NCBI RefSeq assembly: GCF_016860545.1
Contig: NZ_BNEB01000002.1
Span: 124,001-188,000 of the forward strand
Direction: 5' to 3'
Source: Streptomyces asoensis
Lineage (GTDB): Bacteria; Actinomycetota; Actinomycetes; Streptomycetales; Streptomycetaceae
Length of the DNA stretch: 64,000 nucleotides
In this document: positions 1 to 64,000 of the stretch, piece by piece
Numbering within the stretch: position 1 is the first letter of the stretch
Layout: every line of letters starts with the position of its first letter
Program-made: the position numbers and the translations under genes
Notes under the pieces: model-generated
Told to the model about the DNA's origin: nothing
Seen by the model: the letters and a program-made list of their open reading frames with translations, nothing else
Database searches by the model: none

Positions 1-82
1 TTCCGGGGGCCCGGGAGGTGTCCGGGGCCCAGCCGCTCTCCCAGGGTTGCTCCTGGGGCGGCCGGGACTTGTTTTCTGGCAT
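1..82 (-). CDS. N-terminus of a gene running off the left edge (unknown product)
   Basis: An ATG at 82-80 on the minus strand is preceded by GGAGGA with 7-nt spacing, and the frame stays open to the window edge (27 residues). The peptide begins MPENKSRPPQEQ and continues polar and Pro/Trp-rich, like a cytoplasmic tail in front of a membrane segment, but too little is present to name it. A LacI-like half-palindrome lies about 110 bp upstream at 189-200, so a catabolite-type gene such as a sugar transporter is possible. That is inference only. Confidence 0.5.
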   Translation of the reverse strand, partial: MPENKSRPPQEQPWESGWAPDTSRAPG

Positions 83-188
83 GCGCTGTTCCTCCAGCGG
101 TACCCCTGACGGCTGCCGCGGCTGCGATGGCCCTGTGTGTGAACGGTGAAACAGTAGTGGAACCCGTGGCTCACGTTCAGCCGTTTGG

Positions 189-200
189 GTGAGCGCTTTC
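189..200. promoter_or_regulatory. LacI-family-like operator
   Basis: GTGAGCGCTTTC has the AGCGCT centre and flanking bases of LacI/GalR-family operators. It lies in the gap between the leftward gene starting at 82 and the rightward SMR gene at 311. Its distance fits the leftward gene better. The palindrome is imperfect and the regulator is not in the window. Confidence 0.35.
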
Positions 201-272
201 CATAACACTTTCGACTCCGCGGCCACTTGGGGCGCGCGGGGCCAGTGCGGGACACGTCTGCGGTCGACGGCT

Positions 273-310
273 GTGTACGGGCGTACGCATCGTTGTGTAC
301 GCTCGTACAC
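273..310. promoter_or_regulatory. Tandem TetR operators over the SMR promoter
   Basis: Two 16-bp dyads share the arm GTGTACG: 273-288 (GTGTACG-GG-CGTACGC, one mismatch) and 295-310 (GTGTACG-CT-CGTACAC, perfect). Their centres are 22 bp apart, two helical turns, so two dimers could sit on the same face. The second dyad ends at the base before the ATG at 311 and contains TACGCT (298-303) at -10 distance from that ATG. This implies a leaderless mRNA and direct occlusion of polymerase by the repressor, presumably the TetR protein encoded next door. Confidence 0.7.
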
Positions 311-631
311 ATGGGATACCTGACGCTCGCCGGCGCCATCGCCGCCGAGGTGGCCGCGACGACGGCCATGAAGTACAGCGACGGATTCAGCAGGCTCTGG
401 CCCTCGTTGCTGACGGCCGCCGGCTATGTCGTCTCCTTCCTCCTGCTCGCCCAGACCCTGAAGACCGTCGGCATCGGCACGGCGTACGCGATCTGGGCCG
501 GCGTCGGCACCGCGACCATCGCCGTCATCGGGCTGGCCCTGTTCGGGGAGTCCCTGACCCTCACCAAGGCCGCGGGCATCCTGCTCATCGTCGGCGGAGT
601 GGTCGTGCTCAATCTCGGCGGTGCGCACTGA
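311..631 (+). CDS. Small multidrug resistance (SMR/EmrE-type) efflux protein
   Basis: 106 residues, the usual SMR length, with four hydrophobic helices. Glu13 in TM1 sits in the context AAEVAATTAMK and corresponds to the proton/drug-binding Glu14 of EmrE. The segment AYAIWAGVGT is the family's TM3 signature. It should act as a dimeric proton-driven exporter of cationic compounds in the cytoplasmic membrane. The ATG at 311 is preferred over one 84 bp upstream because homology begins here; there is no Shine-Dalgarno because the operator abuts the ATG. The stop overlaps the following TetR start by one base (TGATG), giving a drug-inducible pump/regulator operon. Confidence 0.9.
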   Translation: MGYLTLAGAIAAEVAATTAMKYSDGFSRLWPSLLTAAGYVVSFLLLAQTLKTVGIGTAYAIWAGVGTATIAVIGLALFGESLTLTKAAGILLIVGGVVVLNLGGAH

Positions 632-1224
632 TGCCCCGGCGCCACGACCCCGAGCGCCGGCAGCGGATCATCGACGCGGCGATCCGCGTCGTCGGGAAGA
701 AGGGGCTGGCCGGGCTGAGCCACCGGTCGGTCGCCGCGGAGGCCGACGTCCCCCTCGGCTCCACCACCTACCACTTCGCCACCCTCGACGAACTGGTCAT
801 CGCGGCCCTGCGGCAGGCCAACGAGGGCTTCGCCAAGGCGGTCGCGGCGCACGGCGGGCTGACGGACCCCGGGCTCGACCTGCCCGCCGAGCTGGCCGGA
901 CTGCTCGGCGAGTGGCTCGCGGGCGAACGGACCGGCGTGGAGCTGGAGTACGAGCTCTACCTGGCCGCCCTGCGCCGCCCCGCGCTGCGCCCGGTCGCCG
1001 CCGAGTGGGCCGAGGACCTCGCCGCCCTCCTCGCCGCCCACGTCGACCCCCGCACCGCACGCGCGCTGGTCGCCCTGATGGACGGCATCTGTCTGCAAGT
1101 ACTGCTGACGGACGCGCCCTACGAGGAGGAGTACGCGCGTGAGGCGCTGGCGCGGCTGATCCCGCCCGCTCCCTCCGGCCCGCCGGGGCGCCGGCCCCCT
1201 CGCTCGGGCCCCGGACGCGGCTGA
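631..1224 (+). CDS. TetR-family repressor of the SMR operon
   Basis: 197 residues. The N-terminal helix-turn-helix (about residues 10-57) contains AAEADVPLGSTTYHFATLDEL, the TetR recognition-helix pattern. The ligand-binding domain follows and the tail is Pro/Arg-rich. It is translationally coupled to the SMR gene (TGATG), so the pair is co-transcribed, and the two dyads at 273-310 are its likely operators (autoregulation). The ligand is unknown but is probably a cationic drug exported by the SMR partner. Confidence 0.88.
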   Translation: MPRRHDPERRQRIIDAAIRVVGKKGLAGLSHRSVAAEADVPLGSTTYHFATLDELVIAALRQANEGFAKAVAAHGGLTDPGLDLPAELAGLLGEWLAGERTGVELEYELYLAALRRPALRPVAAEWAEDLAALLAAHVDPRTARALVALMDGICLQVLLTDAPYEEEYAREALARLIPPAPSGPPGRRPPRSGPGRG

Positions 1225-1333
1225 GCGCCTCGCGCCCGTTTCGGCGCCTGCCCCGTGTCCGTCCCGGGATCCCGGGGAACGCGCCAGGTCGGCGGGGGAG
1301 CGCGGCCCGCCGGCTGAGACACCGCCGCGCGGG

Positions 1334-1364
1334 TTGGCCTCCGCGGCCCCCCGCCGGTTAGGTT
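1334..1364 (+). promoter_or_regulatory. Putative dapD promoter, leaderless start
   Basis: TAGGTT (1359-1364) lies 6 nt before the dapD ATG at 1371, the position of a -10 box for a transcript starting on the A of ATG. No Shine-Dalgarno is present. TTGGCC (1334-1339) could be a weak -35 with a 19-bp spacer. Confidence 0.45.
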
Positions 1365-1370
1365 GCCCTC

Positions 1371-2360
1371 ATGACCGACACGACTGCTCCTCGCACCACC
1401 GGCGCCGTGGCCGCCGGCCTCGCCACGATCGCCGCCGACGGCACCGTTCTCGACACCTGGTTCCCCGCGCCCGCGCTCGTCGCCGAGCCCGGCCCGTCCG
1501 GCACCGAGCGCCTGTCCGCCGAGAAGGCCGTGGAGCTGCTCGGCGAGGGCGCGACGCAGGCCGTCGGTCCGGACGCCCGCCGGGGTGTCGACGTGGTCGC
1601 GGTCCGCACGGTCATCGCCTCGCTCGACGCGAAGCCGCTCGACGCGCACGACGTGTACCTGCGCCTGCACCTGCTCTCCCACCGGCTGGTGAAGCCGCAC
1701 GGGCAGAGCCTGGACGGCATGTTCGGCCACCTCGCCAACGTCGCCTGGACCTCGCTGGGCCCGGTCGCCGTCGACGACGTCGAGACGGTCCGGCTGAACG
1801 CCCGCGCGCAGGGCCTGCACCTCCAGGTCACGTCCATCGACAAGTTCCCGCGCATGACGGACTACGTCGCCCCCAAGGGCGTGCGGATCGCGGACGCCGA
1901 CCGGGTCCGCCTCGGCGCCCACCTCGCCGAGGGCACCACGGTCATGCACGAGGGCTTCGTCAACTTCAACGCGGGCACGCTCGGCACCTCGATGGTCGAG
2001 GGCCGCATCTCGGCGGGCGTCATCGTCGGCGACGGCTCGGACATCGGCGGCGGCGCGTCCACCATGGGCACGCTCTCCGGCGGCGGCAACGTGATCATCT
2101 CCATCGGCGAGCGCTGCCTCATCGGCGCCGAGGCGGGCGTCGGCATCGCCCTCGGCGACGAGTGTGTCGTCGAGGCCGGCCTGTACGTCACCGCGGGCAC
2201 CCGGATCACCATGCCCGACGGCCAGATCGTCAAGGCCCGCGACCTCTCCGGCGCCTCGAACATCCTCTTCCGCCGCAACTCGGTCACCGGCGCGGTCGAG
2301 GCCCGCCCGAACAACGCGGTCTGGGGCGGCCTGAACGAAATCCTCCACGCCCACAACTGA
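1371..2360 (+). CDS. dapD: 2,3,4,5-tetrahydropyridine-2,6-dicarboxylate N-succinyltransferase
   Basis: 329 residues, the actinobacterial DapD length. It catalyses succinyl-CoA-dependent acylation of tetrahydrodipicolinate in the succinylase branch of lysine/meso-DAP synthesis, in the cytosol. The C-terminal half is a left-handed beta-helix with hexapeptide-type repeats ([19 protein letters not shown] through [20 protein letters not shown]). The segment [13 protein letters not shown] is characteristic of the family. The protein is a trimer in characterised homologues. It is monocistronic: a likely leaderless promoter lies directly upstream and a strong hairpin follows the stop. Confidence 0.95.
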
Positions 2361-2390
2361 CCTGCGCGGCCGTGTTGTTCGGCCCTGCGC

Positions 2391-2428
2391 GACGGAGCGC
2401 CCCGGCCTGGACGGTGGGGCGCTCCGTC
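2391..2428. terminator. Bidirectional terminator between dapD and the HAD-like gene
   Basis: A perfect 13-bp stem, GACGGAGCGCCCC (2391-2403) with GGGGCGCTCCGTC (2416-2428), has a 12-nt loop. It lies between two converging genes and has no U-tract, as is common in Streptomyces. Confidence 0.8.
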
Positions 2429-2930
2429 ATGCGGTCAGGGCCGTCGCGAAGTCGGTGAGGGTGGTGAAGTCCTCCTCGCGCAGGCCCAGTCGGGGGTTCA
2501 CGTGGTGCAGGAGGGCCGGGGCCGGGTGGTGGGCGGTGACGTAGGCCGAGTCGGCGGGGGACTGTTCGTCGTCGACCCAGGCGAAGGGGCGGCCCGCCGC
2601 GTGGGCGACGATCGCCTCCGTCTTCCAGTGGACTCCGTCGGCCCGGTGGGCGAAGAGCGCCGCGCCGAAGTCCACGTACGGGAGTTCGGGAAGCCCCACC
2701 ACGGGCGCGATCCAGCGGTTGGCCTGAGCCATCCAGGTGGTCGCCCAGCACAGTTCGTAGGGGAGCCGGAGCAGGGCGGGGCCGTGGCCGGGGTGCAGCC
2801 AGACCCGCAGCGGCCGCTCCCGCCCGACCGACGCCCTGATGGTCGTGTAGCCGGCCGGCCGTTTCGAGGGCTTGGCGGCGTACGGGTTGAGGGGACCGTC
2901 GACGTCGAGGTAGAGCAGCGGGCGGCTCAT
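2427..2930 (-). CDS. HAD-like hydrolase-fold protein (secretion-domain type, unknown role)
   Basis: 167 residues beginning MSRPLLYLDVDGPLNPY, a HAD motif I (DVDG) near the N-terminus. FAWVDDEQSPADSAY near residue 125 resembles the acidic motif IV. It belongs to a short actinobacterial family annotated as hypothetical or HAD-like; substrate and role are unknown. The ATG at 2930 was chosen because the fold begins there; an ATG 37 codons upstream would add a low-complexity extension. The stop touches the shared terminator with dapD. Confidence 0.75.
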   Translation of the reverse strand: MSRPLLYLDVDGPLNPYAAKPSKRPAGYTTIRASVGRERPLRVWLHPGHGPALLRLPYELCWATTWMAQANRWIAPVVGLPELPYVDFGAALFAHRADGVHWKTEAIVAHAAGRPFAWVDDEQSPADSAYVTAHHPAPALLHHVNPRLGLREEDFTTLTDFATALTA

Positions 2931-3048
2931 GCCCCCACGGTACGTGGCCGGGACCGGGCCGATCGAGGGAATTCCCCGCGGTCCACGGGCACACCCGGTA
3001 GCCACGCGGGCGCCGCGCGCCTCCCCCGCACCGCCCGCCACCGACGGT

Positions 3049-3659
3049 CGCAGCCGCGCACAGCGACCCCGGCCCCGGCCCCCGGCCCCGAGACCCCGGC
3101 TCCCGGCTCCGGGTCCCCGGCTCCCGGACGCCGGCTCCCGGCTCCCGGCCCCGAGACCCCGGTCCCCGGACGTCGGCCGCGGTCCCCGGCCCCAGGCCGC
3201 GGTCCCAGGCCGCGGCCCCCGGTCCCGGCCTCGGCCTAGGCCTAGGCTTCGGTCCCGGCCCCGGTCTTGGCCCCGGCTTCGGTCCCGGCTTCGGTCCCGG
3301 CTTCGGTCCCGGCCTCGGTCCCGGCCCCGGCTTCGGTCCCGGCTTCGGTCCCGGCTTCGGTCCCGGTCCCGGCTTCGGTCCCGGCTTCGGCCCCGGTCCC
3401 GGCCTCGGTCCCGGTCCCGGTCCCGGCCCCGAGACCCCGGTCCCCGGACGTCGGCCGCGGTCCCCGGCCTCAGGCCGCGGTCCCAGGCCGCGGTCCCGGC
3501 CCCGGTCCCGGCCCCGGCTTCGGCCCCGGCCCCGGCCTCGGTCCGGCCCCGGCCTCGGTCCGGCCCCGGCCTCGGTCCCGGCCCCGCCCCGGCCCCCGGC
3601 CGGCCCGCCCCGCCCCGGCCCCCGGCCGGCCCGCACCGCCGACCGGCCTCGTTCGGTGC
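3049..3659. repeat. GC-rich simple-sequence tract with no supported gene
   Basis: About 600 bp of near-pure C/G/T-rich simple repeat, mostly 6- and 12-bp units such as CCCGGCTTCGGT repeated from about 3248 to 3420. Because the period is a multiple of three, several frames stay open on both strands and would encode Pro-Ala-Ser-Val, Pro-Arg or Gly-Pro-Lys repeats. None has a plausible start, domain or codon pattern, so I treat the tract as non-coding. It separates the HAD-like gene from the dapA-family gene, both on the minus strand. Confidence 0.75.
3143..3492. repeat. 72-bp direct repeat pair inside the simple-repeat tract
   Basis: Positions 3143-3214 and 3421-3492 are identical apart from one C/T difference, an offset of 278 bp. 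They flank the CCCGGCTTCGGT-type array, so the array may have grown by slippage and unequal exchange between the two copies. Confidence 0.85.
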
Positions 3660-4574
3660 TCAGGAGTGCGGCCCGGACACGAGCCGTTCGCAGGCCGCGC
3701 GCAGGCCGTCGGTCGTCTTCCGGCCGGCGGGCCGCAGCGGCGCCCGGACCGGGCCGGCCGGCAGGCCCAGTCCGCCCAGGAGCGCCTTGGCCGTGACCGT
3801 CCCGGGCAGTCCCGACGCCATCATCGACTCCACCAGTTCCATGACCCGGTGCTGCCGCACGGCGGCCCCCGCGGTGTCGCCCGCGTCGAAGGCGTCCAGG
3901 ACGGCCCGCAGGTGTGCCGGAATCACGTTCGCGACGGTGCTGACGTAACCCGCCCCGCCCACCGCGTACAGCGCGAGGTGGTGCTCCTCGCAGCCCGCGT
4001 AGTACGCCAGATCCGTCCGCGCGAGCACCTTCTGGGCGCCCAGGAAGTCGTACGAACAGTCCTTCACCGCGACGATCCGCGGGTGCCCGGCGAGCCGGAG
4101 CATGGTGTCGGGCTCGATCCGGGTGCCCGTGCGGCCGGGGATGTCGTACAGCATCACCGGCAGCGCCGACGCGTCCGCGACCTCGCGGAAGTGCGCCTCC
4201 AGGGCGTCCTGCGGGGGCCTGCTGTAGTACGGGCTGACCACGAGCACGCCGTCCGCGCCCGCCTTCTCCGCGTCCCGGGCGAGCCGGACGGTGTGCCGGG
4301 TGTCGGAGGTTCCCACCCCCGCCACGATCGACGCCCGGTCGCCCACCGCCTCCCGCACGGCGGCCACCAGTTCCGCCTTCTCGGCGTCCGAGGTGGTGGG
4401 CGACTCGCCCGTCGTCCCGGAGAGCACCAGGCCGTCGCAGCCGGCGGAGACCAGCCGGTCGGCGAGCAGGCGCGCGCCGTCGGTGTCGAGCGTGCCGGTG
4501 GCAGTGAAGGGCGTGATCATCGCGCACAGGGCGCGGCCGAAGGGGGCGGGAGCGGTCCGAGCGGCTGGAGTCAT
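3660..4574 (-). CDS. dapA: 4-hydroxy-tetrahydrodipicolinate synthase family protein
   Basis: 304 residues, full DHDPS length, TIM barrel. It has the substrate loop SGTTGESPT near residue 50, YDIPGRTG near 143 (Tyr of the catalytic triad) and the Schiff-base lysine in VAVKDC near 168. It is expected to condense pyruvate with aspartate semialdehyde in lysine/DAP synthesis. Placement near dapD supports a lysine role, but a second dapA copy is common in streptomycetes and this may be a paralogue acting on another aldehyde. The upstream minus-strand region is unusually AT-rich for this chromosome and includes the string CGCGTAGAAG (discussed in findings). Confidence 0.85.
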   Translation of the reverse strand: MTPAARTAPAPFGRALCAMITPFTATGTLDTDGARLLADRLVSAGCDGLVLSGTTGESPTTSDAEKAELVAAVREAVGDRASIVAGVGTSDTRHTVRLARDAEKAGADGVLVVSPYYSRPPQDALEAHFREVADASALPVMLYDIPGRTGTRIEPDTMLRLAGHPRIVAVKDCSYDFLGAQKVLARTDLAYYAGCEEHHLALYAVGGAGYVSTVANVIPAHLRAVLDAFDAGDTAGAAVRQHRVMELVESMMASGLPGTVTAKALLGGLGLPAGPVRAPLRPAGRKTTDGLRAACERLVSGPHS

Positions 4575-4834
4575 GGGAGCAGTCTCGGCGCCAGGACAGT
4601 GAAGCTCTACTTAATTCTTCTACGCGATACATCTAAGGGGTACTGCGGAATCGAGTCCCGGTGGACGCTCTTCCCCGGGGATGACGGCGAGCGGCCGGGG
4701 TACCCGCAGGGTGGGACCGGGGCAGGACGACGCACGGGCTGTGGCGCCGGCCCGCCCGGTGTGCCGGACGCTCCCGCGAGGGATCTCGGGAGTCTCCGGG
4801 CCGACGTCGAGGAGAACAGGGAGAGGGCGCACCG

Positions 4835-5488
4835 ATGACGGACAGGACGCCGGCCGAACTGCGCCGGCAGATCGAGCGCACCCGGCACCGGCTGGGCGCC
4901 ACCGTGGAGGAACTCGCGGCCAGGGCGGACCTGCGCGGCCGCACCCGGACCCGCGCCGCCGACCTCATGGACCGCGCCGGCGCCATGGGCGTGCAGTTGC
5001 GCAGCAGCGCGTCCCTGGCCGGATACCGCATACAGGAACGCGCGGGCCGGGCGGGACAGCTGGCACGGAGCCGCGCGGACCACGCCGGACGCGTGGCGCG
5101 GACGCGGGCCGGCCGTGCCGGTCACCTCGTGCGGGGACGGGCGGGCGGCGCGGGCCACGCCGTCCAGGAACGGGCGGGCCGCACGGGCCACGTCGTCCAG
5201 GAGCGGGCCGGTCGCGCCGGGCACCTGGTGCGGGACACCGCGGCCCGGGCCGGCCGTACCGCCCAGGAGCGGGCCGTCCGTGCCCGCCATGTCCGCGGCG
5301 GTCTCCGGGACGCGGCGTCCCGTACGGGGCGCACCCTGGAGCGGCCCGCACCCGCCCCCATCCGGATGCCCGTGCGGTTCGCGCTGCGCTACCCCTGGCC
5401 GACGATGATCGCCGGCGCGGCCGCGGCCGCCCTGGTGGCGGCCGGGGTGGTCGCCCGGAGCAGGGCGAGGGCGAAGGCCCGGCGGTAG
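4835..5488 (+). CDS. DUF3618-type membrane-anchored protein with 11-residue repeats
   Basis: 217 residues. The N-terminus (TPAELRRQIERTRHRLGATVEELAARAD) matches DUF3618, a short amphipathic helix found in actinobacterial envelope proteins. Residues 69-156 are eight consecutive 11-residue units of the type RAGRAGHLVRG / RAGRTGHVVQE. One transmembrane segment lies near residues 188-208, and the C-terminus is basic. Eleven-residue amphipathic repeats occur in LEA group 3 proteins and apolipoproteins, so a membrane-surface or desiccation role is possible but unproven. The ATG follows GGAGAACAGGGAGAGGG; a terminator follows the gene, so it is probably monocistronic. Confidence 0.75.
   Translation: MTDRTPAELRRQIERTRHRLGATVEELAARADLRGRTRTRAADLMDRAGAMGVQLRSSASLAGYRIQERAGRAGQLARSRADHAGRVARTRAGRAGHLVRGRAGGAGHAVQERAGRTGHVVQERAGRAGHLVRDTAARAGRTAQERAVRARHVRGGLRDAASRTGRTLERPAPAPIRMPVRFALRYPWPTMIAGAAAAALVAAGVVARSRARAKARR
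5039..5302 (+). repeat. Eight 33-bp coding repeats
   Basis: This stretch encodes residues 69-156 of the DUF3618 protein as 8 x 11 codons. The units differ at several positions, so it is an old, selected protein repeat rather than recent DNA slippage. Confidence 0.7.
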
Positions 5489-5543
5489 ACGGCCGCGCAG
5501 CCGGCACGGCCGGCACGGCCCGCACGGCCCCGCCGAGCGCTCG

Positions 5544-5580
5544 AGGCCCGGCACCCGCATCGAGCGGGTGCCGGGCCTTT
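5544..5580 (+). terminator. Rho-independent terminator
   Basis: A 15-bp perfect stem, AGGCCCGGCACCCGC (5544-5558) with GCGGGTGCCGGGCCT (5564-5578), has a 5-nt loop and ends in a short T run. It terminates the DUF3618 gene. Confidence 0.85.
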
Positions 5581-5615
5581 CTGCGCTGCGGGTACGGAGA
5601 TGCGGAGCCGACCTT

Positions 5616-5653
5616 CCGAAAACTCGATTGTCCTGGACAAAAAAAGTTTTCGG
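5616..5653. promoter_or_regulatory. Nested palindromic operator in front of the ArsR-type gene
   Basis: CCGAAAACT (5616-5624) and AGTTTTCGG (5645-5653) form a 9-bp dyad. At almost the same centre lies TTGTCC-T-GGACAA (5628-5640). The AT-rich composite ends 15 bp before the ATG at 5669 and is the likely autoregulatory site of the encoded repressor. Confidence 0.65.
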
Positions 5654-5668
5654 TGAGACGGTGGACGC

Positions 5669-6400
5669 ATGCTGGACGTGACAGTCATCGAGGACCCCGA
5701 GGCGGCCGCCGTCTCCCTGGACCCCATACGGGCCCGGCTGCTCGCCGAGCTGGCCGCCGGTCCCGCCTCGGCGGCGATGCTGGCCGGCCAGGTCGGGCTG
5801 CCGAGGCAGAAGGTGAACTACCACCTCAAGGCGCTGGAGCGGCACGGGCTGGTCGAGCTGGCCGGTGAGCGCCGCAAGGGCAACGTCACCGAACGGCTGA
5901 TGCGGGCGACCGCGGCGTCGTACGTCATCTCGCCGCTCGCGCTCGCCGTCGTGCAGCCGGACCCGGACCGCTTCCGCGACCAGCTCTCCGCGCGCTGGCT
6001 GCTCGCGCTCGGCGCCCGGCTGGTCCGTGACGTCGGCTCGCTGATCACCGGCGCCGCCAAGGCCCGCAAGGGCTTGGCCACGTACGCGCTGGACGGCGAG
6101 GTGTGCTTCGCCTCGGCCGCGGACCGGGCCGCGTTCATCCAGGAGCTGACGGCCGGGGTCGGCGGTCTGATCCGCAAGTACGACGCCCCCGACGCCGGGG
6201 GCGGCCGCGACCACCGGATCGTCGTCGCCGTCCACCCGACGCTCAAGTCCCCGCCACCGGCACAGGCGCCGGCACCAGCGCAGAGGCAGGCGCAGGCACC
6301 GGCAGGGACACACGCAGAAGCCGCAGCAGCGGCCGAGGATCAGGGCGTACCCCGGGTCCCGGCCGGCGGCGACCACCGGAACCACGGCGAGAGCCAGTGA
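5669..6400 (+). CDS. ArsR-family winged-helix regulator
   Basis: 243 residues. An N-terminal winged helix (about residues 16-75: LDPIRARLLAELAAGPASAAML, then LPRQKVNYHLKALERHGLVE) is followed by an alpha-helical region and an Ala/Pro/Gln-rich tail from about residue 195. There are no metal-site cysteines, so it is not an obvious metal sensor. It is followed after 12 bp by an SRPBCC-domain gene, a pairing common among ArsR proteins that control AHSA1-like genes. The nested palindrome directly upstream suggests autorepression. Confidence 0.85.
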   Translation: MLDVTVIEDPEAAAVSLDPIRARLLAELAAGPASAAMLAGQVGLPRQKVNYHLKALERHGLVELAGERRKGNVTERLMRATAASYVISPLALAVVQPDPDRFRDQLSARWLLALGARLVRDVGSLITGAAKARKGLATYALDGEVCFASAADRAAFIQELTAGVGGLIRKYDAPDAGGGRDHRIVVAVHPTLKSPPPAQAPAPAQRQAQAPAGTHAEAAAAAEDQGVPRVPAGGDHRNHGESQ

Positions 6401-6412
6401 TCAGGAGTCATC

Positions 6413-7168
6413 ATGTCCAAGGAATTCGAGATCGCCCGCGAGTTCGAGGTCGACGCCACGCCCGAGCAGGTGTGGGACGCCTTCACCGCCGGTACCGGCG
6501 GCTGGCTCTGGCCGATGGAGGCGCCGGAGCCGCGTGAAGGCGGCACGGGCCCCTTCGGTTCCACGGTCACCGTCTGGGACCCGCCCCACCGCTACACCAA
6601 CCGCGTGGAGAACGTGGACGGGATCTCCGAGCAGACCCTGAACCAGCTCGACTACACCGTCGAGCCGCGCGACGAGGGCCGGCGGGCCTGGGTGCGCTAT
6701 GTGCACAGCGGCATCTTCGTCGACGACTGGGACAACCAGTACGACGCGGCGGGCCGGCACACCGACTTCTACCTGCACACCCTGCGCCAGTACCTGACCC
6801 ACTTCGACGGCCGTCCGGTCGCCTTCGTCACCTTCGACGGGCCCGACGCGTCCAAGGCGGCCGACGCCCTGACCGCCGTGGAGCGGGCGCTGGGCCTCGC
6901 GGACGACACCGCCGAGGGTGCGCGCGTGCGGGTCGCCGGACCCGGGGGGCGCGGCCTCGACGCGGTGGTCGACTTCCGCAACGCCTACTTCGTCGGGCTG
7001 CGCACCGACCGTGCCCTGATCCGCTTCTTCGGCCGCAACCACTGGGGTCACCCGGTCGGCGTCAGCGTCCACGACTTCGCGCCGGACGCCGACGCCGAGG
7101 CGAACGGGACCGCCTGGCGGGGCTGGCTGGACCGGGTGTTCAGCCGGCCCCTCCGACCGCGGCCGTAG
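6413..7168 (+). CDS. SRPBCC / AHSA1-domain protein
   Basis: 251 residues. The N-terminal half (KEFEIAREFEVDATPEQVWDAFT through HTDFYLHTLRQYL) is an AHSA1/CalC-type START-fold domain that binds hydrophobic ligands. The C-terminal 100 residues form a second, less familiar module. The ATG at 6413 is preceded by AGGAG. It is co-transcribed with the ArsR gene, so its ligand may be the inducer. The stop is only 3 bp from the stop of the converging gene. Confidence 0.8.
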   Translation: MSKEFEIAREFEVDATPEQVWDAFTAGTGGWLWPMEAPEPREGGTGPFGSTVTVWDPPHRYTNRVENVDGISEQTLNQLDYTVEPRDEGRRAWVRYVHSGIFVDDWDNQYDAAGRHTDFYLHTLRQYLTHFDGRPVAFVTFDGPDASKAADALTAVERALGLADDTAEGARVRVAGPGGRGLDAVVDFRNAYFVGLRTDRALIRFFGRNHWGHPVGVSVHDFAPDADAEANGTAWRGWLDRVFSRPLRPRP

Positions 7169-7171
7169 GCC

Positions 7172-8998
7172 TTACGGCTGGAAACGCAGGATCTGCGGGT
7201 CGTGGTCGCTGATCTGGTCGTGGAACTCCGAGTTGATGTGCACGCTGTCGTACTCGAAGTCGCCGTCGTGCTTGATCGAACGGCTCACCAGGATCTGGTC
7301 CAGGACCTGCTGGTTGCCCTGGTAGTCGTAGGAGTAACGCTCGTTCCTGGACAGCGACTTGATCGCCGACCAGAGCGTGCCGTCACCCTCGAGGATCTGC
7401 GCCGTGCCGGAGAACTCGAAGTCGTTGATGTCGCCCAGGGCGATCACGTCCGCCTTCTTCTCCACGGCGAGGATGTCCTTGACGAAGGCGTTGACCAGCG
7501 TCGCCTGCTGGTGGCGCTGCGTCTCCGAGCTGCGCACCACCGGCTGGTACTGCGAGGTCAGACCCTGGTCGCCGCCCTTGGAGTTGAAGTGGTTGGCGAT
7601 CACGAAGACCGTGCGGCCGCGGAAGACGAACTCGCCGACCAGCGGCTTGCGGCTGCTCGCCCAGGCGGTGTTCGCCGGGTCGATGCGGCCGGGGGAGGCG
7701 GTGAGCTGCGGGCGGCCCTGCACCTCGGTGACGCCGACGGCCGTGGTCGCGTTGCCGCCCGCGCGGTCCGTGAACGACACGCGCTGCGGGTTGAACAGGA
7801 ACACCTGACGGATGTTCCCGCCCGGCTCGCCGCCGTCGGTGTTGTTGGTCGGGTCGATCGAGCGCCAGTCGTACCGGGGGCCGCCCGCCGCCACGATCGC
7901 GTCGATCAGCTTGCCCACCGTGACGTCGGCGGCGGTCGTGCCGTCGTTCGTCGCGCCGTTGTTGTCCTGGATCTCCTCCAGGGACACGATGTCGGGCGAC
8001 TTCAGGTTGTTCACGATCGCGGCGGCGTGCTCCCCGAACGTGGCGTCGGACGGGTCGAGGTTCTCGACGTTGTACGTCGCGACCGCCAGTTCGTCCTTCT
8101 TCTGCTTGCGCGTCGACTCCCGCTCCAGGCCGCCGCTCTTCAGCGTGCCCAGCTGGTTCGCGACGAGCGTGTAGCCACCGAACTGGTTGTAGTCCAGCGG
8201 GCCCGAGGTGACGCCGGCGAGGGTGTCACCGACGTTCGCGACCGGGAAGTCGGCCGTCGCGCCGAGCGACTGGATCTGGAGCCGGCCGGTGTTCTGCGAG
8301 GCGTACGAGCCGTACAGCGTGCCACCGCGGCGGGTGTCGTTCTCGTGCGGCTTCACCGTGACCCACAGCTCGCTGTACGGGTCCGTGGCGGTGACCACGC
8401 CGGCGTCGGCGACCTGGACGTTCATGCCCTCGAGGGACTCGTAGTAGTCCAGGGCGTACGTGCCGGGCCGCAGGGTGAGACCGTTGACGGAGTTGTTGGC
8501 CGCGGGGTCGCCGGCCGGGGTGTACGCCGCCGGGACCGACTTCTTGTTCACCACGGTCGCGGCGGGCACCGCGTTGCCGCTGGACAGCACGGTGACCGTC
8601 GGCTTGGTGATCTCCGTGACCGACTGGTTGCCGGTCGAGACGCCGCCCGGGACGTACTCGGAGACCGTGCCGTTCACCGTGACGGAGTCGCCGACGGCGA
8701 CCTTCGGGGCGGAGCTGGTGAAGACGAAGACGCCCTCACTGGTGGCCGGGTCGGCGTCCGGGTTCGGATCCTGGATCCAGAAGCCCTTGGACGAGCCGTA
8801 GGTGCGCACGCCGGTGACGATTCCGGCCACACCCGAGACCGCCTGGCCGGCGTACGGCGACACCCGGGTGGTGCCCTGGATGTCGTGGACGGCCACCGTC
8901 TCCGCGTGGGCGGGCGTGGTGAGCGCGACGGTGGAGGCCGCGGAACAGGCGGCGGCGACGGTGAGCGCGGCGAGACGCGCGGACTTCTTGCTCGGCAA
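7172..8998 (-). CDS. Secreted ExeM/NucH-like endonuclease-exonuclease-phosphatase protein
   Basis: 608 residues from TTG 8998, which has GGAGGG 6 nt upstream on its own strand; an ATG at 9022 would add eight residues but has a poor RBS. A Sec signal peptide (KKSARLAALTVAAACSAAS, cut after PAHA) leads to an OB-fold-like domain (VSGVAGIVTGVRTYGSSKGFWIQD), then an EEP catalytic domain with TYNVENLDP, SLEEIQDN, NHFNSKGGDQG, LGDINDF and the terminal SDHDP. These are the Mg-binding and catalytic motifs. It likely degrades extracellular DNA for phosphate. It shares a promoter-region motif with another secreted phosphoesterase at 46.5 kb. Confidence 0.88.
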   Translation of the reverse strand: MPSKKSARLAALTVAAACSAASTVALTTPAHAETVAVHDIQGTTRVSPYAGQAVSGVAGIVTGVRTYGSSKGFWIQDPNPDADPATSEGVFVFTSSAPKVAVGDSVTVNGTVSEYVPGGVSTGNQSVTEITKPTVTVLSSGNAVPAATVVNKKSVPAAYTPAGDPAANNSVNGLTLRPGTYALDYYESLEGMNVQVADAGVVTATDPYSELWVTVKPHENDTRRGGTLYGSYASQNTGRLQIQSLGATADFPVANVGDTLAGVTSGPLDYNQFGGYTLVANQLGTLKSGGLERESTRKQKKDELAVATYNVENLDPSDATFGEHAAAIVNNLKSPDIVSLEEIQDNNGATNDGTTAADVTVGKLIDAIVAAGGPRYDWRSIDPTNNTDGGEPGGNIRQVFLFNPQRVSFTDRAGGNATTAVGVTEVQGRPQLTASPGRIDPANTAWASSRKPLVGEFVFRGRTVFVIANHFNSKGGDQGLTSQYQPVVRSSETQRHQQATLVNAFVKDILAVEKKADVIALGDINDFEFSGTAQILEGDGTLWSAIKSLSRNERYSYDYQGNQQVLDQILVSRSIKHDGDFEYDSVHINSEFHDQISDHDPQILRFQP

Positions 8999-9080
8999 CG
9001 GAATCCCTCCGGGGACGTTCATGAGTGCCGGGACGAGGGTGGATCGTGGAACGGGAGGCCGCGACCCGCGGGGCGGACGC

Positions 9081-9133
9081 GACGCGCGTAGAAATTACAG
9101 TGAACATATGTCCATCGGATTTCTACGCGCGTC
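9081..9133. promoter_or_regulatory. 15-bp inverted repeat upstream of the secreted nuclease
   Basis: GACGCGCGTAGAAAT (9081-9095) is repeated in perfect inversion as ATTTCTACGCGCGTC (9119-9133) around a 23-bp AT-rich centre containing GTGAACATATG. It lies 83-135 bp upstream of the TTG start. The arm recurs at 46479-46492 in front of a secreted acid phosphatase. The arrangement suggests a dimeric regulator site, or two opposed promoter elements with TAGAAA as the -10. Confidence 0.65.
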
Positions 9134-9289
9134 AATCTCCTGCCTGGTCACGCCACTTGTCAAGGTTTCAGCCATGTACGCGGCCTGACGGGGAGATGAA
9201 CCGGGCGGCATGGGTCCATACCCGTCTAGGCTGAGTGGCCCAGTGTCCCGGCGGGCCGGTGGCACCACGCGCCCTAGGAGAACCAGCCG

Positions 9290-10717
9290 ATGTCAGACAG
9301 CTCCCCCCTGCCGCCGGTGCTGCTGCACCCCGAAGCGGAGCTGGCGCGCGACGCGCTGTCCACGCCGTTGCTCTCCCGGGCCGCCCTGCTCGCCCGCTGG
9401 GCCGGCCCCGGCACCCGGGTCGACGCCGGGGGCGGACTCGTCGAGGAACAGCTGGCCCCCGCCGCCGAGGCGCTCGGTCTGACCGGGGACGACGCCGCCG
9501 CCGGCGCGAGCGAGGCGTGGCGGGTGGCCATGGACGCCGGGCTCGTGGAGGTCGTCGACGAGGAGGCCGGCACCGTCGTGGCCGGCGAGGACCTGGCCCT
9601 GCTGACCGGCGGTTCCCCGCACGACGTCCTCGCGGTGTGGCTCGCCGCCCTGGAGACCGTGCTGGCCGACGCGGCCGTCCCCGACCTGGACGAGCTGATG
9701 GACGCCATGGACGAGGGCGGCGAGATCGACTTCTCCCGCCTCGACTGGAACCCCGAGGCCGAGGCCGAGTTCCTCGACGGCGTGCTCGGCAACCTCTACC
9801 TGCTCACCGCCAGCGAGGACGGCCCCGGCGACGGCCCCGTCCCGCTCCCCGCGCTCGCCGCGTCGATGATCGTCCCCGGTGACATGGACGAGCCCACCAA
9901 CGACGTGCTGGAGCAGGTCTCCGACGCGATGATGCGGCTCGACGACCAGTTCCGCCTCCTGGAGCCGATCGGGATCGTCGCCTACCGCCCTGTCGACGAG
10001 GACCTGATGGCGGACCCCGAGGAGGAGCCCGCCGCCCCGGTCGACGAGACCGACGTGTCGCGGTACGGCATGGTCCGGCTCACCCCCCTCGGCGTGTACG
10101 GACTGCGCGCCCGGCTGCTGGAGGCCGGGTTCGACGCCCCGGCCGTCGGGGACCTCGCCGACAAGGGCGCCGACGTCCTCCTCGACGGCAGCGCCGCCTA
10201 CGGCTCGCGGGCCGCGCTCGCCGAGACCGAGCAGTGGCTCGTGCGCCGCGAACCCCTCGACGCCGCACGTGAGCTGCTGGGCGCCGCCCGCGGCGCGGAC
10301 CACGGCGCGCCGCTGCGCAGGCTGCGCTGCCAGCAGGCCCTGTCCCTCGTCGGCGGCCAGGCCGAACCCGCCGTCCGCGAGGTCCTCGACGACCCCGAGC
10401 TCGGCGGCCTCGCCCGCGTCTGGCTGAGCGAGCTCGGCGCGACGGACGTACCCGCGCCCTCCGAGGAACTGGTCTTCTGGCTCACCATCGACACCCTGGC
10501 CGCGCAGCTCGCCGCCGAGGGCAACTCCGAGGAACTCCAGGCCCTCGTCGAGGGGCTCGCCCAGCAGCACGGCGGGTTCTTCTCGGCGGCCTGGCGCGTC
10601 GACCACCCGGCCACCCCGGACGTCCTGGAGGCGATGGGCCGCCTGCACCCCGACAAGCGCATCGCCAAGGAGGCCCGCAAGGCGGCCTTCAAGGCCCGCT
10701 CGCAACAGGGCGGATGA
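9290..10717 (+). CDS. Conserved protein of unknown function
   Basis: 475 residues, acidic, soluble, with no signal peptide. It starts MSDSSPLPPVLLHPEAEL with RBS AGGAGAA. The N-terminal third reads like alpha-helical repeats. Near residue 260 there is a winged-helix-like phrase (RYGMVRLTPLGVYGLRARL). The C-terminal third is again helical (REVLDDPELGGLARVWLSELGA, HEAT-like) and ends in a basic KRIAKEARKAAFKARSQ. Similar proteins occur across streptomycetes, but I do not recognise a function. It is monocistronic, between the divergent nuclease gene and phoX. Confidence 0.75.
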   Translation: MSDSSPLPPVLLHPEAELARDALSTPLLSRAALLARWAGPGTRVDAGGGLVEEQLAPAAEALGLTGDDAAAGASEAWRVAMDAGLVEVVDEEAGTVVAGEDLALLTGGSPHDVLAVWLAALETVLADAAVPDLDELMDAMDEGGEIDFSRLDWNPEAEAEFLDGVLGNLYLLTASEDGPGDGPVPLPALAASMIVPGDMDEPTNDVLEQVSDAMMRLDDQFRLLEPIGIVAYRPVDEDLMADPEEEPAAPVDETDVSRYGMVRLTPLGVYGLRARLLEAGFDAPAVGDLADKGADVLLDGSAAYGSRAALAETEQWLVRREPLDAARELLGAARGADHGAPLRRLRCQQALSLVGGQAEPAVREVLDDPELGGLARVWLSELGATDVPAPSEELVFWLTIDTLAAQLAAEGNSEELQALVEGLAQQHGGFFSAAWRVDHPATPDVLEAMGRLHPDKRIAKEARKAAFKARSQQGG

Positions 10718-10873
10718 CCCGGTGGCCGGTGGCCGGCCGCCGGTAGCCGGAGTCCGGTGAGCGGTGAGCGGGTGGGGTCCGGCGTGGGGAGGGGCTCTCT
10801 TCGGTCTTCCGTTGCCCTCCCGTGGCCTGATCCGTACGGATTCATGGAAGGGGGTCCCTCGAAGTCGCCGGAC

Positions 10874-10895
10874 GTTCAACTCCCGTTCAGGCATG
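10874..10895 (+). promoter_or_regulatory. PHO box (PhoP direct repeats)
   Basis: Two adjacent 11-bp units, GTTCAACTCCC (10874-10884) and GTTCAGGCATG (10885-10895), match the Streptomyces PhoP direct-repeat pattern GTTCACCNNNN. They lie 71-92 bp upstream of the PhoX start, so phosphate-starvation control by PhoR-PhoP is expected. Confidence 0.7.
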
Positions 10896-10965
10896 GGCGG
10901 GACGGTGACGCCGAACCGAGGTCCGCCACCCTCCACGGCACTTCCACCGCGTCTCAGGAGACACC

Positions 10966-12447
10966 ATGTCGCTCACCCGCAGGGACTTCGCAAGGCAATC
11001 CGCGCTCACCGGTGCCGGGGTCGCGCTGGCGGGCAGCGTAGGCGCCCTCGCCACCGCGCCGAACGCCCTCGCCGCCTCGGAGACCGAGTCCGCCGCGGAC
11101 GCCGCGGACGCCGCCCACGCCGGGCAGGGCGCGCAGGCGTCGGCGGCCGGGCACCACGGCGTCGGCTACGGCCCGCTGCTCCCCGACCCCGCGGGCATCC
11201 TCGCCCTGCCCGCCGGATTCAAGTACCGCGTCATCACCTACAGCGGGAAGACCAAGCTGGAGTCCGGCGAGATCACGCCGTCCAACCACGACGGCACCGC
11301 CACCTTCTGCGGCCCCCGCGGCGCGACGCTGCTCGTCAACAACCACGAGCTCAAGGGCCCGCGCGCGAGCTGGCAGTACCCGGTCCCGCTCACCGAGGGC
11401 CTCGTCTACGACCCGGCCGCGGCCGGCGGCTGCACGGTCGTCGAGGTGCGCCCCGGCGGCCGGGTCGCCGAATGGGTCGGCATCGCCGGAACCTCCACCA
11501 ACTGCGCGGGCGGCACCACTCCCTGGGACACCTGGCTCACCGGCGAGGAGACCGAGGACAAGGCCGGCCAGAACGGCATGACCAAGGACCACGGCTACAT
11601 CTTCGAGGTCGACCCGGAGGACCGCCGCGCCAACCGCGACCCGCGGCCGGTCAAGGCGTTCGGCCGCTACGCCCACGAGGCCGTCGTCATCGACCCCAAG
11701 CGCGGCCACGCGTACCTGACCGAGGACGCCTCGGGCCCCAACGGCCTGCTCTACCGCTGGACCCCGCCGGCGGGCTTCCGCCACGGCCGCGGCAAGCTGC
11801 GCACCCTCGCCGACGACGCCGGTGTCCTCCAGGCCTTCAAGTGCTTCGACTCCGGCGGCAAGTTCGTCGACGACCTGTCCCGCGCCACGAAGACCGGCAC
11901 GGTGTACGGCGTGGACTGGGTCGACGTGCCCGACCGCGACGCCCGGACGGTGTCCGTCCGCAAGCAGTTCGCCGACGGCCAGGTCACGCGCGCCCGCAAG
12001 CTGGAGGGCATGTGGTGGGGCGACGGCGGGACCTACATCGTCTCCTCGTACGCCCGTGACGAGAGCCCCGTCCAGCACGACGGCGCCGTCTGGTTCTACG
12101 ACCCCAAGCGCCGCACGCTGACCCTGAAGGTCCTCCTCGGCGTCAACCCCGACCCGTCCGTGGACGGCGCCTTCGACGGTCCCGACAACATCACCGTCTC
12201 CCCGTACGGCGGTCTCGTCATCGCCGAGGACGGCGAGGGCGTCCAGCACCTGTTCGGCGCCACCGACAGCGGCCGCACCTACCCGATCGCCCGCAACGAA
12301 CTGAACATCGGCACCGAGGACGAGCCGGAGTACAGCGAGTTCACCGGCGTCACCTTCTCGCCCGACGGCCACACCCTCTACGCCAACATCCAGACGCCGG
12401 GCATCATGCTGGCGATCACCGGCCCGTGGAAGCGGCAGAAGCGGTGA
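10966..12447 (+). CDS. phoX: PhoX-family secreted alkaline phosphatase
   Basis: 493 residues. A Tat signal (SLTRRDFARQSALTGAG, cleavage near NALA) fits a cofactor-loaded exported enzyme. The body is the PhoX/DUF839 beta-propeller, with RVITYSGKTK, TFCGPRGATLLVNNHE, GTSTNCAGGTTPWDTWLTGEE, HGYIFEVDP, HEAVVIDP, LLYRW and the C-terminal VIAEDGEG. Family members are Ca/Fe-dependent monomeric phosphatases. The ATG has an upstream AGGAG, and the preceding PHO box supports a phosphate-scavenging role. Substrate specificity cannot be read from the sequence. Confidence 0.9.
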   Translation: MSLTRRDFARQSALTGAGVALAGSVGALATAPNALAASETESAADAADAAHAGQGAQASAAGHHGVGYGPLLPDPAGILALPAGFKYRVITYSGKTKLESGEITPSNHDGTATFCGPRGATLLVNNHELKGPRASWQYPVPLTEGLVYDPAAAGGCTVVEVRPGGRVAEWVGIAGTSTNCAGGTTPWDTWLTGEETEDKAGQNGMTKDHGYIFEVDPEDRRANRDPRPVKAFGRYAHEAVVIDPKRGHAYLTEDASGPNGLLYRWTPPAGFRHGRGKLRTLADDAGVLQAFKCFDSGGKFVDDLSRATKTGTVYGVDWVDVPDRDARTVSVRKQFADGQVTRARKLEGMWWGDGGTYIVSSYARDESPVQHDGAVWFYDPKRRTLTLKVLLGVNPDPSVDGAFDGPDNITVSPYGGLVIAEDGEGVQHLFGATDSGRTYPIARNELNIGTEDEPEYSEFTGVTFSPDGHTLYANIQTPGIMLAITGPWKRQKR

Positions 12448-12493
12448 ACCTGACGCGCAATTAATTCGTTCGCTCCGTCCGCGGCCGCCCTCC

Positions 12494-12499
12494 TAAAGT
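12494..12499 (+). promoter_or_regulatory. Putative -10 box for the Y RNA cluster
   Basis: TAAAGT ends 6 nt before 12506, the first base of the terminal helix of the first Y RNA, which is the right distance for a transcription start there. No convincing -35 is visible at 17 bp. Confidence 0.4.
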
Positions 12500-12505
12500 G
12501 ATGAA

Positions 12506-12643
12506 CGTCCAGGTGCGAAGGCAGGACCTACTTCCACTGATAATGGGGCGGCCGCGGGTTCGAGTCCCGCCACCGGTACTACGCGCCGGTGTAGCTCAGG
12601 GGCAGAGCACCTTGTCGGTTCCGCCGGCTTCGATCTCTGGACG
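12506..12643 (+). ncRNA. Y RNA 1 with permuted tRNA-like module
   Basis: The terminal helix is CGTCCAG (12506-12512) with CTGGACG (12637-12643). The Ro-type internal region has GGTGCGAA on the 5' side and CGATCT on the 3' side. The upper helix is GGC-A-GGACC (12520-12528) with GGTTCCGCC (12617-12625). It carries a tRNA-like module in permuted order: T-arm GCGGG-TTCGAGT-CCCGC (12554-12570), closed acceptor CACCGG/CCGGTG (12571-12591), D-arm GCTC-AGGGGCA-GAGC (12594-12608). The 5' GGUGCGAAGG resembles GGUCCGAAGG of vertebrate Y RNA. It lies upstream of the Ro-like TROVE gene. Bacterial Y RNAs with tRNA mimicry are known (Salmonella YrlA); this assignment is by structure and neighbourhood. Confidence 0.8.
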
Positions 12644-12659
12644 CCACAATTTCACAGCA

Positions 12660-12732
12660 CCTCCCGGTGCGCGGGCTGCGGCTACTTCTCTCCAAAAGAA
12701 ATCCGGGCCGCCGCCGACTTGATCTCGGGAGG
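12660..12732 (+). ncRNA. Y RNA 2, minimal form without tRNA-like module
   Basis: The terminal helix is CCTCCCG (12660-12666) with CGGGAGG (12726-12732). The same Ro-type motif follows: GGTGCG (12666-12671) opposite CTTGATCT (12718-12725), close to the CUUGAC of metazoan Y RNAs. The upper helix is GGC-T-GCGGC (12674-12682) with GCCGCCGCC (12707-12715). Only a 24-nt pyrimidine/A-rich loop caps it where the neighbours hold the tRNA-like module. At about 73 nt it may be only the Ro-binding handle, or a degenerate copy, although its helices are fully paired. Confidence 0.72.
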
Positions 12733-12746
12733 CGCAGCATGTGGTG

Positions 12747-12886
12747 GGTGTCCGGTGCGCAGGCAGCGGTTACTTCATTGGATCGGACGGTCGCGGGTTC
12801 GAGTCCCGTCACCGGCTCAGGGCCGGTGTAGCTCAGTGGGCAGAGCATCTGGCTGAGTCCGTCGCCGACCCCTGATCTCGGGCACC
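12747..12886 (+). ncRNA. Y RNA 3 with permuted tRNA-like module
   Basis: The terminal helix is GGTGTCCG (12747-12754) with CGGGCACC (12879-12886), one U-G wobble. The Ro-type GGTGCG and GATCT are conserved. The upper helix is GGC-A-GCGG (12762-12769) with CCGTCGCC (12859-12866), keeping the same internal A-C mismatch as Y RNA 1. tRNA-like module: T-arm GCGGG-TTCGAGT-CCCGT (12793-12809), acceptor CACCGGC/GCCGGTG closed by TCAGG (12810-12828), D-arm GCTC-AGTGGGCA-GAGC (12831-12846). No anticodon arm exists; the Ro stem takes its place. A T-rich stretch follows. The TROVE start is 64 bp downstream. Confidence 0.8.
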
Positions 12887-12950
12887 TTCCTTTTGCTGCG
12901 CCTTTCCCCGACAGACGAAACAATGAACACCGAATTCGGGGGAATTCACC

Positions 12951-14540
12951 ATGGCGCGCTTCAATATCCGTGCCCGTAAACCGCGTCCCGTCTCGCCCGT
13001 GACCACCACGGGCCGGGTGCTCCGTACCCATCAGGGCGGCCGCGGTCACGAGCGGGACACCCGCTCCGAACTCTTCCTGCTGGCGATCGCGAACTTCGTC
13101 TCGCAGCAGACCTTCTACGAGTCCGGCGCCGACCGCGACGACCGCTTCACCCGGCTGGTCCGCGAACTCGCCGTCAGCGACCCCACCTGGACGGCCGGCC
13201 TGCTCGGCTGGCTGCGTGGCGAGGGCAACCTGCGCACCGCCGCGATCGTGGGCGCCGCCGAGTACGTGCACGCGCGGCTCGCGGTGGGAGCCACCGGCGG
13301 TCCTTCGAACCGGCAGGTCGTGGACTCCGTGCTGCGGCGTCCCGACGAGCCGGGCGAGCTGCTCGCGTACTGGACGGCGACCCACGGCCGGGCCCTGCCC
13401 AAGCCGGTCAAGCGCGGTGTCGCCGACGCCGTACGGCGGCTCTACAGCGGCAAGTCGCTGCTGAAGTACGACACAGCGTCCAAGGGCTACCGCTTCGGCG
13501 ACGTCCTCAACCTGGTGCACGCCTCGCCGGACCCGGCGAAGCCGTGGCAGGGGGACCTGTTCCGGTACGCCCTCGACCGCCGGCACCACCCGGACACCGC
13601 CGAGGTGCCCAGGTCGCTGCCCGTCCTCGTCGCCCACCGCGACCTGATGGCGCTGCGGCCCGCGAAGCGGCGCAAGGTGGTCACCGGAGCCGGCGGCACG
13701 CGGCGGCTGGCCGAGGCCGGCATGACCTGGGAGGCCCTGGCGGGCTGGCTCCAGGGGCCGATGGACAGGGCGGCCTGGGAGGCGGTCATCCCGACGATGG
13801 GGGTGATGGCCCTGACGCGCAACCTGCGCAACTTCGACGAGGCCGGGGTCTGTGACGAGGTCGCGGCGCAGGTGGCGGCGAGGATCAGCGACCCGGCCGA
13901 GGTCGCCCGTTCGCGTCAGTTCCCGTTCCGCTACCTCGCCGCGTACCGGCACGCGCCCTCGCTGCGCTGGGCGTATCCGCTGGAGCAGGCGCTCGGCCAC
14001 TCGCTGGCCGCGGTGCCCGCACTGCCCGGCCGGACGCTGGTGCTCGTCGACCGCTCGGGCTCGATGTTCTACGCCCGGCTGTCGGACCGCTCCGAGCTCA
14101 ACCGGGCCGACGCGGCGGCGATCTTCGGTACGGCGCTCGCGGTGCGGGCGGCGGACGCGGACCTCGTCGAGTTCGGCACCGTCAGCAAGGCGATCGATTT
14201 CCGTAAGGGGGAGGCCATGGTGAAGATTCTGGAGCGTTTCGGTGACCTCGGAGGCACGGACACCACCGAGGCCGTACGCCGGCACTACCGCGGCCACGAC
14301 CGGGTGCTGATCGTCACCGACGAGCAGTTCACCGCGAGCCGGCACGGCGACCCGACCGACCAGGTCCCGGCGGACGTGCCGGTGTACACCTGGAACCTGG
14401 CCGGCTACCGCGCCGGTCACGGCCCGTCGGGGAAGGCGAACCGGCACACCTTCGGCGGGCTCTCGGACGCGGCCTTCCGGATGGTGCCGCTGCTGGAGGC
14501 CGCGGACGACACGCGGTGGCCGTGGGCGGCCGCGGCCTGA
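12951..14540 (+). CDS. rsr: TROVE-domain RNA-binding protein (Ro60 orthologue)
   Basis: 529 residues. The N-terminal TROVE module is a ring of helical repeats (RDTRSELFLLAIANFVSQQTFYESGADRDDRF, ending about residue 345). A C-terminal vWA-like domain has the MIDAS triad D367-x-S369-x-S371 in LVLVDRSGSM. Ro proteins bind misfolded RNAs through the central hole and Y RNAs on the outer surface. In Deinococcus and Salmonella the Y RNA tethers Ro to PNPase for RNA decay. Three Y-like RNAs lie immediately upstream on the same strand, so this is a complete Ro/Y module. RBS GGGGGA; no RtcB/RtcA repair genes are adjacent. Confidence 0.93.
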   Translation: MARFNIRARKPRPVSPVTTTGRVLRTHQGGRGHERDTRSELFLLAIANFVSQQTFYESGADRDDRFTRLVRELAVSDPTWTAGLLGWLRGEGNLRTAAIVGAAEYVHARLAVGATGGPSNRQVVDSVLRRPDEPGELLAYWTATHGRALPKPVKRGVADAVRRLYSGKSLLKYDTASKGYRFGDVLNLVHASPDPAKPWQGDLFRYALDRRHHPDTAEVPRSLPVLVAHRDLMALRPAKRRKVVTGAGGTRRLAEAGMTWEALAGWLQGPMDRAAWEAVIPTMGVMALTRNLRNFDEAGVCDEVAAQVAARISDPAEVARSRQFPFRYLAAYRHAPSLRWAYPLEQALGHSLAAVPALPGRTLVLVDRSGSMFYARLSDRSELNRADAAAIFGTALAVRAADADLVEFGTVSKAIDFRKGEAMVKILERFGDLGGTDTTEAVRRHYRGHDRVLIVTDEQFTASRHGDPTDQVPADVPVYTWNLAGYRAGHGPSGKANRHTFGGLSDAAFRMVPLLEAADDTRWPWAAAA

Positions 14541-14760
14541 GCCGTCGCACACCGGGCCGGTCGGTGAACGAGAACCGTGACGTCCGGACAGCCGAGGAGC
14601 AGGCGTCGGCCGGGCGCCCGGTCTCGAGGAACCGGTGGTCGGCGGTGGTGCCGGGGGGGCCGGGAGTCGGAGCAGTCCGCGACTCCCGGCCTTCCCATGC
14701 TCCAGGGGTGCAGCGCGGCGAGGAAGCCGTGCGTCTCGTCCACCGCGGGCCGTGCGGCCC

Positions 14761-14797
14761 TTGTGCCGCCGAGAACTGATATCTAACATTTCAGTTC
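14761..14797 (+). promoter_or_regulatory. Promoter and operator of the GntR-acdS operon, leaderless
   Basis: TTGTGC (14761-14766), a 17-bp spacer and TAACAT (14784-14789) put the transcription start at the ATG (14798). GAACTGA (14773-14779) and TCAGTTC (14791-14797) form a 7-bp dyad straddling the -10 and touching the ATG. This is a likely operator of the encoded GntR protein. Confidence 0.65.
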
Positions 14798-15448
14798 ATG
14801 GAAGCCGTACCCCGCACCCTGCTCCGGGACCGCGCCTACGCGGCGATCCGGGACGCCATCGTCGCCGGGGACATCGCCCCCGGCGCGGTGGTGCGCGACG
14901 CCGATCTCGCCGAGCGGCTCGGGCTGTCGCGGGCGCCGGTACGCGAGGCGTTCGCCCGGCTCGTCGACGAAGGGCTGCTGGAGAGCAAGCCGCAGAGCTA
15001 CACCCGGGTGACCCCGGTCGTGGCCGCCGAGGTGCGGGACGCGGCCGCCGTGGTGGGCGCCATGCACGAGCTGGCGACCCGGACCGCGGTGCCCCGGCTG
15101 TTCGCGGCGGACGTCGAGGGGATGCGCGCGGCCAACGAGCGCTTCGCCGCCGCCGTCGCGGCCGGGGACGTGGACAGCGCCCTGCGGGCCGACGACGCGC
15201 TGCACGACGTGCTCGTCCGGGCCGCAGGGAACCGCGCGGCCGCGGCCACCATCGCGCGCTACACCCCCCTCATCAGGCGGCTGGAGCGACGGCGCTTCGG
15301 CGAGGGCGGTACCTGCCGTTCGGCCGGACTGCACGGCCGGCTGATCGACGCCTGCGCGGGCGGTGACGTGGACGAGGCGGTCCGTGTCACGGCGGAGATC
15401 TGGCGCACCCTCGCCGATCTGGCCGACCTCGCCGGCCCCGACGACTGA
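14798..15448 (+). CDS. GntR-family (FCD) regulator, probably of acdS
   Basis: 216 residues. The N-terminal GntR winged helix has RDRAYAAIRDAIVAGDIAPGAVVRDADLAERLGLSRAPVREAFARLVDEGLL. The all-helical FCD effector domain (about 85-205) has an H-x-L-x3-A pattern typical of metal/carboxylate pockets. The ATG has no Shine-Dalgarno, and a -10 box lies 8 nt upstream. The next gene is ACC deaminase, 36 bp downstream on the same strand, so this regulator most likely senses ACC or a related amino acid and controls both genes through the GAACTGA dyad. Confidence 0.88.
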   Translation: MEAVPRTLLRDRAYAAIRDAIVAGDIAPGAVVRDADLAERLGLSRAPVREAFARLVDEGLLESKPQSYTRVTPVVAAEVRDAAAVVGAMHELATRTAVPRLFAADVEGMRAANERFAAAVAAGDVDSALRADDALHDVLVRAAGNRAAAATIARYTPLIRRLERRRFGEGGTCRSAGLHGRLIDACAGGDVDEAVRVTAEIWRTLADLADLAGPDD

Positions 15449-15484
15449 CCTGCCTCCCCACCCACCGCTGCTCCAGGAGGTCCC

Positions 15485-16501
15485 ATGTCCCTCTCCTCGT
15501 ACGAGCGTTACCCCCTTCTCTTCGGCCCGTCGCCGGTCCACCCGCTGGAACGGCTCACCGCCCACCTCGGCGGAGCCGCCCTGTGGGCGAAGCGGGAGGA
15601 CTGCAACTCCGGTATCGCGTACGGCGGCAACAAGACCCGCAAGCTGGAGTACCTGGTCGCCGACGCGCTCGCGCAGGGCTGCGACACGCTCGTGTCGATC
15701 GGCGGGGTGCAGTCCAACCACACCCGCCAGGTCGCCGCCGTCGCGGCCCGCGCGGGACTGAAGTGCGTCCTCGTGCAGGAGAGTTGGGTGGAGTGGCCCG
15801 ACGCCGTGTACGACAAGGTGGGCAACATCCTCATCAGCCGGCTGGCCGGGGCCGATGTGCGACTGGTCCGGGCCGGGTTCGGCATCGGTTTCAAGGAGAG
15901 CTGGGAGCTGGCGCTGCGGGAGGTCGAGGAGTCCGGAGGGAAGCCCTACGCCATCCCGGCCGGAGCATCCGACCACCCGCTCGGCGGCCTCGGCTTCGCC
16001 GGCTGGGCGTACGAGGTCGCCGAGCAGGAGCGCGAGTCGGGCGAGTTCTTCGACACCGTGATCGTCTGTTCGGTGACCGGGTCGACCCAGGCCGGCATGG
16101 TCGCCGGGTTCGCCGCGCTGGAGGAGGCGGGCGGGCGCCCCCGGCGCGTCATCGGCATCGACGCCTCGGCCGAACCGGCGAGGACCCGCGAGCAGATCGC
16201 CCGCATCGCGCACCGCACCGGGCGGCTCATCGGGGTCAAGCGCGAGCTGACCGTCGAGGACGTCGAGCTGGACGAGCGCTACCACGCCGGTGTCTACGGC
16301 GTCCCCGACGGGACGACCCTGGAGGCGATGCGGCTCGCCGCACGGACCGAGGGCATGGTCACGGACCCCGTCTACGAGGGGAAGTCGATGGCCGGGATGG
16401 TCGACCTGGTCGCGCGCGGCGAGATCGGCCGCGACTCCACCGTGCTGTACGCCCACCTGGGCGGTCAGCCCGCCCTGAACGCCTACAGCGCCCTCTTCTG
16501 A
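15485..16501 (+). CDS. acdS: 1-aminocyclopropane-1-carboxylate (ACC) deaminase
   Basis: 338 residues, exact family length. A PLP fold type II enzyme that splits ACC to 2-oxobutyrate and ammonia. The PLP lysine is K50 in [29 protein letters not shown] holds the nucleophile/substrate Ser. [13 protein letters not shown] near residue 290 and [14 protein letters not shown] carry the residues that distinguish true ACC deaminases from D-cysteine desulfhydrases (Glu after the Tyr, Leu in YAHLGG). In soil bacteria the enzyme lowers plant ethylene by removing its precursor, which fits the pectin-degrading genes elsewhere in the window. RBS is CAGGAGG. Confidence 0.92.
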
Positions 16502-16529
16502 CCCCACCCCGCCGGCCGCCCCCACGTGG

Positions 16530-16562
16530 ACACGGGGTACTCCCTGTCTGGTGTCCCCGTGT
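16530..16562 (+). terminator. Possible terminator after acdS
   Basis: ACACGGGG (16530-16537) pairs with CCCCGTGT (16555-16562) across a 17-nt loop that has additional weak pairing. There is no T-run. Confidence 0.45.
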
Positions 16563-16700
16563 GATGTGGTGGAACATGCGGGCAGCACGGCATGACCCAT
16601 GCCGGGGGTCGCGCAGAGACGAGCAGAGTGATCGGGGACTGTCTCCGTCCGGCGCCCGCCAAAATACGGAGAGAGTCCCCGGTTTGCGAGGAGTTACTGG

Positions 16701-17273
16701 ATGACGCAGGTCAGACCCATGCGCGCGGACGCTCGCCGCAACTACGAGCGCTTGCTGAAGGTGGCGGCGGAGGCCTTCGCCGAGCATGGGGAGGGCGCCT
16801 CCCTCGACGACATCGCCAAGCGGGCGGGCGTCGGGTCCGGCACGCTGTACCGGCACTTCCCGACCCGGCAGGCCCTGCTGGAGGCGGCCTACGTCGACCG
16901 GATCGAGGCGCTGGCCGCACGGGCCGACGAGCTCGGCGCACGCTTGCCGCCGGGCGAGGCGCTCCAGGAGTGGCTCGACGAGCTGTGCGTCGGCACGATC
17001 CAGGTCCGCGGCATGAAGTCCCTGCTGGGGTCCGCCGTAACGGACGGCAGCGCGGTCGCGGTCACGGCGTGCAGCACGCACCTGAAGGGGGCGGCGGCCC
17101 GTCTGGTGGCGGCGGCGCAGCGCGCGGGCGCCCTGCGGGCGGACGTCGAAGCGATCGACGTGCTGCGCCTCGCGCACGGGGTGGCGACGGCGTCGGAGCT
17201 CGCGAAGGGGGACGGCGACGCCATCCGCCGGTACGTGTCCCTGCTGACCGAGGGCCTGCGCCCCCGGAGGTGA
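16701..17273 (+). CDS. TetR-family regulator
   Basis: 190 residues. The N-terminal helix-turn-helix (RNYERLLKVAAEAFAEHGEGASLDDIAKRAGVGSGTLYRHFPTRQALLEA) is textbook TetR. The ligand domain resembles the SbtR/TetR_C_33-type C-terminus (LLTEGLRPRR at the end). The ATG at 16701 has GAGGAG at good spacing; ATG 16719 is an alternative. The neighbours are acdS upstream and a converging TerD gene, so its target is probably elsewhere or is itself. Confidence 0.85.
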   Translation: MTQVRPMRADARRNYERLLKVAAEAFAEHGEGASLDDIAKRAGVGSGTLYRHFPTRQALLEAAYVDRIEALAARADELGARLPPGEALQEWLDELCVGTIQVRGMKSLLGSAVTDGSAVAVTACSTHLKGAAARLVAAAQRAGALRADVEAIDVLRLAHGVATASELAKGDGDAIRRYVSLLTEGLRPRR

Positions 17274-17322
17274 CGGCGACGGGCGCCCCCGTGACGGCGG
17301 GCGCCCCTGGCCGCACGGCCGG

Positions 17323-18531
17323 CTACAGCGCCTCGGCCCCCGGCTTCACCATGTTCCGCACGGTGCGGGCCTTCACGAAACTGCCCATGGCCGTCATCTC
17401 CCACTCGCCGGAGTACTGCCGGATCAGCTTCGCCATCAGCACGCCCGTCTGCGGTTCGGCGCCGGTGAGGTCGAAGCGCACGAGCTCCTCGCCGCTCGAC
17501 GCGTCCAGGAGGCGGCAGTAGGCCTTGGCGACCTCCGTGAACTTCTGGCCGGAGAAGGAGTTCACCGTGAAGACCAGTCCGGTCACCTCCTGGGGGAGGC
17601 GGCCGAGGTCGACGACGATCACCTCGTCGTCACCGCCGCCCTCGCCGGTGAGGTTGTCGCCCGAGTGCTTGATCGCGCCGTTGAGGATGGACAGCTTGCC
17701 GAAGTAGCAGCTGTCGAGGTGGTTGCGCTGGGGGCCGTAGGCGATGACCGAGGCGTCCAGGTCGATGTCCTTGCCGCGGAACGCGGGCTCCCAGCCCAGG
17801 CCCATCTTGACCTGCGCGAGCAGTGGACGGCCGCCCTTGACGAGGGAGACGGTCTGGTTCTTCTGGAGGCTGACCCGGCCCTTGTCCAGGTTGATCTTGC
17901 CCGTGCCCGTGGCCGCGGGCGGGGCGGGCGGTGCGGCCGGCATCGGCGGGGCCGCCGGCGCCGTCGGGCTCTGCGCGAACGGGGCGGGCGGCGGCGGAGC
18001 GGCCTGCTGCGGGGCGGCGGCGGGCGCCGGCTCCTCCACCGTGACACCGAAGTCGGTGGCGATGCCGGCCAGCCCGTCGGCGTAGCCCTGGCCGACCGCG
18101 CGGGCCTTCCACGCGCCGTTGCGCAGGTAGATCTCCACGACGACCAGCGCCGTCTCCGTACCGAGCCGCGGGGGCGTGAAGGTGGCCAGCACGCTGTTGT
18201 CGTCCGCGCCGCGGATCGTCGCCGTGGGTTCGACGCCCTGGAACGTCTGCCCCGCCCCGTCCGGGCTGGCGGTGACGACGATCTTCTCGATGCCCGGCGG
18301 GAGCGCCGACGTGTCGACGGTGATCGCGTCCGGTGCCGTGCCGCCGCCGGAACGGTAGGTCACGCCGGGGCCGCTGGGCTGGTTGTAGAAGATGAAGTCG
18401 TCGTCCGAGCGCACCTTGCCGTCGGCGGTGAGCAGCAGGCCCGACACGTCGAGCCGCACCGGGGCGGCGACGTCCACCGTCACGCGCGCGGTGGGGAGAG
18501 GGATGTTCGAGCCGGGGGTCATAGCGGTCAT
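17323..18531 (-). CDS. Two-domain TerD-family stress protein
   Basis: 402 residues. It holds two TerD (stress-response/calcium-binding) domains. The first (about 1-175) has LLLTADGKVRSDDDFIFYNQPSGPGVTY; the second (about 225-400) has DLDASVIAYG and the aspartate cluster GGGDDEVIVVDLGRLP. A 50-residue Ala/Pro linker joins them. Such proteins bind Ca2+ and belong to the Ter systems linked to tellurite and envelope stress. Here it stands alone without TerB/TerC genes. Start 18531 or 18522 (two ATGs three codons apart); neither has a clear RBS. Confidence 0.88.
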   Translation of the reverse strand: MTAMTPGSNIPLPTARVTVDVAAPVRLDVSGLLLTADGKVRSDDDFIFYNQPSGPGVTYRSGGGTAPDAITVDTSALPPGIEKIVVTASPDGAGQTFQGVEPTATIRGADDNSVLATFTPPRLGTETALVVVEIYLRNGAWKARAVGQGYADGLAGIATDFGVTVEEPAPAAAPQQAAPPPPAPFAQSPTAPAAPPMPAAPPAPPAATGTGKINLDKGRVSLQKNQTVSLVKGGRPLLAQVKMGLGWEPAFRGKDIDLDASVIAYGPQRNHLDSCYFGKLSILNGAIKHSGDNLTGEGGGDDEVIVVDLGRLPQEVTGLVFTVNSFSGQKFTEVAKAYCRLLDASSGEELVRFDLTGAEPQTGVLMAKLIRQYSGEWEMTAMGSFVKARTVRNMVKPGAEAL

Positions 18532-18569
18532 GCCGGGTGAACGAGCGAGACCACTTTGCCGTTCCCTTA

Positions 18570-18591
18570 CCCGGACCCGAACGGGTCCGGG
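18570..18591 (-). terminator. Hairpin after the sugar-alcohol operon
   Basis: CCCGGACCC (18570-18578) pairs with GGGTCCGGG (18583-18591) across GAAC. It sits between the end of the dehydrogenase gene (18627) and the TerD start and has no U-tract. Confidence 0.65.
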
Positions 18592-18626
18592 CCGGGATCC
18601 CACGGGCTCGTCGTGACGTTCCGGCC

Positions 18627-19616
18627 CTACGGAACCACGACGATCTTGCGGCCGACGCCCGCCGCGAACTGCTCCAGCGCCCGCGGGTACTCCTCCAGGG
18701 GCACCCGGTCGCTGATGAAGACCTCCGGGTCCAGCACCCCGTTCGCGAAGAGCTCGGCGGCCCGCTCGAAGCTGTGCAGGACGGCCATCGAACCGGTGAT
18801 GGTGATCTCCTGGTTGTAGATGCGGTACGGGTCGACGGTGACCCGGGCCGCGTAGTCGGCGACGCCGAACTGGAGGAACGTGCCCGCCTTCGCCACCCGG
18901 CCCAGACCGTCCTGGATGGCCGCCGCGTTGCCGGTCGCGTCCACCACCACGTCCCAGCCGCCCGGCCGCTCCAGCTCGTCCGCGTCGGCCGCCGCCCCGG
19001 AGACACCGAGCCGGCGGGCCGTCTCCAGCCGGGCCGGGTTGAGGTCGACCACGTCCACGCTCGCCGCTCCCGTGCGCTTGGCGAGCTCCAGCATCATCAG
19101 CCCCATCGTCCCGGAGCCGTAGACCAGCACATGGGCGCCCAGCCGCGAGCGCAGCACGTCGTAGCCGCGCACCGCGCAGGACAGCGGCTCGATCAGGGCC
19201 GCGTCCTGGGTGCGGACGTGCTCGGGCAGCCGCACACAGTTCGCCACCGGCGCCACCGCGTACCGCGCCGCGCCGCCCGCCGTGGTCACGCCGATCGCGG
19301 CCCACCGCTCGCAGAGGTTGTTGTGGCCGGTGCGGCAGTAGCGGCACTCGTGGCAGTACAGGGACGGGTCCACCGCCACCCGGTCGCCCACCGACACCTC
19401 GGTGACCTGGGTGCCGACCCCCACGACCGCGCCCGCGAACTCGTGCCCGGGCACGATGGGCAGCTTCGGCGCGAACTCGCCCTGGAGGATGTGCAGATCG
19501 GTCCCGCACAGTCCGCAGGCGGCGACCTCCACGACCACCTCGCGCGGACCCGGCGTCGGGTCGGGGACCTCGGTGACGACGGCACGGCCCACGGACTCGA
19601 TGACGGCGGCCTTCAT
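18627..19616 (-). CDS. Zinc-dependent medium-chain dehydrogenase (polyol type)
   Basis: 329 residues, MDR superfamily. Catalytic zinc ligands appear as CGLCGTDLH and GHEFAG; the structural zinc cysteines are in CHECRYCRTGHNNLCER. The NAD-binding motif is VYGSGTMGLMM near residue 167. The sequence resembles sorbitol/threonine-type dehydrogenases. It is the last gene of a DeoR-ABC operon and overlaps the upstream permease by ATGA, so it most likely oxidises the imported sugar alcohol (sorbitol, mannitol or similar) to a ketose. The exact substrate is not readable. Confidence 0.88.
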   Translation of the reverse strand: MKAAVIESVGRAVVTEVPDPTPGPREVVVEVAACGLCGTDLHILQGEFAPKLPIVPGHEFAGAVVGVGTQVTEVSVGDRVAVDPSLYCHECRYCRTGHNNLCERWAAIGVTTAGGAARYAVAPVANCVRLPEHVRTQDAALIEPLSCAVRGYDVLRSRLGAHVLVYGSGTMGLMMLELAKRTGAASVDVVDLNPARLETARRLGVSGAAADADELERPGGWDVVVDATGNAAAIQDGLGRVAKAGTFLQFGVADYAARVTVDPYRIYNQEITITGSMAVLHSFERAAELFANGVLDPEVFISDRVPLEEYPRALEQFAAGVGRKIVVVP

Positions 19617-20437
19617 TTGACGGCTCCCAAGGACAGGCCCTGGACCAGTTTGTCCTGGGCGGCGAACCCCGCGGCGAGCACCGGCAGGGAGACGACGAGC
19701 GACGCGGCGCACACCTTCGCCAGGAACAGGCCCTGGCTGGTGATGAAGCCGGTCAGGAAGACCGGGGCGGTCTCGGCGACCACGCCCGTGAGCACCCGCG
19801 CGAAGAGCAGTTCGTTCCAGCTGAAGATGAAGCAGATCAGCGCCGTCGCGGCGATGCCGGGCAGGGCGACCGGGGCGACCACGCGCGCGAGGATCGTCGG
19901 CAGCCGTGCCCCGTCCACGCGCGCCGCCTCGATGATCGCCACCGGCACCTCGGCGAGGAACGACTGCATCATCCACACCGCGATCGGCAGGTTCATGGAG
20001 GTGTAGAGGATGACGAGCAGCCAGATGTTGTCGAGCATCCCGGCGTTCTTGGCGAACAGGTAGATCGGCAGCAGGCCGGCCACGACGGGCAGCATCTTGG
20101 TGGACAGGAAGAAGAACAGGACGTCCGTCCACTTGCGCACTGGCCGGATCGACAGCGCGTAGGCCGCCGGGAGGGCGAGGAGCAGGACGAACAGGGTCGA
20201 CGCCACCGACGCGACGGCCGAGTTGACCAGCGCGGGCCAGGGGCTCGCGCCGCCGCCGGTGCCGAAGAACTCGCGGTAGCCGTCCAGGGTGAGCGGCGCG
20301 GTGAAGGAGGGCGGGTTGGTCGCCGCGTCCTGTTCCGAGTGGAAGGACGTCAGGGCCATCCAGGCGACCGGCAGGAAGAACACGATGCCGCTCACCCACG
20401 CCAGCAGCCCCAGGCCGCCTCTGCGTACGGCGTTCAT
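19613..20437 (-). CDS. Sugar ABC transporter permease (MalG type)
   Basis: 274 residues, six membrane helices. The EAA loop EAARVDGARLPTILARVVAPVALPGI contacts the ATPase, and the C-terminus is short (QGLSLGAVK), as in MalG-like permeases. It overlaps both neighbours by ATGA. No ATP-binding subunit is encoded nearby; in streptomycetes the shared ATPase MsiK often serves such importers, which is an inference here. Confidence 0.9.
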   Translation of the reverse strand: MNAVRRGGLGLLAWVSGIVFFLPVAWMALTSFHSEQDAATNPPSFTAPLTLDGYREFFGTGGGASPWPALVNSAVASVASTLFVLLLALPAAYALSIRPVRKWTDVLFFFLSTKMLPVVAGLLPIYLFAKNAGMLDNIWLLVILYTSMNLPIAVWMMQSFLAEVPVAIIEAARVDGARLPTILARVVAPVALPGIAATALICFIFSWNELLFARVLTGVVAETAPVFLTGFITSQGLFLAKVCAASLVVSLPVLAAGFAAQDKLVQGLSLGAVK

Positions 20438-21372
20438 GGGCGGGACACCTCCTCGCGGAACAGGGACGACACGACCCGCAGGGCGAAGGTCGCGATGACG
20501 ATCGAGCCGATGACCACCAGGACGCCGGCGGCCGACGCGAGGCCGTTCTCGTGGGCCTGGTAGAAGCTCTGGTAGACGGTGTAGGGGAGGTTCGCGGTGC
20601 CGAGCCCGCCCGAGGTGATGGTGAAGACCGCGTCGAAGTTCTGGACGATGTAGACCGAGCCGAGCAGGGCGCCCAGCTCCAGGTAGCGGCGCAGGTGCGG
20701 GAGCGTCAGATGGCGGAAGATCTGCCAGTCGCTCGCGCCGTCCACCCGGGCCGCCTCGATCTGCTGCTGGTCCCGGCTCTGGAGGCCGGCCAGCAGGATC
20801 AGCATCATGAACGGCGTCCACTGCCAGACCAGGGAGGCCTCCACGGCGAGCAGCGGGGTGTCCGAGATCCAGTCCGGCTGGGGCCCGCCCACGTAGTGCA
20901 ACAGCCCGTTGAGCAGGCCGTATTCAGGGTTGTAGAGCACGTGTTTCCAGAGCAGGGCGGCGGCCACCGGGACGACCAGGAAGGGCGCGATCAGCAGGGT
21001 GCGGACCACGCCCCTGCCCCGGAACCGCCGGTCCAGGAGCAGGGCAAGGGCCAGCCCGAGCACCAGGCTGACCAGCACCACGGTCGCCGTCAGCAGGACG
21101 GTCGTCCACACGGAGTGGCGCAGGTCCGCGTCGGTCAGGACCTGGTGGTAGTTGTCGAACCCGGTGAAGCGGCGGGCCTTGGGGTAGAGGGCGTTCCAGT
21201 CGAAGAAGGAGATCACCACCGTCGCCACGAACGGCAGCTGGGTGACCACGATCATGAAGACCAGGGCGGGGAGCAGGGGCGCCCGGGTCGCCCAGGCGCG
21301 CAGGCGGGGGGACGGCGTGCGCGGGGCCTGTGCGGAGGGTGCGGCCACGGGGGCCGTGGTCGTCGCGGTCAT
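20434..21372 (-). CDS. Sugar ABC transporter permease (MalF type)
   Basis: 312 residues. A cytoplasmic Ala/Pro/Thr-rich N-terminus of about 30 residues precedes six helices. EAA loop: EAARVDGASDWQIFRHLTLPHLRRYLELG. It forms the heterodimeric channel with the MalG-type partner, with ATGA overlaps to both that gene and the binding-protein gene. Confidence 0.9.
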   Translation of the reverse strand: MTATTTAPVAAPSAQAPRTPSPRLRAWATRAPLLPALVFMIVVTQLPFVATVVISFFDWNALYPKARRFTGFDNYHQVLTDADLRHSVWTTVLLTATVVLVSLVLGLALALLLDRRFRGRGVVRTLLIAPFLVVPVAAALLWKHVLYNPEYGLLNGLLHYVGGPQPDWISDTPLLAVEASLVWQWTPFMMLILLAGLQSRDQQQIEAARVDGASDWQIFRHLTLPHLRRYLELGALLGSVYIVQNFDAVFTITSGGLGTANLPYTVYQSFYQAHENGLASAAGVLVVIGSIVIATFALRVVSSLFREEVSRP

Positions 21373-22739
21373 CGTCCCTCGTACTCCTCGGAGATCCGTT
21401 CGGCGAGCGCCTGCGACTTCTTCAGGGCCGACCCGACGGACTGGCGTCCGGCGATGGCCGCGCTGATCTCCTGGGAGACCTTGGTGCCGAGGTCGGTGAA
21501 CTCGGGGATGCCGACGAACTGGATGCCGGGCGCGGGGCGCGGCTGCGTTCCCGGATCGTTGGGCTTCGCCGCCTCGATGGCCCGCTTCGTCATGTCCTGG
21601 AAGGCGGAGGCCTCCTCGCGGTAGGCCGCGTTCTCGTAGGTGGACGCCCGTTTGCCGGCCGGGACGTTCGACCAGCCGGCCTTCTCGCCGACCAGCTGCT
21701 CGTACTCCTTGCCCGAGGCCCAGGAGACGAACTTCCAGGCCTTGTCGGCGTTGCGGGAGGCCTTCTGGATGCCCCAGGCCCAGGTGTAGAGCCAGCCGGA
21801 GGAAGCGGTCTTCTCGACGGGGGCCGGGGTGTAGCCGACCTTGCCCTTGACCGGTGACTTGTCCGCCTCCAGCGAGCCGGCCGCGGAGGTGGCGTCGTAC
21901 CACATGGCGACCTTGCCCTGGGTCATGTTGTTGAGGCACTCGGCGAACCCGGACTGCGCGGCGCCGGACTCGCCGTGTTCGCGGACCAGGCCGACGTAGA
22001 ACCTGGTCGCCTCCTCGAAGGCGGGCGAGTCGAGCCGCGCCTTCCAGTCCTTGTCGAACCAGGTGCCGCCGAAGGTGTTCACCACGGTCGTCAGCGGCGC
22101 CATCACCTCGCCCCAGCCGGGCAGTCCGCGCAGGCAGATGCCCTTCATGCCGGGCTCGGCGCCGTCGGTCCTGGCCGCGAGGTCGGCCACCTGCCGCCAG
22201 GTGGGACGGGCGGGCATCGTCAGGCCCTTCGCGGCGAACACGTCCTTGCGGTACATCAGGAAGGACGACTCGCCGTAGAAGGGCTGGCCGTAGAGCTTTC
22301 CGTCGTCCCCGGTGAGCGACTCGCGCATCGGCGTCAGGACGTCGCGCTCGTCGTAGGCGGGGTCCGCCGCCACGTACGAGTCCATGGCGTGCAGCCAGCC
22401 GTTGCGGGCGTAGATGGGTATCTCGTAGTTCGACAGGGTCGCCACGTCGTACTGGCCCGCCTGGTTGGCGAAGTCCTGGCTGATCTTGTCGCGGACGTCG
22501 TTCTCCGGCAGCAGGGTGAAACTGACCTTGATGCCGGTCTCCGCGGTGAAGTGGTCGGCGGTGAGCTTCTGCAACTCGGCCATCTGGGGGTTGTTGACCA
22601 TGAGGACGTTGAGGGAGTCGCCGCCGGAACCCGCCCCGCCGGCTCCGGCCCAGCAGCCGGAGAGCAGCGGGGCGAGCAGCGTCCCTGCGGCGACCGCGGC
22701 GAGTGTGGCTCGCGGCCTCCGTCGGCTCGGGGTGCGCAT
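21369..22739 (-). CDS. Extracellular solute-binding lipoprotein (polyol/sugar type)
   Basis: 456 residues. The N-terminus has basic residues, a hydrophobic stretch and a lipobox LLSGC (lipidated Cys near residue 29). The mature part is a cluster D/family 1 binding protein with SLNVLMVNNPQMAEL, YGQPFYGESSFLMYRKDVF and a long Trp-rich C-lobe, closest in pattern to sorbitol/mannitol-binding proteins. It is the first transport gene after the DeoR regulator (80-bp gap with AGGAG RBS) and heads the chain of ATGA-coupled genes. Confidence 0.9.
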   Translation of the reverse strand: MRTPSRRRPRATLAAVAAGTLLAPLLSGCWAGAGGAGSGGDSLNVLMVNNPQMAELQKLTADHFTAETGIKVSFTLLPENDVRDKISQDFANQAGQYDVATLSNYEIPIYARNGWLHAMDSYVAADPAYDERDVLTPMRESLTGDDGKLYGQPFYGESSFLMYRKDVFAAKGLTMPARPTWRQVADLAARTDGAEPGMKGICLRGLPGWGEVMAPLTTVVNTFGGTWFDKDWKARLDSPAFEEATRFYVGLVREHGESGAAQSGFAECLNNMTQGKVAMWYDATSAAGSLEADKSPVKGKVGYTPAPVEKTASSGWLYTWAWGIQKASRNADKAWKFVSWASGKEYEQLVGEKAGWSNVPAGKRASTYENAAYREEASAFQDMTKRAIEAAKPNDPGTQPRPAPGIQFVGIPEFTDLGTKVSQEISAAIAGRQSVGSALKKSQALAERISEEYEGR

Positions 22740-22819
22740 GGATCGCTCCTGGACATAGTGGGATCTATCGGGTGTCCCGAGGCGTGGCGGTGCCCTCGGG
22801 GGGAGGGTGGTCCGGGGCT

Positions 22820-23590
22820 TCAGACCCTGATGACCTGGGGCCCCAGCAGTGAGTAGCGGTGGGCCTCGGCCGTCGGCAGGAGCGTGCTCGTCACGATCGC
22901 CTCCAGCGCGCCCACCTCGGCGAACCGGCAGAAGCTGACCGCCCCGAACTTGGAGTGCACGCCGGTGAAGACCACCCTGCGGGCGGCCCGCACGGCCTGG
23001 GTCTTGACCTCGCCGACGGCCGGGTCGGGCGTGGTCAGGCCGTGTTCGCGGGAGATGCCGTTGGCGCCGAGGTAGGCGAGGTCGACGACGAAGCCGGCCA
23101 GCATCTTCGTCGTCCAGTGGTCGACGGTGGCCAGCGTGCCCGGGCGGACCCGGCCGCCGAGCAGCAGCACGGACATGTTGTCGGTCCCGGCGAGCGCGCC
23201 CGCGACCGGCAGGGAGGCGGTGACCACGGTCAGCGGCCGGTCCCGGGGCAGCGCCTCGGCGATGAGCTGCGGGGTGAAGCCCTCGTCGACGAAGACGGTC
23301 TCGGCGTCCGCGAGCAGGGCGGCGGCCGCGGCGGCGATCCGGCGCTTCTCGGGCACGTGGCTGGTGGCGCGGAAGGCCAGGGTCGTCTCGAAGCCGGCGC
23401 TCTCCACGGGGTAGGCGCCGCCGTGCGTACGGCGCACCAGGCCGTGGTCCTCCAGGGCGCGCAGATCCCTGCGCACGGTCTCGCGGGCCACGCCGAGTTC
23501 GGCGGCGAGCGCGGCGACGTCGACCGAGCCGGTGGCCCGCGCGGTGCGCACGATCTCGCGCTGGCGCTCCTCCGCCGTCCTCGGGGTCAT
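22820..23590 (-). CDS. DeoR-family sugar regulator
   Basis: 256 residues. The N-terminal DeoR winged helix has ERQREIVRTARATGSVDVAALAAELGVARETVRRDLRALEDHGLVRRTHGGA. The C-terminal DeoRC sugar-phosphate sensor has VFVDEGFTPQLIAEAL and LGANGIS. It heads the operon followed by the binding protein, two permeases and the dehydrogenase, and should sense a phosphorylated intermediate of the imported polyol. Confidence 0.9.
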   Translation of the reverse strand: MTPRTAEERQREIVRTARATGSVDVAALAAELGVARETVRRDLRALEDHGLVRRTHGGAYPVESAGFETTLAFRATSHVPEKRRIAAAAAALLADAETVFVDEGFTPQLIAEALPRDRPLTVVTASLPVAGALAGTDNMSVLLLGGRVRPGTLATVDHWTTKMLAGFVVDLAYLGANGISREHGLTTPDPAVGEVKTQAVRAARRVVFTGVHSKFGAVSFCRFAEVGALEAIVTSTLLPTAEAHRYSLLGPQVIRV

Positions 23591-23800
23591 GCCGTCACCT
23601 CGCTCTCCCGCCGTGCTGCCCGTTCGGGCCCGGATCGGCCCATGGGGAGAGTTCTACAGCGGGTGCGCGGCACTGACCAGGCCTGTTGCGGGCCCGATGG
23701 TGCCCGGGTGCGCCCGTTCGCGGCGGGGGCTGCCCGGCGCGGACCTGCGGGGCAGCCGGGTGCCGGGTGGGATCGGGCAGGGCGGCTGCCCGTATGTGCC

Positions 23801-23831
23801 GGCGGGCGGGCCCGTTCGGTGCCCGCCCGCC
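23801..23831 (-). terminator. Terminator of the uronate dehydrogenase gene
   Basis: A perfect 11-bp stem, GGCGGGCGGGC (23801-23811) with GCCCGCCCGCC (23821-23831), lies 23 bp beyond the minus-strand stop at 23854. The rest of the 23591-23850 gap is GC-rich with no gene. Confidence 0.7.
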
Positions 23832-23853
23832 GTCCGCACGGTCCGCCCCGCGG

Positions 23854-24663
23854 TCAGTACGGCCAGATCGGCGGGTCGCTGACGAAGTGGCCGCCCAGGC
23901 AGGCGTGGGCGATGTTCTCCGGGTCCAAGTCCCCCTGCTCGGCGATCAGCTTCTCGGCGTACGGCTCGGAGTCGTCCTGCGGGTCGTAGCCGAGTGCCCG
24001 CGCGGTGCTCAGGTCCCACCACAGCCGGGTGTTGGCGGACGAGCCGTAGACGACGGTGTGGCCGACGTCCTCGGCGGTCAGGGCCGCGTGGAAGAGGCGG
24101 GCGCCGTCGGCCGGGCTCATCCACACCGACAGCATGCGCACGCTTGTCGGTTCCGCGAAGCAGGAGCCGATGCGGACCGACACGCTCTCCAGGCCGTGCT
24201 TGTCCCAGTACAGCTGGGCGAGGTCCTCGCCGAAGGACTTGGACAGGCCGTAGAAGGTGTCCGGGCGGTGCGGGGTGTCGACCGGGATCAGGGGGTCGCC
24301 CTCGCCGGGGCGCGGGGTGAAGCCGACCGCGTGGTTGGAGGAGGCGAAGACGACGCGCCGCACCCCCTCCTCGCGGGCCGCCTCGTAGAGGTTGTACGTC
24401 CCCGCGATGTTGGCGGCGAGGATCTTCTCGAAGGGAGCCTCCAGCGAGATGCCCGCGAGGTGGACGATCGCGTCCACGCCCCGTACCGCCTCGCGGACCG
24501 CGTCCCGGTCGGCGAGGTCGGCGACGATCGCGTCCGGCGCGCCCTCGACCGGGCGCAGGTCGAGCAGCCGCAGCTCGTGACCGTAGGCGGGCAGCAGGTC
24601 CCGCATCAGGGTGCCGAGGCCGCCGGCTGCGCCGGTGAGCAGGACGGTACGCGGAGCGGGCAT
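23854..24663 (-). CDS. udh: Uronate dehydrogenase (NAD-dependent SDR)
   Basis: 269 residues, extended/atypical SDR. NAD-binding motif TGAAGGLG at the N-terminus; catalytic Tyr-x3-Lys in YGLSKSFGEDLA; substrate-side phrase VFASSNHAVGF and the terminal LWWDLS, all typical of uronate dehydrogenases. The reaction is D-galacturonate or D-glucuronate plus NAD to the aldaro-lactone, the first step of oxidative uronate catabolism. It diverges from kdgD across a 253-bp gap with repeated operator-like motifs, so the two steps are probably co-regulated. Confidence 0.85.
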   Translation of the reverse strand: MPAPRTVLLTGAAGGLGTLMRDLLPAYGHELRLLDLRPVEGAPDAIVADLADRDAVREAVRGVDAIVHLAGISLEAPFEKILAANIAGTYNLYEAAREEGVRRVVFASSNHAVGFTPRPGEGDPLIPVDTPHRPDTFYGLSKSFGEDLAQLYWDKHGLESVSVRIGSCFAEPTSVRMLSVWMSPADGARLFHAALTAEDVGHTVVYGSSANTRLWWDLSTARALGYDPQDDSEPYAEKLIAEQGDLDPENIAHACLGGHFVSDPPIWPY

Positions 24664-24727
24664 TCTCGGGACTCCTCGGATCGCGGAAGGCGGGAGCGCT
24701 GACCAAAAGGACGCATGTATGGCCGCG

Positions 24728-24893
24728 GTTCACATTCATGGACACGCTAGGGAGCGGCGGCCGTACCCGTCAAGTGTCCCGTGCACAGGGCAAAACTGCT
24801 GGTGTCTCGGGAGATTGCCCGCTTGACCCGGCTCGCCGGGGCGCCCTAGCGTGAGCTTGTTCAGGAATATGGACGCTGCTCAAGAATATGGAC
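24728..24893. promoter_or_regulatory. Three GTTCA...GGAC operator-like motifs between udh and kdgD
   Basis: GTTCACATTCATGGAC (24728-24743), GTTCAGGAATATGGAC (24859-24874) and GCTCAAGAATATGGAC (24878-24893) share GTTCA-N6-TGGAC, a partial dyad of IclR-like form. The last two are 19 bp apart, just upstream of kdgD; the first is 65 bp upstream of udh. A similar site (53447-53462) lies between iclR and the dioxopentanoate dehydrogenase gene. Confidence 0.6.
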
Positions 24894-24916
24894 CCGTTAT
24901 GGACCCGGGAGAGCCC

Positions 24917-25858
24917 GTGACGTCAGCCCCGCTCGCCGATCGCCTCCGCGTCCCCAGCGGACCGCTGTTCTTCCCCGTCACCGCCTACGGCCCCGACGGC
25001 TCCCTCGATCTCGACACCTACCGCGCGCACGTCCGCGCCGGCGTCGAGGCGGGCGCCGCGGCCGTCTTCGCGGCCTGCGGGACCGGGGAGTTCCACGCCC
25101 TCGACCCGGAGGAGTTCGAGGCCTGCGTGCGGGCCGCCGTGACCGAGACGGCCGGGCGGGTGCCGGTCGTCGCGGGCGCGGGCTACGGGACCGCGCTCGC
25201 CGTGCGCTACGCGCGGCTGGCCGCGTCGGCCGGGGCGGACGGCCTGCTCGCGCTGCCGCCCTACCTCGTCGTCGCCCCCCAGGAGGGCCTCCTGAGGCAC
25301 TACCGGGAGGTGGCGGCCGCGACCGCCCTGCCGGTGATCGTCTACCAGCGCGACAACGCCGTCCTCACCCCGGCCACCGTCGTGGAACTCGCGCGCACCG
25401 AGGGGATCATCGGCCTCAAGGACGGCCTCGGCGACCTGGACCTGATGCAGCGCACCGTCAGCGCCGTGCGCACCGAGGTCCCCGGCGACTTCCTCTACTT
25501 CAACGGCCTGCCGACCGCCGAACAGACCCAGCTCGCCTACCGGGCCCTCGGCGTCACCCTCTACTCCTCGGCCGTGTTCTGCTTCGCCCCCGAGATCGCC
25601 CTCGCCTTCCACCGGGCCCTCACCACCGGCGACGACACCACCGCCCACCGCCTCCTCGACGGCTTCTACCGGCCCTTCGTCGAACTGCGGGCCCAGGGCC
25701 GCGGTTACGCCGTCTCCCTGGTCAAGGCCGGGGTCCGGATGCGCGGCCTCGACGTGGGCGAAGTGCGCCCGCCGCTGCACGAACCGAGCGAGGATCACGT
25801 CAAACAGCTCGCCCAGGTGATCGAGCGCGGCCACGCGCTGCTGGAGGAGGACCGTTAA
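24917..25858 (+). CDS. kdgD: 5-dehydro-4-deoxyglucarate dehydratase
   Basis: 313 residues from GTG 24917, chosen because GGGAGAG lies just upstream; ATG 24899 or GTG 24851 would run into the operator repeats. DHDPS superfamily barrel with SGPLFFPVTAYGPDGSLD, CGTGEFHALD (the KdgD substrate loop) and the Schiff-base lysine in IIGLKDGLGDLDL. It dehydrates and decarboxylates 5-dehydro-4-deoxyglucarate to 2,5-dioxopentanoate. It diverges from udh and is followed with no gap by a gene of unknown function. The next enzyme, 2,5-dioxopentanoate dehydrogenase, is at 53.5 kb. Confidence 0.9.
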   Translation: MTSAPLADRLRVPSGPLFFPVTAYGPDGSLDLDTYRAHVRAGVEAGAAAVFAACGTGEFHALDPEEFEACVRAAVTETAGRVPVVAGAGYGTALAVRYARLAASAGADGLLALPPYLVVAPQEGLLRHYREVAAATALPVIVYQRDNAVLTPATVVELARTEGIIGLKDGLGDLDLMQRTVSAVRTEVPGDFLYFNGLPTAEQTQLAYRALGVTLYSSAVFCFAPEIALAFHRALTTGDDTTAHRLLDGFYRPFVELRAQGRGYAVSLVKAGVRMRGLDVGEVRPPLHEPSEDHVKQLAQVIERGHALLEEDR

Positions 25859-27034
25859 GTGAAGGCGTCGACATTCGTCTACCCCTGGGACGTCACCGGC
25901 GACCCGGGGGCGCCGGCCCGGATCGCCGCGCTCGGCGTGGAGCAGGTGACGCTCGCCGCCGCCTACCACTCCACGCGCGCCCTCACCCCCCGCCACCCGC
26001 GTCACCGCGTGGTCACCGCCGAGCACGCGGCCGTGCTGTACCCGGCGGATCCGGCCGGCGACCGCTGGAAGGGCCGCGCGCTGCGCCCCTACGCGGCCGG
26101 TGACTGGGCCCCCGGCGACGCCTACGGAGAGGCCGCCGAGGCACTCGCGGCGGCCGGGCTCGGCGTGCACAGCTGGGTGGTCCTCGCGCACAACTCCCGG
26201 CTGGGCGCCGAGCACCCGGACACCTCGGTGGTCAACGCCTACGGCGACCGCTACCCGTGGGCCCCCTGCATCGCCCAGCCCGCCACGCGCGCGTACCTCG
26301 TCGACCTCGCCGCCGAGGCCGCGGTACGGCCCGGCGCGGCCGGCACCGAACTGGAGTCCCTCGGCTGGTACGGGTTCCAGCACCTGCACGCCCACGACAA
26401 GACCGGCGGCGTCGGCCTCGGGGACGCCGGCCAGTACCTGATGGCGCTCTGCTTCTGCCCCACGTGCCGGGTCGGCTACGACGGACAGGGCCTGGACGCC
26501 GATGAACTGGCCGCCGCCGTACGGGCGGCGCTGGAACCGCTGTGGCGGGGCGCGCCGGACGGCGGGGGAGGCTGGACGGAGATCGAGAAACTCCTCGGGC
26601 AGGAGACGGCGGCGGCCACGCGCGCGTGGCGCGACGACAGGGCGCGCACGCTCCAGGAGACGGCGGTACGGGCGGTACGGGCCGCCGCGCCCGACGGCTT
26701 CCAGGTGCTGCTGCACGCCGATCCGGTGACGTACCACGTCGGCGCCAACCCGGGGGTCGACCCCGAGCACGTCCTGTCCGTCGCGGACGGAGTGGTCGTG
26801 CCCTGCGCGGGCGGTCCCGCTCTGCTCGCCCCGTTCGCCGCCCGGCGCCGCGAGGGCACGGTCGTCGCCGCCAACCTCGGCATCGTCTCCGGCATGGGCG
26901 GCAGCCCCGACACGCTCGCCGCCGACCTCGGGCGGGCACGCGACCTCGGGGCGACCGAACTGCGGCTGTATCACGCGGGACTGGCGTCGGACGGCGACCT
27001 CTCGGCGGTCCGCGCGGCGCTCGCCGGCCGCTGA
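25859..27034 (+). CDS. Unknown protein in the kdgD operon, probably a TIM-barrel enzyme
   Basis: 391 residues starting with GTG immediately after the kdgD TAA, with GGAGGAGG upstream, so co-transcribed. No signal peptide. Visible features: KASTFVYPWDVTG at the start, HSWVVLAHNSRLG, LGWYGFQHLHAHDKTG near 165, a cysteine pair CFCPTC near 200, and LGIVSGMGGSPDTL near the C-terminus. The layout suggests a (beta/alpha)8 barrel, perhaps glycosidase-like or a lactonase/isomerase of uronic acids. I do not recognise the family. The gene fits a missing step between uronate dehydrogenase and KdgD or a related sugar. Its 3' end overlaps the converging MFS gene by 64 bp. Confidence 0.75.
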   Translation: MKASTFVYPWDVTGDPGAPARIAALGVEQVTLAAAYHSTRALTPRHPRHRVVTAEHAAVLYPADPAGDRWKGRALRPYAAGDWAPGDAYGEAAEALAAAGLGVHSWVVLAHNSRLGAEHPDTSVVNAYGDRYPWAPCIAQPATRAYLVDLAAEAAVRPGAAGTELESLGWYGFQHLHAHDKTGGVGLGDAGQYLMALCFCPTCRVGYDGQGLDADELAAAVRAALEPLWRGAPDGGGGWTEIEKLLGQETAAATRAWRDDRARTLQETAVRAVRAAAPDGFQVLLHADPVTYHVGANPGVDPEHVLSVADGVVVPCAGGPALLAPFAARRREGTVVAANLGIVSGMGGSPDTLAADLGRARDLGATELRLYHAGLASDGDLSAVRAALAGR

Positions 27035-28209
27035 GGGCGGCGCAGCAGCGGCAGCACCGCCAGCCGGGCCAGCGCCAGCAGCACCAGCAGCGCCCGGTAC
27101 GGCACGAACCCGACCAGGCCCGCGCCCGCCGCGAGACCGACGGCGGTCGGCGCGTACATCAGGGTGCCGGCCGTCGCGGTGACCCGGCCGAGCAGCGCGT
27201 CCGGGGTCTCCCGCTGCACCGCCGTCAGCGCGGCGATCAGCACACAGGGCAGCCCCACCCCGATCGCCGCCGCGCTCACCAGGGTCACGGGATCCGAGGC
27301 GACGGACTGCGCGGCCACGGCGACGGCCGTCAGGACGATCCCGTACGCGGCGAACCGGCGTTCCCCGAGCCGCCGCAGCGCGGGCCCCGCCAGCAGTCCG
27401 ACCACGATCGAACCGGCGCCCTGGGCGGCGTAGAACGTGCCCGTGTACGCGGGGGAGTGGCCGAGGCCCTCGACCACGGCGTGGACGAGCGGACCGCCGA
27501 GACCCGAGAGCAGCAGGGCCGCGCCGCCCGCCAGCACCAGCGGGCGCAGTGCGGGGTGGCCCCACAGGAAGCGGGCGCCCTCGGCGGTCTGCGCGCGCCA
27601 GGGCAGGCCGGCCTGCCGCGGCGGCTCCTCGCGCACCCGCACGCACGCGTACAGCCCCGCAGCGCAGCCGAAGGTGGCCGCGTCCAGGAGTGCCACGGCC
27701 GGGCCGCCCCAGGCCGCGTAGACGCCCGCGCCGGCCAGCGGGGCGAGCAGCTTCATGCCCTCGTCGGACGTCATGCGCAGCCCGTTGAAATCGCCCAGCA
27801 GTTCCGGCGCGACGGCGGCGGCGACGAGCGCGGACTCCGCCGCGTCGGCGACCACCGCGGCGGCGCCGTACAGCAGCAGCACCGTCCACAGCAGCCACAG
27901 CCGGCCGGGGGAGCCGACGGCCAGGACGGTGGGCAGCAGGGCCGCGGGACCCAGGTTGAGCGCGACGAGCAGCGGTTTGCGGCGCCCCCTGTCGGCGAGG
28001 GTGCCCAGCGGCGGGCCGAGCAGCGTGGGCAGCCACAGGGCGAGCACGGACAGCGCCGCGAGCCCGTTCGAGCCGGTGAGGTCCTTGACCCACACACCGG
28101 AGGCCAGCCAGAGCGCCGAGGTGCCGAAACCGGAGACCGAGGACGCGGCCAGATACAGCGCCGCGTCGCGGTCCCGCAGGACCCGCGCCACGGACCAGTT
28201 CTTCGTCAT
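26971..28209 (-). CDS. MFS transporter
   Basis: 412 residues, about 12 membrane helices. The MFS motif A-like loop GTLADRGRRKPLLVAL lies near residue 72. The set of short loops and the C-terminus PQRPASAARTAERSP match the small MFS exporters (Enterobactin exporter/tetracycline-type) of actinobacteria. The substrate is unknown. Its last 64 bp overlap the end of the preceding forward gene in antisense. Confidence 0.85.
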   Translation of the reverse strand: MTKNWSVARVLRDRDAALYLAASSVSGFGTSALWLASGVWVKDLTGSNGLAALSVLALWLPTLLGPPLGTLADRGRRKPLLVALNLGPAALLPTVLAVGSPGRLWLLWTVLLLYGAAAVVADAAESALVAAAVAPELLGDFNGLRMTSDEGMKLLAPLAGAGVYAAWGGPAVALLDAATFGCAAGLYACVRVREEPPRQAGLPWRAQTAEGARFLWGHPALRPLVLAGGAALLLSGLGGPLVHAVVEGLGHSPAYTGTFYAAQGAGSIVVGLLAGPALRRLGERRFAAYGIVLTAVAVAAQSVASDPVTLVSAAAIGVGLPCVLIAALTAVQRETPDALLGRVTATAGTLMYAPTAVGLAAGAGLVGFVPYRALLVLLALARLAVLPLLRRPQRPASAARTAERSPSDASPA

Positions 28210-28320
28210 GCCAGGTCATCGTGGAGCTAAGGCCCCTGGCCCGGCATCGGGAAGTTGCCCCGTACGTGCCGCCCGGCCGGACACCGATGAGTTCTCGTGC
28301 CTACGGCGGTCCACCCCTGT

Positions 28321-28923
28321 ATGACCACCGACACGACAGCCCTACCCACCCTCGACCTCGGCCCGCAGACCCTGATCGTGGCGCGCCTCGCGGAGGGCGT
28401 CCGCGACGAGCAGCTCGCGCACGGCACGCCCTGCCCCGGCTGCGCCGTCCGCAACATGCTCGGGCACCTCACCGGCCTCTCCGTCGCCTTCCGGGACGCC
28501 GCCCGCAAGGACCTGGGGCCCACCACCGACACGGCTCCGGACGCCGCCGCTCCCGACATCGGCCCCGGCTGGCGCGCGGAGCTGTCCAAGGCGCTCGACG
28601 GGCTCGCCGACGCCTGGCGCGACCCGGCCGCCTGGACCGGCATGACCCGCGCGGGCGGCGTGGACCTGCCCGGCGCGGTCGCGGGCGCCGTCGTCGCCGA
28701 CGAACTGGTGATCCACGGCTGGGACCTGGCCCGGGCCACCGGCCAGGAGTACGCGCCCGACCCGGCCGCGCTGACCGCGGCGCACGGGTTCCTCGCAGCG
28801 GCCGCCGCCGAGGGTGAACCCGGCAGCGGTGTGTTCGGCCCCTTGGTCCCCGTCCCGGACGACGCCCCGCTGCTCGACCGCGCGCTCGGACTCAGCGGCC
28901 GCGACCCCGGGTGGAAGCCCTGA
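28321..28923 (+). CDS. TIGR03086-family DinB/mycothiol-dependent-type protein
   Basis: 200 residues from ATG 28321, where the family's start motif TLDLGPQTLIVARLAEGVRDEQL begins. GCAVRNMLGHLTGL carries the conserved His, and ADELVIHGWDLARATGQ the second histidine of the metal site. Such four-helix proteins resemble the N-terminal domain of mycothiol-dependent maleylpyruvate isomerase. The true substrate is unknown. Confidence 0.82.
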   Translation: MTTDTTALPTLDLGPQTLIVARLAEGVRDEQLAHGTPCPGCAVRNMLGHLTGLSVAFRDAARKDLGPTTDTAPDAAAPDIGPGWRAELSKALDGLADAWRDPAAWTGMTRAGGVDLPGAVAGAVVADELVIHGWDLARATGQEYAPDPAALTAAHGFLAAAAAEGEPGSGVFGPLVPVPDDAPLLDRALGLSGRDPGWKP

Positions 28924-28935
28924 AGCCATGAAGTC

Positions 28936-28960
28936 GTGAGGCCGTGAGGCCGTGAGGCCT
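28936..28960 (+). repeat. Short tandem GTGAGGCC repeat
   Basis: Three copies of a 9-bp unit (GTGAGGCCG) lie just after the DinB-type gene. It is a small simple repeat with no visible function. The remaining gap to 29087 shows no gene. Confidence 0.6.
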
Positions 28961-29086
28961 GACACCGTGAAGACCTGAGCCCGTGTCCGGCCGGCCCGGA
29001 CGGCCGGACGTGGACGGCCCCCGCCGGTTGCCGTAGACGGGGCAATCACGGCACACCCGGCGGGCCCGAAACGTACGCTCACCGGC

Positions 29087-29848
29087 ATGCCCCTCAGCCT
29101 CACCGTCCTCGGTACCGCCTCACCGCACCCGGGTCCCGGCCGCCCCTGCTCCGGCTACCTGCTGCGCGGCGCTGGGGCGGAGGTATGGGTGGACGCCGGA
29201 CCCGGCACGTTCGCGGAGTTGCAGCGGCACACGGATCCGGACCGGCTCACGGCGATCTGGATCTCGCACCTGCACGCCGACCACAGCGCCGACCTCCTCG
29301 CCGCCGCCTACGCCCTCGCGTACGGCGGGATGACCCCTCCGGCCCCGATCCCGGTCTACGCGCCGCTCGACTGCGCCCGGCGCCTGGCGGGGTTCCTCGG
29401 ACGGCCCGACGTACGGTTCCTCAGCGAGGTGTTCGACTTCAGGGCCCTGTTCGACGGCCACACGGTGCGGCACTGGAACCTGCGCCTCACCTCGCGCGCC
29501 GTGGCACACGACACCGAGGCGTACGGACTGCGCGCCGAGTGCCAGGGGAGCGTCCTCGCCTACTCGGGGGACAGCGGGCCGTGTGACGCCCTCGGTGAAC
29601 TGGCCTTCGGGGCCGACCTGTTCCTGTGCGAGGCCGACATCGACCGGCATCGCGAAGGCGAACACGACCAGCGGGTCCACCTCACGCCGGAGGAGGCGGG
29701 CGAGGCCGCCCGCAGGGCGGGAGCGCGCGAGCTCTACATCACCCACGTCGGACCCACCCTCACCCGCGAGGACGCCACCACCCGGGCCGCCGTCACCTTC
29801 GGCGGGCCCGCCCGCACGGCACGCGAGGGCGAGACCATCCCCTTCTGA
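29087..29848 (+). CDS. MBL-fold metallohydrolase (RNase Z-like)
   Basis: 253 residues. The metal motif HLHADHSADL lies near residue 62, with further ligands at AYSGDSGPC and THVGPT. It belongs to the RNase Z/arylsulfatase-like MBL group, common as a single-copy gene of unknown substrate. TACGCT (29074-29079) lies 7 nt before the ATG and no Shine-Dalgarno is visible, so the transcript may be leaderless. Confidence 0.85.
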   Translation: MPLSLTVLGTASPHPGPGRPCSGYLLRGAGAEVWVDAGPGTFAELQRHTDPDRLTAIWISHLHADHSADLLAAAYALAYGGMTPPAPIPVYAPLDCARRLAGFLGRPDVRFLSEVFDFRALFDGHTVRHWNLRLTSRAVAHDTEAYGLRAECQGSVLAYSGDSGPCDALGELAFGADLFLCEADIDRHREGEHDQRVHLTPEEAGEAARRAGARELYITHVGPTLTREDATTRAAVTFGGPARTAREGETIPF

Positions 29849-29856
29849 CCCCCCTT

Positions 29857-29872
29857 GGGGCGCTTGCGCCCC
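29857..29872 (+). terminator. Small GC hairpin after the MBL gene
   Basis: GGGGCGC (29857-29863) pairs with GCGCCCC (29866-29872). It lies directly after the stop at 29848 and the loop is very tight. Probable terminator. Confidence 0.5.
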
Positions 29873-29901
29873 GGCAACCTCAACTTCCTTTGCCGGAAGC
29901 A

Positions 29902-29961
29902 TTGACGAAACACGGGGCCGCTCCTACCTTCAACGCGTCGTACTTCGTACGTCATATATGA
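29902..29961 (+). promoter_or_regulatory. Promoter and operators of the GntR-led pectin/pentonate cluster
   Basis: TTGACG (29902-29907), a 17-bp spacer and TACCTT (29925-29930) form a good promoter. Just downstream lie CGTAC-TTC-GTACG (29939-29951) and TCATATATGA (29952-29961), both perfect dyads and typical of GntR/FCD operators. The regulator's ATG is at 30013. Confidence 0.6.
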
Positions 29962-30012
29962 GACGCGATACGCGAGATCCGAGACCGGACCCGCGACACC
30001 CGAGAGGCGCGC

Positions 30013-30693
30013 ATGACCTCTGTGCCCACGCCGATCCCCTCCCGCACGCAGTACGTGCTGGAGGAGATCAAACGCCGCATCCTCACCGGGCGGCTGACGC
30101 CCGGTCAGGCCCTGGTGGAGACCGAGCTCGCCGCGCAGTTCGGGGTCTCCAAGACCCCGGTCCGCGAGGCGCTCAAGACCCTGGCCGGCACCGGACTGGT
30201 CGTCATGAGCCAGTACAAGGGCGTCACGGTGCGCATGGTGGACGCGGACATGGCGCGCGAGGTCTACGACGTACGCCTGCTCCTCGAACCCGAGGCGCTC
30301 AAGCGGGCCGTGCGGCGCGGCGCCTCCCTGGACGCCGCGCGCGAGGCGCTGACCCGGGCCGACGAGGCGACCGACACCGCCGAACGGTCCCTGGCCAACC
30401 GGGAGTTCCACCGCGCCCTGTACCTGCCGTGCGGCAACCCGCTGCTCGGCCGCATGCTCGACGAGGTGCGCGACCAGGCCGCCCTCGTCTCCGCCGTCGC
30501 CTGGGCCGCCTCCCCCTCCTGGGACCGGGAGGCGGGCGAGCACCGCGAGATCCTGCGGCTCGCCCTGGCCGGCGACGCCGAGGCGGCGGGCGCCGCCCTG
30601 CACGCCCACATCGCGTCCTTCGTCCACCGGGCGTTCCCCGAGACCGCCCAGGAGGCCCCCGTGCGGGCCCAGGCAGAGAAAGGCCAGGAATGA
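30013..30693 (+). CDS. GntR-family (FCD) regulator of the sugar-acid cluster
   Basis: 226 residues. The N-terminal winged helix has RTQYVLEEIKRRILTGRLTPGQALVETELAAQFGVSKTPVREALKTLAGTGLV. The FCD domain follows with EFHRALYLPCGNPLL and EHREILRLALAGD. It overlaps the next gene by ATGA, so it is the first gene of a long operon. It should sense a sugar acid and release the dyads at 29939-29961. Confidence 0.88.
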   Translation: MTSVPTPIPSRTQYVLEEIKRRILTGRLTPGQALVETELAAQFGVSKTPVREALKTLAGTGLVVMSQYKGVTVRMVDADMAREVYDVRLLLEPEALKRAVRRGASLDAAREALTRADEATDTAERSLANREFHRALYLPCGNPLLGRMLDEVRDQAALVSAVAWAASPSWDREAGEHREILRLALAGDAEAAGAALHAHIASFVHRAFPETAQEAPVRAQAEKGQE

Positions 30694-31601
30694 GCAGCGT
30701 GGCGTTCGAGACCGAGCGAGCGGCCCTGGCCGACGTGGTGGCCATCCCGGTGACCCCGTTCGCCGAGGACGGCTCCGTCGACGGTGACGCCCACCGGGCC
30801 CTGCTGCGCCGGCTGCTCGACGGCGGCATCACCACCCTCACCCCGAACGGCAACACCGGCGAGTTCTACGCCCTGACGCCCGACGAGCGCCGGCTGGTCA
30901 TGGAGCTGACCGCCGAGGTGGCCGGCGGGCGGGCGGTGATCCTGGCCGGTGTCGGCCACGACGTGCCGACGGCCGTCGCCTCCGCCCGCCACGCCCGTGA
31001 ACTGGGCGCCCGGATGGTGATGGTCCACCAGCCCGTCCACCCCTACGTCTCGCAGCGCGGCTGGGTCGACTACCACCGCGAGATCGCGCTGGCCGTGCCC
31101 GAGCTGGGCGTCGTCCCGTACATCCGCAACGCCCAGCTGCACGGCGAGCGGCTCGCCGAACTGGCCGACGCCTGTCCGAACGTCATCGGCGTCAAGTACG
31201 CCGTCCCGGACGCCTCCCGGTTCGCGGCCTTCGCCCGGGACGCGGGCCTGGAGCGCTTCGTCTGGGTCGCGGGCCTGGCCGAGCCCTACGCCCCCTCCTA
31301 CTTCTCCGCGGGCGCCAGCGGATTCACCTCCGGGCTCGTCAACGTCGCCCCGGCCGTCTCGCTGAACATGATCGAAGCGCTTCGATCCGGCGACTACCCG
31401 GCCGCGATGAAGGTGTGGGAACAGATCAGACGCTTCGAGGAGCTGCGCGCCGCCAACGGCTCCGCGAACAACGTCACCGTCGTCAAGGAAGCCCTCGCGT
31501 CCCTCGGCCTGTGCCGCCGCGAGGTGCGCCCCCCGAGCCGGACGCTGCCCGAGGCCGATCGCGCCGAGGTCGCCGCCATAGCCGCCGGATGGTCCCTGTG
31601 A
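30690..31601 (+). CDS. DHDPS-family sugar-acid dehydratase/aldolase
   Basis: 303 residues. The DHDPS barrel has TPNGNTGEFYALTP (substrate loop), VPYIRNAQLHGERL, and the Schiff-base lysine in VIGVKYAVPD near residue 167. The GNTGEF loop and the next gene (IlvD/Edd dehydratase) point to the sugar-acid branch rather than lysine synthesis. A 2-keto-3-deoxy-pentonate (for example L-arabinonate-derived) dehydratase is the best guess, giving 2,5-dioxopentanoate; an aldolase is the alternative. Overlaps: ATGA upstream and GTGA downstream. Confidence 0.82.
   Translation: MSSVAFETERAALADVVAIPVTPFAEDGSVDGDAHRALLRRLLDGGITTLTPNGNTGEFYALTPDERRLVMELTAEVAGGRAVILAGVGHDVPTAVASARHARELGARMVMVHQPVHPYVSQRGWVDYHREIALAVPELGVVPYIRNAQLHGERLAELADACPNVIGVKYAVPDASRFAAFARDAGLERFVWVAGLAEPYAPSYFSAGASGFTSGLVNVAPAVSLNMIEALRSGDYPAAMKVWEQIRRFEELRAANGSANNVTVVKEALASLGLCRREVRPPSRTLPEADRAEVAAIAAGWSL
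31370..31387. promoter_or_regulatory. Intragenic 18-bp LacI-type palindrome
   Basis: GATCGAAGCGCTTCGATC is a perfect palindrome centred on AAGCGCTT, inside the DHDPS-family gene (codes for IEALRS). A second core, GAAGCGCTTC, lies at 31600-31609 over the start of the next gene, 230 bp away. The pair could support looping or roadblock by a LacI-family repressor. It may also be chance codon choice, but the perfect 18-bp symmetry argues against that. Confidence 0.5.
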
Positions 31602-33343
31602 AGCGCTTCGACGATCAACCCCGCAAACGGCCCGAGGACCTCAGAAGCCACCAGTGGTACGGCACCGACGGCCTGCGCTCCTTCAGCCACCGGGCCCGCA
31701 CCCGCCAGCTCGGCTACCTGCCCGAGGAGCACCTCGGCAAGCCGGTCGTCGCGATCCTCAACACCTGGTCCGACATCAACCCCTGCCACGTCCACCTGCG
31801 CGAACGCGCGCAGGCCGTGAAGCGGGGCGTCTGGCAGGCGGGCGGATTCCCGCTGGAGTTCCCGGTCTCCACGCTCAGCGAGACCTTCCAGAAGCCCACC
31901 CCGATGCTCTACCGCAACCTCCTCGCGATGGAGACGGAGGAGCTGCTGCGCTCCTACCCGGTCGACGGGGCGGTGCTGATGGGCGGCTGCGACAAGACGA
32001 CACCCGCGCTGCTCATGGGCGCGGCCAGCGTCGACCTGCCGACGGTCTTCGTCCCGGCCGGACCCATGCTGCCCGGTCACTGGCGCAACGAGGTCCTCGG
32101 CTCGGGCACCGACATGTGGAAGTACTGGGACGACAAGCGGGCCGGCCTCATCGGCGACTGCGAGCTGGCCGAGCTGGAGAGCGGCCTCGCGCGCTCGCCG
32201 GGCCACTGCATGACGATGGGCACGGCCTCCACGCTGACGGCCGCCGCGGAGGCGCTGGGCGTGACGGTGCCGGGCGCGTCGAGCATCCCGGCCGTGGACT
32301 CCGGGCACGACCGGATGGCGGCCGCCGCGGGTCTGCGCATCGTCGAACTGGTCCACCTGGACCGCAGGCTGAGCGAGATCCTCACCCGGGACGCCTTCGA
32401 GGACGCGGTGACGACCGTCCTCGGCCTCGGCGGTTCGACCAACGCGGTGATCCACCTGATCGCCATGGCGGGCCGGGCGGGCGTCACGCTCACCCTCGAC
32501 GACTTCGACCGCGTCGCCCGGACCGTCCCGGTCCTCGCCGACGTGCGGCCCGGCGGCCAGAAGTACCTGATGGAGGACTTCCACTTCGCGGGCGGCCTGC
32601 CCGGGTTCCTCTCCCGCATCCCCGACCTGCTCCACCTCGACCGCCCGACCGTCTCCCACGACACCCTGCGCGAGCAGCTCGCCGGCGCCCGGGTGCACGA
32701 CGACCACGTCATCAGGCGCCGGGACGACCCGGTGGCGGCCGAGGGCGGGGTCGCCGTACTGCGCGGGAACCTCTGCCCGGACGGGGCGGTCATCAAGCAC
32801 ATCGCGGCCGAGCCGCACCTGCTCAAGCACACCGGGCCCGCGGTCGTCTTCGACGACTACCGGACCATGCAGCGCACCATCAACGACCCCGGGCTGGGGA
32901 TCACCGCCGACACCGTCCTGGTGCTGCGCGGCTCCGGTCCCAAGGGCGGTCCGGGCATGCCGGAGTACGGCATGCTGCCCATCCCCGACCACCTGCTCAA
33001 GCAGGGCGTGCGGGACATGGTGCGGATCTCCGACGCCCGGATGAGCGGGACGAGTTACGGCACGTGCGTCCTGCACGTGGCACCCGAGTCGCACGTCGGC
33101 GGTCCCCTCGCCCTGGTGCGCACCGGGGACTCGATCACCCTCGACGTGGAGGCCCGCATCCTCCGGCTCGACGTCGACGACGAGGAGCTGGAACGGCGCA
33201 GGGCGCAGTGGACGCCCCCGCCCGTGCGCTACGAGCGTGGCTACGGCGCGCTCTACAACGAACAGATCACCCAGGCCGACACCGGCTGCGACTTCGAGTT
33301 CCTGGCCCGCGCGGGCAAGGTCGCGGACCCGTACGCGGGCTGA
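31598..33343 (+). CDS. IlvD/Edd-family sugar-acid dehydratase (pentonate type)
   Basis: 581 residues from GTG 31598 (GTGA overlap with the preceding stop); ATG 31589 is possible. [Fe-S] and Mg ligands are visible: WSDINPCHVHL, MGGCDKTTPALLMGA (carbamylated Lys and a Cys) and SPGHCMTMGTAST. DSGHDRMAAAAG and the C-terminal DARMSGTSYGTCVLHVAPES are typical of L-arabinonate/D-xylonate dehydratases. It makes a 2-keto-3-deoxy acid from an aldonate, followed by the DHDPS-family enzyme encoded upstream. The neighbouring GH43 and pectinases suggest arabinose from pectin side chains as the source. Confidence 0.85.
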   Translation: MKRFDDQPRKRPEDLRSHQWYGTDGLRSFSHRARTRQLGYLPEEHLGKPVVAILNTWSDINPCHVHLRERAQAVKRGVWQAGGFPLEFPVSTLSETFQKPTPMLYRNLLAMETEELLRSYPVDGAVLMGGCDKTTPALLMGAASVDLPTVFVPAGPMLPGHWRNEVLGSGTDMWKYWDDKRAGLIGDCELAELESGLARSPGHCMTMGTASTLTAAAEALGVTVPGASSIPAVDSGHDRMAAAAGLRIVELVHLDRRLSEILTRDAFEDAVTTVLGLGGSTNAVIHLIAMAGRAGVTLTLDDFDRVARTVPVLADVRPGGQKYLMEDFHFAGGLPGFLSRIPDLLHLDRPTVSHDTLREQLAGARVHDDHVIRRRDDPVAAEGGVAVLRGNLCPDGAVIKHIAAEPHLLKHTGPAVVFDDYRTMQRTINDPGLGITADTVLVLRGSGPKGGPGMPEYGMLPIPDHLLKQGVRDMVRISDARMSGTSYGTCVLHVAPESHVGGPLALVRTGDSITLDVEARILRLDVDDEELERRRAQWTPPPVRYERGYGALYNEQITQADTGCDFEFLARAGKVADPYAG

Positions 33344-33381
33344 CCCGCCCGAGCACGTCCCGGCCCACGCCTGCGCACGAA

Positions 33382-33393
33382 GAAAGCGCTTCA
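33382..33393. promoter_or_regulatory. LacI-type operator before the ABC permeases
   Basis: GAAAGCGCTTCA holds the AAGCGCTT core and lies 67-78 bp upstream of the first permease ATG (33460), in the 116-bp gap after the dehydratase gene. It resembles the sites at 31370, 31600 and 39096. Confidence 0.55.
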
Positions 33394-33459
33394 CCCGACC
33401 CGAGCGCCCGCGACAGACGCACGACGCACCGAGAGACGTACTGAGAACGGAGAACAGTC

Positions 33460-34395
33460 ATGGCCCAAGCCGCAGCCGTGGCGAAACCGCCCGCGCCACC
33501 CCGGCGGCGCCGTGCCTCCGCCACGCCCCGCAGGCTGCCGTACCTGCTGATAGCGCCGGCGGCCCTGCTGATGCTGGGTTTCATCGCCTACCCGGTCATC
33601 AGCGTCTTCTACTACAGCCTTCAGAACTACAACCCCACCAAACCGTGGCGCAACGGCTTCGCGGGCTTCGACAACTTCGTCCACGCCTTCACCGACGACC
33701 CGCAGTTCTGGGACACCCTGACCTTCAGCGCCAAGTGGGTGTTCGTCGAGGTCGGGCTCCAGCTGCTGTTCGGTCTGGCGCTGGCCCTGATCGTCAACCA
33801 GACCTTCGTGGGGCGCTCGCTCGGCCGGGCCCTGGTGTTCTCGCCGTGGGCCGTCTCCGGCGTGCTGACCTCCGCGATCTGGGTCCTCCTCTACAACTCC
33901 CAGACCGGCATCACGCGTTACCTCGCCGACGCCGGCATCGGCGAGTACGGCACCAGCTGGCTGTCGGACACCTCCACCGTCTTCCCCGCGGCGATCGTCG
34001 CCGACCTGTGGCGCGGTGTCCCCTTCTTCGCGATCCTCATCCTCGCCGACCTCCAGTCCGTCTCCAAGGACCTGTACGAGGCCGCCGAGGTCGACGGCGC
34101 GAGCCGGATCAAGCAGTTCTGGCACATCACCCTGCCGCACCTGAAGGACGCGATCGTGCTGTCCACGCTGCTGCGCGCGGTGTGGGAGTTCAACAACGTG
34201 GACCTGCTCTACACGCTCACCGGCGGCGGTCCGGCGGGGGAGACCACCACCTTGCCGCTGTACATCGCCAACACCAGTGTCGACGCCCACAACTTCGGTT
34301 ACGCGTCCGCCCTCACCACGGTCGCGTTCGTGATCCTGCTCTTCTGCTCGATGGTCTATCTGCGGCTCAGCAAGTTCGGAGGGGGCGACAAGTGA
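33460..34395 (+). CDS. Sugar ABC transporter permease (MalF/UgpA type)
   Basis: 311 residues, six helices after a basic N-terminus. EAA loop: EAAEVDGASRIKQFWHITLPHLKDAI. It pairs with the next gene via a GTGA overlap. With the binding protein at 39.2 kb it forms the cluster's importer, probably for oligosaccharides released from pectin; no ATPase gene is present in the cluster. Confidence 0.9.
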   Translation: MAQAAAVAKPPAPPRRRRASATPRRLPYLLIAPAALLMLGFIAYPVISVFYYSLQNYNPTKPWRNGFAGFDNFVHAFTDDPQFWDTLTFSAKWVFVEVGLQLLFGLALALIVNQTFVGRSLGRALVFSPWAVSGVLTSAIWVLLYNSQTGITRYLADAGIGEYGTSWLSDTSTVFPAAIVADLWRGVPFFAILILADLQSVSKDLYEAAEVDGASRIKQFWHITLPHLKDAIVLSTLLRAVWEFNNVDLLYTLTGGGPAGETTTLPLYIANTSVDAHNFGYASALTTVAFVILLFCSMVYLRLSKFGGGDK

Positions 34396-35291
34396 TCACC
34401 AAGGAGGCCACCGAGGTCACACCCGTCCCCGTGCGCGTCCCCGGCGCGCCCGACCGGCGCCCGACCCGGCACCGGCGCGCCTGGGACGAGGCCCCCCGCT
34501 GGCAGATCTACCTCCCCCTGGGGATCTATCTGGTCTTCACCCTGGTCCCCTTCTACTGGATCCTCCTGTTCGCGCTGCGCCCGGCGGGCTCGACCTCGCT
34601 GGTGCCCTGGCCGATGACCTTCGAGCACTTCGAGAAGGTCTGGAACGAGCGGGACTTCGCGGTCTACTTCCAGAACAGCGTGATCACGGGCGTGGCCACC
34701 CTGCTGCTCACCACCGGCGTCGCCCTGGCCGGCGGCTACGCCCTCGCCCGCTTCGACTTCAGGATCAAGCGCGGCTTCATGCTCGCCCTGCTGTGCACCC
34801 AGTTCGTGCCGGGCGCGCTGCTGCTCGTCCCGCTCTTCCAGATCTTCGCCGAACTCAAGATGATCAACTCGCTGGGCAGCGTCATCATCGCCGAGACGGT
34901 CTTCCAGCTGCCCCTGTCGATGATCCTGATCAGCGGCTTCATCCGGAACGTGCCGTACTCCCTGGAGGAGGCCGCCTGGGTCGACGGCTGCAACCGGCTC
35001 ACCGCCTTCCGGATCGTCGTCCTGCCGCTGCTGCGGCCCGGACTGATCGCCGTCGGGTCCTTCGCCTTCGTGCACGCCTGGAACCACTTCCTGTTCGCCC
35101 TGATGTTCCTGTCCGACCAGACCAAGCAGACGATCCCCGTCGGCCTCAACACCCTGATGAGCGCGGACAGCGTCGACCTGGGCGCGCTCGCGGCGGGCGG
35201 CATCATCGCCGCGGTCCCCGTGGTGATCGTCTTCGCCTTCATCCAGAAGTGGCTGATCACCGGGTTCAGCGCGGGGGCGGTGAAGGGATGA
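34392..35291 (+). CDS. Sugar ABC transporter permease (MalG type)
   Basis: 299 residues from GTG 34392, with GGAGG 8-12 nt upstream and overlapping the previous stop. Six helices, EAA loop EAAWVDGCNRLTAFRIVVLPLLRPGL, C-terminal WLITGFSAGAVKG. It is the channel partner of the preceding permease. Confidence 0.9.
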   Translation: MITKEATEVTPVPVRVPGAPDRRPTRHRRAWDEAPRWQIYLPLGIYLVFTLVPFYWILLFALRPAGSTSLVPWPMTFEHFEKVWNERDFAVYFQNSVITGVATLLLTTGVALAGGYALARFDFRIKRGFMLALLCTQFVPGALLLVPLFQIFAELKMINSLGSVIIAETVFQLPLSMILISGFIRNVPYSLEEAAWVDGCNRLTAFRIVVLPLLRPGLIAVGSFAFVHAWNHFLFALMFLSDQTKQTIPVGLNTLMSADSVDLGALAAGGIIAAVPVVIVFAFIQKWLITGFSAGAVKG

Positions 35292-35490
35292 GGCCGCACC
35301 GGATCACGGGGACGGCGGCCGCGCCGGGTCCGCTGCGCGCCCCCGCGCGGGCCGGTTCCGGGGACGTCCGCGGCACCGCGCGCGCTCTCCCGGCGGACGC
35401 CGGCCGGGCGCCTACCCTGCACCGAAAGACCGGCAGCGCCGCGCCGGCCGACCGTGAGGCGGCACGCGGCGCGGGCGCAGGGAGGAACCC

Positions 35491-36651
35491 ATGAGCATCG
35501 CCGTACCCGTCGTCCTCGCGGGTGCGCGTGGCCACGGCCACTGGCACCTGGACAACATCCGCCGGCTCCAGGACAAGGGCATCGTGCGCCTGGCGGGCAT
35601 CTGCGAACTGACCCCGCTGAGCCCGCGGGAGATCCCCGAGGGCCTCGGCGCACCCGAGCAGTCCGCCGACTTCGGCGCGCTGCTGGAGTCCACCGGCGCC
35701 CGGATCGCCGTCGTCTGCACTCCGATCCCCACCCACACCGACCTGGCCCTGACCGCGGCGCGCAAGGGGGTGCACCTGCTGCTGGAGAAGCCGCCCGCGC
35801 CGTCCTACGCCGAGTTCCGCCGGATGGCCGACGGGGTCGCCGAGGCGGGCGTGGCCTGCCAGATCGGCTTCCAGTCGCTGGGCTCGCACGCCGTGCCCGC
35901 GATCCGCGACCTCATCGCCGACGGGGTGATCGGCGAGATCGCCGGGGTCGGCGGCGCCGGCGCCTGGGCCCGCGCCGAGGACTACTACCGGCGGGCGCCC
36001 TGGGCGGGCAGGCGGCGGCTGAACGGCGTCGACGTGATCGACGGGGCGCTCACCAACCCCCTGGCGCACGCCGTCGCCACCGCCCTCGCGCTGGCCGGGG
36101 CCACCCGCGCCGACGACGTCACCGGCATCGAGACCGAGCTGGCGCACGCCAACGCGATCGAGTCCGACGACACCTCCTGCGTTCGGGTCCGCACGGCCGG
36201 CGGCCGCGAGATCGTCGTCGCGGCGACTCTGTGCGCCGAGGACCCGGACGACCCGTACGTCGTCGTGCACGGCAGCCGCGGCCGGATCACCTACTGGTAC
36301 AAGCAGGACCGCGTCCTGCTCCAGCGGGCCGGGCACGGCCCCGAGGAGTCCGAGTACGGCCGCACCGACCTGCTGGAGAACCTCGTCGACCACCTCCGCG
36401 ACGGGACGCCGCTGCTGGTCCCGCCCGCCGTGACCGAGTCGTTCATGCGGGTCGTCGAGGCGATCCGGGTGGCCCCCGACCCGGTGCGGCTGCCCGACGA
36501 CGCCTGGCATCTGCTGCCCGACGAACGGCGGCGCGTCGTCCCGGGCGTCGACGGGCTGGTCGCCGCCGCCGCCGACACCCTCGCGCTCTTCTCCGAACTG
36601 GGCGCCCCCTGGGCGTTCCCGACCGCGCACCCGAAAGAGGTGAGCCCCTGA
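35491..36651 (+). CDS. Gfo/Idh/MocA-family oxidoreductase
   Basis: 386 residues. An N-terminal Rossmann fold (VLAGARGHGHWHLDNIRRL; VCTPIPTHTDLALTAARKGVHLLLEKPPAPS, with the Lys of the EKP motif near residue 100) is followed by the GFO/IDH C-terminal domain. It oxidises a sugar or cyclitol with NAD(P). In this cluster it may be the sugar 1-dehydrogenase that feeds the aldonate dehydratase, or it may act on a rare pectin sugar. RBS GGGAGGAA; the stop overlaps the next start by TGATG. Confidence 0.85.
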   Translation: MSIAVPVVLAGARGHGHWHLDNIRRLQDKGIVRLAGICELTPLSPREIPEGLGAPEQSADFGALLESTGARIAVVCTPIPTHTDLALTAARKGVHLLLEKPPAPSYAEFRRMADGVAEAGVACQIGFQSLGSHAVPAIRDLIADGVIGEIAGVGGAGAWARAEDYYRRAPWAGRRRLNGVDVIDGALTNPLAHAVATALALAGATRADDVTGIETELAHANAIESDDTSCVRVRTAGGREIVVAATLCAEDPDDPYVVVHGSRGRITYWYKQDRVLLQRAGHGPEESEYGRTDLLENLVDHLRDGTPLLVPPAVTESFMRVVEAIRVAPDPVRLPDDAWHLLPDERRRVVPGVDGLVAAAADTLALFSELGAPWAFPTAHPKEVSP

Positions 36652-37505
36652 TGGCCTCACAGCCATCCGACGCCCCGGTCGTGCTGCGTGTCGCCGGCCG
36701 CCCGGTCGCCCGCTACGTCATCCGGCCCGAGCTGCCCGCCCGGCTCTCGCCGCGCCCCTATCTGCATCCGGTCACCACCCTGGCCGGTACCGCGGTCACC
36801 GAGCTGAGCCCGGCCGACCACACACACCACCTCGGCGTCGGTGTAGCCGTACCCGACGTCGGGGGGCACAACTTCTGGGGCGGACGCACCTACGTCCGCG
36901 ACCGCGGCCCGACCGAGCTCGACAACCACGGCGCCCAGCGGCACAGTTCCTTCCAGCTCCGCGACCCGGACGGCTTCGTGGAGGAACTGCGCTGGGTCGC
37001 CTCGGGCACCGAACTGCTGCGGGAGCGGCGGACGGTGGCGGCCACCGAGCTCACCTCCTCCGCCTGGGCGCTGGACTTCACCTTCTCCCTCACCAACGTC
37101 ACCTCCGGCCCGCTGTCCATCGGCAGTCCGGCGACGAACGGCCGCCCCGGGGCGGCCTACGGCGGCTTCTTCTGGCGGGCCCGCAAGGAGGACGTCCCTC
37201 CCGAGGTCTTCACCGCCGGCACGCGGGGCGAACCGGCGGTCCACGGAGCCCGCGCCGACTGGATGGCCCTGGCCGGCGCCGACTGGACGCTCGTCTTCGC
37301 CGGGGCCACGAGCGTCACCCGGCGCGACCCCTGGTTCGTGCGCACCGGCGAGTACCCGGGCGTCGGCTCCTCGCTGGCCTGCGCGGAGCGACTGCCCTTA
37401 CCGCCCGGGGAGACGGCCGTACGCCGGATCGTCACCGTCGTCGCCGACGGCCGCCCGGACCGGGACGAGGCGGCGGCACTGGTACGGAAGGCGGTCAGCC
37501 AGTGA
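36651..37505 (+). CDS. DUF6807 / PmoA-like protein
   Basis: 284 residues. It matches the family labelled 'methane oxygenase PmoA' in databases, though it is not membrane-bound and not a monooxygenase subunit. Features: RPYLHPVTTLAGTAVTELSPADHTHHLGVGVAVPDV with histidines (HTHH), and YGGFFWRARK. Such beta-sandwich proteins travel with Gfo/Idh/MocA oxidoreductases and sugar transporters and may bind or epimerise a sugar; the biochemical role is not established. Coupled by TGATG and GTGA to its neighbours. Confidence 0.75.
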   Translation: MASQPSDAPVVLRVAGRPVARYVIRPELPARLSPRPYLHPVTTLAGTAVTELSPADHTHHLGVGVAVPDVGGHNFWGGRTYVRDRGPTELDNHGAQRHSSFQLRDPDGFVEELRWVASGTELLRERRTVAATELTSSAWALDFTFSLTNVTSGPLSIGSPATNGRPGAAYGGFFWRARKEDVPPEVFTAGTRGEPAVHGARADWMALAGADWTLVFAGATSVTRRDPWFVRTGEYPGVGSSLACAERLPLPPGETAVRRIVTVVADGRPDRDEAAALVRKAVSQ

Positions 37506-39046
37506 CGCACGAGACGTACACCAACCCCGTCCTGAACGCCGACTGGTCCGACCCGGACGTCGTGCGGGTGGGCGACGACTTCTACCTCACGGCCTCCAGC
37601 TTCGGCCGCGCCCCCGGCCTGCCGCTGCTGCACTCGCGCGACCTGGTCGACTGGACACTCATCGGGCACGCCCTCGAACGCCTGGAGCCCGCCGCGGAGT
37701 TCAGGACCCCGCGGCACGACTGCGGGGTGTGGGCGCCTTCCCTGCGCCACCACGACGACCGGTTCTGGATCTTCTGGGGCGACCCCGACCGGGGCATCTT
37801 CCAGATCAACGCCCGGGAGATCAGGGGGCCGTGGTCCCGCCCGCTCCTGGTGAAGGAGGGCAAGGGCCTGATCGACCCGTGCCCCCTGTGGGACGAGGAG
37901 ACGGGCGAGGCGTATCTGGTGCACGCCTGGGCCAGGTCTCGGGCGGGCGTGAAGAACCGGCTCACCGGTCACCGGATGCACCCGGAGGGGACGGCCGTCC
38001 TCGACGAGGGCAAGGTGATCGTCGAGGGGGACCGGATCCCCGGCTGGTTCACGCTCGAGGGACCGAAGCTCTACCGGCACGACGGCTGGTTCTGGATCCT
38101 CGCGCCCGCCGGGGGCGTGGAGAGCGGCTGGCAGGGCGCCTTCCGCGCCCGGGACTTCTTCGGTCCCTACGAGGAGCGGATCGTCCTCGAACAGAAGGAC
38201 ACCGACGTCAACGGCCCCCACCAGGGCGGCTGGGTGCGCACCCCTTCGGGCGAGGACTGGTTCCTGCACTTCCAGCAGAAGGGCGCCTACGGGCGGGTCG
38301 TCCACCTCCAGCCGATGCGCTGGGACGCGGCGGGCGGCTGGCCGGTGATCGGCGACGAGGGCGCACCCGTCCGGGAGCACCGGCGGCCCGCCCTGCCGGC
38401 GGGGCCCCCGGCCGCGCCCGCCACCGACGACGACTTCCCCGGAGGACGCTTCGGCCGCCAGTGGTCGTGGACGGCCAACCCCGAGGCCGGCTGGGCGACC
38501 CAGCACTCCGCCGACGGACTGCGCCTGACCTGCCTGCGGACCGCCGACGCGCACGATCTGCGTGCCCTGCCGAACATCCTCACGCAGCGGCTTCCCGGCG
38601 ACCCGTGCGCCGTGGAGGTGGAGCTCGAACTGCACAGCGAGGAGCCGGGCGCCCGGGCCGGGCTCACGGTCCTCGGTGACGCCTACGGCTGGATCGGGCT
38701 CCAGCGGGGTGCCGACCGGACCGTCCACCTGGTGCACCGCTTCGCCGAACCGGTCGCCGCGGGGGCGCCTCCCGCACCCTGCGGAGCGGGGGAGCGGGAG
38801 CGGGACGCGGCCCACGCCAGGCTCGCCCCCAGCGGCCGGGCGCGTCTGCGGATCGAGATCGGCGCCGGGGCCCGCTGCCGTTTCGCGTACGACATCGGCG
38901 ACGGCCTGCGCCGGTCGGGCCCCGTGTTCACCGCCACCCCCTGGCGCTGGGTCGGCGCCCTGCTCGGCCTCTTCGCCCTCGCGCCCACCGGGACGGGCCA
39001 CGCGGGAGCGGCCACGTTCGGCGAGTTCCGGATCGCACCGCTCTGA
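37502..39046 (+). CDS. GH43-family glycoside hydrolase (arabinofuranosidase/xylosidase type)
   Basis: 514 residues from GTG 37502. The five-bladed propeller catalytic domain (1-300) has the three acids: base Asp in NADWSDPDVVRVGDDFYL, pKa modulator Asp in LIDPCPLWDEE, and acid Glu in FTLEGPKLYR. A C-terminal concanavalin-like sandwich (about 320-510) follows. No signal peptide, so it acts in the cytosol on imported oligosaccharides, probably releasing arabinose or galactose residues from pectin side-chain fragments. It is translationally coupled to the DUF6807 gene. Confidence 0.9.
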   Translation: MTHETYTNPVLNADWSDPDVVRVGDDFYLTASSFGRAPGLPLLHSRDLVDWTLIGHALERLEPAAEFRTPRHDCGVWAPSLRHHDDRFWIFWGDPDRGIFQINAREIRGPWSRPLLVKEGKGLIDPCPLWDEETGEAYLVHAWARSRAGVKNRLTGHRMHPEGTAVLDEGKVIVEGDRIPGWFTLEGPKLYRHDGWFWILAPAGGVESGWQGAFRARDFFGPYEERIVLEQKDTDVNGPHQGGWVRTPSGEDWFLHFQQKGAYGRVVHLQPMRWDAAGGWPVIGDEGAPVREHRRPALPAGPPAAPATDDDFPGGRFGRQWSWTANPEAGWATQHSADGLRLTCLRTADAHDLRALPNILTQRLPGDPCAVEVELELHSEEPGARAGLTVLGDAYGWIGLQRGADRTVHLVHRFAEPVAAGAPPAPCGAGERERDAAHARLAPSGRARLRIEIGAGARCRFAYDIGDGLRRSGPVFTATPWRWVGALLGLFALAPTGTGHAGAATFGEFRIAPL

Positions 39047-39095
39047 CCCTGCCGTGTCCTCAGCCCGTTGGGAGCCGCCATGACGCACCCCTGTA

Positions 39096-39107
39096 GCAAG
39101 CGCTTGC
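39096..39107. promoter_or_regulatory. LacI-type operator before the binding-protein gene
   Basis: GCAAGCGCTTGC is a perfect 12-bp palindrome located 104-115 bp upstream of the ATG at 39211, in the gap after the GH43 gene. It is the cleanest member of the AAGCGCTT set in this cluster. Confidence 0.65.
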
Positions 39108-39210
39108 CCCCCGGGTGTCCGCCGGGAACCGTACGCCCGGGCCGGCACCGCCAACCGACCCCCCACACCTTCCTTTCACCGTCGGGATCCAGAAGAAGAG
39201 AGCCGAACAC

Positions 39211-40548
39211 ATGAAGAGCAGCATCCGCAGAAGCAGGCGCGCCGCACTGGCCGTCGCCCTGGGCTCCGTGCTCGCGCTGACCGCCACCGCCTGCGGCGAC
39301 GACGGCAGCGGCGGCGCGGGGGACAAGGGGGGCGAGGGCTCCGGCAAGGGGGAGATCACCTTCTGGGACAACAACGGCGGTGTGCGTACCGACGTCTGGA
39401 AGGAGATCATCGCCGACTTCGAGAAGGCGAACCCCGACATCAAGGTCAACTACGTCGGCGTACCGGCCGACAGCGTCCAGTCGAAGTACGACACCGCCAT
39501 CCAGGGCGGCGGGCTGCCCGACGTCGGAGGCGTGGGCACCGCGATGCTCGCCGAGGTCGCCGCGCAGGGCGCCCTCGAACCGCTGGACGGCCGGATCTCC
39601 AAGAGCACGCTGAACGGCAAGCTCAACCAGAAGTTCCTGGACGGCGTCAAGGCCGCGGGCATCGACGGGAAGACGTACTCGGTGCCGACCTCGGCGAACA
39701 ACGGCACCCTCTGGTACCGGACCGACCTCTTCCAGCAGGCCGGCCTCGACGCCCCGACGACCTGGACGAAGTTCTACGAGGCCGCCGGCAAGCTCACGGA
39801 CAAGAAGAAGAACGCGTTCGGCTACACCATCCGCGGCGGCGCGGGGTCCATCGCCCAGGCCCTGGACGCCACCTACGGACAGAGCGGCATCACCGAGTTC
39901 TGGAGCGGTGACAAGACCACGGTCAACGACCCGAAGAACGTGGCCGCGCTCACCAAGTACGTCGGCCTGTTCAAGAAGGACACCCCGTCCGCCGACGTCA
40001 ACAACGACTTCACCAAGATGGTCGCCCAGTGGGACTCGGGCACGATCGGCATGCTGAGCCACAACCTGGGCTCCTACGGCGACCACCAGAAGGCGCTGGC
40101 GGGCAAGTTCAAGGGCATCCCGGCCCCGACGCAGGACGACGGCACGCGGGTGCAGGTGTCCAATCCGGTGGACGGGCTCGGTCTGTTCAAGGCCAGCAAG
40201 AACAAGACCGCCGCCTGGAAGTTCATCGAGTTCGCCGCGTCGCACGAGTCCAACAGCAAGTGGAACAAGACGGCCGGGCAGGTGCCGGCGAACTCCGAGG
40301 CCGCGCAGGACAGCTGGGTGCAGGAGTCGGAGCCGACGAAGCTGGCCGCCGAGGCGCTGGCGGGCACCAGCACGAAGATCGTGCAGCTGCCCTACTACCT
40401 GCCCGACTGGAACACCATCTCCAAGGCGGACAACGAGCCCAACTTCCAGAAGGTGCTGCTCGGGAAGCTGAGCCCGAAGGACTTCCTGGACACGCTGGCC
40501 GAGCAGCTGAACACCGCGCAGGCCGACTGGAAGAAGAACCACGCGTAG
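39211..40548 (+). CDS. Extracellular sugar-binding lipoprotein
   Basis: 445 residues from ATG 39211. Signal segment RRSRRAALAVALGSVLALTATAC with a lipobox-like TAC near residue 28, then a Gly/Asp-rich linker and a family 1 binding domain (GEITFWDNNGGVRTDVWKEIIADFEKANPDIKVNYVG). Aromatic residues (WYRTDLF, FWSGD) suit a sugar ligand. It completes the transporter with the permeases at 33.5-35.3 kb and has its own LacI-type operator upstream, so it may be made in excess of the permeases. Confidence 0.9.
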   Translation: MKSSIRRSRRAALAVALGSVLALTATACGDDGSGGAGDKGGEGSGKGEITFWDNNGGVRTDVWKEIIADFEKANPDIKVNYVGVPADSVQSKYDTAIQGGGLPDVGGVGTAMLAEVAAQGALEPLDGRISKSTLNGKLNQKFLDGVKAAGIDGKTYSVPTSANNGTLWYRTDLFQQAGLDAPTTWTKFYEAAGKLTDKKKNAFGYTIRGGAGSIAQALDATYGQSGITEFWSGDKTTVNDPKNVAALTKYVGLFKKDTPSADVNNDFTKMVAQWDSGTIGMLSHNLGSYGDHQKALAGKFKGIPAPTQDDGTRVQVSNPVDGLGLFKASKNKTAAWKFIEFAASHESNSKWNKTAGQVPANSEAAQDSWVQESEPTKLAAEALAGTSTKIVQLPYYLPDWNTISKADNEPNFQKVLLGKLSPKDFLDTLAEQLNTAQADWKKNHA

Positions 40549-40565
40549 TCCGAGCGCTCGTGGTG

Positions 40566-40611
40566 GCGGGGAACCGCGGGCCCCTGCGGGGCCGCTCGCG
40601 CGGTTCCCCGC
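40566..40611 (+). terminator. Nested hairpin after the binding-protein gene
   Basis: Outer stem GCGGGGAACCGCG (40566-40578) with CGCGGTTCCCCGC (40599-40611) encloses an inner stem GGCCCC/GGGGCC (40579-40593). It is a typical Streptomyces hairpin and resembles the dispersed repeat at 55157-55248. It may reduce read-through into the secreted-enzyme genes. Confidence 0.6.
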
Positions 40612-40655
40612 GCCCCGGGAAGACATCCACACACCCCTGTTGAGAGGTGCACCTC

Positions 40656-41456
40656 GTGTCCCTTACCCGCAGACAGGTCACGTCCGCGGCGCTCGCCGCC
40701 GTCCCGCTGGGCGCGGCGGCGGCCGGGCCCGCCCGGGCCGGGACCGCCCGCCGGCCTCGCACGCTCTTCGTCGCCGGTGACTCCACCGCCGCCCAGAAGT
40801 ACTCCGACGCCGCCCCCGAGACCGGGTGGGGGATGGCGCTCCCGTTCTTCCTGCGCAAGGACCGGCCGGTCGCCAACCACGCGGTCAACGGGCGCAGTTC
40901 GAAGAGCTTCATCGACGAAGGCCGGCTGGACGCGGTCCTCGCCGCGATCCGGCCGGGGGACTTCCTGCTGGTCCAGTTCGCGCACAACGACGAGAAGACC
41001 ACCGATCCGACCCGGTACACCGAGCCCTGGACGACGTACCAGGACCACCTGCGCCAGTACATCGCCGGCGCCCGTGCCAAGGGCGCGCGTCCCGTGCTCG
41101 CCACGCCCGTCGAGCGGCGCAGGTTCGACGCCGCGGGCACCGCCCTGCCCACGCACGGGGAGTACCCGGCCGCCATGCGCGCACTGGCCGTGCAGGAGCG
41201 GGTGGCGCTGCTCGACATCCAGGCGCTGTCGCTCGCGCTGTGGCAGGAACTGGGCGTCGAGGAGACGAAGACCTACTTCAACTGGACCGACACCGAACAG
41301 GACAACACGCACTTCAACCCGCCGGGCGCGATCGCCGTGGCGCGGCTCGTCGTGCGGGAACTGCTGCGCACGCGGGTGCTCGCGCCGCGTGACGTCGTGC
41401 GGCTGCACGACGAGATCCCCACGTCCTGGATCACCTGGCCCCCACCGCTCGCCTAG
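40656..41456 (+). CDS. Rhamnogalacturonan acetylesterase (CE12, SGNH)
   Basis: 266 residues from GTG 40656 (RBS GAGAGG; a GTG at 40647 would sit on the RBS). The Tat-like signal SLTRRQVTSAALAAVPLG is cut near GPARA. SGNH blocks: FVAGDSTAAQKY (nucleophile Ser), HAVNGRSSKSF, LVQFAHNDEK, and DNTHFNPPGA with the Asp-x-x-His pair. It removes acetyl groups from rhamnogalacturonan outside the cell, opening pectin to the lyases encoded next. Confidence 0.9.
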   Translation: MSLTRRQVTSAALAAVPLGAAAAGPARAGTARRPRTLFVAGDSTAAQKYSDAAPETGWGMALPFFLRKDRPVANHAVNGRSSKSFIDEGRLDAVLAAIRPGDFLLVQFAHNDEKTTDPTRYTEPWTTYQDHLRQYIAGARAKGARPVLATPVERRRFDAAGTALPTHGEYPAAMRALAVQERVALLDIQALSLALWQELGVEETKTYFNWTDTEQDNTHFNPPGAIAVARLVVRELLRTRVLAPRDVVRLHDEIPTSWITWPPPLA

Positions 41457-41516
41457 GGCGCCCGCCCCGGGCAGGCGCACCCGCACCGCCGTTCGCGACA
41501 AGAGGAGAACCGCACA

Positions 41517-42842
41517 GTGCGTACACAGATATGTCATGGACGCGTCATGGCTGCCCTGGTGGGGTGCACCGCCCTGGTGCTCACCGCCACCGCGACGGCC
41601 TCCGCCCGTCCCGCGTCCGGCCCCGCCCCCCGCGACCTCGGCCGGCAGGTCCTGGGCGCGAACGACGGCTGGGCCTCCTACGGAACCGGGACCACGGGCG
41701 GCGCGGCCGCCGACGCCGACCACGTGTACACCGTCACCACCTGGGCCGGCTTCAAGGCGGCCCTCGCCGCCGGCGGCAGCGCACCGAAGATCATCAAGGT
41801 GAAGGGCGTCATCGACGCGGTCGCCGAGGGATGCGACTCCTTCGCCGCCCCCGGATACGACCTCGACGCCTATCTCGCCAAGTACGCGCCCGGAACCTGG
41901 GGCCTGGACACCGACCTGAGCGCCGAGCCCGACGACAGCCCGGAGGGACTGCGGCGCGCCTCCGCCGCCGCCCAGGACCAGGCCATCAAGGCGAACGTCC
42001 CCGCCAACACCACCATTGTCGGCATCGGGAAGAACGCCGGGTTCAAGGGCGTCAGCCTCCAGATCAAGGCCGTCGACAACGTCATCGTCCGCAACCTGGC
42101 CTTCGAGTCGCCCATCGACTGCTTCCCGCAGTGGGACCCCACCGACGGCGCGAACGGCAACTGGAACTCCGAGTACGACACGGCCGTCGTCTACGGCTCG
42201 ACCCATGTCTGGCTGGACCACAACACCTTCACCGACGGCTCGCACCCGGACAGCGCCGCGCCGACCTATTTCGGGATGCTGTACCAGCAGCACGACGGCG
42301 AGCTGGACATCGTGCGGGGCGCCGACTACGTCACCGCCTCCTGGAACGTCTTCACCGAACACGACAAGACGATCCTCATCGGCAACAGCGACAGCGAGTC
42401 CACGGCGGCCGGCGACCGGGGGCACCTGAAGGTGACCTTCCACCACAACCTGTTCTCCAAGCTGGTCGAGCGGGCCCCCCGGGTGCGCTTCGGACAGGTC
42501 GACTCCTACAACAACCACTTCGTCGGCGACGACTCCTACTCCTACAGCTTCGGCGTCGGCAAGGAGTCCCAGCTCGTCGCCCAGCACAACGCGTTCACGC
42601 TGCCCGAGGGGGTCAGCGCGGCCAAGGTCCTGAAGCGGTGGAACGTGTCGCCGGTGACCGCCGACGACAACTACGTCAACGGCAGGCTCACCGACCTGAT
42701 CGCCGTGCACAACGCGGAGATCCCGGCCGAGGTCCTCCAGCCCGGCGCGGGCTGGACCCCGACCCTGCGCACCAAGGTCGACCCGGCGCGGGCGGTCCCG
42801 CGGATCGTCGACTGCGGCGCGGGCGCCGGACGCCTGGGCTGA
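41517..42842 (+). CDS. Secreted pectate lyase, family PL1
   Basis: 441 residues from GTG 41517 with AGAGGAG upstream. Sec signal MAALVGCTALVLTATATASA. Parallel beta-helix with VWLDHNTFTDGSHPDS (Ca-binding acids) and the catalytic arginine region VTFHHNLFSKLVERAPRVRFG. It cleaves polygalacturonate by beta-elimination with Ca2+. It works after the pectinesterases in the same cluster remove methyl groups. Confidence 0.93.
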   Translation: MRTQICHGRVMAALVGCTALVLTATATASARPASGPAPRDLGRQVLGANDGWASYGTGTTGGAAADADHVYTVTTWAGFKAALAAGGSAPKIIKVKGVIDAVAEGCDSFAAPGYDLDAYLAKYAPGTWGLDTDLSAEPDDSPEGLRRASAAAQDQAIKANVPANTTIVGIGKNAGFKGVSLQIKAVDNVIVRNLAFESPIDCFPQWDPTDGANGNWNSEYDTAVVYGSTHVWLDHNTFTDGSHPDSAAPTYFGMLYQQHDGELDIVRGADYVTASWNVFTEHDKTILIGNSDSESTAAGDRGHLKVTFHHNLFSKLVERAPRVRFGQVDSYNNHFVGDDSYSYSFGVGKESQLVAQHNAFTLPEGVSAAKVLKRWNVSPVTADDNYVNGRLTDLIAVHNAEIPAEVLQPGAGWTPTLRTKVDPARAVPRIVDCGAGAGRLG

Positions 42843-42941
42843 CCCCCGGACACCGGCCGGGGCGGTGGCACCCGCCGCGGCCCCGGCCCGTGTCACCACC
42901 CCGGCCCCCTCCGCGGAGCCGCACCGCCAAGGAGCACCCGC

Positions 42942-44078
42942 ATGCCCTCCTCCCCACCGCACCGACGCCCCCTCTCCCGAAGGGGACTGCTCGCCGCCGG
43001 CGCCGGCACGGCCGCCGCACTCGCCCTCGCCTGCGCCCCCGCGCGGGCGGCCGGCTCCGGGCGGCGGCCGTTCGGCCGCTTCGGGTCCCCCGCCGCCCGC
43101 CGCACCGACCGCACCCTGTACGTCGACCCGCTCGGCCGGGGCGACTTCACCGGCGTCCGGGACGCCGTCGCCGCCACCACGGGCAGCGGCTGGACCCTGG
43201 TCCTCGCCCCCGGCACCTACCGGGAGACGGTCGTGCTCGACGCCACCCGCACCGACGCCACCTGGATCGGCGCCTCCGAGGACCCCCGTGACGTCGTGAT
43301 CGTCTACGACAACGCGGCCGGCACCCCCAAGCCCGGAGGCGGCACCTACGGCACCACCGGGTCGGCCACCACCACCCTCCAGGCCGACGGCTTCACCGCC
43401 CGCTGGATCACCTTCGCCAACGACTGGCTGCGCGCCGACCACCCCGGGACCACCGGCACCCAGGCCGTCGCCGTCAAGGTGCAGGGCGACCGGTCCGCCT
43501 TCCATCACTGCCGTTTCCTCGGCCACCAGGACACCCTGTACGCCGACTCGATCGCCCTGACCGCCTTCGCCCGCCAGTACTACGCGCACTGCTACGCCGA
43601 GGGAGACGTCGACTTCGTCTTCGGCCGGGCCACGGCCGTCCACGAACACTGCCACTTCCGCACCCTGGACCGCACCGACCTGGCCGCCGCGCCCTACGGC
43701 TTCGTCTTCGCCCCCTCGACGGCGGGCGCCAACCCGCTCGGCCACCTCGTCACCCGGAGCCGGATCAGCAGCGGGGCGCCGGACGCCTTCTACAAACTCG
43801 CCCGTCCCTGGGTCCCCAGCTCCGACACCACCGCCCGCCCGAGCCTCGTCGTCCGGGACACCCGGCTGGACGCCGGGATCGACGCGGTCGCGCCCTACAC
43901 CGACATGTCGGCCTCCTTCCCGTGGCAGGACCAGCGGTTCGCCGAGTACCGCAACAGCGGACCGGGAGCCCGGATCACCGTCCCCGCCAACCGCCCCCAG
44001 CTCACCGCCGAACAGGCCCGCTCGGCCACCCGCGAGGCCTACCTGGGCGACTGGCAACCCTGGAAGGGGGAGTGCTGA
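42942..44078 (+). CDS. Secreted pectinesterase (CE8) 1
   Basis: 378 residues. Tat motif SRRGLLAAGAGTAAALAL, cut near ARA. Catalytic signatures: GHQDTLYAD (oxyanion Gln and general-acid Asp), GDVDFVFGRA (nucleophile Asp) and LARPWVPSS (Arg and Trp). It demethylates homogalacturonan. It is 1 base from the paralogous pectinesterase that follows, so the two are a tandem pair. Confidence 0.92.
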   Translation: MPSSPPHRRPLSRRGLLAAGAGTAAALALACAPARAAGSGRRPFGRFGSPAARRTDRTLYVDPLGRGDFTGVRDAVAATTGSGWTLVLAPGTYRETVVLDATRTDATWIGASEDPRDVVIVYDNAAGTPKPGGGTYGTTGSATTTLQADGFTARWITFANDWLRADHPGTTGTQAVAVKVQGDRSAFHHCRFLGHQDTLYADSIALTAFARQYYAHCYAEGDVDFVFGRATAVHEHCHFRTLDRTDLAAAPYGFVFAPSTAGANPLGHLVTRSRISSGAPDAFYKLARPWVPSSDTTARPSLVVRDTRLDAGIDAVAPYTDMSASFPWQDQRFAEYRNSGPGARITVPANRPQLTAEQARSATREAYLGDWQPWKGEC

Positions 44079-44079
44079 C

Positions 44080-45111
44080 ATGCTGCGCCGGCGCACACTC
44101 CTCGCGGGGCTCACCGGCCTCGCGTCGGCCGTCACGTCCCCCGCTCACGCCCGCTCCCACGCCACCCTGCACGTCCGCCCCGGCGACTCCCTCCAGGCCG
44201 CCGTGGACGCCGTCGACGGCCCCGGCCGGACCGTCGTCGTGCACCCGGGCACGTACCGGGAGGCCGTCGTCGTGCCCCCGGACAAGGCGGAGCTGACGAT
44301 CCGCGGCGCCTGCCGCGACCCGCGCGCCGCCGTCCTCGTCCTCGACCGCGCGAACGGCACGCCGAAGCCCGACGGGTCCGGCACCTACGGCACCGCCGGC
44401 TCGGCGACCTTCACCTCGGCCGCCCCCGGCCTCACCGTCCGCGACCTCACCCTCGCCAACGACTGGCTGCGCGCCGACCACCCCGACATCACCGGGACCC
44501 AGGCCGTGGCGGCCTACGTCACCGGCGACCGCACCCATTTCGAGAACGTCCGCCTCCTGGCGCACCAGGACACCCTCTTCGCCGACACCACCGCGCTGGA
44601 CGCCTTCGACCGGCAGTACTTCCACCGCTGCTACATCGAGGGCGACGTCGACTTCGTCTTCGGCCGCGGCCGGAGCGTCTTCGACGCCTGCCACTTCCAC
44701 ACGCTCCGGCGCGACGTGGACTTCACCCCCAAGGGCATGGTGTTCGCCCCCGCCACCGCCCGGGCCGACCCCTACGGATTCCTCGCGCTGCGCGGCCGGA
44801 TCACCTCCGGCGCCGAGGACGGGGCCTACAAGATCGCCCGGCCGTGGGTGCCGTCGTACGAGACGACCGCCTGGCCCTCGCTCGTCGTCCGGGACACCTG
44901 GATCGGCCCCGGTATCGACGCGGCCGGCCCGTACACCAACATGCGCGACGCCTACCCCTGGCAGACCATGCGGTTCCGCGAATACCGCAACACCGGTCCG
45001 GGAGCGGTCGTCACCGTGCCGGAGAACCGGCCGCAGCTCACCGCCGAGGAGGCCGCGACGCACACCCGCCAGACCTACCTCGGTGACTGGAGGCCGTATG
45101 GACGCCCGTGA
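44080..45111 (+). CDS. Secreted pectinesterase (CE8) 2
   Basis: 343 residues. The signal MLRRRTLLAGLTGLASAVTSPAHA may be Tat (RRRTLL). Same motifs as its neighbour: AHQDTLFAD, GDVDFVFGRG, IARPWVPSYE. The two paralogues share long stretches (for example LANDWLRADHP and FANDWLRADHP), so they arose by tandem duplication but have diverged well, perhaps for different methylation patterns or pH. Confidence 0.92.
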   Translation: MLRRRTLLAGLTGLASAVTSPAHARSHATLHVRPGDSLQAAVDAVDGPGRTVVVHPGTYREAVVVPPDKAELTIRGACRDPRAAVLVLDRANGTPKPDGSGTYGTAGSATFTSAAPGLTVRDLTLANDWLRADHPDITGTQAVAAYVTGDRTHFENVRLLAHQDTLFADTTALDAFDRQYFHRCYIEGDVDFVFGRGRSVFDACHFHTLRRDVDFTPKGMVFAPATARADPYGFLALRGRITSGAEDGAYKIARPWVPSYETTAWPSLVVRDTWIGPGIDAAGPYTNMRDAYPWQTMRFREYRNTGPGAVVTVPENRPQLTAEEAATHTRQTYLGDWRPYGRP

Positions 45112-45251
45112 ACCGGCCTCGCGACGAGGGGCCTTCACGCGAGTCCTCACCCGGCTCGACACCGTCCCCTGAACCGTTCCCCCTCCCCGAAGGGCGCCCG
45201 TCCCCCTGAACGGCGCCCGTCTCCCCGCACGACGGAAAGGACCCGCACTCC

Positions 45252-46364
45252 ATGTCTCGTCGTATCGCTCCCGCGGCCGTCGCCGCCCTCGCCCTGGGCG
45301 CCGGACTCGCCTCCCTGCCCACCCCGGCACAGGCCGCCACCGTGGTGGTCGCCAACTCCACCGACCTGTCCAACGCCATCAAGAACGCCACGGCCGGCAC
45401 CGTCATCCAGGTCCGCGGCGGCACCTACTACCCGACGGCCACCCTCCAGTCCACGGCCAACGGCACCTCCTCCTCGCCCGTCACCCTCACGGCGTACGGC
45501 TCGGAGACGGTGAAGATCGACGGCTCGTCGCTGCCCGACGGCGACTGGATCTTCAAGCTGACCGCCGACTACTGGAACGTCTCCAACCTCACCTTCCAGA
45601 ACTCACCGGACAGCGCGGTCGTCTGCCAGTCCTGCACCGGCACCAACTGGAACAACATCAAGACCATCAACGGCGGCGACTCCGGCTTCACCCTCACCGG
45701 CGACGCGACCGTCAACAACACCGTGCGCAACATCGACAGTTACGGCAACTACGACGCCGCGGGCCACGGTGAGAACGCCGACGGCGTCGCCGTGAAGTTC
45801 GGCTCGGGCACCGGCAACCTCATCACCGGCGCCCGCCTCTACAACAACTCCGACGACGGCATCGACTTCTGGTCCTTCTCCTCGCCCGTCACCGTCGAGC
45901 ACACCTGGTCCTTCGGCAACGGGGTCAACCGCTGGTCCGACTCGGCCTTCGCGGGCGACGGCAACGGCTACAAGCTGGGCGGCGACGGCGAGGTCGTCGC
46001 CCATGTCGTGAACAACTCGGCCGCCTGGGGCAACGCGGGCAACGGGTTCACCGAGAACTCCAACACCGGTGCCCTGGTCCTCAACCGCACCACCGCCTAC
46101 GCCAACAGCAAGTGGGGCTACTACTTCGCCACCAGCGCCGCCAGGCTGGGCAAGAACCTGGCCGTCGGCAACGGCGGCGGCTCGGTCAGCAAGGGCTCGA
46201 AGGTCACCTCGGCCGGCAACAACTGGGACTCCGGGATCGCCACGCCCGCCTTCCGCTCGACGGACGCGAGCTCCACGTACAACGCCCGCTCGTCGAGCGG
46301 CACGCTGCCCGCGACCACCTTCCTGACCACCGGGTCGACGACCATCGGAGCGACCATGGACTGA
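45252..46364 (+). CDS. Secreted pectate lyase, family PL9-like
   Basis: 370 residues. Sec signal SRRIAPAAVAALALGAGLASLPTPAQA. Right-handed beta-helix with the PL9 core GENADGVAVKFGSGTGN and NNSDDGIDFW, which hold the Ca-ligand aspartates and the presumed catalytic Lys of the family, then WGNAGNGFTEN. It is likely an exopolygalacturonate or pectate lyase completing the pectin set. A strong terminator follows. Confidence 0.88.
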   Translation: MSRRIAPAAVAALALGAGLASLPTPAQAATVVVANSTDLSNAIKNATAGTVIQVRGGTYYPTATLQSTANGTSSSPVTLTAYGSETVKIDGSSLPDGDWIFKLTADYWNVSNLTFQNSPDSAVVCQSCTGTNWNNIKTINGGDSGFTLTGDATVNNTVRNIDSYGNYDAAGHGENADGVAVKFGSGTGNLITGARLYNNSDDGIDFWSFSSPVTVEHTWSFGNGVNRWSDSAFAGDGNGYKLGGDGEVVAHVVNNSAAWGNAGNGFTENSNTGALVLNRTTAYANSKWGYYFATSAARLGKNLAVGNGGGSVSKGSKVTSAGNNWDSGIATPAFRSTDASSTYNARSSSGTLPATTFLTTGSTTIGATMD

Positions 46365-46377
46365 TGGCCCGTCAGGC

Positions 46378-46413
46378 CGCCCGGGGCGGGCGAACACCCC
46401 GCCCGCCCGGGCG
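46378..46413 (+). terminator. Terminator of the pectinase genes
   Basis: CGCCCGGGGCGGGCG (46378-46392) pairs with CGCCCGCCCGGGCG (46400-46413) with one bulged G and a 7-nt loop; TTTTT follows about 10 nt later. Confidence 0.75.
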
Positions 46414-46478
46414 CTTGGCAAGGTTTTTGCCCGTCGAACGGGTCTCGATCGGGCAACGGGTCTCGCGCTCACCGGTGT

Positions 46479-46493
46479 GACGCGCGTAGAAAA
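46479..46493 (+). promoter_or_regulatory. GACGCGCGTAGAAA motif at the acid phosphatase start
   Basis: The 14-mer at 46479-46492 equals the arm of the inverted repeat at 9081-9133 in front of the secreted nuclease. TAGAAA (46487-46492) lies 7 nt before the ATG (46500), the position of a -10 box for leaderless transcription. TGACGCG...CGTGTCA also forms a loose dyad across the site. Confidence 0.55.
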
Positions 46494-46499
46494 CGTGTC

Positions 46500-47297
46500 A
46501 TGCATAAGCCACTGCGTATCGCGGCCGTCGCCGCTGCCTGCGCCGTCGCCGGCGCCGCCCTGTACGGCGCCGGCGCGGCGACGGCCGGCCAGTCCACGGC
46601 CAACTCCACCCACGAGCCCTACAACATCGGGCTCCTGGTGAAGGACATCGACACCTACTACGGCACCACGCCGGACGCCGGCGGCGTGTACCAGGCGTCG
46701 CCCACGAGCCCGTACGCCAAGGACCTTGCGAGCATCGACAAGGCCGCCCGGAAGTACATCGACAAGGCCGCCCGCAAGGCGGTCAGGAAGGGCGAGAAGC
46801 CCGCGGTCGTCTTCGACATCGACGACACGCTGCTGCTCAGCCTCGACTACGAGAAGCGGTACAACTACACGTACAACTCCGCCAGCTGGGCGGCCTACGT
46901 GAACAAGGCCGACCGTCCGGCGGTGTTCGGCACCCCCGAACTGGTGCGGTACGCCCAGGCGCACGGTGTCGAGGTCTTCTACAACTCGGGCCTCGCCGAG
47001 GCGCAGCGCTCCGCGGCCGTGGAGAACCTGAAGAAGGTCGGCGCCGACGTCGACCTCGACGCCGACCACATGTTCCTCAAGAACGCGGCCGCCCCGCCGG
47101 CCTACCTCGGCGCCTGCGCCACCCCGGGGGCCTGGACCTGCACGACCGTCCAGTACAAGTCCGGCACCCGCAAGCACATCGAGCAGGACCTCGGGTACGA
47201 GATCATCGCCAACTTCGGCGACCAGTACTCCGACCTCGACGGCGGCTTTGCCGACCGGACGTACAAGCTGCCGAACCCCACCTACTTCGTGGGCTGA
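46500..47297 (+). CDS. Secreted HAD-superfamily acid phosphatase (class B/III type)
   Basis: 265 residues. Signal peptide MHKPLRIAAVAAACAVAGAAL, cut near ATA. HAD motif I VVFDIDDTLL near residue 100, motif II in VEVFYNSG, motif III lysine in TRKHIEQ, motif IV GDQYSDLDGG. It hydrolyses phosphomonoesters outside the cell. There is no Shine-Dalgarno and the only start is this ATG, so it is probably leaderless. The shared promoter motif suggests co-regulation with the nuclease at 7.2-9.0 kb. Confidence 0.9.
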   Translation: MHKPLRIAAVAAACAVAGAALYGAGAATAGQSTANSTHEPYNIGLLVKDIDTYYGTTPDAGGVYQASPTSPYAKDLASIDKAARKYIDKAARKAVRKGEKPAVVFDIDDTLLLSLDYEKRYNYTYNSASWAAYVNKADRPAVFGTPELVRYAQAHGVEVFYNSGLAEAQRSAAVENLKKVGADVDLDADHMFLKNAAAPPAYLGACATPGAWTCTTVQYKSGTRKHIEQDLGYEIIANFGDQYSDLDGGFADRTYKLPNPTYFVG

Positions 47298-47311
47298 ACC
47301 GGCGTACGCGA

Positions 47312-47352
47312 GGGCGCGGGCCGGCGGGGGTCGCCCCCGCCGGCCCGCGCCC
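47312..47352. terminator. Bidirectional 19-bp terminator
   Basis: A perfect 19-bp stem (47312-47330 with 47334-47352) with a 3-nt loop TCG lies between the converging phosphatase and anti-sigma-like genes. Confidence 0.85.
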
Positions 47353-47360
47353 TGTGTCGC

Positions 47361-48236
47361 TCAGGAGTCGTCGTCCTTGTCGTGGGCGGCGAAGTCGCCC
47401 CCGACGGCACCCCGCTGTCCCTTCGCGCCACCGGTGGCGGCGTAGGTGTCGTCCTTGGCGTCACGGCCGCCGCGGTCGTGGTCGTACTGCCCGGCGAACA
47501 CCCACTCGCCCTCGGGGACCGTACGCCCCGCCCTGAGCACCCAGGTGTAGACCAGGAAGCCGTCCCGCTCGGCGACCGAGAAGGTGAAGTCGTCCTCGGG
47601 CAGTGAGCGCCAGGCCCCCGCCGACGAGACGCCGCCGGTCTGCGCCACCTTCAGCTGCACCGTCAGCTCCGTGAGCACCGCGGACGTCTTCAGCGTCACG
47701 TTGCTCTGCGCCCAGAAGTCGTTGCTGTGCGGGTCGACCGAACCGTCCGACCACAGCGGGCCGTCCTCCTCGTCGCCCGTCACGGGCAGCAGGGCGGCCG
47801 CGGACGCGGAGGGCTGCGCCGCGGGGCTCCGCGGCGGGGAGGTGCTCGGCTCCACGGGCTCCTTCGAGCCGTCGCCGGAACCCGGCGTGGCCTTCGGGGA
47901 GGCCGGCGGGCGGCTCGTCGCGTCCGGTGACCGCACCGGCGGCGAGGAGACGGAGACCGTCTGCTGCGCGGGGGTGTCGTCCTTCACCGCGGACGCCACC
48001 GCGTAACCGCCGGCCGCGAGCATGCCGGCGACCGCGGCCGTGGCCCCCACGATCCGGGCCCAGCCCCACAGCACCGGGCGGCTCGCCCGGTGCGCGGACC
48101 GCTCCGGTACCCGGACCTCGCCCGCCATACCGCGCTCGACGCGGGCCAGGATGCGCGCCCGGTCGGGTTCGTGCGCCTCGGCCGCCTCGTGCAGCCGGGC
48201 GCGCAGATCGTCGTGCACGTCCCGCCGCATCGTCAT
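47361..48236 (-). CDS. Membrane protein partner of the sigma factor (anti-sigma-like)
   Basis: 291 residues. Cytoplasmic N-terminus MTMRRDVHDDLRARLHEAAEAHEPDRARILARVERGM of about 50 residues, one transmembrane helix (about 57-80, ARIVGATAAVAGMLAAGGYAVAS), a Ser/Pro-rich extracellular linker, and an outer domain of about 130 residues (NDFWAQSNVTLKTSAVLTELTVQLKV). It overlaps the sigma gene by ATGA. The layout is that of a transmembrane anti-sigma factor, though no zinc-binding HXXXCXXC motif is present. Confidence 0.78.
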   Translation of the reverse strand: MTMRRDVHDDLRARLHEAAEAHEPDRARILARVERGMAGEVRVPERSAHRASRPVLWGWARIVGATAAVAGMLAAGGYAVASAVKDDTPAQQTVSVSSPPVRSPDATSRPPASPKATPGSGDGSKEPVEPSTSPPRSPAAQPSASAAALLPVTGDEEDGPLWSDGSVDPHSNDFWAQSNVTLKTSAVLTELTVQLKVAQTGGVSSAGAWRSLPEDDFTFSVAERDGFLVYTWVLRAGRTVPEGEWVFAGQYDHDRGGRDAKDDTYAATGGAKGQRGAVGGDFAAHDKDDDS

Positions 48237-48802
48237 CGGTCCCTTCCTGAGGCCGAGGCCTCACCGGTGCGCACCATGGCGGGCATCTTGAGCGGAGCCC
48301 CCTTGGCGCCGAGCAGTTTCTGAAGCTCGGCCATCCCCTTCGAGGTCTGGCTCTTCACGGTACCCACCGAGACCCCCAGGGCGAGCGCGGTGTCCTTCTC
48401 CGAGAGGTCGAAGGCGTGCCGCAGCACCACACAGGCCCGTTTGCGGAACGGAAGTCTACGCAGCGCCGACTGGACGTCCACCGCGCCCGCGATGTCGGGG
48501 TTCTCCGTCTTCTCCTCGCGCTGCGACCAGAACAGCGCGACCCTGCGGCGCTCCCGGACGGCGCTGCGGATGCGCGTGCGGGCGAGGTTGGCGACGACGC
48601 CGCGGGCGTACGCCACCGGATGGTCGGCCGCGCGGACCCGGTCCCAGCGGTTCCACAGGGCGAGCAGCGCGTCGGCGGCGAGATCGTCGGCGGCGTCGGC
48701 CTCACCCGTCAGCAGGTGCGCGAGACGGGCGAGTTCGGCGTAGTGGCGGTCGAAGAAGGCGTGGAATTCCACCGAGGCGGCGTCGTCGACGACTGTGCCC
48801 AC
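48233..48802 (-). CDS. SigE-family ECF sigma factor
   Basis: 189 residues from GTG 48802, which follows AGAAGAGG at 6 nt; ATG 48847 would add 15 residues. Region 2: FFDRHYAELARLAHLLTGEADAADDLAADALLALWNRW. Region 4: RLPFRKRACVVLRHAFDLSEKDTALALGVSVGTVKSQTSKGM. It matches the actinobacterial SigE-like ECF group (TIGR02983). It is co-transcribed with the membrane partner, so it should be held inactive until an envelope signal. Confidence 0.88.
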   Translation of the reverse strand: MGTVVDDAASVEFHAFFDRHYAELARLAHLLTGEADAADDLAADALLALWNRWDRVRAADHPVAYARGVVANLARTRIRSAVRERRRVALFWSQREEKTENPDIAGAVDVQSALRRLPFRKRACVVLRHAFDLSEKDTALALGVSVGTVKSQTSKGMAELQKLLGAKGAPLKMPAMVRTGEASASGRDR

Positions 48803-49071
48803 GGGTGACCTCTTCTCGGAAACGACTGCTGTGCCTGTGTGTGTCATGTGAATGACATGGGGATGCCCCGAGGAGGTGGTCGAGGCGAGATCGGGAAGCG
48901 TAGCAGTGCGCGACCGCCCCGATCGGTACGGGGGTTCGAACATCATGTGGCGGGCCGAACGTCTGCGGAGTCCGATTCCGTAACACGGCGAAAACCCGAA
49001 GACGGTTCAACGCGGCCACAATCCAGCCAGCATCCGCACCCGGATCGTTCAGCCACCAGGGAGCACCAGCC

Positions 49072-50523
49072 ATGTCCGAGACGAAGACGGCGGCCGACCG
49101 GCCGAGCGCCGAGCCACCCGCGACGAGCAGCGTCGACCGGTTCTTCAAGATCTCCGAGCGGGGATCCACCTTCGGCCGGGAGATACGCGGCGGCTTCGCC
49201 ACGTTCTTCACCATGGCCTACATCCTTGTCCTGAATCCCATCATCCTGGGCAGCGCCGAGGACAAGTACGGGCACCACCTCGACACCGTCCAGCTCACCA
49301 CCGCCACCGCCCTGGTGGCCGCCGTGATGACGATCGTGATGGGCGTCGGCGGCAACCTGCCCCTCGCGCTCGCCGCGGGCCTCGGCCTCAACGCGGTCGT
49401 CGCATTCCAGATCGCCCCGCTGATGAGCTGGGACGACGCGATGGGCCTCGTCGTCCTCGAAGGCCTGCTCATCTGCGTCCTGGTGGTGACCGGTCTGCGC
49501 GAGGCCGTCATGCACGCCATCCCGCAGCCGCTGAAGCAGGCGATCAGTGTCGGCATCGGCCTGTTCATCGCCTTCATCGGCTTCGTCGACGCCGGCTTCG
49601 TCAGCCGGGTCCCCGACATCGCCCACACGACCGTCCCCGTGCAGCTCGGCGGCACGGGGACGCTCGCCGGCTGGCCGGTGCTCGTCTTCTGCCTCGGCGT
49701 GCTGCTGACGGTCGGACTGCTGGCCCGCAAGGTCAAGGGCGCGATCCTGATCAGCATCGTCGCGATGACCGTCCTCGCGATCCTCATCGACTCGCTCGCG
49801 GACATCAAGTCCTGGGGGCTGACCACACCGTCCTGGCCCGACAAGGTCGTCGGCACCCCCGACTTCGGGCTGATCGGCCACTTCAGCCTGTTCGGCGCGT
49901 TCGGCGCGACCGGCGTCGTCACCGTCGTCCTGCTGGTCTTCACCCTGGTCCTGTCCGACTTCTTCGACACCATGGGCACCGTCGTGGGCATCAGCGCGGA
50001 GGCCGGACTGCTGGACGACAAGGGCGATGTGCCGCACCTCGGCCGGGTGCTGCTCATCGACGGCGCGGCGGCGGTCGCGGGCGGCGCCGCCTCGGCGTCC
50101 TCCGCGACCTCCTACATCGAGTCCGCCGCGGGCGTCGGCGAAGGGGCGCGCACCGGATTCTCCAACCTGGTCACCGGCGGCCTGTTCGCGCTCGCCCTGT
50201 TCCTGACCCCGCTGCTCACCATCGTTCCGCTCCAGGCGGCCGCCCCCGCCCTGGTGGCCGTCGGCTTCCTGATGATGACCCAGGTCAAGCACATCGACTG
50301 GGACCGGTACGAGATCGCCGTCCCGGCGTTCCTCACCATCGCCGTGATGCCGTTCACCTACTCGATCACCAACGGGATCGGCGCGGGCTTCGTCGCCTAC
50401 GTCGTCATCAAGACGGTGCTCGGCAAGGCGAAGGACGTGCACTGGCTGCTGTGGGGGGCTTCGGCGCTGTTCGTCGTGTACTTCGCCATCGACCCGATCG
50501 AGCAGGTGCTCGGCGTGCGGTGA
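49072..50523 (+). CDS. NCS2-family purine permease (AzgA/PbuG type)
   Basis: 483 residues, 13-14 membrane helices. Signature FFTMAYILVLNPIILG at the N-terminus and LSDFFDTMGTVVGIS near residue 300, both typical of adenine/guanine/hypoxanthine transporters. It imports nucleobases with protons. The ATG at 49072 follows GGGAGCACC; the upstream 270 bp contains no purine riboswitch that I can recognise. Confidence 0.92.
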   Translation: MSETKTAADRPSAEPPATSSVDRFFKISERGSTFGREIRGGFATFFTMAYILVLNPIILGSAEDKYGHHLDTVQLTTATALVAAVMTIVMGVGGNLPLALAAGLGLNAVVAFQIAPLMSWDDAMGLVVLEGLLICVLVVTGLREAVMHAIPQPLKQAISVGIGLFIAFIGFVDAGFVSRVPDIAHTTVPVQLGGTGTLAGWPVLVFCLGVLLTVGLLARKVKGAILISIVAMTVLAILIDSLADIKSWGLTTPSWPDKVVGTPDFGLIGHFSLFGAFGATGVVTVVLLVFTLVLSDFFDTMGTVVGISAEAGLLDDKGDVPHLGRVLLIDGAAAVAGGAASASSATSYIESAAGVGEGARTGFSNLVTGGLFALALFLTPLLTIVPLQAAAPALVAVGFLMMTQVKHIDWDRYEIAVPAFLTIAVMPFTYSITNGIGAGFVAYVVIKTVLGKAKDVHWLLWGASALFVVYFAIDPIEQVLGVR

Positions 50524-50536
50524 CGGCACGGCACGA

Positions 50537-50567
50537 GGGCGGGACCGCGGCCGGCGCGGTCCCGCCC
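50537..50567. terminator. Bidirectional terminator
   Basis: GGGCGGGACCGCG (50537-50549) pairs with CGCGGTCCCGCCC (50555-50567), 13 bp, 5-nt loop, between the converging permease and penicillin-binding protein genes. Confidence 0.85.
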
Positions 50568-50572
50568 CGCGC

Positions 50573-52027
50573 TCACTTCAGTGCCGCCCGCATCATCGCC
50601 CGGGCCACCGGAGCGGCCAGCCCGTTGCCGCTGACCTCGGAGCGCGCCGCGTCGGACTGCTCCACGACGACCGCCACGGCGACCTCCTCGCCGGAGGAGT
50701 CGGACTTCCCGTACGAGGTGAACCAGGCGTACGGCGCCTTGCTGTTGTTCTCGCCGTTCTGCGCCGTGCCCGTCTTGCCGCCCACGGTGACGCCGTCGAT
50801 GAGCGCGTTCGTGCCGGTGCCCTTCTCGACGACGGTCCGCATCGCCGACTGCAACTGCTCGGCGGTGGAGGAGCTGACGACCCGCGTGCTCGACGCGTCG
50901 TCGTCGTAGTCCTTCAGCACGTCACCGCCGCCGTCGGTGATCTGCGAGACCATGTGCGGCGAGACGAGCTCGCCGCCGCCTGCGATGGCGGCCGACACCA
51001 TGGCCATCTGGAGCGGCGTCGCCGTCACGTCGAACTGGCCGATGCCGGTCAGGGCCGTCGACGAGGCGTCCATGCCGGAGGGGTAGACGCTCGGGTACGC
51101 CCGTACCGGCACGTCCTGGCTGTTGTCGTCGAAGCCGAACCGGTCGGCCATCGCCTTCAGCTTGTCCTGTCCGAGCTGGACGGCCATGTGCGCGAACACG
51201 TTGTTGCACGAGTACTGCAACGCGACCCGGATCGAGGCGTTCTCGCAGGGCGCGGACGGGTTCTCGTTGCTCAGGTCCGTGCGCGTGCCCGGCAGCCGGT
51301 AGGGGTCCTGGCTGTCGGTCTTCTCGTCCACCGACGTGTACAGCTTGTCCTCCAGCGCGGCCGCGGCCACCACCAGCTTGAACGTCGAGCCCGGCGCCAG
51401 CGGCTGGCGCAGCGCCCGGTTGGTGAGCGGCTTGGCGGGGTCCGCGTTCAGCTCCTTCCAGGCCGTCCCGGCGGTGTTGGCGTCGGTCAGCGTCGACGGG
51501 TCGTACGACGGGGTCGACACCACCGCCAGGATCCGGCCGGTCTTCGGGTCGATCGCGACCGCCGCGCCCTTCTTGTCGCCGAGCGCGTCGTACGCGGCCT
51601 TCTGCACGGCCGGGTCGATCGTGGTGATCACGTTGCCCGGGTCGGCCCGCTTTCCGGTGACCGTGTCCAGCGCGGTCTTCAACCGGATGTCCGTGCCGTT
51701 GAGGAGGTCCGCGTAGATGCCCTCCAGCTGCGTCGGGGCGTAGCTCTGGGAGGCGTAGCCCGTCACCGCCGCGTACAGCTCGCCGTCCGTGTAGGTGCGC
51801 TTGTATCTGAGGTCGCCGCCGGTGGTGACGGCCGAACCGGTGACCGCCTTTCCGCCCACGATGATGTTCCCGAGCGGCTCCGCGTACGTGGAGATCGCGT
51901 TGCGCCGGTTGCTCTTGTCGTCCGCGAGCGCCCGGCCCTCGTAGAACTGCACCCAGGTCGCCCGCAGCAGCAGGGCGAACACGAGCAGCAGCGCGAAGAC
52001 CGAGGCGCGCCTGATCGTCTTGTTCAT
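50573..52027 (-). CDS. Class B penicillin-binding protein (transpeptidase)
   Basis: 484 residues. N-terminal membrane anchor (ASVFALLLVFALLLRATW). PBP dimerisation region followed by the transpeptidase domain with motif 1 APGSTFK, motif 2 SCN in YSCNNVFAH and motif 3 KTGTAQ. It crosslinks peptidoglycan outside the membrane. The length and NTF2-less layout resemble the PbpA group of sporulating actinomycetes, so it may act in septation or sporulation. It is monocistronic and not next to a dcw cluster, so it is an accessory paralogue of FtsI. Confidence 0.92.
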   Translation of the reverse strand: MNKTIRRASVFALLLVFALLLRATWVQFYEGRALADDKSNRRNAISTYAEPLGNIIVGGKAVTGSAVTTGGDLRYKRTYTDGELYAAVTGYASQSYAPTQLEGIYADLLNGTDIRLKTALDTVTGKRADPGNVITTIDPAVQKAAYDALGDKKGAAVAIDPKTGRILAVVSTPSYDPSTLTDANTAGTAWKELNADPAKPLTNRALRQPLAPGSTFKLVVAAAALEDKLYTSVDEKTDSQDPYRLPGTRTDLSNENPSAPCENASIRVALQYSCNNVFAHMAVQLGQDKLKAMADRFGFDDNSQDVPVRAYPSVYPSGMDASSTALTGIGQFDVTATPLQMAMVSAAIAGGGELVSPHMVSQITDGGGDVLKDYDDDASSTRVVSSSTAEQLQSAMRTVVEKGTGTNALIDGVTVGGKTGTAQNGENNSKAPYAWFTSYGKSDSSGEEVAVAVVVEQSDAARSEVSGNGLAAPVARAMMRAALK

Positions 52028-52134
52028 GGCGACCGGAAAGACGAACGAGGCGGCGGGGTTCGTTCCCGTCCGCCCGTTTTCTCATCGTCCGTTCATCTGC
52101 CGGCCCGGCCGGCGGGCCGTCCGCCCGGGGCCGC

Positions 52135-52605
52135 TCAGGGCTCCAGGCGCAGCACGATCTCCTCGATCTCCGCGCCGCGCGCGTGCGCGTATCCGGTGGC
52201 CCGGGCGGTGGACCGGAAGCCGCACTTCTCCAGGACCCGCAGGGAGGCGGCGTTGTCGGCCGCCGCCCGGGCGAACAGCGGCCGCTCCGCGACCTCGGCC
52301 ACCAGCCCCCGCAACGCCCCCGTGGCGATGCCCCGGCCCCAGTAGGCCCGGTCCACCCAGTACGTCACCTCGCGCTCGCCCGGCTCCCCGTACACCGCCG
52401 CGCTGCCGACGACGTCCCCGTCGGCCAGGATCGTGCGCGGCACGGCGGAGGAGGCGCGGATCCGGGCCCAGTGGGCGTCGAAGGCGTCCCGGTCGGCCGG
52501 GTCCTTCGCGGTGAACGCGGCCATCCGCAGGGACTCGGGGTCGTTCATCTGCCGGAAGAACACGGGCAGATCGCTGTCGTGGACCTGGCGCAGGGTGATC
52601 AGCAT
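52135..52605 (-). CDS. GNAT-family acetyltransferase
   Basis: 156 residues, RimJ/RimL-like. The acetyl-CoA loop is in DRAYWGRGIATGALRGLV, and the typical RimJ tail ASLRVLEKCGFRSTARATGY follows. The substrate is unknown. It starts 3 bp after the IclR stop, so it is in an operon with that regulator. Confidence 0.85.
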   Translation of the reverse strand: MLITLRQVHDSDLPVFFRQMNDPESLRMAAFTAKDPADRDAFDAHWARIRASSAVPRTILADGDVVGSAAVYGEPGEREVTYWVDRAYWGRGIATGALRGLVAEVAERPLFARAAADNAASLRVLEKCGFRSTARATGYAHARGAEIEEIVLRLEP

Positions 52606-52608
52606 GCC

Positions 52609-53382
52609 TCAGAGCCTACGGGTGGCCAGGGTGAGCCGGTCGCGTGCGTCGAACAGCGCGTCCTTGACCAGCTGCTCGTGCGCGGGGGTGAGCCGGGCCA
52701 CCGGCACCGAGCAGCTGATCGCGTCGCGGGCCGGGGTGCGGTAGGGGATCGCGACCCCGAAGCAGCGCAGGCCCAGCGTGTTCTCCTCGCGGTCCACGGA
52801 GAAGCCCTGCTCACGGATCTGGTGCAGCTCCTCGATGAGCTTCTCGCGGTCCGTGATCGTGTGCTCGGTCAGCGCGGACAGCGTCTCCGGCAGCAGCTTG
52901 CGGACCTGCTCGTCGGTGTACGTGCTCAGCAGCGCCTTGCCCAGGGAGGTGGAGTGGGCGGGGAGGCGGCGTCCGACGCGCGTGAAGGGGCGCAGGTAGT
53001 GCTGCGACTGGCGGGTGGCGAGGTACACCACGTTCGTGCCGTCGAGCCGGGCGAGGTGGATGGTCTCGGTGGTGTCGTCCGACAGGCGGTCCAGGGTCGG
53101 CCGGGCGGCCGCGACCACCTCGTCGCCGTCGATGTACGACGTGCCGACGAGCAGCGCCCGCACCCCGATCCCGTACCGCGTGCCCGTCGCGTCGGTCTCC
53201 ACCCACCCCAGCTCCACCAGGGTGCGCAGCAGCATGTAGAGACTCGACTTGGGGTATCCCACCGCCTCCTGGACGGACGCGAGGGAGTGCATTCCGGGGC
53301 GGCCGGCGAAGTATTCCAGCAGCTCAACCGTCCGCACCGCGGACTTGACCTGCGCTCCGCCCCCCGTCTCGACAGCCGACAT
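52609..53382 (-). CDS. IclR-family regulator, probably of 2,5-dioxopentanoate metabolism
   Basis: 257 residues from ATG 53382 (an ATG 18 codons upstream would overlap the operator region). The winged helix has VKSAVRTVELLEYFAGRPGMHSLASVQEAVGYPKSSLYMLLRTL. The effector domain has YLATRQSQHYLRPFTRVGRRLPAHSTSLGKALLS and IPYRTPARDAISCSVPVARLT. It diverges from the dehydrogenase gene across a GTTCAGTATATCGAAC dyad. Likely effectors are keto- or aldaric acids of uronate breakdown. Confidence 0.88.
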   Translation of the reverse strand: MSAVETGGGAQVKSAVRTVELLEYFAGRPGMHSLASVQEAVGYPKSSLYMLLRTLVELGWVETDATGTRYGIGVRALLVGTSYIDGDEVVAAARPTLDRLSDDTTETIHLARLDGTNVVYLATRQSQHYLRPFTRVGRRLPAHSTSLGKALLSTYTDEQVRKLLPETLSALTEHTITDREKLIEELHQIREQGFSVDREENTLGLRCFGVAIPYRTPARDAISCSVPVARLTPAHEQLVKDALFDARDRLTLATRRL

Positions 53383-53446
53383 CGCCCTTGACCCCTTCGT
53401 TCGACGGGAAATACGCTCCGACAGCATATTCATCATCAGAGACAGC

Positions 53447-53462
53447 GTTCAGTATATCGAAC
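53447..53462. promoter_or_regulatory. IclR operator candidate
   Basis: GTTCAGTATATCGAAC has GTTC/GAAC outer arms and an AT-rich centre, located between the divergent iclR (start 53382) and dehydrogenase (start 53523) genes. It resembles the GTTCA-N6-TGGAC sites of the udh/kdgD gap. A weaker GAATATG core in the other orientation lies at about 53424-53432. Confidence 0.6.
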
Positions 53463-53522
53463 GACCCTGGTGAATGAGCCAGTACCAAACGTGGTCAAGA
53501 ACCAAGCGTGGAGGGACCCGCG

Positions 53523-55052
53523 GTGGCAGCAGCACCAGTCTGGAGTGTCGACCCCCGAACCGGGAAGCAGCGTGAACAGGTTGCGGTGGAGGCCACGGCC
53601 CAGGAGGTCGACGCCGTCGTCCGCGCCGCCCACGAAGCGCGCGGCTTCCTCGCCGACCGCACCGTGCGCGCCGCCTTCCTGCGTTCCGCCGCCGACCGGC
53701 TCCAGGCGGCCAAGGACACGCTCGTGGAGGTGGCCGACGCCGAGACGGCGCTCGGCCCGGTCCGGCTGACCGGCGAGCTCGCCCGCACCTGCTACCAGCT
53801 GCGCGCGTTCGCCGACATCGTCGACGAGGGCGCCTTCCTCGACGTCGTCATCAGCCACCCCGACGACACCGCGACCCCGCCCATCCCCGACCTGCGCCGC
53901 TACAAGGTGCCGCTCGGGGTGGTGGCCGTGTACTCGGCGTCCAACTTCCCCTTCGCGTTCTCCGTCGCCGGCGGGGACACCGCGAGCGCGCTCGCGGCGG
54001 GCAACCCGGTCGTCGTCAAGTCCCACCCCGACCACCCGGGGCTGTCCGAGCTGGTCGCCAAGGTGGTGCGCAACGCCGCCGCCGAGCACGGCATCCCGGC
54101 GGGGGTGCTGGGTCTGGTGCACGGCTTCGAGGCCGGCGTCGAGCTGATCAAGCACCCGCTGGTCGCCGCGGCCGGTTTCACCGGCTCGATCCGGGGCGGG
54201 CGCGCGCTGTTCGACGCGGCGGCGGCCCGGCCGGTGCCGATCCCGTTCCACGGCGAGCTGGGTTCCCTGAACCCGGTCGTGGTGACCGAGGCGGCCGCCG
54301 CCGAACGGGCCGAGACCATCGGCAGCGGCCTCGCCGGGTCCATGACGCTGGGCGTCGGCCAGTTCTGCGTGAAGCCCGGGCTGGTCCTGGTGCCGTCCGG
54401 CGCGGCGGGCGACGGACTGGTCAAGTCGCTCACCGACGCGGTGAGCGACACCGACGCGGGCGTGCTGCTCGACCACCGGATGCGCGACAACTTCATCGCC
54501 GGCGTCGCCGAGCGGGCCGGGCTGCCCGACGTGGAGTCGCCGGTGACGCCCGGCGCGGGCGGCGAGCACACGGTCAGCGCGGGCTTCCTGACCGTGCCGG
54601 CCTCCCGGCTGGCCGCCGAGGGCGCGCACGACCTGCTGCTCGAGGAGTGCTTCGGCCCGGTCACCGTCGTGGCGCGCTACGACGACGAGGGCGAGGTCAA
54701 GGCGGTGCTGTCGCGTCTGCCCGGCAACCTCACCGCGACCGTCCAGCTGTCCGAGGAGGAGGCCGCGGGCGAGGGCCGGGGCGGCGAGATCCTCGCCGAA
54801 CTGACCCCGCTTGCCGGGCGCGTGCTGGTGAACGGCTGGCCCACGGGTGTCGCCGTCGCGCCGGCCCAGCACCACGGGGGGCCGTACCCGGCCACCACCT
54901 CGACGTCCACCTCGGTCGGCGGGACCGCCATCGAGCGGTGGCTGCGGCCGGTCGCCTACCAGAACGCCCCCGCGGCGCTGCTGCCGGTGGAGCTGCGCGA
55001 CGAGAACGAGCTGGGGCTGCCGCGGCGGTTCAACGGGCGGTTGGAGCGGTAG
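53523..55052 (+). CDS. 2,5-dioxopentanoate (ketoglutarate semialdehyde) dehydrogenase
   Basis: 509 residues from GTG 53523 (GAGGG at 7 nt); an in-frame GTG at 53508 lies on the RBS. Aldehyde dehydrogenase superfamily, KGSADH-like branch: SASNFPFAFSVAGGDTASALAAG (cofactor cleft), catalytic Glu in HGELGSLNPVVV and nucleophile Cys in GVGQFCVKPG. It oxidises 2,5-dioxopentanoate to 2-oxoglutarate with NAD(P). This is the last step shared by the kdgD route and the pentonate route encoded elsewhere in the window. Confidence 0.86.
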   Translation: MAAAPVWSVDPRTGKQREQVAVEATAQEVDAVVRAAHEARGFLADRTVRAAFLRSAADRLQAAKDTLVEVADAETALGPVRLTGELARTCYQLRAFADIVDEGAFLDVVISHPDDTATPPIPDLRRYKVPLGVVAVYSASNFPFAFSVAGGDTASALAAGNPVVVKSHPDHPGLSELVAKVVRNAAAEHGIPAGVLGLVHGFEAGVELIKHPLVAAAGFTGSIRGGRALFDAAAARPVPIPFHGELGSLNPVVVTEAAAAERAETIGSGLAGSMTLGVGQFCVKPGLVLVPSGAAGDGLVKSLTDAVSDTDAGVLLDHRMRDNFIAGVAERAGLPDVESPVTPGAGGEHTVSAGFLTVPASRLAAEGAHDLLLEECFGPVTVVARYDDEGEVKAVLSRLPGNLTATVQLSEEEAAGEGRGGEILAELTPLAGRVLVNGWPTGVAVAPAQHHGGPYPATTSTSTSVGGTAIERWLRPVAYQNAPAALLPVELRDENELGLPRRFNGRLER

Positions 55053-55156
55053 CGCTCCGCTGGGGTGCGGATGGGGACTTCGGGACGCCGTCCGGGGTGT
55101 GTTCGGACGGCGTCCGGGGTGCGGTGGGGGGTGCGTGCGGGTCCGTTGGGGCTCGG

Positions 55157-55248
55157 CGCGCAGTTCCCCGCGCCCCTGGGGGTTGGCTCGCCCGGGGTTC
55201 GAGGGGTGCCCGGGGGCCCGGCGCGCAGTTTCCCGCGACCCTGGGGGG
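55157..55248. repeat. Two copies of a GCGCAGTT-CCCGCG dispersed motif
   Basis: GCGCAGTTCCCCGCGCCCCTGG (55157-55180 region) and GCGCAGTTTCCCGCGACCCTGG (55221-55248 region) are near-identical. The same core, with GCGGTTCCCCGCGCCCC, occurs at 40599-40617. Such units are scattered in streptomycete intergenic regions. The 55053-55301 gap has no gene but also holds GGCGTCCGGGGTG repeats. Confidence 0.6.
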
Positions 55249-55301
55249 GTGACTCGTCCGGGGTTTGTCGTGCGGCCGGGGTGGGGTGATGTGATGACGT
55301 C

Positions 55302-55910
55302 ATGGATGTCTCGCTTCCCGAACTGCCTTTTCCCCTTCGTACCTATGGGCCCGACGGGCACTGGTCCCACGAGCACGGGGTGCTCACCGGGTGGGCCGGT
55401 GCGCGGCAGGACCGGTTCGTGCCGCCCACCGGGGACGGGGTGGACCCCGCCGCCGACGCGCCCCGGCTGCTGGGAGCGCCGGAAGGCGACTTCCAGCTCA
55501 TCGCCCGCGTCACCGTCGGCTTCAACTGGGCCTTCGACGCGGGGGCGTTGTACGTCCACGTCGGCGAGCGGGCCTGGGCCAAGCTGTGCCTGGAGTACTC
55601 CCCGGACGTGGCCACCGTCTGCACGGTGGTCACCCGGGGCCACTCCGACGACGCCAACTCCTTCACCGTGGAGGGAAGTTCGGTCTGGCTCCGGCTGAGC
55701 AGGACCGGCCGCGCCTTCGCCTTCCACGCCTCCCGCGACGGCAGGCGCTGGACCTTCGTCCGGCTGTTCACGCTGGGGGAGGAGAAGGAGACCGGCGCCG
55801 CCCTGGTCGGCTTCATGACCCAGTCCCCGATGGGCGAGGGATGCGTGGTGACCTACGACCACCTCGAGTTCAGGACCGAGTGGCCGGACGACCTGCGGGA
55901 CGGGAGCTGA
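55302..55910 (+). CDS. DUF1349 concanavalin-like protein
   Basis: 202 residues, no signal. The beta-sandwich pattern ends with the DUF1349 signature (DFQLIARVTVGFNWAFDAGALYVHVGERAWAKLCLEY, HASRDGRRWTFVRLF, FMTQSPMGEGCVVTYDHLEFR). Family members are small regulators of unknown role or carbohydrate-binding modules. Substrate not readable. Confidence 0.8.
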   Translation: MDVSLPELPFPLRTYGPDGHWSHEHGVLTGWAGARQDRFVPPTGDGVDPAADAPRLLGAPEGDFQLIARVTVGFNWAFDAGALYVHVGERAWAKLCLEYSPDVATVCTVVTRGHSDDANSFTVEGSSVWLRLSRTGRAFAFHASRDGRRWTFVRLFTLGEEKETGAALVGFMTQSPMGEGCVVTYDHLEFRTEWPDDLRDGS

Positions 55911-55974
55911 ACGCGGCCCGCCGGGCGGCGCCCGTGCCCGGAACCGGGGAGCGCGTGGCCACGTCCTCCTCTGC

Positions 55975-56478
55975 ATGATCGGAGAACGCTTCACCGGCGA
56001 CCGGGTGATCCGTACCGCCGTACCCGCCGAGGCGGAGGCGATCGCCGCGCTGCACGCGCGCGCCCGCGCCACCTATTACCCGGACGGGACGCCCCAGGAC
56101 GGCACGGACTGGCTCGCGAACTGGCGGTTGGCCGTCGAGCGGCCCGACGGCCAGGTGCTGTGCGCCGTCGAGCGGGGACGGATCGTCGCCCTCGCGTCCT
56201 TCCGCCCGCCGCAGGACGCGCCCGCGCACACCGTCAAGCTGTTCCAGTTCCACGTCGATCCCGACCACTGGCGGGCCGGGATCGGTACGGCCCTGCACAC
56301 GGCCTGTGTCGAGCAGTGGCGGGCGGAGGGGCGGCGCACGGCCGTCCTCGACGTGCACGTCGACAACCTGCGGGCCCGGGCCTTCTACGCCCGCCAGGGC
56401 TGGCGGCCGGACGAGGAGAACCCGCCCGCCCCCGACGACCACCACCTCTGGCTGCGGTACGCGGTCCCCGGGGAATGA
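55975..56478 (+). CDS. GNAT-family acetyltransferase
   Basis: 167 residues. Acetyl-CoA loop region HVDPDHWRAGIGTALHTACVEQW and the downstream DVHVDNLRARAFYARQGWRPDEE are typical GNAT. Substrate unknown. The ATG at 55975 is near a weak purine stretch. Confidence 0.82.
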   Translation: MIGERFTGDRVIRTAVPAEAEAIAALHARARATYYPDGTPQDGTDWLANWRLAVERPDGQVLCAVERGRIVALASFRPPQDAPAHTVKLFQFHVDPDHWRAGIGTALHTACVEQWRAEGRRTAVLDVHVDNLRARAFYARQGWRPDEENPPAPDDHHLWLRYAVPGE

Positions 56479-56580
56479 AACCGTCTGCTTGAACGTTCAT
56501 CCACCCGGCGGAGGAAACCTCCGTGCGGGTCTCCGGCCGTGAGCCCCGTACCGCACGCACGACCTGGAGAAAGCCGAGAC

Positions 56581-57297
56581 ATGCGCGTCGAGATCTGGAG
56601 CGACATCGCCTGCCCCTGGTGCTACGTGGGCAAGGCCCGCTTCGAGAAGGCGCTCGAGGCCTTCCCGTACCGTGACCAGGTCGAGGTGGTGCACCGCTCC
56701 TTCGAGCTGGACCCGGGCCGCGCCAAGGGCGACGTCCAGCCGGTGCTGGCCATGCTCACCAAGAAGTACGGGATGAGCCAGGCGCAGGCGCAGTCCGGCG
56801 AGGACAACCTGGGCGCCCAGGCCGCCGCCGAGGGCCTCGACTACCGCACCCGGGACCGCGACCACGGCAACACCTTCGACATGCACCGCCTGCTGCACTT
56901 CGCCAAGGAGCACGGCCGGCAGGACGAGCTGATCCAGATCCTCTACCGCGCCAACTTCGCCGAGGAGAGGTCCGTCTTCGCCGAGGGCGACGAGCGGCTC
57001 GTGGAGCTGGCCGCCGAGGCCGGTCTCGACGCCGGGGCCGCCCGCGAGGTCCTCGCCGACCCGGCCCGCTACGCCGACGAGGTCCGCGCCGACGAGCGCG
57101 AGGCCGCCGAGCTCGGCGCCAACGGCGTGCCCTTCTTCGTCCTCGACCGCGCCTACGGCGTCTCCGGCGCCCAGCCCGCAGAGGTCTTCACCCAGGCCCT
57201 CACCCAGGCGTGGGGCGACCGCTCCCCGCTGAAGCTGATCGACGACGGCGGTGCCGAGGCCTGCGGACCGGACGGGTGCGCGGTGCCGCAGCACTGA
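56581..57297 (+). CDS. FrnE-like DsbA-family oxidoreductase
   Basis: 238 residues. Thioredoxin-fold motif CPWC in WSDIACPWCYVGKARFEKAL at residues 11-14, then the helical insertion and cis-Pro in NGVPFFVLDRAYG. It lacks a signal peptide, so it works in the cytosol, as FrnE proteins do. It ends in a Cys-containing tail GAEACGPDGCAVP, which could serve as a second redox pair. ATG 56581 has GGAGAAAG; a longer start at 56539 has no RBS. Confidence 0.86.
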   Translation: MRVEIWSDIACPWCYVGKARFEKALEAFPYRDQVEVVHRSFELDPGRAKGDVQPVLAMLTKKYGMSQAQAQSGEDNLGAQAAAEGLDYRTRDRDHGNTFDMHRLLHFAKEHGRQDELIQILYRANFAEERSVFAEGDERLVELAAEAGLDAGAAREVLADPARYADEVRADEREAAELGANGVPFFVLDRAYGVSGAQPAEVFTQALTQAWGDRSPLKLIDDGGAEACGPDGCAVPQH

Positions 57298-57394
57298 GGA
57301 ACCGCAGGTCAGGGCCGATCCATAAGCGGTCCTTGGCGGAATCACGTAAAAATCGGCAATGGACGGGGAGTTCCAGGGGTCCCACAGTGGACCC

Positions 57395-58447
57395 ATGGAG
57401 ACCTTCGAGAGCCTCGTCCGCGCCGAGTTCACCCCGAAGACCACGTACCTGAACACGGCGAGCAACGGCCTGCTGCCGGCCCGCACCGTCGCCGCCCTGC
57501 ACGAGGCGGCGGTGCTGCGTGCCGAGGGCAGGCCGCTGACCCCGCTGCACGAGGACACCGAGGCCTGCCGCGCCGCCTACGCCCGGCTGGCCGGGGTCCC
57601 GGTCACCCGAGTGGCGCTGGGCGCCTCGGTGGCCGCGCACACCGGAGTGATCGCGGCCTCGCTGCCCGCGGGCGCCGAAGTGCTCACCGCCGAGGACGAC
57701 TTCACCTCGGTGCTGAACCCGTTCCACGTCCGCGGCGACCTCAAGGTGCGGGCCGTCCCGCTGGAACGGCTCGCCGAGTCCGTCCGGCCGGGCACCGCGC
57801 TGGTCGCGGTGAGCGCCGCCCAGTCCGCCGACGGCCGCGTCGCCGACCTGGCCGCGCTGCGGGAGGCGGCCCGCGCGCACGGCGCCCGCACCTACGTCGA
57901 CCACTCGCAGTCCGCGGGCTGGCTCCCCACGGACGCCGGCGCCGACGACTTCTCCGCCGCCGTCTCCTTCAAGTGGCTGCTCGGCCCGCACGGGGCGGCC
58001 TTCCTCGTGGTCCCCGAGGACTTCGGCGGGCTGTCACCGGTGCTCTCCGGATGGGTCGCGGGCGAGCGCCCCTGGGACAGCTGTTACGGTCCGGTGGCCG
58101 AACTCGCCCGCTCGGCACGGCGGTTCGACCTCACGCACGCCCTGTTCACCTACGCGGGACTGCGCCGCTCCCTGGAACTGGTGGAGGAGATCGGCGTGCC
58201 GGCGATCGCCGCCCACGACCTGGCCCTCGCGGACCGCTTCCGCGCCGGACTCGCCGCGCTCGGCCACCGGCCCGTCCCGGCCCCCGGTTCCGCGATCGTG
58301 TCGGTGCCCGGACTCGGCTCCCGGCAGCCCGCTCTCGCCGACGCCGGCATCCAGGTCTCCGACCGCGCCGGCAACCTGCGCGCCTCCTTCCACCTGTACA
58401 ACACGGCAGCCGACGTCGACCGTCTGCTGACCGCCCTGTCGGCCTGA
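57395..58447 (+). CDS. Class V aminotransferase-fold PLP enzyme
   Basis: 350 residues from ATG 57395; an ATG at 57359 adds 12 residues with no clearer RBS. The class V fold has YVDHSQSAGWLPTDAGADDFSAAVSFKWLLGPHGAAFL, where the Lys of SFKW binds PLP and the Asp and His of VDHSQ stack on it. It is related to cysteine desulfurase/isopenicillin-N-epimerase-like enzymes. Substrate unknown. Confidence 0.82.
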   Translation: METFESLVRAEFTPKTTYLNTASNGLLPARTVAALHEAAVLRAEGRPLTPLHEDTEACRAAYARLAGVPVTRVALGASVAAHTGVIAASLPAGAEVLTAEDDFTSVLNPFHVRGDLKVRAVPLERLAESVRPGTALVAVSAAQSADGRVADLAALREAARAHGARTYVDHSQSAGWLPTDAGADDFSAAVSFKWLLGPHGAAFLVVPEDFGGLSPVLSGWVAGERPWDSCYGPVAELARSARRFDLTHALFTYAGLRRSLELVEEIGVPAIAAHDLALADRFRAGLAALGHRPVPAPGSAIVSVPGLGSRQPALADAGIQVSDRAGNLRASFHLYNTAADVDRLLTALSA

Positions 58448-58452
58448 CCGGC

Positions 58453-58496
58453 GCCAGGACGCCCCCGCCCCTGACCCGGGGCGGGGGCGTCCTGGC
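58453..58496. terminator. 19-bp bidirectional terminator
   Basis: A perfect 19-bp stem (58453-58471 with 58478-58496, 6-nt loop TGACCC) lies between the class V gene and ectD, which converge. Confidence 0.88.
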
Positions 58497-58531
58497 CCGG
58501 CGGCACGCGCCGGGGAAGCGAGCGGCCGGGC

Positions 58532-59419
58532 TCACCGCACGGGGGTGAAATCCCGTGCGCCGATGAACTCCGGCCGGCGGATCGGTGCCGCGAACGGTTC
58601 CACGGCCGTGTTCTCCACGCTGTTGAACACGATGAACACGTTGCTGCGCGGGAACGGCGTGATGTTGTCCCCTGAGCCGTGCATGCAGTTGCAGTCGAAC
58701 CAGGTCGCCGAACCGGCCCTGCCCGTGAACAGCCTGATGCCGTAGTCGCCCGCCATCGCGGTCAGCGCCTCGTCCGACGGGGTGCCCGCGTCCTGCATCT
58801 GCAACGACTGCTTGTAGTTGTCCTCGGGCGTGGCCCCGGCGCAGCCGAGGAACGTCCGGTGCGAGCCCGGCATGATCATGAGCCCGCCGTTGGTGTCCAG
58901 GTTCTCGGTCAGCGCGATCGACACGGACACCGTCCGCATGTTCGGCAGCCCGTCCTCGGCGTGCCAGGTCTCGAAGTCGGAGTGCCAGTAGAAGCCCCCG
59001 GCCCCGAAGCCCGGCTTGACGTTGATCCGCGACTGGTGGACGTACACGTCCGAGCCCAGGATCTGCCGGGCCCGCCCGACGACCCGCTCGTCACGGACCA
59101 GCGCGGCGAACACCTGGCTGAGCTTGTGCACCTCGAAGACGGACCTGATCTCCTTGGAACGCGGTTCGACGATCGCCCGCTCGTCCGCCCGGATCTCCGG
59201 GTCGGCGACGAGCCGCTCCAGCTCACGCCGGTAGATCGCCACCTCGTCGTCGCCGATCAGCTGGTCGACGGCGAGGAAGCCGTCGCGCTCGTACTCCTGG
59301 AGCGCGGCCGTCGGGATCGGGCCCGGTGTGTCCGGGGAGCCCCAGACGACGGGGTCCTTGCGGGGCACGGACACCTCGGTGGTGCCGCGGGTGGGGTAGA
59401 GATCGGTGAGTGCGGTCAT
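58532..59419 (-). CDS. ectD: Ectoine 5-hydroxylase
   Basis: 295 residues, the family's length. Non-haem Fe(II)/2-oxoglutarate dioxygenase: Fe ligands His and Asp in GFYWHSDFETWH and a distal His in NCMHGSGDNITPFPRSN. PhyH-like fold with WHAEDGLPNMRTVSVSIALTENLDTNGGLMIMPGSH. It turns ectoine into 5-hydroxyectoine. It is the last gene of ectABCD; the ATG 5 bp after the ectC stop uses GAGGAGG. Confidence 0.95.
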   Translation of the reverse strand: MTALTDLYPTRGTTEVSVPRKDPVVWGSPDTPGPIPTAALQEYERDGFLAVDQLIGDDEVAIYRRELERLVADPEIRADERAIVEPRSKEIRSVFEVHKLSQVFAALVRDERVVGRARQILGSDVYVHQSRINVKPGFGAGGFYWHSDFETWHAEDGLPNMRTVSVSIALTENLDTNGGLMIMPGSHRTFLGCAGATPEDNYKQSLQMQDAGTPSDEALTAMAGDYGIRLFTGRAGSATWFDCNCMHGSGDNITPFPRSNVFIVFNSVENTAVEPFAAPIRRPEFIGARDFTPVR

Positions 59420-59424
59420 GACGC

Positions 59425-59829
59425 TCACACCTCCTCGGGCTCGGTCAGCAGGGGGTACACGCCGTTCTCGTCGTGGTCCTCCCGGCCCGTGACGGGCGGG
59501 TTGAACACGCAGATGCAGCGGAAGTCCTCCTTGACGCGGAGCGTGTGCCGCTCGTGCCCGTCGAGGAGGTACATGGTCCCGGGCGTGATGCGGTGCGTGA
59601 GCCCGGACTCGTGGTCGGTCAGCTCGGCGTCGCCCTCGACGCAGACGACGGCCTCGATGTGGTTCGCGTACCACATCGACGTCTCGGTGCCGGCGTACAG
59701 AATCGTTTCGTGCAGCGAGAATCCGACCCGTTCCTGGGCGAGCACGATGCGCTTGCTCTCCCAGGTGCCGGACGCCGCCCGCACATGCCGGTCGGTGCCT
59801 TCGATGTCCTTGAACGAACGGACGATCAC
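59425..59829 (-). CDS. ectC: L-ectoine synthase
   Basis: 134 residues, cupin. It starts with GTG ([16 protein letters not shown]). Cupin metal residues lie in [30 protein letters not shown] and [10 protein letters not shown]. It cyclises N-gamma-acetyl-diaminobutyrate to ectoine. An AGGAGG lies about 12 nt upstream. It forms an operon with ectB upstream (57-bp gap) and ectD downstream. Confidence 0.95.
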
Positions 59830-59886
59830 GGTGCTGCGATGCCTCCTAGATAGGGGAAGGGGTAAGGGGGAACGGGCGCGAGGGCG

Positions 59887-61158
59887 TCAGAGGGTCTCGC
59901 GTACGGCGCGGGCGAGGATGCTGAGGCCCTCGTCCAGCTCCTCGGGGGTCACGGTCAGGGCCGGCAGCAGTTTGACGACCTCGCTCTCCGGGCCCGACGT
60001 CTCGATCAGCAGGCCCAGTTCGAAGGCGCGCCGGGCGATCCGGCCGGCCCGCTCCTTCTCGTGGAACTCCAGGCCCCACACCAGACCGCGCCCGCGGTAC
60101 TCCTTGATGTCGGCGAGGTTCTCCTCGGTGATCGAGATGAGCCCCTGCTCGATCTGCTCGCCGCGTGCCCGGGTCTGCTTCTCCATGGCGGAGCCGTCGG
60201 CCCAGTACGCCTCCAGGGCGGCGGTGGCGGTGACGAACGCCGGGTTGTTGCCGCGGAAGGTGCCGTTGTGCTCGCCCGGCTCCCACACGTCCAGCTCGGG
60301 CCGGAACAGGCAGAGGGACATGGGCAGTCCGTACCCGCTGATCGACTTGGAGACCGTCACGATGTCCGGGACGATCCCGGCCTCCTCGAAGGAGAAGAAG
60401 GCGCCGGTGCGCCCGCAACCCATCTGGATGTCGTCGACGATCAGCAGCATGTCCTGCCGCTCGCACAGCTCCTTGAGCGCCCGCAGCCACTCGGGCCGCG
60501 CCACGTTGATGCCGCCCTCGCCCTGGACCGTCTCGACGATCACCGCGGCGGGCTTGTTGAGCCCGGAACCCTGGTCCTCGAGCAGCCGCTCGAACCACAG
60601 GAAGTCGGGCACCTGGCCGTCGAAGTAGTTGTCGAACGGCATGGGCGTGCCGTGCACCAGCGGTACGCCGGCACCGGCCCGCTTGAACGCGTTGCCCGTC
60701 ACGGCGAGCGACCCGAGGGACATCCCGTGGAAGGCGTTGGTGAACGACACGATGGCCTCGCGCCCCTTCACCTTCCGGGCCAGTTTCAGCGCGGCCTCCA
60801 CGGCGTTGGTGCCGGTCGGGCCCGGGAACATGACCTTGTACGGCAGGTCGCGCGGGCGCAGCACCAGATCCTGGAAGGTCTGGAGGAAGGACCGCTTGGC
60901 GACGGTCGACATGTCGAGTCCGTGCGTGACGCCGTCCCGCAGCAGGTAGTCGATCAGCGCCCGTTTCAGCACGGGGTTGTTGTGGCCGTAGTTGAGCGAA
61001 CCGGCCCCGGCGAAGAAGTCCAGGTAGCGGTGACCGTCCTCGTCGTACATGCGGCTGCCCTGCGCGCGGTCGAAGACGGCGGGCCAGCCGCGGCAGTAGC
61101 TGCGTACCTCGGACTCGAGGGTCTCGAAGACGCTGAGGTCGGGCTGGGTGATGGTCAC
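59887..61158 (-). CDS. ectB: Diaminobutyrate-2-oxoglutarate transaminase
   Basis: 423 residues from GTG 61158 (GAGGAG about 10 nt upstream). Class III PLP aminotransferase: FPGPTGTNAVEAALKLARKV, DDIQMGCGRTGAFFSFE (Asp to PLP nitrogen) and the Schiff-base Lys in TVSKSISGYGLPM. It makes L-2,4-diaminobutyrate from aspartate semialdehyde with glutamate. Second gene of ectABCD. Confidence 0.95.
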   Translation of the reverse strand: MTITQPDLSVFETLESEVRSYCRGWPAVFDRAQGSRMYDEDGHRYLDFFAGAGSLNYGHNNPVLKRALIDYLLRDGVTHGLDMSTVAKRSFLQTFQDLVLRPRDLPYKVMFPGPTGTNAVEAALKLARKVKGREAIVSFTNAFHGMSLGSLAVTGNAFKRAGAGVPLVHGTPMPFDNYFDGQVPDFLWFERLLEDQGSGLNKPAAVIVETVQGEGGINVARPEWLRALKELCERQDMLLIVDDIQMGCGRTGAFFSFEEAGIVPDIVTVSKSISGYGLPMSLCLFRPELDVWEPGEHNGTFRGNNPAFVTATAALEAYWADGSAMEKQTRARGEQIEQGLISITEENLADIKEYRGRGLVWGLEFHEKERAGRIARRAFELGLLIETSGPESEVVKLLPALTVTPEELDEGLSILARAVRETL

Positions 61159-61271
61159 GACGAAAACACTCCTCGGTGTGGGGTCGGAAGGAGAGCGGGT
61201 GGGGGCGGCGCGGTGGGGCAGCCGGATGCCGGGGGGAAGCGCGGGGGAGGGCCGGCCGGCGGGCGCGGGCG

Positions 61272-61778
61272 TCAGAAGGAGAGCGGCCCGATGCGGTACA
61301 GCACCTCGGGGTCGTGCGGACCGTCGGGGAACAGCCCGGTGCCGAACAGCACCTCGCGGGTGACGGTCGCCCCGTGCCGCTCGGCATACGAGGTGAACAG
61401 CCGCTCGGAGGCGGTGTTGCCCGGCGTGATCGTGGTCTCCACGGCGGTGAGCGGGTGTACGGCGGCGAGCCGGGCGGTCAGCCCGTCCAGCAGCGCGGCG
61501 GCGAGACCGCGACCGCGGTGCGCGGCGTCGACGGCCACCTGCCAGACCAGCAGCGTGTGCGGGTCCTGCGGCCGGACGTACCCGGTGACGAAGCCGACCG
61601 GTTCGCCGTCCTCGGCGCGTGCCACCACTGAGGTGTCCGCGAAGTCGCGGCACCACAGCAGATAGCTGTAGGAGGAGTTCAGGTCGAGCGTTCCGGATTC
61701 CTTCGCGAGACGCCAGAGTGCTGCTCCGTCCTCCACTGACGGGCGGTCGATACGCAGGTCTGCTTGTGCGGCGGTCAT
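61272..61778 (-). CDS. ectA: L-2,4-diaminobutyrate acetyltransferase
   Basis: 168 residues, GNAT fold. Acetyl-CoA loop WQVAVDAAHRGRGLAAALLDGL, and the EctA-specific tail LFGTGLFPDGPHDPEVLYRIGPL. N-terminus RIDRPSVEDGAALWRLAKESGTLDLNSSYSYLLWCRDF is diagnostic. First committed step to ectoine. It heads the minus-strand operon, which should be induced by osmotic or heat stress; the upstream region is AT-rich with dyads. Confidence 0.95.
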   Translation of the reverse strand: MTAAQADLRIDRPSVEDGAALWRLAKESGTLDLNSSYSYLLWCRDFADTSVVARAEDGEPVGFVTGYVRPQDPHTLLVWQVAVDAAHRGRGLAAALLDGLTARLAAVHPLTAVETTITPGNTASERLFTSYAERHGATVTREVLFGTGLFPDGPHDPEVLYRIGPLSF

Positions 61779-61870
61779 GCGGCTTGAACTTACCCAGCGA
61801 AATTCAAAAACGCATGGAGAGGCCGTGGTGATTCCGTGATACCGAAGGGGCGGGATGCCGTTTCATCCCT

Positions 61871-61893
61871 TTTTGCACCGCGCAAAAGGTGCA
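61871..61893. promoter_or_regulatory. Overlapping dyads upstream of ectA
   Basis: TTTTGC-ACCGC-GCAAAA (61871-61887) and TGCACC-N8-GGTGCA (61874-61893) overlap about 100 bp upstream of the ectA ATG. The region 61779-62122 (344 bp) has no gene. It is AT-rich for this chromosome and also includes GAATTC-N11-GAATTC near 62013-62035. Confidence 0.5.
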
Positions 61894-62061
61894 TATCTTC
61901 CTGCTTGTGCAATGCGTCACGCACGGGGAGGTCGCTCGAAATTCTCCGCGTTTAGAGGCGGGAAATCCGGGCAGAAGAGCCAGGGCAAGCTATCGGTGGG
62001 AAATCGGAGAGGGAATTCACTGTTTTCCTGAATTCGGATTCCGGCGGCCGTCCGTTCGTTT

Positions 62062-62080
62062 CCGGGAAATGGTTCCCCGG
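62062..62080 (-). terminator. Hairpin after the class V aminotransferase gene
   Basis: CCGGGAAA (62062-62069) pairs with TTCCCCGG (62073-62080) with one mismatch and a TGG loop, 43-61 bp beyond the minus-strand stop at 62123. It separates that gene from the ectA promoter. Confidence 0.5.
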
Positions 62081-62122
62081 TCGCCGTCGTCGCGCCGCCG
62101 GTCCGGCCGGTTGTCCGTGCCG

Positions 62123-63244
62123 TCAGCGCCAGGCGTCCTCGGCGCCGCGCCGGGCCGCCTCCAGGTCCACGTCGCGCCCCTGCTCCGCCAGCGCCGCGCC
62201 GAGCGCCGCCAGGCAGCCCTGCACCGCCCCCACCGTGGCGTCGGCCCCGTAGTGGTTGACCCGGATCATCTCCGCGGCCAGCGCGCCCCCGCCCGCGGCC
62301 AGCGGCAGCGCGGGGTCGCCCGCCAGGGCCCGGGCGACCAGGTCCGAGGCCACCACCCCGGACGGCGTCCGCAGCGTCGTGGCGACGGGCGCCGCCTCTG
62401 CCGCGTCGTGCACGTACGGCTCCAGACCGCCGCCCAGGGCGACCGCCCCCGCGCGGGTCGCGGCGGCCGCGGACGCGTGGCGGGCCATCACCGTCCCGGG
62501 CCCCACGGCCTCGATCCGCTCGACGCACGCCTCCAGGGCCAGCATCTCCAGCTGCGCCGGTGCGTGCAGCAGCGCCTTGCGGCCGCCGTCGACCCACCGC
62601 TCCTTCCAGTCCAGCAGCGACAGGTACGAGCGGCGCGGGGCCCCGGGGTTCGCCGCCATCCTGGCCCAGGCGCGCTCACTCACCGACACGGCCGACACGC
62701 CCGCGGGTCCGCCCATCGCCTTCTGGGCGCCGATCACGCACAGGTCCACCCCCCACGCGTCCGGCAGCACGGGCTCCGCGCCGATCGAGGCCACCGCGTC
62801 CAGGTAGAACAGCGCGCCGTGCTCCCGCACCACCTCGCCGATCTCCGCGACCGGGTTGGTGTTGCCGGTCGCGGCCTCCGCGTGCACCAGCGACACGAAG
62901 TCGATCTCCGGGTGCTCCATGAAGGCCTGCCGGACCTGTGCGGCCGTCACCGCCGTGTGGAAGGGCACCGCCAGGTCGATCACCGTGGCGCCGCAGTCGC
63001 GCAGCCAGTCCCCGAAGGTCTTGCCGTACGGGCCGGTGATCACGTTCAGCGCGGTCGTGTCCGGACCGGCCGTGCCGCGGATCGCGCCCTCCAGCGGCAG
63101 CAGCGCCTCGCCCTGCATGATCACGACGTCCTGCCGGGTGTCCAGCAGCCGCGCCACCCGGTCCTCGATCGAGGCGAAGTGTGCGGCACTCAGCGGGGCG
63201 AGGTCCAGGAACGGGTGTGTCACGGCGGTGCTCTCTTCACTCAC
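62123..63244 (-). CDS. Class V PLP aminotransferase (alanine-glyoxylate type)
   Basis: 373 residues. Class V fold: VIMQGEALLPLEGAIRGTAGPDT, SLVHAEAATGNTNPVAEIGEVV, LDAVASIGAEPVLPDAWGVDLCVIGAQKAMGGPAGVS (PLP lysine in AQKAM). It resembles serine-pyruvate/alanine-glyoxylate aminotransferases. Substrate not proven. It precedes ectABCD on the same strand but a hairpin and 343 bp separate them, so co-transcription is unlikely. Confidence 0.85.
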   Translation of the reverse strand: MSEESTAVTHPFLDLAPLSAAHFASIEDRVARLLDTRQDVVIMQGEALLPLEGAIRGTAGPDTTALNVITGPYGKTFGDWLRDCGATVIDLAVPFHTAVTAAQVRQAFMEHPEIDFVSLVHAEAATGNTNPVAEIGEVVREHGALFYLDAVASIGAEPVLPDAWGVDLCVIGAQKAMGGPAGVSAVSVSERAWARMAANPGAPRRSYLSLLDWKERWVDGGRKALLHAPAQLEMLALEACVERIEAVGPGTVMARHASAAAATRAGAVALGGGLEPYVHDAAEAAPVATTLRTPSGVVASDLVARALAGDPALPLAAGGGALAAEMIRVNHYGADATVGAVQGCLAALGAALAEQGRDVDLEAARRGAEDAWR

Positions 63245-63359
63245 GGGGTAGAGGTGACGAGACTAGCCAACACGCGCCCCACCCTCCCCGCCCTCCCCAT
63301 CGACGACCCGCGCCCTCCCGGCCGGTGACATCCCAGGCCCGAGAGCCCTGTGACCATCG

Positions 63360-63394
63360 GTTTGGTTTGAGAGCCCCAAACATCTCCTTATAAT
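63360..63394 (+). promoter_or_regulatory. Consensus promoter with overlapping dyad
   Basis: TTGAGA (63367-63372), a 16-bp spacer and a perfect TATAAT (63389-63394) stand upstream of the GTG at 63429. GTTTGG (63360-63365) and CCAAAC (63376-63381) form a dyad over the -35, a likely repressor site. Such a consensus -10 is rare in this high-GC window. Confidence 0.7.
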
Positions 63395-63428
63395 CGGAAC
63401 CCATAGTTCCCTTACAGGAAGGCCCGCC

Positions 63429-64000
63429 GTGAACACCCTCCCCGGCCGCCGGAACCGCGTCCTGGCCGCCACCACCGTGGCGGCCGGGCTCATGCTCGTC
63501 GCCGCCTGCACCTCCACCGATGACGGCGCCAGCGGCTCCAAGACCGCCGCCGGCGGGGTCGAGCTCGTCAAGGCGGGCCAGCTCACCACCTGCACCCACC
63601 TGCCCTACCCTCCGTTCCAGTCGGAGATCGACGGCAAGGTGCAGGGCTTCGACGTGTCCCTGATCGACCTGGTGGCCGAGGACCTGGGCGTCAAGCAGGT
63701 GATCACCGACACGCCGTTCGAGAACTTCAAGACCGGCGCCTTCCTCAACTCCGGGCAGTGCGACCTGGCCGCGGCCGGCATGACCATCACCGACGAGCGC
63801 AAGAAGAACGTCGACTTCTCCGACCCCTACTTCGACGCGACCCAGGCCGTCCTGGTCGACAAGGGCGCGGGCGTCACCTCGCTCGCCGACGTGAAGGCCA
63901 AGGGCGTCAAGCTCGGCGCACAGGCGCAGACCACCGGCGAGGACTACGCGAAGAAGCAGGGCTTCGACCCCGTCTCCTTCGAGTCCTCCGACGCCGTCCT
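63429..64000 (+). CDS. Amino-acid ABC transporter substrate-binding lipoprotein (partial)
   Basis: The start is GTG 63429 after CAGGAAGG; the gene runs past the right edge. Signal and lipobox: RVLAATTVAAGLMLVAAC. The mature part is a family 3 binding domain: GQLTTCTHLPYPPFQSEIDGKVQGFDVSLIDLVAEDLGVKQV, AAGMTITDERKKNVDFSDPYFD, and LGAQAQTTGEDYAKKQGF. Typical for polar amino acids. Permease and ATPase genes are expected to the right. Confidence 0.88.
   Translation, partial: MNTLPGRRNRVLAATTVAAGLMLVAACTSTDDGASGSKTAAGGVELVKAGQLTTCTHLPYPPFQSEIDGKVQGFDVSLIDLVAEDLGVKQVITDTPFENFKTGAFLNSGQCDLAAAGMTITDERKKNVDFSDPYFDATQAVLVDKGAGVTSLADVKAKGVKLGAQAQTTGEDYAKKQGFDPVSFESSDAV

Follow-up and report, generated by a model that had tools for sequence, protein, structure and literature searches.

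It was asked whether three tandem repeated units directly upstream of a Ro-like gene in Streptomyces asoensis are genuine Y RNAs and, if so, what such an array might do. The window, i.e. the whole stretch of DNA that was analyzed, comprises 64,000 nucleotides of contig NZ_BNEB01000002.1 (positions 124,001 to 188,000), and all coordinates are given relative to its first base unless stated otherwise.

Three Y RNA units precede the Ro gene

The array of three RNA units is flanked by genes for a PhoX-type phosphatase and a TROVE-domain protein. R1 denotes the covariance model of unit 1.

12506..12643, + strand: Y1, Y RNA combining a Ro-binding stem with a complete permuted tRNA module (covariation; RF02553, E 5.4e-6; R1, 168 bits, a score obtained by construction since Y1 is a row of R1)
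12660..12732, + strand: Y2, short Y RNA made up of a Ro-binding stem and an upper helix, without tRNA module (covariation)
12747..12886, + strand: Y3, Y RNA with permuted tRNA module, here of the class-I (GTAGCTCA) type (R1, 97 bits, E 3.9e-19; covariation; RF02553, E 1.1e-6)
12951..14540, + strand: TROVE-domain protein (Ro60/Rsr orthologue), 529 amino acids (PF05731, E 3.7e-12, above the cut-off)

The TROVE gene at 12951 is the only one in the genome. Compared with the PDB, its product matched the TROVE proteins 9l5y/9kop (E 3e-27), and VDRSGSM in its C-terminal part, read by eye in the translation, corresponds to DxSxS, the motif of a vWFA-type metal site.

An earlier note, made from the sequence alone, had described Y-like RNAs of 138, 73 and 140 nt at these coordinates, and both lengths and positions were confirmed. 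The three end helices that it named are present, namely CGTCCAG/CTGGACG (12506; 12637-12643), CCTCCCG/CGGGAGG (12660; 12726-12732) and GGTGTCCG/CGGGCACC (12747; 12879-12886), as are, in all three units, GGTGCG on the 5' side, GATCT on the 3' side and an upper helix GGC-N / C-GCC. The start codon of the Ro-like gene at 12951 lies 64 nt after Y3, as the note had claimed. The sequence of the basal helix differs among Y1, Y2 and Y3, and the upper helix carries one fixed mismatch. A motif common to the units, YACTTC, is located 3' of the upper helix and was absent from the note.

Covariation supports the structures

Single-sequence folding gave energies close to those of shuffled sequences (z -1.6, -0.9 and -1.0), which alone is unconvincing. 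Aligned units were examined for pairs changed on both sides, which amounted to 15 of 35 in unit 1 (43 sequences), 4 of 15 in unit 2, 18 of 36 in the class-I type of unit 3 and 13 of 41 in its Leu type. For each of these four alignments (A1-A4) the covariation score was reached by none of 500 shuffles and was far above that of slid controls, in which, with the partner shifted by one column, pairing fell from 96-98% to 34-49%. Among 28 units from other actinomycete families, aligned by fitting to the model, which favors the model's structure, 29 of 35 pairs were changed on both sides and 96.7% of cells were paired (0/500 shuffles); the covariation alignments A5 and A6 are fitted to the model.

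Covariation is decisive here: the three units are real RNA structures. Together with the PF05731 match it bears out the claim of Y-like RNAs with compensatory stem changes upstream of a Ro60 gene. Conservation of the stems in relatives had been named beforehand as a point on which this claim could be refuted, and the stems covary both in Streptomyces and in other actinomycete families.

Y1 and Y3 contain a permuted tRNA module

Y1 and Y3 carry GCGGGTTCGAGTCCCG (T arm), a closed acceptor-like stem and then TAGCTCA...AGAGC (D arm), and mimic tRNA at the level of both sequence and secondary structure. Judged by these elements, they can be assigned to the YrlA-type Y RNAs, in which the effector is a circularly permuted tRNA consisting of T arm, closed acceptor stem and D arm. 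While the reading of the units as Y RNAs stood, the modules of units 1 and 3 had been overlooked before.

12554..12570, + strand: T arm of Y1, GCGGG-TTCGAGT-CCCGC (sequence, Rfam match, covariation)
12571..12591, + strand: acceptor-like stem of Y1, with the permutation joint in its closing loop (sequence, covariation)
12594..12608, + strand: D arm of Y1, GCTC...GAGC (sequence, covariation)
12793..12809, + strand: T arm of Y3 (sequence, covariation)
12810..12828, + strand: closed acceptor-like stem of Y3 (sequence, covariation)
12831..12846, + strand: D arm of Y3 (sequence, covariation)

At the gathering threshold, Rfam gave no match in the whole window, so that a permissive search was needed. 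In this search RF02553 (YrlA) matched units 1 and 3 with the E-values listed above and scores of 37.6 and 35.2 bits for the pair. As these scores lie below the RF02553 gathering score of 69 bits, the units are not filed as members of this family, only as the same kind of RNA. ARAGORN, which looks for a cloverleaf in normal 5'-to-3' order, found no tRNA at 12506-12886, where the modules are permuted. Elsewhere in the window (41017-41112) it called a tRNA-Ala(ggc) of 96 nt that has no Rfam support at the gathering score and is probably false.

The junction between tandem tRNA-Asn genes (G000:C1:547087-547237) scored 42.5 bits as YrlA and also matched the middle of R1; it is a source of false YrlA/R1 matches. 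Such tRNA junctions match R1 at positions 32-110 only. As tandem tRNA-Asn genes score in both models, it is plausible that the permuted module derived from tandem tRNAs.

An anticodon-like arm completes the cloverleaf of Y1

12534..12546, + strand: anticodon-like hairpin of Y1, CCA-CUGAUAA-UGG (conserved stem and loop, covariation, RNAalifold)

This hairpin precedes the T arm, and GG at 12547-12548 pairs with CC after the D arm. Its stem was CCA/TGG in 97 units, CGA/TCG in 6 and CCG/CGG in 2, the pairs being kept in 100% with compensatory changes. The loop of 7 nt follows the pattern C-U-N-N-U-A/C-A and reads CT-NN-T-A-A in nearly all units (CTCATAA in 38, CTGATAA in 34, CTCTTAA in 10, plus rarer variants). 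Separate loop statistics from a crude hairpin finder were noisy for units other than Y1 and are not used here. Constant C32, U33 and A38 with variable positions 34-35 or 34-36 match an anticodon loop.

The two bases 3' of the hairpin co-vary with two bases after the D arm (L125, L162; also in other families). The anticodon-like arm of Y1 is thereby a five-pair stem in which the chain is broken after pair two, which yields a complete permuted cloverleaf; both ends at the break would be led into the Y stem. RNAalifold predicted the hairpin without its being imposed, but extended it locally, and covariation with the D half favors the long-range pairs over this extension. The anticodon-like arm was also found in other actinomycete families. 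Y3 modules have no anticodon hairpin.

The tRNA identity of unit 3 changes between close relatives

To assign identities, each module was compared, half by half, with the tRNAs of its own genome. Best scores averaged 37, against a mean of 17 and a maximum of 22.5 for shuffled sequences. Unit 3 was Arg(ACG)-like in some species (scores 50-51, margins 14-17) and Leu-like in others, where it is of class II with a long covarying variable arm and a Leu-like D arm; rarely, it was fMet- or Glu/Gln-like. Leu and class-I types were about equally common (50 and 52, respectively). An exact isotype for the S. asoensis modules was considered and set aside, as their His-like scores (41-42.5, margin about 5) are not firm, whereas Arg(ACG)- and Leu-like assignments are clearer.

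Switches between Leu and class-I type numbered at least 11 on the Ro tree and at least 13 on the tree of upstream DNA, counted on strongly supported branches only and on quick trees. The identity of unit 3 differs even between close relatives (Arg/His-like versus Leu). Loci L012 and L019 barely differ in units 1 and 2, whereas unit 3 has had its tRNA part exchanged inside conserved Ro stems; the divergence continues downstream into Ro, which suggests recombination. Repeated fresh capture of tRNA genes was considered as an account of these switches, but the Leu modules are alike and the divergence between L012 and L019 reaches Ro. Exchange by recombination appears at least as likely as fresh capture.

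Unit 2 can shrink to its basal motif

In at least 13 relatives, including L008, Y2 has shrunk to a hairpin of 35-38 nt that consists of GGTGCG and GATCTC with few bases between them, which suggests that the basal motif alone is kept. Where Y1 is absent, a promoter-like element is found in front of Y2.

The units are linked to Ro in Streptomyces

Among 166 Streptomyces TROVE loci, a set that counts some genomes twice, strict rules gave all three units in 88 and two units in most of the remainder (41 with units 2 and 3, 10 with units 1 and 3). Unit 2 was a hairpin remnant in six of the latter ten and diverged in three. No units were found in 10 of the 166 loci, mostly belonging to a clade of diverged TROVE paralogues; this second paralogue (about 63-70% identical; L149-L153, L156-L159), present in some Streptomyces, had no detectable Y RNAs upstream. 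Multi-unit arrays also occur in other actinomycete families. Three units in a row, which the earlier note had called unusual for an actinomycete, are thus the usual layout in Streptomyces.

A search of actinobacterial genomes with a covariance model, proposed in the same note, was run with R1 over 297 actinomycete genomes. Full-length matches at E<1e-10 were obtained in 33 of the 297, and all 33 are among the 37 TROVE-positive genomes, so that strong matches are exclusive to genomes with TROVE. The p-value of this association (9e-40) assumes independent genomes, an assumption that overstates their independence since they are related.

Signals for expression of the array

12461..12466, + strand: TTAATT, conserved element preceding the array (27 nt upstream of the -10-like hexamer in the majority of Streptomyces loci that showed both)
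12494..12499, + strand: -10-like hexamer TAAAGT, in relatives TAGAGT/TACAGT (fixed distance from unit 1 in 76 loci)
12932..12947, + strand: GAATTCGGGGGAATTC, Shine-Dalgarno-like palindrome, potential hairpin with a G-rich loop (GAATTCGGGGGAATTC or a form one G longer in 122 of 166 Streptomyces loci)

Seven bases on from TAAAGT lies the first base of the unit-1 helix, and we infer a transcription start near this base (12506). Neither a sigma-70 consensus promoter nor a terminator was found at the array. The short spacers leave little room for separate promoters, hence one transcript is probably processed to RNAs of about 138, 73 and 140 nt.

An orphan Y RNA lies far from the array

A further full-length R1 match (104.6 bits, E 5.3e-21) was detected at G000:C2:1877205-1877345 (L301:7206-7346), 1.74 Mb from the array in a genome without a second TROVE gene. 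Its neighbors, both read from open reading frames, are an MFS transporter and a chitinase-like gene. Relatives of this orphan at E<1e-24 were found in 15 other Streptomyces of 199, and the 12 such genomes contained in the collected Streptomyces set all carry TROVE (12/12). The Ro stem of the orphan covaries, with GC, CG, UA and UG at one pair. The anticodon-like stem of the family is CTC/GAG or CGC/GCG, and the loop CTCTCAA of several members is that of tRNA-Glu(CUC), accompanied by a D arm of the tRNA-Glu type.

A probable Ro RNP operon and its rivals

We consider it probable that the locus is a Ro RNP operon with Ro-docking Y RNAs, tRNA-module adaptors in Y1 and Y3 and an adaptor-free Y2. 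From one promoter, three tandem Y RNAs and then the Ro60/Rsr gene would be expressed, as a bacterial Ro RNP operon. The basal helix with GGUGCG / GAUCU in each Y RNA is the likely Ro-binding site, and each Y RNA would dock on the Ro ring. The tRNA module of Y1 and Y3 would act as adaptor to PNPase and/or tRNA-binding enzymes, and Y2 would occupy or gate Ro without an adaptor. Transcription, processing, Ro binding, PNPase tethering and this division of labor are what we infer for the locus; tethering would follow the Deinococcus Ro-Y-PNPase example, and partners other than PNPase are possible.

A serious rival, in view of how identities switch and of the Ro genes found in actinophage tRNA clusters, is that the tRNA modules are baits or decoys that draw tRNA-acting nucleases, toxins or modifying enzymes to Ro, with changing attackers selecting tRNA variety. 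The frequent switching of unit 3 between close relatives on both flanking-gene trees, the module swap in the otherwise nearly identical arrays of L012 and L019, the anticodon-like loop kept in Y1 and the orphan Y RNA, and the actinophages that carry Ro and Y-like RNAs among tRNA genes are consistent with this, and Salmonella YrlA has been suggested to inhibit an anticodon nuclease competitively (PMC7790460). However, frequent switching can also arise by recombination without selection, the tRNA nuclease did not cut Salmonella YrlA (PMC7790460), and the anticodon hairpin is missing from Y3 modules. We regard a decoy role as rather unlikely.

Alternatively, Ro might bind to the Y structures within the leader of its own mRNA and so regulate how much Ro is made or how the transcript is processed. 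The 64 nt between the end of Y3 and the start of Ro, the short spacers and the conserved Shine-Dalgarno-like palindrome would agree with such a cis-acting leader, but action in trans is expected of an orphan Y RNA far from any Ro gene, and transcription predicted to begin with the first base of the Y1 helix points to discrete RNAs. This role, which is compatible with a Ro RNP operon and does not exclude it, appears improbable. That degenerate tRNA genes or tRNA-derived repeats came to lie upstream of Ro by chance, as the scores of the tandem tRNA-Asn junction in both models might suggest, is refuted by the covariation of the outer helices and is scarcely credible, since compensatory changes affect Ro-binding helices as well as tRNA parts, full-length R1 matches are exclusive to TROVE genomes and tRNA junctions cover a limited part of R1.

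Beyond the Ro RNP operon at this locus, a broader reading can be offered tentatively, although we rate it as doubtful: actinomycete Y RNAs would be complete permuted tRNA mimics with anticodon-like arms, arrays would exchange tRNA identity between strains, such RNAs would also occur away from Ro, and through them the Ro ring would offer varied tRNA shapes to enzymes acting on tRNA, either as adaptors or, in conflicts with toxins and phages, as decoys. If the effector is a replaceable tRNA copy with an anticodon-like arm, nature would have provided ready-made experiments on what Ro RNPs recognize: the swaps between Leu and Arg/His types in nearly identical arrays, the module-free Y2 and the orphan Glu-type RNA.

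Comparison with known Ro and Y RNA systems

Vertebrate Y RNAs share a short conserved Ro-binding motif, GGUNCG, and a terminal stem; they are not known to contain a tRNA-like module. The likeness of the units to them comes from a short motif, and the permuted tRNA modules of units 1 and 3 make bacterial YrlA RNAs the closer relatives. The Y RNAs of Salmonella and other bacteria, YrlA among them, were reportedly described by Chen et al. in 2014 and, with a structure, by Wang et al. in 2018; structure 6CU1 is that of the YrlA tRNA mimic.

YrlA RNAs are tRNA mimics bound by Rsr, for which D, T and acceptor arms only are given as tRNA features (PMC8394870). Rsr is bound by the stem; the tRNA-like domain is where PNPase binds and where DusA and TruB introduce modifications (PMC8394870). 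Like YrlA (RF02553), the Streptomyces units adjoin Ro/Rsr and have an end-pairing stem and a permuted module with T arm, closed acceptor stem and D arm. Of the features typical for this kind of RNA, the array adjoins a TROVE gene, has the end stem with GGUGCG/GAUCU and contains the tRNA-like module in units 1 and 3, though not in unit 2. In contrast to YrlA, Y1 and the orphan add an anticodon-like arm, scores stay below the Rfam cut-off, some forms of Y3 imitate a class-II tRNA, tRNA-Leu, including its long variable arm, and three units, including one without module, form an array.

The Deinococcus radiodurans Ro-Y RNA-PNPase complex (RYPER) is similar in that Ro and Y RNA are encoded together and a PNPase gene is present in the genome, in S. 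asoensis elsewhere than at the array. It differs in that Streptomyces has several Y RNAs of different kinds per Ro, and PNPase tethering is here proposed by analogy. With the Salmonella RNA repair operon rsr-yrlBA-rtcBA the locus shares more than one Y RNA beside Ro, but it lacks rtcB, RtcB being encoded elsewhere in the genome.

Bacterial Y RNAs that mimic tRNA are an already published kind. Relative to the literature compared, the founding Y RNA papers aside, what appears to be new is the complete cloverleaf, together with the switching of identity, the shrunken unit 2 and the orphan. Y RNAs of this family were known to imitate a tRNA in part, and apparently they can imitate almost the whole molecule.

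Ro and Y-like RNAs in actinophages

Large clusters of tRNA genes in Streptomyces and Arthrobacter phages (L359-L361, L363) include a gene for a Ro-like protein, next to which weaker Y RNA matches were found. In the Gordonia phage VanLee, an annotated tRNA-Arg(UCU) (L362:2704-2775) lies inside a 105-bit R1 match (L362:2700-2842) beside the phage Ro gene, and the tRNA call falls on the anticodon-like hairpin. The annotated tRNA is probably a misannotated Y RNA, and tRNA finders may take Y RNAs for tRNAs, as seemingly happened in this phage.

Follow-up and report, generated by a model that had tools for sequence, protein, structure and literature searches.

The uronic acids burned by the genes of oxidative uronate pathways come from plant matter, and aldaric acids are sought bulk chemicals that are made with uronate dehydrogenase (UDH). 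The lactonase UxuL belongs to the SMP-30 family, whose fold is a beta-propeller. The families of Gli and Gci, two enzymes of Agrobacterium, both have TIM-barrel domains. Among GH42 glycosidases, a four-cysteine zinc site is found but is not universal.

According to passages of PMC4476818, the UDH of Streptomyces viridochromogenes was assayed and prefers glucuronate over galacturonate. The product of UDH is an aldarolactone (passages of PMC4476818 and PMC6353982). In passages of PMC6353982, UxuL and UxuF are described as opening 1,5-lactones, and the isomerase Gli and the cycloisomerase Gci of Agrobacterium as acting on the UDH product; a title cited there places Gli in the amidohydrolase superfamily. 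Aldarolactones also open spontaneously, as stated in a passage of PMC5703739. For the GH42 enzyme Gal42, passages of PMC8573354 give Cys113/153/155/158 as the zinc site (one passage prints Cys11), Glu148 as the acid/base and Glu305 as the nucleophile.

The window is the whole stretch of DNA that was analysed, 64,000 nucleotides from Streptomyces asoensis (contig NZ_BNEB01000002.1, positions 124,001 to 188,000). The following features are used below.

19613–22739, minus strand: binding-protein gene and two permease genes of a sugar ABC transporter, lying past the DeoR gene; homologues recur in the loci of relatives
22820–23590, minus strand: DeoR-family regulator adjoining udh, from profile matches
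23854–24663, minus strand: udh, the uronate dehydrogenase gene, which diverges from kdgD and the gene in question; its product is close to uronate dehydrogenases of solved structure (PDB 3rft, E 4.7e-67; 3ay3, E 2.3e-73)
24851–25858, plus strand: kdgD, 5-dehydro-4-deoxyglucarate dehydratase (NF002958, 439.5 bits against a cutoff of 278)
25843–25851, plus strand: Shine-Dalgarno-like GGAGGAGGA within the 3' end of kdgD, read directly from the sequence
25859–27034, plus strand: the gene in question, encoding a 391-aa (beta/alpha)8-barrel protein, GH42/GHL10-like by profiles and model, a candidate aldarolactonase
53586–55046, plus strand: aldehyde dehydrogenase, a candidate alpha-ketoglutarate semialdehyde dehydrogenase (52% identity to the enzyme of a Nonomuraea udh-kdgD-gudD operon)

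Genes were called with a crude GC-frame heuristic, and those named from it alone are marked "by eye". Among the ABC transporter genes, the permease at 19613–20467 was profile-tested (PF00528) and the other two were named by eye. The kdgD product scores 322.6 bits against TIGR03249, under the cutoff of 373.95.

The start codon of the gene is GTG, and GGAGG, contained in GGAGGAGGA, lies about 8 nt ahead of it. The kdgD stop codon TAA occupies 25856–25858 and the GTG begins at 25859, so that the spacing is zero. The gene is translationally coupled to kdgD, and in 58 of the 79 Streptomyces loci with kdgD upstream the two genes overlap by 4 nt. The sequence-only reading had described a 391-residue product with the phrases HLHAHDKTG, CFCPTC and SGMGGSPDTL, "directly fused" to the kdgD operon with zero spacing. 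The reading frame, the three phrases and the abutment were all recovered; "fused" is too strong a word, because these are two separate reading frames that abut. In a nucleotide comparison with the relative in locus L002, 19, 23 and 57 differences fall on first, second and third codon positions, which on this sequence evidence is the pattern expected for a selected protein. This third-position bias, the existence of relatives and their wide occurrence mark 25859–27034 as a genuine coding gene.

One scan of genome contigs yielded 229 relatives, and 80 with 76–90% identity were kept. In a sample of the genus, 232 of the 295 Streptomyces genomes had a match. Matches to the family were also found in 150 plasmid records, 112 of them from Rhizobium and the others including haloarchaeal plasmids and one from Alicyclobacillus. 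No relative was found in the viral contigs scanned. The family is widespread, occurring in Actinomycetota, on rhizobial and haloarchaeal plasmids and on a plasmid of Bacillota. The 391-aa product has no match above cutoff in Pfam (a TetR_C_30 match with E 0.012, below cutoff, was dismissed as chance), none in NCBIfam, and no PDB chain at E ≤ 1 with phmmer; no paper on the gene was found in the open-access literature searched. The family thus appears to be unnamed in the libraries searched, in line with the earlier remark that no family was recognised, and no clear match to a family unrelated to carbohydrate metabolism was seen.

More distant similarity was recognized with profiles. A profile of 12 sequences matches Cwp19 (5oq2) with E 2.5e-4 over profile positions 70–176. 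Weak matches to GHL10 (PF02638) were found in 4 of the 12 members (best E 0.023, none for the window protein, none above the Pfam gathering score), weak matches to GHL6 in 2 of 12, and weak matches to DUF4838 in single members. The AlphaFold2 model is an eight-stranded barrel with mean pLDDT 75.0 and pTM 0.77. It was built from an alignment of 45 close sequences with 76–89% identity to the window protein, and residues 37–85 are poorly modelled (pLDDT under 50) because the alignment holds close relatives only. The top structures from Foldseek and VIA-align were GH42, beta-amylase, PgaB, Cwp19 and GH35 barrels, with Z 23.0 for the GH42 protein 5xb7_E (rmsd 3.1, 299 aligned residues), 21.7 for 1kwg and 20.9 for Cwp19. 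In a single hhalign comparison, the 56-row family alignment matched four GH42 proteins encoded by the S. asoensis genome with Prob 95.6 and E 1.1e-8, and C137 and the CxCxxC motif were paired with GH42 cysteines. Sequence profiles and the model together place the protein in the (beta/alpha)8 glycoside-hydrolase superfamily, nearest to GH42, PgaB and Cwp19. Structure prediction and a fold search had been proposed with the sequence-only reading, which had not foreseen a glycoside-hydrolase-type barrel with a GH42-like cysteine tetrad.

The likeness to the GH42 beta-galactosidases (PDB 5xb7, 1kwg) extends from the barrel to the cysteines, with one Cys between beta3 and beta4 and a CxCxxC after beta4 and before beta5, as in the zinc site of GH42, and perhaps to a Glu directly after beta4. 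The four cysteines C137, C198, C200 and C203 (C198-x-C200-xx-C203) occur in every one of the 56 rows and form a putative metal site. E166 directly follows strand 162–165 (beta4) and is kept in all 24 clade-A rows and in 30 of the 32 clade-B rows of the tree described below; H37, H111, H175, H179 and K181 are found in the same 24 clade-A rows. Unlike in GH42, Leu instead of Asn precedes the beta4 Glu, and E166 and the GH42 Glu do not coincide in the hhalign alignment. No acid is seen at residues 336–345, the end of beta7 (strand 335–341), in any of the 24 clade-A rows, and a single acid, at 335, occurs among these rows over residues 334–345. Thus, the GH42 nucleophile is missing and the protein is not a GH42. 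It also has 391 residues instead of about 700, and PF02449 (GH42) gave no match at E ≤ 1 for the window protein or the 12 profile members. In comparison with Cwp19 (PDB 5oq2/5oq3) and the GHL10/GHL6 models, no Pfam match is significant alone, and the window protein lies in a catabolic operon and has no evident signal peptide (by eye). It likewise has no match to the SMP-30 model PF08450, and its modelled barrel differs from the beta-propeller of UxuL. It differs from Gli and Gci in lacking a sequence match to the amidohydrolase models and, at E ≤ 1, to MR_MLE_N/C (PF02746/PF13378) of the enolase superfamily, which neighbouring genes of relatives do match.

The fold raises the chief alternative to a pathway enzyme. 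An intracellular uronidase would act on an imported glycoside, such as an aldobiouronate, to release glucuronate or galacturonate for UDH, with E166 as the acid/base and a mechanism that is inverting or otherwise unlike that of GH42. Its possibility, which we consider rather doubtful, rests on the glycosidase barrels that top the structure lists, on the hhalign and Cwp19 profile matches, on the sugar ABC transporter of the Streptomyces locus, a type able to carry oligosaccharides, and on the glycosidase genes (GH2-like, GH38, fucosidase) that neighbour the relative of locus L126. The absence of any acid at 336–345 leaves it without a nucleophile of the GH-A type, and the gene contexts argue against it on further points, described below.

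In a tree of 56 rows, the family is divided into two clades of 24 (A) and 32 (B) rows with support 100/99 and some long branches. The window protein belongs to clade A. Association with udh, the glucarate dehydratase gene (gudD) and kdgD is confined to this clade. Among Streptomyces loci, a divergent udh adjoins the gene in 80 of 80 and kdgD lies directly upstream in 79 of 80, so that the possibility raised earlier, that homologues might never be found beside kdgD, does not hold. The exception is L074, where udh is beside the gene and kdgD is absent; in L296, which also lacks kdgD, the gene is still beside udh. Among the 12 clade-A loci not of the Streptomyces type, a gudD homologue (at least 46% identity) directly adjoins the gene in 11, udh lies within the fetched stretch in 8, and udh, gudD, kdgD, an aldehyde dehydrogenase gene and the gene in question occur together in 6 (L127, L178, L181, L201, L202, L204). 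The core order in L202 is aldehyde dehydrogenase, gene, gudD, kdgD, IclR, udh, and this core includes no other lactonase candidate. The reading frames of gudD and the gene overlap or abut in several loci (L178, L195, L199). Six gudD-type proteins were scanned; five match TIGR03247 with E 1e-69 to 1e-75, below its equivalog cutoff, and therefore "glucarate dehydratase" is a subfamily-level assignment; the sixth, in L200, is another member of the enolase superfamily. Membership of the gene in a uronate/aldarate pathway, as the sequence-only reading had supposed, is well supported by these independent gene orders from several actinobacterial families.

Such tight gene-order binding to udh, gudD and kdgD would not be expected of a glycosidase. 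Uptake systems near clade-A genes vary among a sugar ABC transporter (binding protein in L198), a TRAP system (L195) and an MFS sugar porter (L202). The TRAP and MFS systems, as carriers of the monomer type, are more in keeping with a pathway enzyme than with the uronidase.

The remark that no lactonase or aldarate dehydratase is visible nearby holds for the operon, and both gudD and SMP-30 genes are encoded elsewhere in the genome. The gudD of S. asoensis lies on another contig (55% identity to the Nonomuraea gudD), in an operon with a second kdgD (kdgD'), an IclR-type gene (by eye) and an MFS gene. This separate gudD-kdgD' operon contains no copy of the gene in question, which places the gene on the uronate side of glucarate.

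Co-occurrence across genomes was counted with relatedness ignored. Among Streptomyces genomes of the class sample, udh is present in 27 of 27 with the gene and 5 of 13 without it (Fisher p 1.7e-5), the 27 including G218, which has a weak gene fragment and only a 44% identical udh match. A kdgD orthologue (at least 70%) was found in 23 of 26 gene-bearing genomes and in 1 of 32 that lack the gene (Fisher p 6.5e-12), a count that left out 12 genomes, mostly with distant or partial copies only. An unlinked gudD was found in 49 of 51 Streptomyces genomes with the gene and in 5 of 21 without it (Fisher p 6.3e-10), 43 of the 49 being close and 6 only about 40% identical. Many UDH matches of 43–50% identity adjoin phosphomannomutase- or nucleoside-phosphorylase-like genes (by eye) and are probably not UDH; for this reason, no ratio was taken over all 97 matches.

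The co-occurrence with unlinked gudD speaks for a gene that works alongside GudD and not in its place. This bears on a cycloisomerase or dehydratase that would take the lactone straight to the KdgD substrate and bypass GudD, as Gci-like enzymes would. With such an activity the Streptomyces operon of udh, kdgD and the gene would be a complete route, and gudD was not detected at E ≤ 1e-30 in two of the 51 gene-bearing genomes (G620, G870). The adjoining gudD in other genera and the unlinked gudD in Streptomyces stand against it, as does the lack of an enolase-superfamily match in Pfam or NCBIfam, and we regard it as very improbable. An aldarate-dehydratase role is unlikely for the same reason of gudD co-occurrence. 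The sequence-only reading had suggested a lactonase or cycloisomerase, or an aldarate dehydratase; the lactonase is retained as the best guess and as a candidate only, and the other two options are weakened.

The 391-aa protein is the best candidate at the locus for aldarolactone opening, a step without a known gene there. In the six complete operons, lactone opening is the sole unassigned reaction and the gene product is the sole unassigned enzyme, which favours a lactonase; so do the gene order, the absence from the glucarate operon and the monomer-type carriers of L195 and L202. We tentatively propose for the gene product the role of a cytoplasmic aldarolactone hydrolase in the oxidative uronate pathway, a function that is plausible and somewhat short of probable. 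The proposed reaction, opening of glucaro- or galactaro-1,5-lactone between UDH and the dehydratase, would be that of UxuL and UxuF as described in passages of PMC6353982. UDH would oxidise D-glucuronate or D-galacturonate to the aldaro-1,5-lactone, which the 391-aa protein would open, yielding glucarate or galactarate. Dehydration of the aldarate would fall to GudD, whose gene lies elsewhere in Streptomyces genomes and adjoins the gene in question in other genera. KdgD would then produce alpha-ketoglutarate semialdehyde, and the aldehyde dehydrogenase would complete the route. The substrate would bind at the C-terminal mouth of the barrel, where Glu166, at the end of beta4, may be the general acid/base. 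Asp11 and three conserved histidines (His37, His111 and His179) would assist it, and the lactone carbonyl would be attacked by water. The tetrad C137/C198/C200/C203 may hold a structural zinc, as in GH42.

In L285 and L286, which have udh and lack the gene, an SMP-30 gene lies immediately upstream of udh, and in L287 it is about 4 kb away; as SMP-30 is the family of UxuL, the adjoining genes of L285 and L286 may be counted for the lactonase. The SMP-30 search covered 76 genomes, 17 of them chosen as gene carriers, and in 0 of these 17 was an SMP-30 gene seen within 15 kb of the main udh (by eye); in the carrier G784, one lies some 4 kb from a second SDR gene of 44% identity. A rule that every udh operon has either the gene or SMP-30 failed, with neither the gene nor a lactonase nearby in four actinobacterial udh-kdgD-gudD loci (L267, L273, L288, L291). 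Streptomyces G064 also has udh-kdgD and gudD without the gene. Together, these cases indicate that a lactonase is not obligatory. In G069 (L295, 8387–9355), udh and kdgD are intact and the adjoining copy of the gene is split between two reading frames; recent loss of the gene is therefore tolerated in at least one Streptomyces. The lactone-opening step may be dispensable, and the spontaneous opening of aldarolactones counts against the proposed lactonase. The modelled fold, which is that of glycosidases and of no known lactonase, also counts against it, as do the gene-bearing genomes G620 and G870, in which gudD was not detected.

The same context would suit an isomerase that acts without hydrolysis, either on the lactone (1,5 to 1,4) or on the uronate anomer as a mutarotase for UDH. 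Lactone isomerization of this kind is described for Gli of Agrobacterium in a passage of PMC6353982, and the conserved acid and histidines would suit proton transfer. An isomerase would leave the pathway incomplete, as GudD requires the open acid, and with no sequence match to amidohydrolase models it is judged unlikely.

Clade B shows other contexts. Neither udh nor kdgD nor a gudD homologue of at least 46% identity was found in any of the 30 clade-B loci examined. The neighbours include RidA, D-serine-dehydratase-like, D-aminoacylase-like, creatininase, DUF1343, enolase-superfamily and other genes. These unrelated-looking contexts are unexplained by a narrow lactonase function and count against it. 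They would suit a family that handles diverse sugar-acid or amino-acid conjugates, with the clade-A protein acting on another uronate-derived or conjugated substrate or serving as a non-catalytic sensor. The full conservation of catalytic-looking residues in clade A and the fixed place in the udh operon speak against this, and we consider it improbable.

For the family as a whole, the following is possible and offered with reserve. A GH42-type glycosidase barrel may have lost its nucleophile, with the zinc site and the beta4 Glu retained, and turned into a ring-opening hydrolase. Clade A would then comprise aldarolactonases of a fold unrelated to UxuL/UxuF, and clade B enzymes that hydrolyse other small derivatives of sugars or amino acids. 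If a glycosidase barrel that lacks the usual nucleophile does serve as a lactonase, this would be a clear case of enzyme repurposing. A lactonase would also account for lactone opening in the oxidative breakdown of uronates by Actinobacteria. With aldaric acids made by use of UDH, a lactonase that works with a Streptomyces UDH would be useful. A uronidase, in turn, would found a glycosidase family with an unusual catalytic site. The lactonase proposal gives a very common unnamed Streptomyces gene a precise candidate function.

Several further observations were made. The window contains a second sugar-acid cluster at 30013–33343 (GntR-type regulator, DHDPS-family aldolase and IlvD/Edd dehydratase), which recurs near the operon in most Streptomyces loci among the matches listed and is also close in L261, where udh has no adjoining kdgD, and in L176. 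In the latter (7628–8845, Streptomyces G913), the copy of the gene has moved off udh and kdgD and now lies by this cluster, and udh and kdgD are together elsewhere in the genome. At 36661–37505, a DUF6807-like product (by eye) is encoded beside Gfo/Idh-like and GH43-like genes. The plasmid relatives in the tree are L124–L126 only, and the remaining plasmid records were put in clade B by resemblance. The clade-B relatives on Rhizobium plasmids in L124 and L125 (11992–13173) have an amino-acid ABC transporter and an RraA-like gene on one side and a RidA/alanine-racemase/amidohydrolase/sugar-ABC cluster on the other. The haloarchaeal relative in L302 (2968–12682) lies amid two DUF1343 genes, a serine hydrolase gene and a creatininase-family gene, a set that resembles those for muropeptide use.
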